Part shown: in pieces, positions 1-28,175 of the stretch
Layout: each line of letters starts with the position of its first letter
Position numbering within the stretch: the first letter of the stretch is position 1
Assembly (NCBI GenBank): GCA_009602725.1
Contig: WELB01000098.1
Location: 131,231 to 159,405 of the forward strand
Source: Spirogloea muscicola
Taxonomy: Eukaryota > Streptophyta > Zygnematophyceae > Spirogloeales > Spirogloeaceae
Direction: 5' to 3'
Length of the DNA: 28,175 nt
Position numbers and translations under genes: made by a program
Notes under the pieces: model-generated
What the model was told of the DNA's origin: nothing
The model's input: the letters and a program-made list of their open reading frames with translations, nothing else
Databases searched by the model: none

Positions 1-2022
1 GGCGGCGGCGGCGCCAGCCCCTGGGGCGGCACGTTCGCCGTCGAGTGGCTGCGCCTGCACAGCCTGCCCTTCCAGCGCACCGTGCACCTCAAGAACCCGC
101 TCAACTTCTTCAAGCCCGTCAAGATCAGCCGCGACGGCCAGGTGCGCGCACGCTCGCCCGCCCTGCCCGCACGCTGGCCGGACCGGCACCCGGCGCGCAT
201 GCGGCTGGCGGCTGACGCCGGCCGCCATTCTGCGGTCGCGGCCGGAGACGCAGGAGCTGACGGCAGACATTGGCGAGGCGCTCTGCGCACTCATTGACGA
301 GGGCGCCGACAAGGAGGGCCGCCCCAGAAGGTGTGCCTCTGCCACTGGCCAGCCCCGGCTTTGACATAGCAGTCGGGCTTCAGTGTTGACCTTTCCACAT
401 GGATTGCCTCCAAGCTTTCCGAAAGCTTTTGCTTCCGAATCATATATGGTTCCTGTACGAAATTGACGCAACCAAAGATTTGCCACGCGCAACCGCGTCA
501 GTGTGCTAGGCAATTGAACTGCAGGCTGTCTAGCTGTATAAATATAAAACTTAACGTCGACCACTATGAAGGTTGTTCTAAGCAAGAGTAGGTTCCTGGG
601 GCAATGGCAGCTGGCAGGCCCTTGATGCAGATCCCTTCTGGTTGCTGCGGCTGCAGGAAGGTGGGCAGCTCGGCAGCAATGCAGGAGGCCGTGCTCCAGC
701 AGTACCACGGGGAGCTTGCGCTGGCAGGCTACCCAGCCCCCTGCAGCAGCCCAGCGGCATCCTTGGGCATGTACACCACCATGCACGCTGCCACTGCGGC
801 CGGGTACGGCGTGGAGGCGGCCCTGGGGGACACCGTGCTTGTGCCTGGCCAGGCCGTAGTCGTCCCCGCAGCCGCCGCCAGCCGGGCAGACGGCCGGGCT
901 GGCGCTTCGCGCCAGATGGCGGGCAACAGCAGTCTGCGAGCAGCACCTGTGAGGACTCTTCTGGGAGGGCCGAGCGGAGCAGCTGACTGGGACTACGGCG
1001 CAGAGCTGCTCGAGCAGCAGCAGCGCTCCTCGGCGGCGGCAGCCATTACAGAGGCATCCTTGTCCGGCCGCGAGCCCACAGCGCACAAGGAGCCCCCGGA
1101 GGAGGAACTCCTTACCATGGTCCGTCGACAGCCCCCTAGCTCGCCAACTTCGCACCACCTGGAGCTGCCACCTCAAGCTGCCGTTGCATACGCGAGTGCT
1201 GAGCACCGGCATCGCTTGCTGACGCCTGTGCCAAGCATGCAGACCTACGAGGAATACTTGGAGTGGATGCAGGCGGCAGCACTCTGGTCGCAAGCTGAGG
1301 TGCAGGTGCGTCTCTGTCGCGACCACCGCCGCTGCATGGAGCCTGCGTCAGCACAACGCAATGTTTGTTTGTAGATGATGGATGAGCCCGTAAATTGAGG
1401 GCTCCATGGTGTCCTGTCTGCCTGCGGCCGTGCAGGCATCCCGAAGAGCGTATGTCTACTCCGGCGGTGGGGCTGGCGCTCCCACGCATGCAGGATATGG
1501 CGAGAGGAGCTGGGGCTTGGGGACCGCTGATAGAGCAGAGAACAGCAGCGGTGTAATCAGTGGCGGCGGCGGCGGTGGCGGCGGCACGTCTGCTCAGGAG
1601 ACAGATGACGGGTCTGGCAGTGCTTGTTGCGAGACCTCACTTGGCTTCACGCTGCTGCATGATTGACCGTTGAATGCAGGCCATGCTCGTGCTCTGGCTG
1701 CCGGCAGCACTCATGCTCTGCCTCTTTGGACTCTCCTGCTGGCAGATTACATGCCGCAGCCTACTACACTGGCGACTGGTACTCACCGCAACACAGTAGG
1801 GCCGGCAAGGGTTTGGACAGCAGCGGCTGGGACTTCTCACCGGAGGCGGCTACCACGGGTGCGGCATTAAATGAGGTGCCTAGCGGCAGAAGCGGGATTG
1901 TTGGCTCACATGGGGCGGGCTCCGGCTACCATGGTCATGATGGCCATCCCATCAGGCCAGCCAAGGCACCAAGCAGCGCCAGTTGGCCGGCGGCCACCTT
2001 GTCCGAGTCAGCAGCACCCTGA
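1..2022 (+). CDS. YTH-domain RNA-binding protein (YTHDC1-like), 5'-truncated
   Basis: Probable nuclear reader of N6-methyladenosine in RNA. Model exons: 1-141, 254-330, 657-1305, 1436-1610, 1760-2022; phases match at every junction. Exons 1-2 encode the second half of a YTH domain: FAVEWLRLHSLPF, then HLKNP and KPVKISRDGQ, continuing across the intron as ELTADIGEALCALID. The LPF...HL.NP...KPVKI.RDGQE pattern is closest to the YTHDC1 class. The aromatic-cage tryptophans lie upstream of the window or at its very edge. The rest (about 360 residues) is low-complexity: Ala/Ser/Gln-rich, a TYEEYLEWMQ segment near 1240-1270, a poly-Gly tract (1561-1587) and a Gly/His/Ser-rich tail to the stop at 2020-2022. 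The first two exons are firm. The last intron (donor after 1610, GTCTGG) is weak; without it the protein would stop at 1664-1666. Confidence 0.8.
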
Positions 2023-2987
2023 TCTGCCCCTACTGCCGTGAGGCAGCATGGGCGCTAGCATTTTGCAAGGGCCCCGTGGCTGCAGCAGCCTCTAAACAGC
2101 TTAGGATTTTAGCACTCATATAGATTGACACAACAGTAGGCAGGGATAGTTGTCTGGGCCAAACAAGATACATGCTAGATCTCTGTGATGAGAAACTTAT
2201 TGGAGCAGTAGCTGCTGGACGCAGGCTCCCAACATCGAACCTGCTTCCCTCGTAGCTGAGGCGTGGCGGAAGCATTAGTCTCCCCTGGACAGACTTACCT
2301 GTGAGAATGGCAAGGGCACTAGCCTGCGACACTCCATTTGGATTCTCGAAGTAGTGGAATAGCAATACCTTACTCTTGAACAATACCAACTGACAACGTC
2401 AACAGACACACCTATGTGCACATGCATTTGTCGTGCGCAGCTTAAGCCAAAGATTCTGAGGGATTAGGTGGCAAATGCTGGCAAGCAGCACATACAATAT
2501 GCGTTGCACTATCCGCTAGGACTTAATGCAGCCACATTTAGCTACAAGAAGTTGGGTGATCTTGATATGTTGCTCCATCATATCTTAGGCTCGTCTTCCC
2601 CCAACTTGCGATTTTCTTCCTCCCGTGTTTGGAAGTGCATCCACTTCACCACTCAGATCTCTTTTGAATAGAAGAAAGATACAGTACTTGCTTCCACTGA
2701 GCGCTGGTTTCAAGAGAGGGTCCGGATATTTGATTGAGAACCATATGTGTAGAGAGAAACTGGTTTGCAGCTTGCGTGCGCGCGGCACTTCAGGTGCTTT
2801 TCCACTAAGAGCACTGGCCCCCAAACCTGCAGACAACAATTTTTGAAAAAATCTAGTGACACTGCACTGGCAGACCACGTAGACATGAACAGAGATGCGT
2901 GCTTGGAGCAGATAGCGTGCTCTCATAACTGACATATGACCAGTCCATGCATGTCATGGGCACCACAGAACGATGTCGTGGCGGTGC
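2023..2987. other. convergent 3' intergenic spacer
   Basis: Spacer between the ends of two convergent genes, the YTH gene (+) and the mannanase (-). It should hold both 3' UTRs. I see no conserved reading frame, repeat or RNA gene in it, and the open frames present (60-120 codons) look random. Confidence 0.6.
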
Positions 2988-5900
2988 TTACGATGCTTGC
3001 AAGCCCTCTACTAAGAAAGCATGACTCCGTATGATCTTCATTGTTGTATCCGCGCTTGTCACACTGTACTTATATTGTGATCCTGCTATACCATATGCCT
3101 TGAATATTAGTCTGCGTGACTTACTACCATGCCTACTGAGAAGTGCAACAACACCATGAGAAACTGGGGACTGAAAAGCGGCACCAGAAAGGGAAGGAGA
3201 GAGTCGACCAGGACTATTGAAGACGTAAAAGTTGGAGCCCTGCACTGGGCCGCCTTCACTCATTGAGGTCCACAATCTTATGTATACGTCAATAAAGAAC
3301 CTGCAAAAACATCATGGGTCATGATGCTGAAGTCATGTACATGTCCTTATGAACAGGCCGCTACAGGAACTGCAAGGCAGGCAAGATAATGATGTATTTC
3401 GTTGTCTGTGGCACAGCTAGTATGTACGCATTCTTGATGTTGAGGTCTTCATTTCCACTGATAGACTTTCCAAACTCCTCCCATACGATTGGTTTGCTCA
3501 GCAGAGTCTGACATGTAGGATGCACATGCACAGTTGCAATTTAGTACGACACCAGAGCAGTAAAGCATCAACTGTATTTTTCAGTGAACATGACTGATCC
3601 AACTGGCTAGCCTTCTTCTACTCTGCACATGCCTGAGCCCTTAACATCTTCATTCAAAAGGTGTGGCACCTGCGCATCGCTGTTATGGATGTCAATCCAG
3701 TTCTTTAGGAAGTCGAGCTCCTCCGACCATGGTGTACCAGAAGGCCACCAGTTGTCTGTCCTGTTTATGACGAAGAAAGTGCAACTCCTCTTTCAGCAGT
3801 TGACTGTTCGAGATTCTGAGGGGGTGACAAGTAGCAGCTAAAGCTGTTGCTCAACTCTGAAGAAATTGGACTAGGCACTGTACCAGAGATGTGCAACAGC
3901 GAAATCAATCGATGGGAGTCTGTGATTGAGTATAAAGTCTTGTCCTGTGTTTGACGCCCACGAACTCTCAAGATCTGATCTCCGAAAATTCAACATGCTT
4001 AAGAATGAGTGTAAATGTTATGTCACAAACAGCGTCCGACATCGTCTAGGTCCTGGGCCCTAGTCCGAGTGGATCAGCAGATGTCATACAGTGATTGATC
4101 AGGCTTTGCCTCTACACAAACATCAGGGCCTACTATTGGGGTTGTAGGTCGTGCGATTTGAGCTCCAGCTGTAGAAGCCTTCGAAGCCGGTTGTAAGTAA
4201 GTGCTTAGAGTCCACACTCTTGAGTACTTGCAAACAGTGGTCCATCAGCACAGTGAGCATCTTATAGCCCCTAGGAGACTATGACCATGTGCATAACCTG
4301 GAAGTATAAGTAGCTCAATGCTGCTATGGTGCATTCATGTGGTGCATCTACTCAGGGATCAGGTCGTTCTTGCCATTTTAAAACCCTGAGATCATGAAGA
4401 TTACCTTCACAAAAGCACTCATGCTTGCAACCCAATCCTGCACCATGGATGTGCATGTTGAGCTATTCATGCACCTGCCAGCTATCTTAGCAAGTCAGGA
4501 TTGTCAGCAATGCAAGACAAGAAGGCCTACGTGCAAAGAATCACGGACTGCTGCAGACAAGGTTCTCGTCATTTGAGCTTGCACAACAATTGACCATGAA
4601 GACAGGCTTAGCTGTCTCGAATATAACCTTGGTTCGTTTAGGAGGTTCCAAGCCAAAATTGTTGGATCATCACCATATCGGACACCACTGAAAGTGTTGA
4701 CGCGACTAATTATGCGCTGCAAGGCTAAGGAAGTCAAGGTCAGCCCGTAGAACCACCTACAAATGCGTCAATAAGGTATACGTAGTCAAGCTTGACTACA
4801 TATTCCAGAGGAATGCAAGATCAAATACACCTGGAGTTGGAAGGTGACAGGCTATTTAGTCCCAAGTCAGTGGATAATGGCATAGACCTGTACATGATCT
4901 CGATACAAGTCTCTGCAGTTCTCATCTGCAAAGAAGTCATCCTTTGTCTGTGCGGTGCTACTCCACAGCACATACTGCAGATCATGTCAAAGCACCTCTT
5001 CATCTGACTCCATTTTAAGGTGACGAGCTGTGCGATTAGCCTTCCTTGCTGTCTAGCAGATCTCGAGCAACTGCAAGTATATGCAACGAGGTCATTGCTG
5101 CTGGCCAATGCTAGATGTGGAGCCTGAACAACGGATATTAGCTAGAAATACAAGAACCGGAAAGTAAGCTTACCGAGCCAACACCGTCAGGATCATACCA
5201 ATAGTTGACGAAGGGTAGTATTACCCGAAGACCACGTGTTTGGCACTGATAAAGCACATAGTCTAGTGCTGGTCCCCACAGGGATGTGAAAGAGTGATCA
5301 TTGTTGATGATGTTAGCGTAGCCTAGAAAGATCCAGCTTGTCATGACCTTTGAAGTGGAAGTACTATATGCCCTCTAAGGTCCTAAAGGAAGATATATCT
5401 ACCTTCAAATGTCGCTTCTGAGTAGATGCCTGCCCTTGGCTGGAGCGCATTCTTTGGGCTGTCCAGAGCACATGCAAGTGAGGGCCTTTCATGGTAAGAA
5501 GCATCCAATGCAGGACAAACCTCAGGTCACTCGTCACATAAACACCAAAACGTGCGATATCAAGTCAAGCTTTCTCTTGTAGGCAACACATTGCGCTCAT
5601 CAGGCTTACTTTATCGCAAATGGCCATGTGCGAAGCACAGTCAAACCAGATGCAACCATTTCATCGAGTGTGGCGTTTACTGTCCAGATTTTCGCAGGAT
5701 CAGTTGCGTTCTGTCAAGGAAAGTGAACAGGCAGTATGCATATGTAAGCTTCAGATATTCACCCGTGTACATGCAGACTAGTCCCTCATTTTGGTATCAC
5801 GTACCTCCATCAAGTCCCAGGAGTTTGACCCAGCAAAGACAAAGCGTTTGCAGTTGAGCATGAACTGCTGGCCGCTCACGGTCACGAAGCCTGCCAAGCA

Positions 5901-6414
5901 AATAATGGTCTAGAAAATTTAGACTCTGCACTCAACAACAGATGTGTGGATTTCAGAAACAAAGTCTTTCTTCACCATGCTTCAGCAACTCCGATCACGA
6001 GCCTACGCTCAAGGACCTTGATCTGCAGGCGACATTCCCTGCAGGCATCAACAGCAAGCTTCAGTGTGTAGCACGTAATGACGCCAAATGTGTATCTTCG
6101 CGAACATACCACTCGATGAACGAGGCAGCCATGGCAAAGCCTCCCAACTCGTCAGGCCTGGGCCGTTGGCTTGGAATCTGAATCGAAGCAATTATTTGTC
6201 TCACCGTCACTCCGCCTATGGATGATGGCGCCGGCGCAGGTCCGCTGACAATGCTCGGGATTTGGCTCAAAGCTTCCCCGAACATTGTTGCAGCAGCCAC
6301 TGCGAGCTTCAGCACCGCGAGTGGCGGTGCCAGCGACGGCGACCTTGCCGGCCACCGTGCTCGCTGCGCCGCGAGCTTCCGGGCGAGGCTTGCGGCCGCG
6401 GGGTGCGGCGTCAT
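2988..6414 (-). CDS. endo-1,4-beta-mannanase, glycoside hydrolase family 5 (GH5_7-like)
   Basis: Predicted secreted mannan endo-1,4-beta-mannosidase. Exons in transcription order: 6414-6205, 6177-6110, 6038-6007, 5890-5805, 5710-5610, 5458-5403, 5268-5174, 4974-4888, 4716-4628, 4474-4405, 4218-4134, 3974-3884, 3760-3670, 3507-3428, 3300-2988; phases agree throughout (about 517 aa). Family blocks in order: FVTVSGQQF; FAGSNSWDLME; GLTVLRTWPF; ALDYVLYQC; GLRVILPFVNYW; DDPTILAWNLLNEPRC with the acid/base Glu; LLTTGFEGFYSW; DFAVAHLWTDNWWPSG; KPIVWEEFGKS with the nucleophile Glu in EEFG; SEGGPVQGSNFYVFN. The N-terminus (ATG at 6412-6414) has an Arg-rich start and a hydrophobic run (LAVLKLAVAAATMFG) fitting a signal peptide or anchor. 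The three 5' exons rest on phase fit alone and are provisional. The last exon may hide a small intron between NFYVFN and YKYSVTSADTT. Confidence 0.9.
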
Positions 6415-7952
6415 GGGGGCGCTCGTGGCGGCGCGCTGCGGCGGCACCGGCGGGGGGAGGGGCGGCGTATGAAGAGCCGGGTTTGGCTGCAGGCACTCTG
6501 ATCAGCGGCAGCATCGGCTGTTGATCGGCGGCTGACGCCGTGACTGGGCCTGGTGGCGGTTGGAGTGCCCGTCAGGCGTCAGCTCAGCTTTTGTCATATC
6601 GCGCGGTACGCGAGTCCGCTGTTATATTCCGGGAGCTCGTCTTGGACCACCCGTTTATCCACTCTTTGGCACGCTATTCCGCATATAATCTGGCTGGCCC
6701 TCGCAGGTTCTAAAGGATCTTCACATGCAAAGGCTGGCTTTGAGTAACATGGACGCATAAGAGCTTGCTGCTGGATGATACTTGCAAAGGCAAAGGGGCT
6801 GGACTGTCGAGCAACTTCATGTAATTTCCAAGCTTGTGACAGGCCGCTGCCCATCTGAAGGACAGGTTGCTGCTGCATACATTGCTAGATTCCCCCCAAC
6901 TCTGACAACCTCACACAGCTTACTCTGTAAATCTTATCAGAAGTTTCAGTTGCCTTCTCATGACCTTAGTAAATACTGTTCAGGCCCTCTGACTCTGGGG
7001 CAATATGAACAGGACCAGAATAGTCATGAATCTGACGTGTTACTAACAGCACCCCTCAGCCCACTCTCACCTCCACAAATGGCGATATTCTCTGTCGTGC
7101 CATTCTGCCATTTTGCTAGCAGCAAGAGAGGGCGAGCAAAGACGTACATCACATAGAAGCATTGAAGTTTGCAACAATTCAAGCGCGTTTATTGGCAGAA
7201 GAAGTGGCTTGATCAAACGTTGTGCCTGCTTGACGCAACCTTCTATGGCTACGGGCAAGTGATATGCAATCAGTTCGCACCTCAGCCAGCTGCAGGATCA
7301 AAGCGGGCTCTGGTAATGCAAAGCATGGCATGCCGCGTCAGGACCAGTTCATACAGGATTCAAGCTGCACACATCTGGTCGGCCCCTTCAAGTGCTCATT
7401 TTGACCTGCGCTAGTATAGCAGGGGCAATCTCAACTTTGGCGCCTGGCTGTGTCCTCACACATCTTAGCATGACGACATTTCGTGGACTACTTCTCAAGC
7501 GTGTCCACCACAATGCCGGCCAAACGTCAAACTTATTGTAAATCTGAAAATCAGAAAATCAAGTCAGAGTATACAAAGATTTACAAGTGCAAATAACTGA
7601 TTTTTTTCTCATACTTGATGTTAAGGCTGAGGACCTTGCTGCTATACTTGTTGCTATCCACCTTCGAGAAGTTGCTTAACTGGGCGCAATAGATAAAGGA
7701 TCTAGGAGTGCTGCATCAGAGCCTTTGAGGCCTATATTTGAGGCCACTGAGTGCAACCCAAGACTCTATGCAATGGCTTCTCCCAGGGCCCACCTTGGGA
7801 GTGTACTTAAGTCCGACCTGAAGGAGCACTCAGATTACGCAACTCATATGCCAGACTGAGATTCCAGCTACAACATGCAAGACACATAGGTGCTTCTGCT
7901 TCAGGCCAATCCACAAGCGGTGGCTTGCCTCAGCTCCTGAGCCGAATGTACT
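6415..7952. other. intergenic spacer: mannanase promoter side and 3' side of the oxygenase gene
   Basis: Both flanking genes are on the minus strand, so this holds the 3' UTR of the oxygenase and the promoter of the mannanase. GC is high near 6415-6470 and falls sharply beyond it. A TGTAA motif on the minus strand (7581-7585), the usual green-algal poly(A) signal, is a possible end of the oxygenase transcript. No convincing gene, repeat or RNA is visible. Confidence 0.5.
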
Positions 7953-10900
7953 TCAACTGTAGTACTGATCAGTCGTCAGTTCTGCAAATGCACCGAAGTC
8001 CAACCCTGGCACCCACCTACTGACTCCCTGCACATATATTCGACATGGCAGATACTTGCTAAGGTTGAGATGCCAGAGCATCCAGCAGTGACCAGCCTCA
8101 TGCTGTGATACACCTGCAACTGATCAAGTGCTGAGCAACAAAACGTTTCCTCCATATCTCACCATAGAAGCCTGCATATATGGTGCGTGTGTGCGGAAAG
8201 TATTCTACTTGACTCATCTTGATTTGAGCATCTTGTCCTGCCTGACACTGACAAATACTGAGAAAATGTAGTCAGTGCCATGCAAAGTTGGGTGGTGAAT
8301 GAAGACCAATGTGGCTACTCACCACATTCGCAGGAGTAGATTCAGGTGGAAGATTCATTGGTTCATCCCTGCGATACATGTATTCCAAGAAGTAAATTAT
8401 CGTCTGTTGACCTGCTTAGAAATTTCTGCAGAAGATCTATGTATACATAAGCAAGAAATATTGATGGCCTGTCGAATAAAGCAGCAAATAAGCCACCAGG
8501 CCATGCTGAGACAAATTGGTTGCAGGTCCTTCTGCACTTACCATTGAGGCTGACAGAATCGGATCCCCATCAACAAAGCAAGCATTTTGTCAGATTTGGA
8601 AGCTTTGAAGAGCTACATAGCTGAAATTGGCAGAGTTGCATCCGAAGTCATATAATGGCAGCAATATCACATATAAATGCTACAAATTCAGGACAGAATT
8701 GTTGTCTTCCAAAAGACTTTCATGACATCATACCTGCATGAAGACAGCAAATGTGCTACGGGACACTTCTGAGGCCCTAACTTCTTGAGCAGCCTGCGAA
8801 GAAAGATCGCAAGGGAGCACATCAGGCGAGACTTGCATATCCAAGCTACAATGCAGGGAGTATTTGAGCCAGAAGTGCTGGTGGCTTACTTTGACATAGT
8901 GTGGTGTGGCCCACAGAAGACCTCCTGAGTGTAACTGCATGCTTTCACCCATCTGAAATGCAATGCTGTCGGCAGGTATCGATACCTGGAAATACATATA
9001 TTCACAGCGCTTGAGTAAACTGCTGCACAGTGCTGCACATGCTGCTTACATACAACAACGCATCGTTTGCAAATGTGCACATTGACTTGACACTGGCAGA
9101 CCCTCAATTACACAAGGCACTGTGAATGATCAGAGAGTTCATAGAAACAATGAGACGTGATTCCAAAGCTTCTCTGAAATTTTTTAAATCTGGGATATTT
9201 TAAGCCACTGCAGTGGTGTCACATATGGTGAAACACGTCAAGGTCATGAAGGCAGCAAGACAAAATGTCTACCTTCACAATCTCTTTCCTCCTATTCTCC
9301 ACATACAAGCCACAGCATGGATCTGGATTTTGCAGCTCCCTTCCACCGTCAGAAAATATTGCAGCTGTTAAACCTGTCAACACCAAGAGCTTGACTACTC
9401 AGGCACCCACATTTGCCAACCCGAGCATTTGCTTGTGTCTTTCCAGCTTCTAGAGAAGCACAACGATTTTCCATTTGTGTTGCGCGCCTGTCTTGGGAGG
9501 TGCAGCCCGATAACGAAGCCTCTGCATCAAGTCCTTCTATCAAGCCACAAGGCCATTGTGGCAATGGCAGTGCAATCCCCATTAGTGATGTAGCCATGAA
9601 TAATATGTCACTTTTTCGGATCTTGGATGCTAATCAATGCACTACCTGTGAGAGAGCCATGGTCCTTGTGCCATTCGCACCATCTTGTTTCATGTGCTCC
9701 CTTCCTGGCTCGTGAATGCAGAGGACTGAGAGTCAGGTCCTCATTGTTAACTCATGTATGTAGGCAGGACAAAATATCACACAGCCCAAGCTTGCAGGCC
9801 ATCGTTGGGGATCCAGAGAAAATTGCATCAGTTCCGATGTCAATCAGGTAGCAAATCTTGTCCAATACTTACACATCAGGAGGAAAATAGTACAGGCAAC
9901 GAGCTTTATGAGTGACTGATCGCCGCAATAATTCCTCCAGCCTATCCAATGGTATGCTTGGGTTTTTTGAATGGACTGAGCAGCAACATCATTGTCATCA
10001 GGTACTGCTGACCATCTGATAGCCAGACTCCTCAACAGTGCAGGATCTCCAAACACGTTAGCTACTAACAAGGTTTGTCTTGAAAAAGCTACAACCTTGA
10101 TCTGGTCAATTACACACAATATTGTGGGTGTGTGTTGTCAGGCATCAGCCAATGCCTGCCGCAATGATGAGATTGTATTGCCCATGCTTATGTACAAGAG
10201 ATTACCATATCTGTCACAATGACGAGCTAGAAGGCACCCAACATCCACAATGAGCTTCCCAAGCTTCTTGAATGCTGGAACACATGGCAAATGCTCCTCT
10301 CAGGTGCACGACTCGAGAACAATGTATGACTTTGTTTGTACCAGGCATGAACGAATTTAATAGCAAACGAAGCTTCACATACAGTAACATCATGTGATGC
10401 TGGTCCCTATTGACCACCTTATCCATCTGACTTTCGTTCCTTAAATACCTGCTTCAAAGTCCGGAAGGGATTTGCTTGGCCATATATTTGGTCGGCAGTA
10501 TGAGGGGTACCTGATTGGAGCTTTGAATGAATTTGAGTACGCTAATTCTCAAAGAAGTGAATCTTGTGTGAGTTACTTCACTTCTACTACAAGCATCTAA
10601 CTCAGGTAAGCATGAGCATCTCTCAAATGCATGACAAGAGGAGCAGCTGTACCTCTGTATAAGATTCGCATCTCTTGTTGGAACATCAACAAGCGGATTT
10701 GCATAATACGACCCTTTCAACAAATCTGCAGCCAGTGACCCTCAGGATGAGTACATGAAGTCAAGAAACTTTGGTGCATGCCAATTCACCGAGTCCGTGC
10801 TGCATCGACCTCACATGCCTAGAGGACAACTTGTCTCCACTACGAGTATTAAGGGATGCTATCTGTTCAACTTCAGGATGCAGGACCGCATATTCCAAGC

Positions 10901-12090
10901 GACGGATGTTGAAATTGACAAGCATTGAACAACAGGCTTAAGGCAACCGCTCTCAGGTCAACCGCTGCCTCAACATCAGCTAGGGCAATTTCTGAAGATG
11001 CCATACCTGGACTCGAACCAAGCGTTTCTTTGCCATGACTCCAACCGAACGAGTATCTATACAAGTGGAGCACGACCCAATAATGAGTGGCCGGAAGAAT
11101 GTGACACCTAGGCGAAAGCAGCTCAGGAGCAGTGGAGAAAACAAGTATGACAACATTCACTGACACCTTGCTTGGTAATGATGAGATGAGTACGCAATCG
11201 GAGTAGGTGGCTGACTTGCTGCCTGGATCCTCCAGCTTTGCTTTCACATCTTCTGGGAGAGCAGCAACCCTGGACAGAAGACATGTGGACCCCTGTCAAA
11301 TCATGAAGGGCTCTCCTACACGTACTGCTTACTGTCTCTTTACAATGATCAGTTACACGACAAAGAGAGATTAAGCTGACTGACCTGTAACATATGCAGA
11401 AACTCACGATGGCATGGGTGCTGTGAGGAGAGTACCAGACTGACTGATAGTTTTCAAGTCTTTCGCATTGATGATAGTGCATCACAGGGAAGGTCGGTCA
11501 ATGAGTTGCATATTTACTGCTGGGTCAATTGCAGGAGACTCATCCGCAGACTGCTATAGCTCGGGACCTGCAATGCTCGTGTAGCGCACATTAGCAAGAC
11601 AGAGAGAAGCGTGTGATGAGCAGCTCAGATGAGCTAAGCTGTACACGCGACCGCCAGCGCAGTAGCACATGCAACATATGCAGAACATATCAAATATTCT
11701 GAGCCAATGTACCTTGTATGTCAGATTTTTGAACTGGCTATTATATCCGTTAGAGGTAGTTTACAAGCTGCAGACCATGCCATGTGGGCTCACCCCAGAG
11801 ACGGTCAGAATGCCGAGGCCGTCCGGCCCGTACGCGGCCTCAATGGCCTCCGTCAAGTCGTGAGAGTCGTCCTGCAATTGCAGTGATGAGATGAGGACGG
11901 TCAGGAGCCAAGGCCACACTGCAGCTCTGCTCGGAGATTGGCCAGGAGCGCCGATCACCGCGCGGTGGCCGCGACAAGCTCAGGGACGAAATAGACGCGG
12001 CTGCGAAGCGACGCATGGGAGGCCGACCAGGAGGTCTACGTATGCCACGTCCACGACCGCAGCCGTCGCCGCGGCCGGCGAGGCCCCCAT
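7953..12090 (-). CDS. 2-oxoglutarate/Fe(II)-dependent oxygenase, uncharacterised plant-type family
   Basis: Complete 341-aa protein in 17 exons: 12090-12028, 11871-11794, 11567-11518, 11269-11216, 11056-11007, 10725-10653, 10510-10449, 10274-10206, 10046-10013, 9941-9873, 9683-9646, 9373-9273, 8985-8890, 8793-8734, 8549-8542, 8368-8323, 8027-7953; every junction keeps phase. Start MGASPAAATAAVVDVAYVDLL; stop at 7953-7955. It matches a plant 2OG-oxygenase family of unknown substrate in order: AAYGPDGLGIL, ALPEDVKAKLEDPGS, FGWSHGKE, GSYYANPL, RYPSYCRPNIWP, LGKLIVDVG, THKARCLYYFP, CEWHKDHGSLTGLTAA, DPCCGLYVENR, IPADSIAFQMGE, LHSGGLLWATPHYVK, VSRSTFAVFMQPQW. Iron ligands are H-K-D in WHKDHG and the His of ATPH; the 2OG-binding Arg is in RSTF. 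Two donors use GTCAGC (after exons 4 and 9). The 34-bp exon 10046-10013 is the least certain. Confidence 0.92.
8542..8549 (-). other. 8-nt microexon of the oxygenase gene
   Basis: Reading on the minus strand, CCTCAATG lies between an acceptor (...TTCTGTCAG) and an excellent donor (GTAAGTG). It adds Pro-Gln-Trp(first two bases) between FMQ of the previous exon and DEPMN of the next, restoring the conserved F-M-Q-P-x-W-D-E block. Joining the neighbours directly shifts the frame into a stop at once (GGA TGA). Confidence 0.8.
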
Positions 12091-12440
12091 GCCCGGCAGC
12101 CAGGAATCAGGCGGGGCTCGCCGCAGACGCGGTCCAGAGGCGGCGCGCGGCTTGCTCCGCCACCTGCGGCGACGCACAAGGGCTGGCCACGACGGCGGCG
12201 CAGGCGCTGGCGGCGCGCCAAACGCTGGCGGCGGCGACGGCGCGGCGGGAGATCGCTGTTTTGAAGTTTTTAGCGCGCTACTAGGAGACGAGTTACGAGG
12301 GATTATGTACCAACTAATACTGGCAATATCCTAGCGGTCGAAGGGGACAGCAGGAGAGCATGAGTGATGCAATTTGTGAAGGCTCCCGTCCATTCTTTCT
12401 GGGTGGCCAATCACACCCATAGCCCTCTACTGGAAAGACT
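12091..12440. other. GC-rich 5' flank of the oxygenase gene
   Basis: Up to about 12255 the sequence is very GC-rich, as around the other first exons here, so it is probably 5' UTR and core promoter of the minus-strand oxygenase. Beyond that it becomes AT-richer and leads into the repeat region. The open frames on both strands show no recognisable domain. Confidence 0.5.
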
Positions 12441-12556
12441 TGCCTGAGTGAAGTAACTCAGTGAGAAAGGGCTCGCTCATTGAGGACAGGGGCTTGGGAA
12501 GCCATTAAAAAAAAATGAACAAAGTATGTGACCTGCCTGAGTGGAGTAACTCAGTG
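12441..12556 (-). repeat. hairpin mini-repeat copy with 23-bp flanking direct repeats
   Basis: A divergent minus-strand copy of the hairpin repeat (12464-12533: GGGCTCGCTCATTGAGGA, then a decayed hairpin, an A-tract and ATGAACAAAGTA) lies between direct repeats 12441-12463 and 12534-12556. These are identical except for one A/G difference. Confidence 0.7.
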
Positions 12557-13143
12557 GACGCCATCACCGTCGCACCCTGGACATTGTGGGTGTACAACCT
12601 GGCGGAGGCCCACGAGCCTTGGTTGATGTGGTGATGACGGAGGCATACAAGACTTCCGCTTTGACGCACATTGCTGGCCACGCAGTGGGAGGTGCTGAGC
12701 AGAAAAAGCTCCGACACTACTCAGACTACCCCCGCAGTGACCACCTCCTCCCGGCCGCAATCGACACTTTCGGCTGCTTGGGTCCTCGCTTCCATACCCT
12801 ACTCGAGAACATAGCGAGTCTGGGATATGCACGACGCGAGGATATGCTCCCAGCCCAGATGGGTATGCCGGCAGCCTATCTGTCATTTCTGCGACGTCGA
12901 GTGTCAACCTGTCTGCAACGAACTCAGGCGTATGCTCTGCATCAGAAAGCTGGTCGAGCCTTAGCTGCTGGCACAAGAGCTAGTCAATTGCCGTCCGGTA
13001 TTCGAGCGTCAGCTAGCGACCTCTATGTGCTGACTCGTGGTTACTGAGCGGGTCAGCTTAGCAGCAGGTGACGTACATTTGTCCAATGTGCTTGCCTTTG
13101 TACTTGGCCACACATGGCCTCCCCATCTCTTAATATACACGCA
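12550..13143 (+). mobile_element. 5'-truncated retroelement fragment, best-preserved LTRGY-type copy
   Basis: An open frame from about 12550 to the stop at 13045-13047 encodes LDIVGVQPGGG, VDVVMTEAYKTSA, HYSDYPRSDHLLPAAIDTFG, YLSFLRRRVS and SDLYVLTRGY. The form (V-D-V-V.T.., then Lys/Arg-Tyr, then a hydrophobic IDT-G block, then a basic Leu/Arg/Gln helix) resembles the C-terminus that follows the reverse transcriptase in LINE-type ORFs. That assignment is from family knowledge; no reverse transcriptase is present. A 3' tail with TTTGTACTTGGCCACACATG follows (about 13095-13143) and is shared with the copies ending at 16443 and 14016 and with a solo tail at 19485. Confidence 0.6.
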
Positions 13144-13202
13144 TTTTCCTTTTTTGGGCTGGCTTTCCAGCCCCCTATCCTCAATGGGCGAGCACTTTCT
13201 CT
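13144..13202 (+). repeat. hairpin mini-repeat, A type
   Basis: TTTTTTGGGCTGG, short loop, CCAGCC, then CTCAATGGGCGAGCACTTTC. It abuts the tail of the preceding retroelement fragment. Confidence 0.75.
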
Positions 13203-13279
13203 GGTATATGCTCCTCCGACATAGCTTCTTCAGGCCCCTTCGTAGCTGCTAAGCCCTTTCTGGCCATTGTCCATTCTTT

Positions 13280-13350
13280 TGAAGAAAGTGCTCGCCCATT
13301 GAGAATAGGGGCTGGAACAACCAGCCCGAAAAAGAATGAACAGAGTACGA
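13280..13350 (-). repeat. hairpin mini-repeat, A type
   Basis: Full-length inverted copy: GAAGAAAGTGCTCGCCCATT, GAGAATAGGGGCTGG, ACAA loop, CCAGCCCGAAAAAGAATGAA, CAGAGTAC. Confidence 0.8.
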
Positions 13351-13367
13351 GAAGGGGGCCAGGGGAA

Positions 13368-13454
13368 GCCCATTGAGGATAGGGGCTGGACAAGCCAGCC
13401 CCTATTCTCAGAAGCCATTCTTTTTGGGTTGGCTTTGCCAGCCCCTCTTCTCCA
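13368..13454. repeat. two partial hairpin mini-repeats in opposite orientation
   Basis: A minus-strand half copy (CCCATTGAGGATAGGGGCTGG...CCAGCC, 13371-13400) is followed by a plus-strand copy (CATTCTTTTTGGGTTGG...CCAGCCCC, 13417-13446). Confidence 0.6.
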
Positions 13455-13496
13455 GCTAGCTACTCGGACTTGCATCTCCTGACTAGAGGTTACTGA
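13454..13496 (+). mobile_element. retroelement C-terminal stub (LTRGY type)
   Basis: Only the last codons remain: ASYSDLHLLTRGY and stop (13494-13496), joined directly to a hairpin repeat. A second, decayed stub with two in-frame stops lies at about 13640-13680. Confidence 0.55.
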
Positions 13497-13548
13497 GCGT
13501 TTCCTGGCTGATGTCTTAGATTTAGTCGTTCGCACTCAGGCTCCCTCA

Positions 13549-13610
13549 GAGAAGAAAGTGCTCGCCCATTGAGAATAGGGGCTGGAAAAACCAGCCCGAA
13601 AAAGACTGTA
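13549..13610 (-). repeat. hairpin mini-repeat, A type
   Basis: Near-complete copy on the minus strand: AGAAGAAAGTGCTCGCCCAT, then GGGGCTGG, AAAAA loop, CCAGCCCG. Confidence 0.75.
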
Positions 13611-13742
13611 GTCAATCTGGCCGCGCTTCTTTTCTTTCCGGCAGCTAGTCGGATTTGATTTCTTCACTCCTAATTACTGACTGGTCCATCCTCCCCATCT
13701 CTCACATAGCATCTTCAGCCCCCTTCGTAGCTGCTTAGCGTT

Positions 13743-13866
13743 TTAGCACACAGAGAAACAAAGCAGCTACGAAGCACTCAGTAACCCCTGCTAAGCAGCC
13801 GCAGATCAGAAGAAAGTGCTCGCCCATTGAAAATAGGGGCTGGAAAAGCCAGCCCAAAGAATCAAC
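13743..13866 (-). mobile_element. retroelement C-terminal stub (LSRGY type) carrying a hairpin repeat
   Basis: On the minus strand a hairpin repeat (13809-13866) is followed at once by TGATCTGCGGCTGCTTAGCA and GGGGTTACTGA, the LRLLSRGY-stop end (stop 13778-13780), and its 3' UTR down to about 13743. The 3' end of the hairpin repeat is again ...GCACTTTCTTC. Confidence 0.55.
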
Positions 13867-13875
13867 AAAAACGAG

Positions 13876-14215
13876 AAGTGCATAAGAAACAAATGTAGGC
13901 CAAATGGCCAAGTACGAAGGCAAGCACATCTATAGATCTACAGAACCTACTATTTGGCCAAGTACGAAGGCAAGCACATCTATAGATCTACAGAACCTAC
14001 AGCAGATTGACCCGCTCAATAACCACGGGTCAAAACATAAAGGTCACTAATCGATGCATGAATACTAGATGCCAGAAACGAGCCCTTCTGCCACCAACTA
14101 GAGCTCGCCCAGCTTTCTGGTGCAAGGCACTAGCCTGAGCACGCTGCAAACAGGCCGAAACTCGTCATCGCAAGAGCGACAGATATGCAGCTGGCAAGCC
14201 CATCTCAGCCGGAAA
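13876..14215 (-). mobile_element. retroelement fragment (LTRGY type) with duplicated tail
   Basis: Minus-strand remnant encoding, with frameshifts, GLPAAYLSLLR, RVSACLQRAQASALHQ, KAGRALVG and ASISDLYVLTRGY (stop 14016-14018). The 3' tail continues to about 13876 and contains the tandem duplication listed separately. Inactive pseudogene fragment. Confidence 0.6.
13905..14000. repeat. tandem duplication, period 50 bp, two copies
   Basis: The 46 bp at 13905-13950 (TGGCCAAGTACGAAGGCAAG ... CAGAACCTAC) recur exactly at 13955-14000. The unit is part of the tail of the minus-strand retroelement fragment. Confidence 0.9.
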
Positions 14216-14277
14216 GAGAAGGGGGCCAGGGGATGCGCTAAGAAAAACAAGCACACAGAGAAATAGCTACGGATCAC

Positions 14278-14460
14278 TCAGTAACCCCTGCTAAGCAGCC
14301 TCAGGTCGGAGGCGCTAGGCTCCTGGGTCCCCTGGCCAGAGCCAGAGGCAGCAGCGACACAAGAGCTCGCCCATAGAAGAGAGGGGCTGGCAGAAGCCAG
14401 CCAAAAAAGAATGGACAAAGCAGCGAGGGCTCTGCCGGCCCGCAGGTGCAGCGCGCGGAA
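14278..14460 (-). mobile_element. retroelement fragment (LSRGY type) interrupted by a hairpin repeat
   Basis: The minus strand encodes LHLRAGRALAA, then after the insertion AASGSGQGT and SDLRLLSRGY with stop at 14278-14280. The insertion occupies 14358-14418. Without it and one copy of the 8-bp repeat, the sequence matches the uninterrupted copy at 21361-21743 across the site. Confidence 0.65.
14350..14426 (-). mobile_element. 61-bp hairpin mini-element with 8-bp target-site duplication
   Basis: The insert 14358-14418 reads on the minus strand TTGTCCATTCTTTTTTGG, hairpin GGCTGG-CTTCTG-CCAGCC, CCTCTCTTCTATGGGCGAGC, TCTTGTG. It is bounded by AGCAGCGA (forward strand) at 14350-14357 and again at 14419-14426. 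The empty site, with a single AGCAGCGA, is seen at the matching position of the copy ending at 21743. The element has no coding capacity and no clear terminal inverted repeats; the inverted repeat is internal. Confidence 0.85.
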
Positions 14461-14494
14461 CTGAGCGTTCCCTGGCCACCAGTCAATCTGGCGC

Positions 14495-14760
14495 ATGTCC
14501 TGACTAGAGGTTACTGAGCGTTCCCTGGCTGATGTCTTAGTCCTAGTCGTTTGCACTCAGGCTCCCTCAGACCTTGTCCATTCCTTTGGGCTGGCCCTTC
14601 CCAGCCACCAGTCAATCTGGCCGCGCTTCTTCTTTCCCTGGCTGATGTCTTAGTCCTAGTTCTTCTTCTTTCTTCAGGAGCCTAGCGTCTCTGACCTGAG
14701 GCTGCTTAGCAGGGGTTACTGAGTATCCCGTAGCTGCTTTGTTTCTTGTGTGCTTGTTTT
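14495..14760 (+). mobile_element. two retroelement C-terminal stubs with 3' UTRs and a hairpin repeat
   Basis: Stub 1 ends CTGACTAGAGGTTACTGA (LTRGY, stop 14515-14517). Stub 2 at 14676-14722 reads PSVSDLRLLSRGY-stop. Between them lie GTTCCCTGGCTGATGTCTTA (also found near 13500) and a hairpin repeat of a third variant (14575-14620, CTTTGGGCTGG...CCAGCCACCAGTCAATCTGG). Confidence 0.5.
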
Positions 14761-15465
14761 ACTTAGCGCTTCCCCTGGCCCCCTTCTCGTCCTATGTTGA
14801 TTTCTTGGGGCTGGCTTTTCCAGCCCCTATTCTTAGTCCTAGTCGTTCGCACTCAGGCTCCCTCAGACCTTGTCCATTTCTTTGGGCTGGCCTTTCCCAG
14901 CCACCAGTCAACCTGGCCGCGCTTCTTCTTATCCTCAATGGGCGAGCCCTTTCTTTTTAGCGCTTCCCCTGGCCCCCTTCTCGTACTCTGTTCATTCTTT
15001 TTCGGGCTGGTTGTTCCAGCCCCTTTTCTTTCTTCGTACTCCGGCTCCTTCAGACCTTGTCCATTCTCAATGGGCGAGCACTTTCTTCCATTCCTTAGGG
15101 CTGGCCTTTCCCTTTCGTTTTTTTGTAAATGTACTTTTCCCCCCAGCCACCAGTCAATCTGGCCGCGCTTCCCCCTTCTCGTACTCTGTTCATTCTTTTT
15201 TGAGCTGGCTTTTTCAGCCCCTATCCTCAACGGGCGAGCACTTTCTGCCAGCACGAAGGTGCAGCGCGCGGGCCATAAGCGATACGGCCAGGCGCATACG
15301 ATAGATACATTGCGCCAGCGACCCGGCTTTAGGCCCCTCCGTCATTTGGCCTCTTCGAGCCTTTACTTAGCGCTTCCCCTGGCCCCCTTCTCGTACTCTG
15401 TTCATTCTTTTTCGGGCTGGTTGTTCCAGCCCCTATTCTCAATGGGCGAGCACTTTCTTCTTTGT
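14760..15465 (+). repeat. cluster of at least six hairpin mini-repeats in the same orientation
   Basis: Copies at about 14795-14836, 14874-14954, 14991-15034, 15060-15170 (split), 15189-15246 and 15401-15460. Several are preceded by the same leader, TTAGCGCTTCCCCTGGCCCC followed by CTTCTCGTACTCTG, which also forms the 3' UTR of the retroelement fragment at 21361-21820. The long open frames here (up to 413 codons from 14794) are translations of the repeat. Confidence 0.75.
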
Positions 15466-15524
15466 CAATTCTTTGCGGGCTGGCTTTTCACAGCCCTTGC
15501 CCCCATCGGGAGTGCCACTTCTTC
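15466..15524 (+). repeat. hairpin mini-repeat, B type
   Basis: Variant with the hairpin CGGGCTGG...CAGCCC and a different right half: TTGCCCCCATCGGGAGTGCC, ACTTCTTC. Related B copies lie at 20249-20312 and 20941-21004. Confidence 0.7.
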
Positions 15525-15780
15525 AATGCCGCCAAATCGCATCACCGTGGAGTGGATAAAGACCGGGCGGGCGGCGGGGCGGTCGAATGCCGGGACGCGC
15601 CTCCGGAGGCTGTCCGGTTCGCGGAGACGGGGGGCCACTCACGCAGTCCATTCAGAGACTTCCCGAGGCAGTTGCCGCAAATGGGAAGGCTGGATGACGG
15701 CGTCATTTCCGGACATGGTCAGTGCGACGCTTGAGCTCGTTGAGCTGCTGTGTTGCCGGACTCTTAGCCGGGGCGGGCGT

Positions 15781-15813
<33 letters not shown>

Positions 15814-16091
15814 GCAGCGGCGGCGGCGGCGGCGAAGGCCAGAGCTGGCCTGACAGCACGAGTCCCCCAGCCCAGGGCGTCGAGCTCCCTTGTACAGTCG
15901 CAGGCAGGCCAGGCTGCGACGTCCCTGGTGCTGGCGCTGAAGCCATTGGCGGCGTGCCGGGCCGGCCGATGCTGCTCTGCCGAGCGGCCGCGAGGGCGCG
16001 CCGCGGCTTTGGCACGCACGGGCTGCTGCCATTGAGGGCTAGGCCACAGGCGGGCTCCAGCTACCGGAAGTGTGGAAGCAACATGATGCCA
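15525..16091. other. GC-rich island with a CGG trinucleotide tract
   Basis: About 570 bp of high GC between repeats, with an interrupted (CGG)n run at 15782-15834. Open frames exist on both strands (poly-Ala in +, Ala-, Arg- or Pro-rich in -), but none has a recognisable domain and the composition alone would create them. It could be a displaced GC-rich first exon or promoter like those of the host genes; I cannot assign it. Confidence 0.35.
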
Positions 16092-16545
16092 TGGTAAAAC
16101 GCCAGCTCCGACACTACTCTGACTACCCCCGCAGTGATCACCTCCTACCAGCGGCAATCGACACTTTCGGCTGCATGGGCCCTCGCTTCCACACCTTATG
16201 GAGAATTTTGCAAGTTTGGGATATGTTCGACGTGAGGATATGCTTCCAGCTTAGATGGGCATGCCGGCAGCCTATTTGTCATTCTTGCGTCGTCAAGTGT
16301 CAGCTTGTCGGCAGCGAGCTCAGGCTCATGCGTTGCATCAGAAAGCTGGTCGAGCTTTAGCTGGTAACTCAAGAGCTTGTCAATTGCCGTCCGGTATTCG
16401 GGCATCAGTTAGCGACCTCTATGTGCTGACTCGTGGTTACTGAGCGGGTCAGCTTAGCAGCAGGTGACGAACAATTATCCAATGTGCTTGCCTTTGTACT
16501 TGGCCACTTATGGCCCTCCATCTCTTCATACACGCATTTTCTACT
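16092..16545 (+). mobile_element. retroelement fragment (LTRGY type), frameshifted
   Basis: Nearly the same sequence as the copy at 12550-13143. QLRHYSDYPRSDHLLPAAID and TFGCMGPRFHTL read in one frame to about 16200. MGMPAAYLSFLRRQVSACRQ and SVSDLYVLTRGY continue in another (stop 16441-16443), so it is a pseudogene. The same tail (TGCTTGCCTTTGTACTTGGC) follows. Confidence 0.6.
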
Positions 16546-16557
16546 GGAAGAGTATTA

Positions 16558-16702
16558 CTGTCTTTGGGCTGGCCTCACAGCCGTTGCCTTAATTTGAGAG
16601 AGCTCTTTCATTCTTTCCTGCCCTCGCCCCCTTGGGAAGAGTTTCTTATTCTTTCTAGCTGCAAGCTGCTCCAACTTGCGACTGCTGACTCGGGGGTACT
16701 GA
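16558..16702 (+). mobile_element. degenerate hairpin repeat and retroelement C-terminal stub
   Basis: TTTGGGCTGGCCTCACAGCC (16561-16580) is a worn hairpin repeat. The codons before 16702 read LAASCSNLRLLTRGY-stop (stop 16700-16702). Confidence 0.5.
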
Positions 16703-17563
16703 GCAGGCATCCTTAGTGATCTCTGCACTTCCCGGCTCAAGTGGACCTTGTTTGACACATTGTGGTCTGAAATCTCACAGCCCTTGCCCCCTTGCATAAG
16801 AGCTGCTTGTCTCCTAGTCAACAACCACACATTGGAGCTCTACAGCTCGCTCATCGTAAGGTAAAATCCTTTAAAACAAGAGGACTTCCTCTCAGGCCTT
16901 CCAGAACTACTCGTCCTGTCACCTTGCAGCAGCCAACTCCTGCACATGTAAAGGATCCTTGTGCTCTAGGTAATTGCCTAGATTCAACCTCTTGCAGCTG
17001 TCTCGTATCGCTGGCTCTGCTCCCTGATGCCCAGCTTGAGCACCACGATGTCATCAGCAGGGCGGAGGCACCCGACCCTGCCTGGCGCTCCCTTTGCCCG
17101 GCAGGACTTTGCACTTCCACAGCCCAGTCGGAGCTTCGATTATGTTGTGCTTACTGGATTATTGCCCGGAAAGACTTGATTCCTGAGTGGGACGAGTGGG
17201 ACCAACGTCCAACTCGTGGACCAAAGTGGACCACCAGAGCAGGTACAATTCAGGTCAACCACCTGAGCATTGCCTATTGCACCTATGAAAGCAATTAATA
17301 ACAAGAGAGAGAGAATTTCAAATGGTACTAGAAAATCTGTTAACAAATGAATTCCTATATAACGGAGTTCCTAGATTGTCACGCCCTGTGCCACAGAAAC
17401 AATGGCCACAGAGGAAGAACTGTGTGCAGCCATGAAGTGCATGTGCTCTGCACAGCTGTGGCGTAATACTGGCCTCCCTTTGGGAGCAGCATTATGCAGC
17501 CCACGCTCCTTGAGCAGAAACGCCTTAGAGAGGACAGAGAGCGCTAACAGCGAATACCTCCAG
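16703..17563. other. intergenic spacer, 3' side of the fibrillin gene
   Basis: Contains the 3' UTR of the minus-strand fibrillin gene. A 168-codon plus-strand frame (16792-17298) has no recognisable motif, an unremarkable composition, and no supporting splice or family signal, so I do not call it a gene. No RNA gene seen. Confidence 0.4.
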
Positions 17564-19269
17564 TCACGCTATCCGATACTCAGGATCGTCCATTACAAGA
17601 ACAAACAGGTTGCTGCGGTTGCCTCTTGAGATTCTGCAAGAGGAGCAGTTCTTCAGCTTGATCACAGTGAATCTGTTCAAAGCTGCCCTTCTACTCAATC
17701 ATCATACAAAATGAGGACCATCGTTTGCCAGCCAGTGCAGACACCAGAGCGCGATTCCCTGAGCGAAGAAGGTCAACTGCGAGGCAGGTGGGCTGCAGCT
17801 GCAAAAGCTGCGGCTGACTTCCTTGATGACTGCTTGTACAGTACTAGTAAGAACTAGACCTTTGCTGATTGCGGACACTTGAGGTCGTGGTGACATGCTG
17901 GACAGGCAGACTCCCCTCACCTCAAGTCTTTGTCAACATATGTAATCTCCAGCTCGCCTCGGGCTCTCTCTGGAGCCTTCACAGGGACCTACAACAGGCG
18001 ACGAGCAAACACCATGGTCATAGTGCCAGGGCCTAGGAAATCAGACTCTAGATCAAGATTCAAAACAAGTGCAGAAGTACGTGACACAAGTCCAACTACA
18101 AGTTTCCGAAGTGAGATGGGCTGACGAGGAGATATACTCACAAGACCCAGGATCTTGAAGACAGTGAACTGCACAGCGACCTTCCGCGAGGACATGGCGG
18201 TCAGCTTCGCCTTTACCTGCCAACAAGCCAACACCAACCTTTCAATCAGGCACGCAATCGAACAATGAATCTGTGGGGCTTTCCAAAAAGGAAAAAAAAA
18301 AAAAGGTAATACTGCAAGGCCAGGATCCCCATTGAGCACCTCGGCAGCAACTAACCTGGTTGAAGAAAGGCCAAGTTTCAAGGTTCTGGGCCTGCATCGT
18401 GGCTGTGTCAATGACTTGGTAGACGGGCCCCGCCGGGCGCAGCAGCTTGGGTTTCTGCCCAGATAAGCCGTTGACATCAGAGCAGATTGCATGCTTTCAG
18501 CATGACACGAGCGGAGACTGAACCTCGTTTCAAGACCCTGGGTACCCATGGCATTCTGCACCTGCAGCAGGCCCCTTCGGAAGAGCCCGCTGTGCGGGAG
18601 CAAGGGGCTGCGGCGTGGCAACCTTGGTCCCGAGGGTGCTCTCGGAGGTCGTGTACACCAGCCGCCAGCGGCCATTGAGGTCAGGGGACTTGAGGGTGTC
18701 CTTCGTGGGGCTCATGCTCTCCAGCCTGGTCGCGAGCTGCACCTCGAGCGCCCGCGGCAGACGACGAAAGGATCGCGACCCAAGTAAGCAGGCGTCGTGC
18801 TGCCCAGATGGCCATGCACTTTGAGCGCCACAGCAGTATGGGCCAGAGCACGGCGGCAGGGGCCCGCCATGGAGGACGGGGTGTGGGACGGGCCTGGGGA
18901 CCTCGTCAACGCGGCGCTGGTCCTCGGGCGAGGCGGCGGCGCCGCGGTCCAGCGGCGCGACGGCGGCCAGGAGCTCGTCCTTGAGCCGCCGCCGCTGCTC
19001 GACGCCGCCGGAGAAGAGCTTGAAGACGGCGCGCGCCCCCTGCGGTCCTCGCCCACGACGACCAGCCTGAGCGTGGGGGAGCTGACGGCGGGCTGCCGTT
19101 AGGAAAGCGGCGACGAAGCGGCGCGCGACGGGCTCGCCGGGAGAAGAGGCGCCTCACCTGCAGCGAGGCGGCCTGCCCGGGCGTCGCCACCGCGGCGGCG
19201 CGGCCCGGGAGCTCGGCAGCGTGCGGCCGCGGCGGCGGCGGCGGCCCCGGTGGCGGCGGCGGCGGCCAT
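17564..19269 (-). CDS. fibrillin / plastid-lipid-associated protein (PAP family)
   Basis: Plastid lipocalin-like protein of plastoglobules and thylakoids that binds or organises lipids and isoprenoids. Seven exons: 19269-19158, 19092-18902, 18736-18623, 18454-18356, 18216-18142, 17988-17921, 17633-17564; 242 aa, all phases consistent. The start ATG (19267-19269) opens an Ala/Arg-rich sequence typical of an algal chloroplast transit peptide. Then come AVFKLFSGGVEQRRRLKDEL, LATRLESMSPT, LNGRWRLVYTTSESTLG (the diagnostic PAP N-terminal block), AGPVYQVIDT, QNLETWPFFNQ, VAVQFTVFKILGLVPVKAP, ARGELEITYVDKDLRISRGN and the C-terminal FVLVMDDPEYRIA with stop 17564-17566. The length fits small fibrillins; I cannot assign a subgroup. 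The second exon's acceptor (after 19093) was chosen by phase and its pyrimidine tract. An intron carries an A-rich run on the plus strand near 18289-18304. Confidence 0.9.
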
Positions 19270-19484
19270 GGCGTCCGGCTGGACCAGCTGGGCGCCCGAA
19301 GAGGCGGAGTCGGTGAAGTGGAGGCAGCTGCGAAGCACTCCTTGGCCACTGGGTGCTCAAGATCCCGAATTGAAAGAAAGCGGGCTGTGTCAGGAGCGGA
19401 GATTCAATGACGATCAGATGAGGAGGTGACAGTGGCTCGACCAAACACCTAACCCCTTGCTTACCTTGGGAGTACCACTTCTTC
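19270..19484. promoter_or_regulatory. 5' flank of the fibrillin gene
   Basis: The short stretch upstream of the start codon is GC-rich to about 19330 and then less so. It must contain the core promoter and 5' UTR, since retroelement tail sequence begins at about 19485. No confident TATA box or other motif. Confidence 0.35.
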
Positions 19485-19545
19485 TTTGTACTTGGCCACA
19501 CATCGCCTCCCCATCTCTTGATACACACGCATTCTTCTTCAGCAG
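19485..19545 (+). mobile_element. solo 3' tail of the LTRGY-type retroelement
   Basis: TTTGTACTTGGCCACACATC, GCCTCCCCATCTCTTGATAC, ACACGCATTC closely match the tails after 13095 and 16490 but have no coding part. Confidence 0.6.
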
Positions 19546-19825
19546 ACGTAAGAAGTGGCTTGCAGCCGGATGCAGACGGAAAGTGTGGCAACAGTGACTG
19601 CTGTTCAACATTAGTTTCTCGAACCCCGCCCTCTTTCGTCTTTCATTCATCCACTTCGTGTTGGAATCGGAGGCTCCGCCGAAGCGTCTACCGGCCACGT
19701 CGCGCGTCGGTGCGCCACGTGGCTCTCTCCTCTGCCACGTCGGCCTGCGCGTCCGGCCAGGGCGCGGGGAGCTCCTGGAAGCACACCTGGTCAGGCCGCC
19801 GCAGCAGAGAAAGAGAGGAGAGAAG
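19546..19825. other. unassigned GC-rich stretch
   Basis: GC-rich in its second half and containing several copies of GCCACGT (about 19694-19740). Frames are open on both strands but show no recognisable domain. Nothing further can be supported. Confidence 0.3.
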
Positions 19826-19947
19826 GAGAAAGGGCTCGCCCATTGAGGATATGGGCTGGAACAGCATCTGTTGGAGCTCTTTGGATTTTGTCCATTCTTT
19901 TCCGGCTTCTGCCAGCCCCTCTTTTCTATGGGCGAGCACATTCCTTC
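19826..19947. repeat. two hairpin mini-repeats, head to head
   Basis: A minus-strand copy, AAAGGGCTCGCCCATTGAGG then ATATGGGCTGG (19828-19861), is followed by a plus-strand copy, TTGTCCATTCTTTTCCGG, CCAGCCCCTCTTTTCTATGG, GCGAGCAC (19888-19940). Confidence 0.6.
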
Positions 19948-19987
19948 ATACTTTCTTTGAACAGCCAGCCCAAAAACAGAACGAGCA

Positions 19988-20074
19988 GAGAGAAAGGAGA
20001 AAGTGCTCGCCCATTGAGAATAGGGGCTGGAACAACCAGCCCGAAAAAGAATGAACAGAGTACGAGAGAAAGGA
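19988..20074 (-). mobile_element. hairpin mini-repeat, A type, with 11-bp flanking direct repeats
   Basis: A well-preserved 65-bp copy (19999-20063) lies between GAGAGAAAGGA at 19988-19998 and the same 11 bases at 20064-20074. Its outer end reads CAGAGTAC, which on the element strand gives a left terminus of GTACTCTGTTCATTC. Confidence 0.65.
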
Positions 20075-20110
20075 CTACACTACAGAGCACAAGACGATGC
20101 AGAGGGAAGC

Positions 20111-20205
20111 TCAGTACCCGCGAGTGAGCAACAGCAGATCAGAGTAGCTCGCTGCAGGGAAAGAGGCATTCTGCGGCGATGCATGGCATCCTGGTGGAGG
20201 CTGGC
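20111..20205 (-). mobile_element. retroelement C-terminal stub, internally deleted
   Basis: On the minus strand RMPLSLQRA (like RMRLAISLQRS of the copy at 21361) runs almost directly into TYSDLLLLTRGY and a stop at 20111-20113. The intervening 25-30 codons are missing and a frame change occurs between the two parts. Confidence 0.5.
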
Positions 20206-20248
20206 TTCGTGGTGGCAACGGAGCACTCCGGCGTCATGCCGCTCCAGG

Positions 20249-20312
20249 AAAGAAGAAGTGGCACTCCCAATGGGGGCAAGGGCTGCGAAAAGCCAGCCCA
20301 AAAAGAGTTGAC
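20249..20312 (-). repeat. hairpin mini-repeat, B type
   Basis: AAGAAGTGGCACTCCCAATG, GGGGCAAGGGCTGCGAAAAG, CCAGCCCAAAAAGAG. Almost identical to the copy at 20941-21004. Confidence 0.75.
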
Positions 20313-20334
20313 GAAGGTTCGAAGGGGCCGAAAA

Positions 20335-20490
20335 AGCGTGGAGAAAGGGCCGACGGTCTCCACGCTTGACGCGTTGACCTGGTGGCCACCCCACAGGCCG
20401 GCGGGCCACTTCTCCTTGACGTGGTGACCACCGACGCATACGACCGTTCCCACCCAGTCCAATGTGTTGAGATAGGTTATTCGTTAGTGC
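20335..20490 (+). mobile_element. retroelement internal fragment
   Basis: Encodes, with one in-frame stop, RVDLVATPQAGGPLLLDVVT then TDAYDRSHPVQCVEIGYSL. This matches LDIVGVQPGGGPRALVDVVM then TEAYKTS of the copy at 12550. It breaks off at about 20490. Confidence 0.5.
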
Positions 20491-20940
20491 CTCATTAGTG
20501 CTAACTGAATGACCAGGATCCGGAGTGTTACCGTCACTCAGGTGGGCCTCAGCCAATGATGCCGATGATGAAGCTTGGGGCGCAGACGATGGAGACGCGG
20601 TGCTCCTGAAGGGAGTGCCGCGCTCCTTCCTCGCCTTCTTCCCCACGGCAAAGACAGGCTTCCTGGCCATGGTGGTGACGGCAGCAGGGTCCGGCAGGAA
20701 GCAGGCCGGCAGCGGCTTAAGGCAGGCGGCGTGGGCGCTGACAAGCAAGCGGCAGTGGGGGTGAAAGGAGCTCAGTGGCTCCCGTTGGCAATGTGTGCTT
20801 ATGCCCACTACTCACCCCCTTTATTGATAGAAAGAATAAACAACACGGAGCACAATGGGTCCCGGCGGGTCAGCCTGCCGGAGGCCTGAGGGGGCCGGCT
20901 GCAGAGCCGGCCCAAAGGTGTCCGTTAAGCTAGCCGGGCA
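20491..20940. other. unassigned stretch between retroelement pieces
   Basis: Contains a GC-rich part (20535-20765) with open frames on both strands, for example a minus-strand frame reading MARKPVFAVGKKARKERGTP. I recognise no family. It may be a piece of another element or of a former exon. Confidence 0.3.
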
Positions 20941-21004
20941 GAAGAAGTGGCACTCCCAATGGGGGGCAAGGGCTGCGAAAAGCCAGCCCAAAAAGAATTC
21001 ACAA
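20941..21004 (-). repeat. hairpin mini-repeat, B type
   Basis: GAAGAAGTGGCACTCCCAAT, GGGGGGCAAGGGCTGCGAAA, AGCCAGCCCAAAAAGAATTC. Followed, as at 20313, by ACAAAGGTTC and AGGGGCC. Confidence 0.75.
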
Positions 21005-21360
21005 AGGTTCAGAGGGGCCTAAGAGCGGTGAGCAGCTACAAAGGGGCCTGAGGATGCAATGGTAAAACAGGGGGAGGATGGATCACTCAATAAGTACGAG
21101 TGAGGAGCCTCAGATCCGACAGACTAGCTGCCGGGAAGCTATCACCCTGACGAAAGCCAGAGCCCGCAGCGAGAGCACGGCCAGCTCGCAGATGCAGAGT
21201 GTAAGGCACAGGTGTGAGAACAATCTCACACGTGTGCTCTGCCTACGTGTCAGCCCTGACGGTCCAGACAAGCTGCCCCCGGAAGTGACAGGCGCTTCCA
21301 TAAGTGGGACACTCTAGGTGAGATAAAGCATAACGAAAGGAGCTAATGCCTACATTCTAA
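21005..21360. other. unassigned stretch within the repeat region
   Basis: No recognisable reading frame or RNA. ATGGTAAAAC (21058-21067) also occurs just upstream of the fragment at 16092, hinting that part of this is retroelement-derived. Confidence 0.3.
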
Positions 21361-21820
21361 CACAATGTGCCACCAAGGCCGGGTATGCGGTCGCTCGGGC
21401 ATAAGAGCTAAACTACGCCGACCATCCGCGGGATGACGAGTTCTTCCCGTTGGCAATCGACACCCACGGGGCGCTGGGCGCTCGGTGGCTCGAGTTGCTC
21501 AACCAGCTCGCCCGCCACGCCATCGCCCGTCGCTTCCATGGGGAGCCGGTGGACTTCCCTGCAGCTGGGTCGCTAGCGCAAGTCTACCGTATGCGCCTGG
21601 CCATCTCGCTGCAGCGGTCTATGGCCCGCGCGCTACACCTTCGTGCCGGCCGCGCACTCGCTGCTGCCTCTGGCTCTGGCCAGGGGACCCACTTCCAGGC
21701 GCCTAGCCTCTCTGATTTGCGGCTGCTTAGCAGGGGTTACTGAGTGATTCGTAGCAGCTATGCTTCGTTTTGTGCTTGCTTTCCTTAGCGCTTCCCCTGG
21801 CCCCCCTACTCGAACTTTGT
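21361..21820 (+). mobile_element. retroelement fragment, best-preserved LSRGY-type copy with 3' UTR
   Basis: Reads KAGYAVARA, one in-frame stop, then ELNYADHPRDDEFFPLAIDT, HGALGARWLELLNQLARHAI, VYRMRLAISLQRSMARALHL, RAGRALAAASGSG and SDLRLLSRGY with stop 21741-21743. The 3' UTR has TTCCTTAGCGCTTCCCCTGG and runs directly into a hairpin repeat. This copy provides the empty site for the insertion at 14358-14418. Confidence 0.6.
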
Positions 21821-21880
21821 TCATTCTTTTTAGGGCTGGCTTGTCCAGCCCCTCTCCTCAAGGGGCGAAGCTCTTTCTTT
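21821..21880 (+). repeat. hairpin mini-repeat, A type
   Basis: TTCATTCTTTTTAGGGCTGG, CTTGT loop, CCAGCCCCTCTCCTCAAGGG, GCGAAGCTC. It lies between the converging retroelement fragments (+) ending at 21820 and (-) ending at about 21895. Confidence 0.75.
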
Positions 21881-21889
21881 CTTATTCTG

Positions 21890-22275
21890 CCGAGACCCGT
21901 AGGCAGCAGCCATGGCGCGGCCAGCGCGCGCGTGGACCGCATGAGCCCAAGAGCGCTGGAGCGAGGCCGCCAGCCTCATCCGAAATACCTGAGCGAGGGA
22001 GCCAGCAGCATCAAAGCCTGGCGAACCCGGCCGTCTCTCGGTGGCCTGCCGGGCAAGTTGCTGGAGGAGATCCAACCAGCCACTGCCAAAGGCCCCGTGA
22101 ACGTCAATGGCGAGGGCCGCGAAGATATCGCCGGGAGGGTGGTCCGCGTACTTGCGCTCCTTTTTCCGAGCCGCCAAAGCGACCTCGTGCCCGGCGAGCG
22201 TCGCCGACTTTGCAGGGTTGGCGGAGTCGACGCAATCTGCAGTCACCACAGCAGAGAGAAAGAGGGCTTCAGAAG
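21890..22275 (-). mobile_element. retroelement fragment, minus strand, open frame
   Basis: An uninterrupted frame encodes VVTADCVDSANPAKSATLAG, HEVALAARKKERKYADHPPG, DIFAALAIDVHGAFGSGWLD, LLQQLARQATERR, VFRMRLAASLQRSWAHAVHA and RAGRAMAAAYGSRQ. It aligns with the fragments at 12550 and 21361 but lacks the terminal LSRGY. Its frame runs on into the hairpin repeats at both ends, which explains the 193-codon open frame. Confidence 0.6.
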
Positions 22276-22276
22276 A

Positions 22277-22336
22277 AGAAAGGGCTCGCCCGTTGAGGAT
22301 AGGGGCTGGAAAAGCCAGCCCTGAAAAGAATGAACA
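22277..22336 (-). repeat. hairpin mini-repeat, A type
   Basis: GAAAGGGCTCGCCCGTTGAG, GATAGGGGCTGG, AAAA loop, CCAGCCCTGAAAAGAATGAA, CAAAGTAC. Inverted relative to the copy at 21821-21880, with the retroelement fragment between them. Confidence 0.75.
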
Positions 22337-22359
22337 AAGTACAAAAAGCAATCCAAACG

Positions 22360-22503
22360 ACGCTTCCAGGAGAGGGCCGTGGCTGTGAGAGGCCAGCCCA
22401 AAGAAAGTCAAGATAAGAAGTGAGCTCTCCGAAGCGGCAGATCTGTCGTTTCTGCGAGGTCGTGTGTCAGCCTATTTGCAGCGAGCTCAAGCTCATGCTT
22501 TCA
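22360..22503. mobile_element. degenerate hairpin repeat and retroelement helix fragment
   Basis: A worn minus-strand B-type repeat (GGCTGTGAGAGGCCAGCCCA, 22381-22400) is followed on the plus strand by codons for ADLSFLRGRVSAYLQRAQAH (22440-22499), the basic helix seen in YLSFLRRRVS of other copies. Confidence 0.5.
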
Positions 22504-23470
22504 TATGATTGAGTCATGATCTGAAATGAACGAGATGGTGGGGAGAATGGCAGTGAAATGCGAACAGTTTTTGCAACTTCATCACAAGAGCACAGCGGCT
22601 GTCAGATAAGTCTCAGGGGCCCAATAAGTCCGGTGAGCGTGCTTACAAGCTAGCCTTCCTGTGAGTCGATTGCGCGTCATTGAGAGCACGCTTGCATGGC
22701 GTAATATAGAGCTTGTGTAAGTTGGATCAGGCGAGAAGGAAGGGCCACCAACAAATGCCTAACACCAAGTCATCTGAGGGGCCAGTGACGAGCACCACCT
22801 TGCACAACCATACGAGCATGACAAAGCAGCCCTGGCCAGTGGCTGTAATCCAATTAATAATAAATGTGCTGCTACCTCATGGCCCTATGGCCCAGACCCC
22901 ACGTTAAAGCACTGAATTGTTGTGCACCACATTCATGGGCTCCCTTGACAGGTAGCAGTCCCTACAATCAGCGCTTTGTACGAGCTTGGCAAAGCAGGGG
23001 CCTAGACTATGCGCGGACGCTATCAAGTGTTCAGGTCCAAAGCTTGCTCCTATTTGGGACCGAAGCGTGCTCAGAAGTTGTACTGAAGATTCTTTGCGTG
23101 CAGGTGTGAATGTATCTGCAACGGGGTTCGTTGTCCATGGCCAACCCCCAACGAAGTGGCTCTTCCAAGGTAGCCGCGCAGGACCGGAGCAATGATATGA
23201 TTAGGTGATGCCGGAAGTGGTACAATGAACAGACTACCTCAGCAGCTGGTGCCGCTTCAACAGTGTGAAAAACGTAGATATCAAAGCCTGTGGTACACTT
23301 GAGCACACAAAGAATACACTAAATATCAAGAAAACAAAGAAGAAGGGAGGCTATGGCTCTGTGTAGGACTTGCTCCAAACAAAGCCATTGCTGGCATACT
23401 CCAGTATCACCAAGTCCCAGTCCAGCTCTTACATCTCTTGGTCACCATCAGCTCTGCTTTGTACTCTATC
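22504..23470. other. intergenic spacer, 3' side of the ERMP1-like gene
   Basis: Retroelement matches stop here. The right end holds the 3' UTR of the metallopeptidase gene, with a minus-strand TGTAA (23429-23433) about 40 bp past its stop codon as the likely green-algal poly(A) signal. No gene or RNA seen in the rest. Confidence 0.5.
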
Positions 23471-26400
23471 TCAACTGCTTGTAGCTCTGTCCTCTTTAAG
23501 GTCCAACTCCACCACAAAGGCCAGGTTGTATGGCGACGTAGATTTGCCAAATTCAAAGCACCAAGCCGGGAGTTTCTGCAGGACGTCTGCAACCTCCTCC
23601 GTGATGTGATTGTAGTCAGCTCGCAGCTTGAGGAGGGGCCTCCCTGCAGCCCGTGGCCGACCTTTCCACTCCAGCCCAACGAGCAGTTGAGCGAAGTTGC
23701 CGCCTGCCTCGGCCTCGCCATTGACAAATTGGATGATGTGCCAATCGTTCACGCCGCCAGTTGCAGGGCCCTCCGCAAGAAGAGCTGATAAGCAAATCCG
23801 CCAGATACGGGAAATTATCAGAGCAAGTGTACGCTCTGAGACTCATCAAGCACCCGCCTCTCAGAACTAACCTGCAAGTGGCACAGAGTGCAAACAAGTG
23901 CCACAAACCGGATGCACTTCGGGACCAGGATGCACACATGCAACACGACAACTGCAGGACTGACCTGCAGGATCATTCACGTCGTCCCGGCGCAGAGAGA
24001 AGGCGCTGATTCTGCTGGCGTCGACAGCCAGCTGCCAACGGTGAGAGGCTGCCGTGCGGATGCCCACCAGGCTCGTCCACAGCGTCCCATCTTGGTTCTT
24101 GCCTTCCCCGCTCTGATGGCCCATGTAGACCAGCTCGGGTTCAAGGCTCGCAAGATGCGCGCTGTTGGACGGTGCGGCCAGTGCCTTGGTGCAGCCATAT
24201 TTGACAGCGTAAGTGACAAAGTCCGGGTTCCTGTCTCGGCCGCACACAAAGGCGCTGTCGTTGAGGAGCGATGCCTCCCTCGTCAGCAGGCCAGGGGTGC
24301 CTGAGGCCAGCGACAGCTGCCAGCTCCCGGCAGCGGTCATGCCTGAGCCCACCCTTGCTGTGTGAACCTGGACGACCTGCATTGGTGAGCAGTACAGAAG
24401 AGTTGCAGTCCTCATGCCTGCCTCTTGGACAATGATAAGCCTCGGATCAAGGACTGATAACAGCATCTTATGGCATCTCAAGCCTCACTACTCGTCACAT
24501 ATCTGCTAATGCACAAGACTGCCAACAATAGCCTGAGCCCAGTATGTACGACCTTTCCTGCACCTCACAAGCAGCCGGCAATACCCAGTTGCTGACGTTA
24601 TGTAAGTCTACTGGAGCAGGGGATTTGGCCATGGAGCCTACATTGACAGTGCGTCCAAGTTCAGGCGTGTACGGAGGAAAGATGCCTGTCAATGTCACGA
24701 GCAGGCCAAATGCCAGGGCCAGCCCACAGAATGCCACCACCATGACTGAAGCACCTGATGAGGAGAAAATTGCACAGATTGCTTTTGCAGCTCATTGACA
24801 CTGAGCATAGGACAAACAATGCAGCACGGATTTGGGTGGCGAAGTAAAATGGCTGGGGAGCGAACGTATAATTGTGGAGTCTAGAAGCAACACAGCAATC
24901 TGGACTTAAAGTTGAATCTTCTATTTGCAGACTTAACTGCAGCATTGTCTTGATCAGTCTATGAACCCGTGCTCACCATGGCGGTGGGCGTATGGGAGCA
25001 GGAAGATGAGAGTAAGGCAGGTGTAGGTTGCCAGCAAAACAGCAATGGTGACATTGCCCAACCATAGTGGACTTTTACCTGGCACACTGTTATGGGCACA
25101 CAGTCACAGAGTAAGGAGCCAGAGTACGATTGATTAAAGGACTGCTCGAATTATCAAGTGTGGTAGGTTGTCAATGTCTGATATGAGAATGCTAAAAGTC
25201 AATCTTGATCCCAAGGCATTCCAAATAGCACTGAACCCTCACGAAGGTTTTAGTGAAGCAAGCTGCAGAGGCCACAAACAACGTGCATGATGTTGCTGTT
25301 GAAGTCAATCCTGGAGCCTCATGCCAAATTGTGCAACCTGCCAAACAGATTGAAATCTCAATGGGCCTCAGAAAATAATGACCAGGTTCAAACCTATCCG
25401 AGCGCACGAGGGTGCCGATGAGCACGGCAGGTAGGCGGATGATGACCTCCGACGACAGCACAATTGGTAGAGCAACCCCGACCATGGCGGTCAGCCAGAG
25501 GAGCGGTTGCCGCCTGCGGCCTTCAATGAGCACAACTGCATGATGGCCACGGTGGAACTTCGTTTGCATGTAAGTTTGTCAACGCTGGGGTACATCGCTG
25601 TGGGACGGCATAGGAGAAGCTCGCCACAAGGGGATGGCACAGATGGAGGATGTAGTACTCTGAGGGATTGCTGAGTGAGCCGGGATAGTGTTTTGCAGCA
25701 CTGCATAAGAAACACTCTACCACTGATTCCTAAGAATTGCAGCTGTATGATGACACAATTTACACAACTTACTTGATCAGAAGTTGTGGTGCTTGAGGTA
25801 GTCACTCACACAAAAGAGTTGGGCAGACCAGCCAAGGAACTGCAAGGTATGTGCTCCCCATTTTAGCAAACGTGCCTGCCATCAGGACTGCCAGCCACAG
25901 CCAGAGGCCCGAGAGGTACTCTGTGCGCTCGGCATCGACTGCCGCCTTCTCCTGGGTGTAGACGTCCTCGCTGGGTCCTCGTGGCGTCCGCGCTCGCCCA
26001 TGCAGACGCAGGTTGATCTTGTGTGCGGCACGATGGCCCAGCAGGGCGCCAGCCAGGGCGGGTGCGACGAACAACGGCAGGACCAACCATGGGTGGGCGA
26101 TGTAAGGAGCTGGCGACTCTGAGATGAGCAGTGGGAGGAGCACGGCGACAAGGCTCGCAGACGCCAGCGACAGAAGGCCGGTGCAAGCGATCGTGACAAT
26201 GGATTGAAGCCATGGGACGAGCGTCAAGAGGAGAGCAAGCGCGGAGGTCCGCAGAAGCGAGTAGATGGTCGCTGCGGTCGCTGTCGGGATGGTCACAATG
26301 TGCATGCCCTGAAGGTGGCGACGTGTCAAAGCCAGCCACTGTCAGCATCTCGGTACCTTGAGTGTGAAGGTCCTTAGTCGAGTCAAGAGTACATCAGACA

Positions 26401-28020
26401 TAAGACAATATGGGGAAAGATTAAATTGCACGTAGCATGTGCAAACAAAGCTCTGCATGCAATGGTGCCTGGTATCAAGGGTTAGGGTTCAGAAAGAGGA
26501 GTGTCAATACCAGTAGATCGAAATAGATTGCCTCATTTGAAGCCTGGGCTGTGCCAGCTGTCCTCGTCTGGTTGCCCAGGTCGCTGGACGCCACAACGAC
26601 AGCGATCAGTTCGTGCATGTTGTTGCCCAGGTGCTGTAAAGACCCAGGCGCCAGGTTCTCCACGCGGTCGTTCTGGAGTTGGCACAAGCAGCGTGAGCTC
26701 ACTCAATATGTATATGCTCACAGTCAGTCTTCTGAGAGTTCACAAATGATGCAAATAGACACTTTCATCTGTTGAAAGTTGGTGATTCTTGAGGCAGCAG
26801 AATTTGTGATACCATATGAACGTGCTCACGATGCGACAAGCAGCTCCCAGTTTGAGCTTCTGAGCTACACTGGAGGTAGTTTCACAAAGTCAAGGCCTGA
26901 GAGGCCGGCGACGTCACGGTAAACCTGGAAGTCTGTCGCAGACTTGATAACGCCGCTGGTGAAGATGTCCTGCACACAGACAATGCCATTGCTCGTCCTG
27001 ATACAGCTCCTAAGTCCGAGCGGTTTTGAGCAGAGCCAAGGTATGGCCTTGTGTCCTCCACTACAAGGTCCATAAGATTGGTAATGTGGGAATCAAAAGA
27101 ACAGTGCAGATGTCAGTATAAAAGTTGTCCGCCGGCGGACTGCCGGGCTGAGGCAGATGCGTCTGCACCCGACCTGAGCAGGCAGCAAGGCTGTTGGATG
27201 CGGCGCCACCTCCTGAAACTTCTTGAGAAGCCAGCTGCTCGGCCCCGCCTGCACGTCAAAACTAGGCACGTCTCAGGTCCTGGTGTTGGGCTTATTCAAC
27301 ATTTCAAGAACGTTAAGCACACAACAAGTGGCATTTACATGTTTTACATGTTTGGTTTCTTGGTAATTGAAGACGACTTGTAACTGAAGTTCCAAGGCAG
27401 CTGGAGCAAAGAGCGAGAGGACAGGCCAGGGGGCAAGCGTACAGTTGGCTTTGTTTAGAGATGTGCTTTGGAAGTGATAGTGGGTGCAGCAGGGCCAGGC
27501 TGTGTGTCCACCTGGAAGATGGCGGACCGGCCACCCACGCCCATGGCCTCGAGGTCAATCGCCGCCTTGATGACGTGCCTCCACGGGTGCTGCGCCATGG
27601 CAAGGCCGCATCCGCACGAGCAGCGAGGGACGGGAAAGGGTTGAGTACTTGTGCTGGAGCTGGCGGTGGAGCTCAAGTAGAAGACCTCTGCTTGTCGTCA
27701 ACAGACGCGGGTTTCAGTTTCTCCCTCTGACACAGCATGAGACAGGAGCTGGGACCAAGGAGCGGCAATAGGATCCGATCAGGCGGCCTCTGAGGACAAT
27801 GTAAAATTATGATATACTCCAAGCTCGCACCTGCGTGACAAACGCATGGGAGCCAAGGAGGCCCTCCTCCTCGCCGGTGTTGAAAAGAAAGATAACAGCA
27901 TTGTGGCAGCCATTGTCATTGCCATCGGTGGCCCGCCAGAACCAGTCCGGCTGTTGGCTGGCAGCTCGCAGAAGCTCCAGCATCACAGCGACGTTGGAGC
28001 TGCAGTCCCCAGCTCCTGGC
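23471..28020 (-). CDS. ER-membrane M28 zinc metallopeptidase (ERMP1-like), 5' end outside window
   Basis: Membrane-bound M28 aminopeptidase-type protein of the ER. Exons: 28020-27831, 27589-27512, 27248-27174, 26969-26886, about 26768-26744, 26672-26511, 26308-25810, an unresolved piece, 25513-25394, 25086-24977, 24754-24642, 24376-23965, 23784-23471 (stop 23471-23473). The peptidase part shows PGAGDCSSNVAVMLE (zinc Asp), FLFNTGEEEGLLGSHAF (catalytic and zinc Glu), AIDLEAMGVGG, TSGVIKSATDFQVYRD and GSLQHLGNN. About eight transmembrane segments follow (for example ALALLLTLVPWL, WLWLAVLMAG, AMVGVALPIVL, GNVTIAVLLATY, LALAFGLLVTL). The lumenal C-terminal domain carries SAFVCGRDRNPDFVTYAVKY, then GVNDWHIIQF and FGKSTSPYNLAF, as in plant homologues. 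The start codon and the first zinc ligand (H-x-D) lie to the right of the window. Exon 26768-26744 and the 25809-25514 interval are uncertain. Confidence 0.9.
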
Positions 28021-28175
28021 CTGCACCCGAGCAGCCGAGTCAGGGCTTAAGTCACAGAGATCGGTCAAGGCTAAAGCGTTGGTACTTCAGGGAGCGTGCC
28101 GGCAACCACAAGCGTGCAAGCATCCCCGTGCAGATAGTAAGAGGGAAGAGAGCAAGAGAAGGGGTGGGGGGGGTG
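28021..28175 (-). other. intron of the ERMP1-like gene
   Basis: Upstream of the acceptor (...CTCGGGTGCAG, minus strand) of the first visible exon. No coding block of the family could be found before the window edge. Confidence 0.5.

Follow-up and report, generated by a model that had tools for sequence, protein, structure and literature searches.

Results

The insertion and its target site

The window, by which we mean the whole 28,175-nucleotide stretch of the Spirogloea muscicola genome analyzed here, carries 61 inserted bp at 14358–14418, with the word AGCAGCGA on both sides. The two copies of this word, to which no strand is assigned, lie at 14350–14357 and 14419–14426, the first established by reading the sequence and by an empty-site search. 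The A at 14419 can be assigned to element or target, and the duplication measures 8 bp, or 7 bp when its last T is counted with the element. The insert is a LINE 3′ end in minus-strand orientation: the 14358 side holds its 3′ terminus, with GGGCGAGCTC and a TTGTG tail, and the 14418 side holds the 5′ terminus, at which the copy is truncated. The sequence that received it is itself LINE-derived: the flank at 14265–14349 (minus strand) is a C-terminal coding/3′UTR remnant of an older LINE copy (I17, paralogue comparison and empty-site search), and the opposite flank at 14427–14465 (minus strand) continues the same target sequence, as judged by a by-eye alignment against 21600–21657.

Elsewhere in the window AGCAGCGA occurs at 27619 and, as TCGCTGCT, at 21658–21665 on the plus strand, where word and empty-site searches find it once in an uninterrupted paralogous LINE copy; downstream of that copy lies a related LINE 3′ end (21815–21877, plus strand, from 3′-end variants). 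An earlier note, made from the letters of the window alone, had described a duplicated 8-bp word with 61 bp between its copies and a single word at the empty paralogue, and this description stands; the empty site had been placed as ending at 21743, which is wrong by about 78 bases. The note had also asked for filled and empty paralogues to be compared. The empty 43-bp site, composed of 10 nt, TCGCTGCT and G[C/G]CTCTGGCTCTGGCCAGGGGACCC, occurs at 29 distinct places, of which 28 lie among the fetched loci and one is the window copy, with overlapping loci counted once. The same pattern rings at the right-hand junction of filled copies, and these hits were left uncounted. Since the uninterrupted site is present in paralogues, the 8-bp repeat is a true target-site duplication, and the discrete insertion proposed in the note is confirmed.

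The filled form was found in at least three places (the window, C265 and C41) among the fetched loci and scored matches of this genome of 471 contigs. These filled copies are alike around the insert over at least 2,989 bp at 99.9% identity and over at least 3,538 bp at 99.6%, and because of this common block we count them as one insertion that was duplicated later. The block is a nest of LINE ends of 3.0–3.5 kb that spans 12552–16089 in the window and recurs at loci L133 and L134 with 99.6–99.9% identity; in L133 its left side abuts a run of N. Close to the insert, the window also holds an open frame from the C-terminus of a related LINE, covering the endonuclease region (12550–13047, plus strand, from protein alignment), and a related LINE 3′ end of a second subfamily with the stem GGGCTGG..CCAGCCC (13284–13345, minus strand, from D2, 3′-end variants and fold). 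Two more types of repeat that end in a hairpin, but whose 3′ ends differ, occur at 15458–15521 and 14569–14629 (variants v4 and v5), and these are possibly further LINE subfamilies.

One fixed end and one ragged end

The hairpin repeat to which the insert belongs is abundant, as the note had said: the 153-Mb genome contains 230 exact copies of a 35-mer, 118 of a 55-mer and 287 of a 20-mer from the 3′ end, and the reversed controls of all three give 0 matches. A 106-bp query returned at least 46 matches (the best 40 of 1,333 candidates scored), most of which stop close to the limits of a 59-bp core at about 100% identity, a match length that arises because the query, the window copy, is itself cut there. 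Read on the minus strand, the core runs into a short tail on its 3′ side; upstream of it, many copies have longer shared sequence reaching back to a LINE coding region.

For the ends of the element we used 121 distinct copies, comprising 100 of the 230 places of the 35-mer, further matches of the 106-bp query and copies at the same loci. The copies were chosen by the 35-mer, which starts beside the fold base, and the counts of 5′ breakpoints therefore cover positions upstream of it only. The 3′ end is fixed: in 101 of the 121 copies an exact GGGCGAGC lies no more than 30 nt past the 35-mer. For the 20 in which it is absent, inspection by eye shows small changes in roughly half and an end at this point or earlier in roughly half. 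The 5′ end is ragged. Breakpoints range from 0 to more than 290 nt, and in local alignment 24 copies reach at least 290 nt, including 21 with an identity of 80% or higher; some of the local alignments are poor and over-extended, for example those of L027, L063 and L088, which are cut at the fold by eye. Binned by 6 nt going upstream from the 35-mer, breakpoints number 18, 6, 8, 5 and 5, and the next 3 nt hold 6. Among the 18 in the first bin, inspection by eye shows that L026 and L065 carry internal changes and that L012 and L077 are ambiguous, lying in the 3′UTR of another subfamily; 14–16 of the 121 breakpoints are thus placed within 6 nt at the fold base.

More than half of the sample, 73 of 121 copies, extends 5′ of the fold by over 32 nt into a common 3′UTR, and several copies reach a LINE C-terminus. 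This continuation past the 5′ edge led us to reject a stand-alone 61-bp element, and the note's view that the sequence moved on its own is not supported. One end is fixed, the other is ragged and long copies enter a LINE, which is the pattern left by 5′-truncated LINE copies. The note had proposed to align all genome copies with their flanks; in the sample used here this gives a consistent 3′ end and, among short copies, direct repeats above the shuffled level, but not a consistent 5′ end.

Six copies (L012, L023, L059, L083, L096 and L124) lie immediately upstream of an 18–21 nt remnant, ending in TCTCTTCTATGGGCGAGC, of a further copy, which suggests a preferred point of nested insertion in older 3′ ends.

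Direct repeats flank other copies as well. In 37 short copies the 5′ flank, taken up to the breakpoint, was compared with the 30 nt that follow GGGCGAGC; the longest direct repeat averages 5.11 nt, versus 3.94 nt when the partners are shuffled, with 0 of 1000 shuffles as high (highest 4.53); copies with N, without GGGCGAGC or of longer extent were excluded, as were L026 and L065. Repeats of at least 6 nt are present in 13 of the 37 (3.9 in shuffles) and of at least 7 nt in 8 (1.6 in shuffles), and 24 of the 37 have none of 6 nt or more. The best repeats, of 6–11 nt, differ from copy to copy, and together with the 8 bp at the window site they give the variable duplication lengths seen in 5′-truncated LINEs. 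An earlier version of the test with rougher breakpoints was weaker, with a mean of 5.8 nt versus 4.59 nt in 36 copies and repeats of at least 6 nt in 17 of the 36 versus 6.6 (highest of 500 shuffles, 15). Among the 22 long LINE copies, likely duplications were read by eye in L139 (GACATTAG), L143 (TTGTTCC) and L148 (GCTCTGC), and in several others no clear duplication was seen by eye; L148 adjoins the same AGCAGCGAGGGCTCTGC target word.

The parent LINE

A query with the C-terminal LINE protein returned at least 112 matches in the genome (the best 112 of 21,078 candidates scored). Long copies continue into a coding frame for a reverse transcriptase and a likely restriction-like endonuclease (RLE). 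In the long copy L131, a single frame of 1350 amino acids matches Pfam RVT_1 at an E value of 8.4e-16, and its best matches among solved structures in the PDB are R2 retrotransposon proteins (E 7.2e-7 to 1.1e-6). The reverse transcriptase was read in L131, whose 3′ end belongs to a sister subfamily of the window insert by comparison of 3′-end variants. The L131 frame stops about 123 bp before the 3′ end of the element, and the 3′UTR ends in the same kind of hairpin.

In the endonuclease region, Pfam yielded nothing significant (best E 2.5), and the PDB yielded no match. Alignment A3, which includes the L131 C-terminus, contains KX2KY and a conserved Asp, with KX2HY in the window fragment; the KX2KY motif is known from RLE LINEs according to the available part of PMC5678591. 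The LINE C-terminus also contains C, C, H and C residues, with a spacing read as CX1CX12HX3C. For N-terminal zinc fingers, C2H2 matches were obtained only below the cut-off (E 0.097–0.4).

The predicted 3′ fold

The earlier note had described an internal stem as the only structure of the insert. The stem is there, as an inner hairpin GGCTGGC-TTCT-GCCAGCC at 14385–14402 (minus strand, sequence and fold prediction), but it forms part of a larger predicted 3′-terminal fold with an outer stem. The 3′ arm of that outer stem, AUGGGCGAG in the RNA, was read off the sequence at 14366–14374, and its 5′ arm, UUUGUCCAU in the RNA, lies at 14411–14419, where breakpoints and fold prediction put the truncation of this copy at the base of the stem (both on the minus strand). 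For the 57-nt end the prediction gives the outer stem around a 7-bp hairpin at −23.5 kcal/mol (z −4.7), and five other ends, hand-picked as intact, give the same architecture, with z from −2.9 to −5.0 over all six.

In alignment A2 (the L131 end together with 14 of the 25 ends of alignment A1, some of them trimmed, all 14 hand-picked because their outer stem was intact), 91.5% of cells are paired, versus 34–53% when the structure is slid and 91.2% when shuffled, and 0 pairs are changed on both sides in these 15 selected ends. RNAalifold on the 25 poorly registered ends of A1 returned 3 pairs, all outside the inner hairpin. Because pairing is no better than in shuffles and covariation is absent, the fold is plausible and conserved in sequence but not proven by compensatory change. 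The 3′-terminal fold probably recruits the reverse transcriptase in the model set out below.

Discussion

We are confident that the 61-bp insert is a dead-on-arrival, severely 5′-truncated LINE copy, which landed in an older LINE of the same kind, inside its C-terminal coding region. Target-primed reverse transcription begins at the RNA 3′ end, and an early abort inserts the 3′ end only, as is established for LINEs. The full LINE RNA would end in the 3′ fold, an 8–9 bp outer stem around the 7-bp hairpin, followed by a short, mostly pyrimidine tail. We infer that the fold would serve as the recognition signal and that the LINE protein, acting as an endonuclease, would nick the target, with reverse transcription primed there from the RNA 3′ end. 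Synthesis would have halted just past the copied fold, and joining of the second strand would have produced the 8-bp duplication. The note knew of no described family like this one; an undescribed kind of element is not supported, given the 5′-truncated LINE signature and the long copies that encode a reverse transcriptase.

The excess of breakpoints at the fold base goes beyond a smooth truncation curve and, as a mild anomaly, counts against simple truncation. It is also the observation, at 14–16 of 121 copies, that recommends a headless micro-SINE, in which a free RNA of about 57 nt, consisting of the 3′ fold only and either processed or self-transcribed, was moved in trans by the LINE protein; that the remaining unit is exactly one stable fold (z −4.7) points the same way. 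Pausing of the reverse transcriptase or T-rich microhomology could, however, explain the excess, in that a stop at or after a strong fold, together with T-rich microhomology at TTTGTCC, would be expected to yield the same pattern, and the remaining breakpoints form a continuum. A SINE has a promoter-bearing 5′ head and two fixed ends; here one end is ragged, and searches found 0 tRNA genes in the window and 0 Rfam families in window positions 12000–22500. We consider this origin of the insert very improbable. That the 57-nt fold alone is a sufficient mobile RNA, carried in trans by the LINE protein as a short transcript or processed 3′ fragment, is likewise unlikely; were it so, the fold would be the smallest retroposon, a SINE without a head, and the excess at the fold base would be its trace.

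The 8-bp duplication at the window site would suit a tiny DNA transposon, either a MITE or an intron-generating, introner-like element, that makes duplications of this length. MITEs have terminal inverted repeats and two fixed ends. The 61 bp, as the note had observed from the sequence, have no terminal inverted repeat, one end is ragged, which contradicts this class outright, and the best repeats of 6–11 nt vary between copies; we give this reading almost no weight. Hardly any more can be said for a chance 8-bp repeat within a larger rearrangement, the outcome that the note itself had named as refuting it. In its favor, repeats are densely nested in this region and the block around the site occurs at three places, but the uninterrupted site in 29 places contradicts this explanation.

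Truncated LINEs, stem-loops in their 3′ tails and, in green algae, arrays built of nested LINE 3′ ends have all been published before. As far as the accessible portions of these papers go, the preferred reading of a truncated LINE copy fits PMC3747384 on truncation and stem-loops, PMC4176376 on tail binding and PMC8226300 on nested arrays. The first, in the portion available, treats 5′ truncation as a common feature of LINEs and reports 3′ stem-loops for the stringent types. Known 5′-truncated LINEs resemble the present copies in their fixed 3′ end, ragged 5′ end, variable duplications and long copies encoding a reverse transcriptase, whereas the 61 bp here fall below the range of 100–1,000 bp given in the published text available. 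With RLE-encoding LINEs such as R2, NeSL, Utopia and relatives the present element shares the single frame, the reverse transcriptase, R2 proteins as the best PDB match and the KX2KY motif given in the excerpt of PMC5678591; unlike them, the copies seen here are not confined to a single fixed target, and the knuckle reads as CX1CX12HX3C rather than their CX2-3CX7-8HX4C.

UnaL2 is another LINE with a stringent-type 3′ tail. In ZfL2 the LINE protein binds the stem-loop of the 3′ tail (PMC4176376, in part), and the present element shares such a stem-loop, here known as a predicted fold; those LINEs, in contrast, are placed in the L2 clade in the same portion of that source. Zepp of Chlorella and Coccomyxa inserts into existing copies and builds arrays mainly of 3′ ends through 5′ truncation, according to the accessible text of PMC8226300, which cites Higashiyama 1997. 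The nested insertion into older copies and the 3′-end arrays are features in common with our locus, whereas Zepp is placed among the L1 LINEs in that text and the element here is R2-like and likely RLE-encoding. The SINEX families of Chlamydomonas have 3′ ends in common with LINEs of that green alga, as given in the available part of PMC3747384; unlike these, the present copies have no SINE head, and their breakpoints vary.

On the truncation reading the finding resolves into an ordinary, if unusually short, product of LINE copying, and shows how short a LINE copy can get with a clean duplication still present. It also indicates that what is probably a green alga carries an R2-like LINE whose 3′ end is structured. 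A ribosomal protein uL3 encoded at one LINE-bearing locus has plant ribosomes as its best matches and a SufE domain gene lies at that locus too, which suggests Viridiplantae and probably a green alga; a search for the RuBisCO large subunit gave 0 matches and so no plastid anchor. Insertions as tiny as this one are easily taken for new families.

Some of the long copies have structures of their own. Two of the 22, L131 (670–6123) and L132 (385–5835), are units of about 5,451 bp that are 99.98% identical to each other and carry 947-bp terminal inverted repeats, with the LINE 3′ end at both ends; the other 20 lack these. Gene conversion may have spread such a unit as a composite, or the unit may itself be a mobile inverted repeat. 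At two loci the target DNA to the left and right of the copy is itself in inverted orientation: in L132 the inverted repeat extends into the flanks, and in L043 the left flank is, by eye, an imperfect reverse complement of the right one. Finally, the LINE-bearing locus L120 contains a frame with a SufE domain and a frame for ribosomal protein uL3, at 1763–2587 and 6659–7390.
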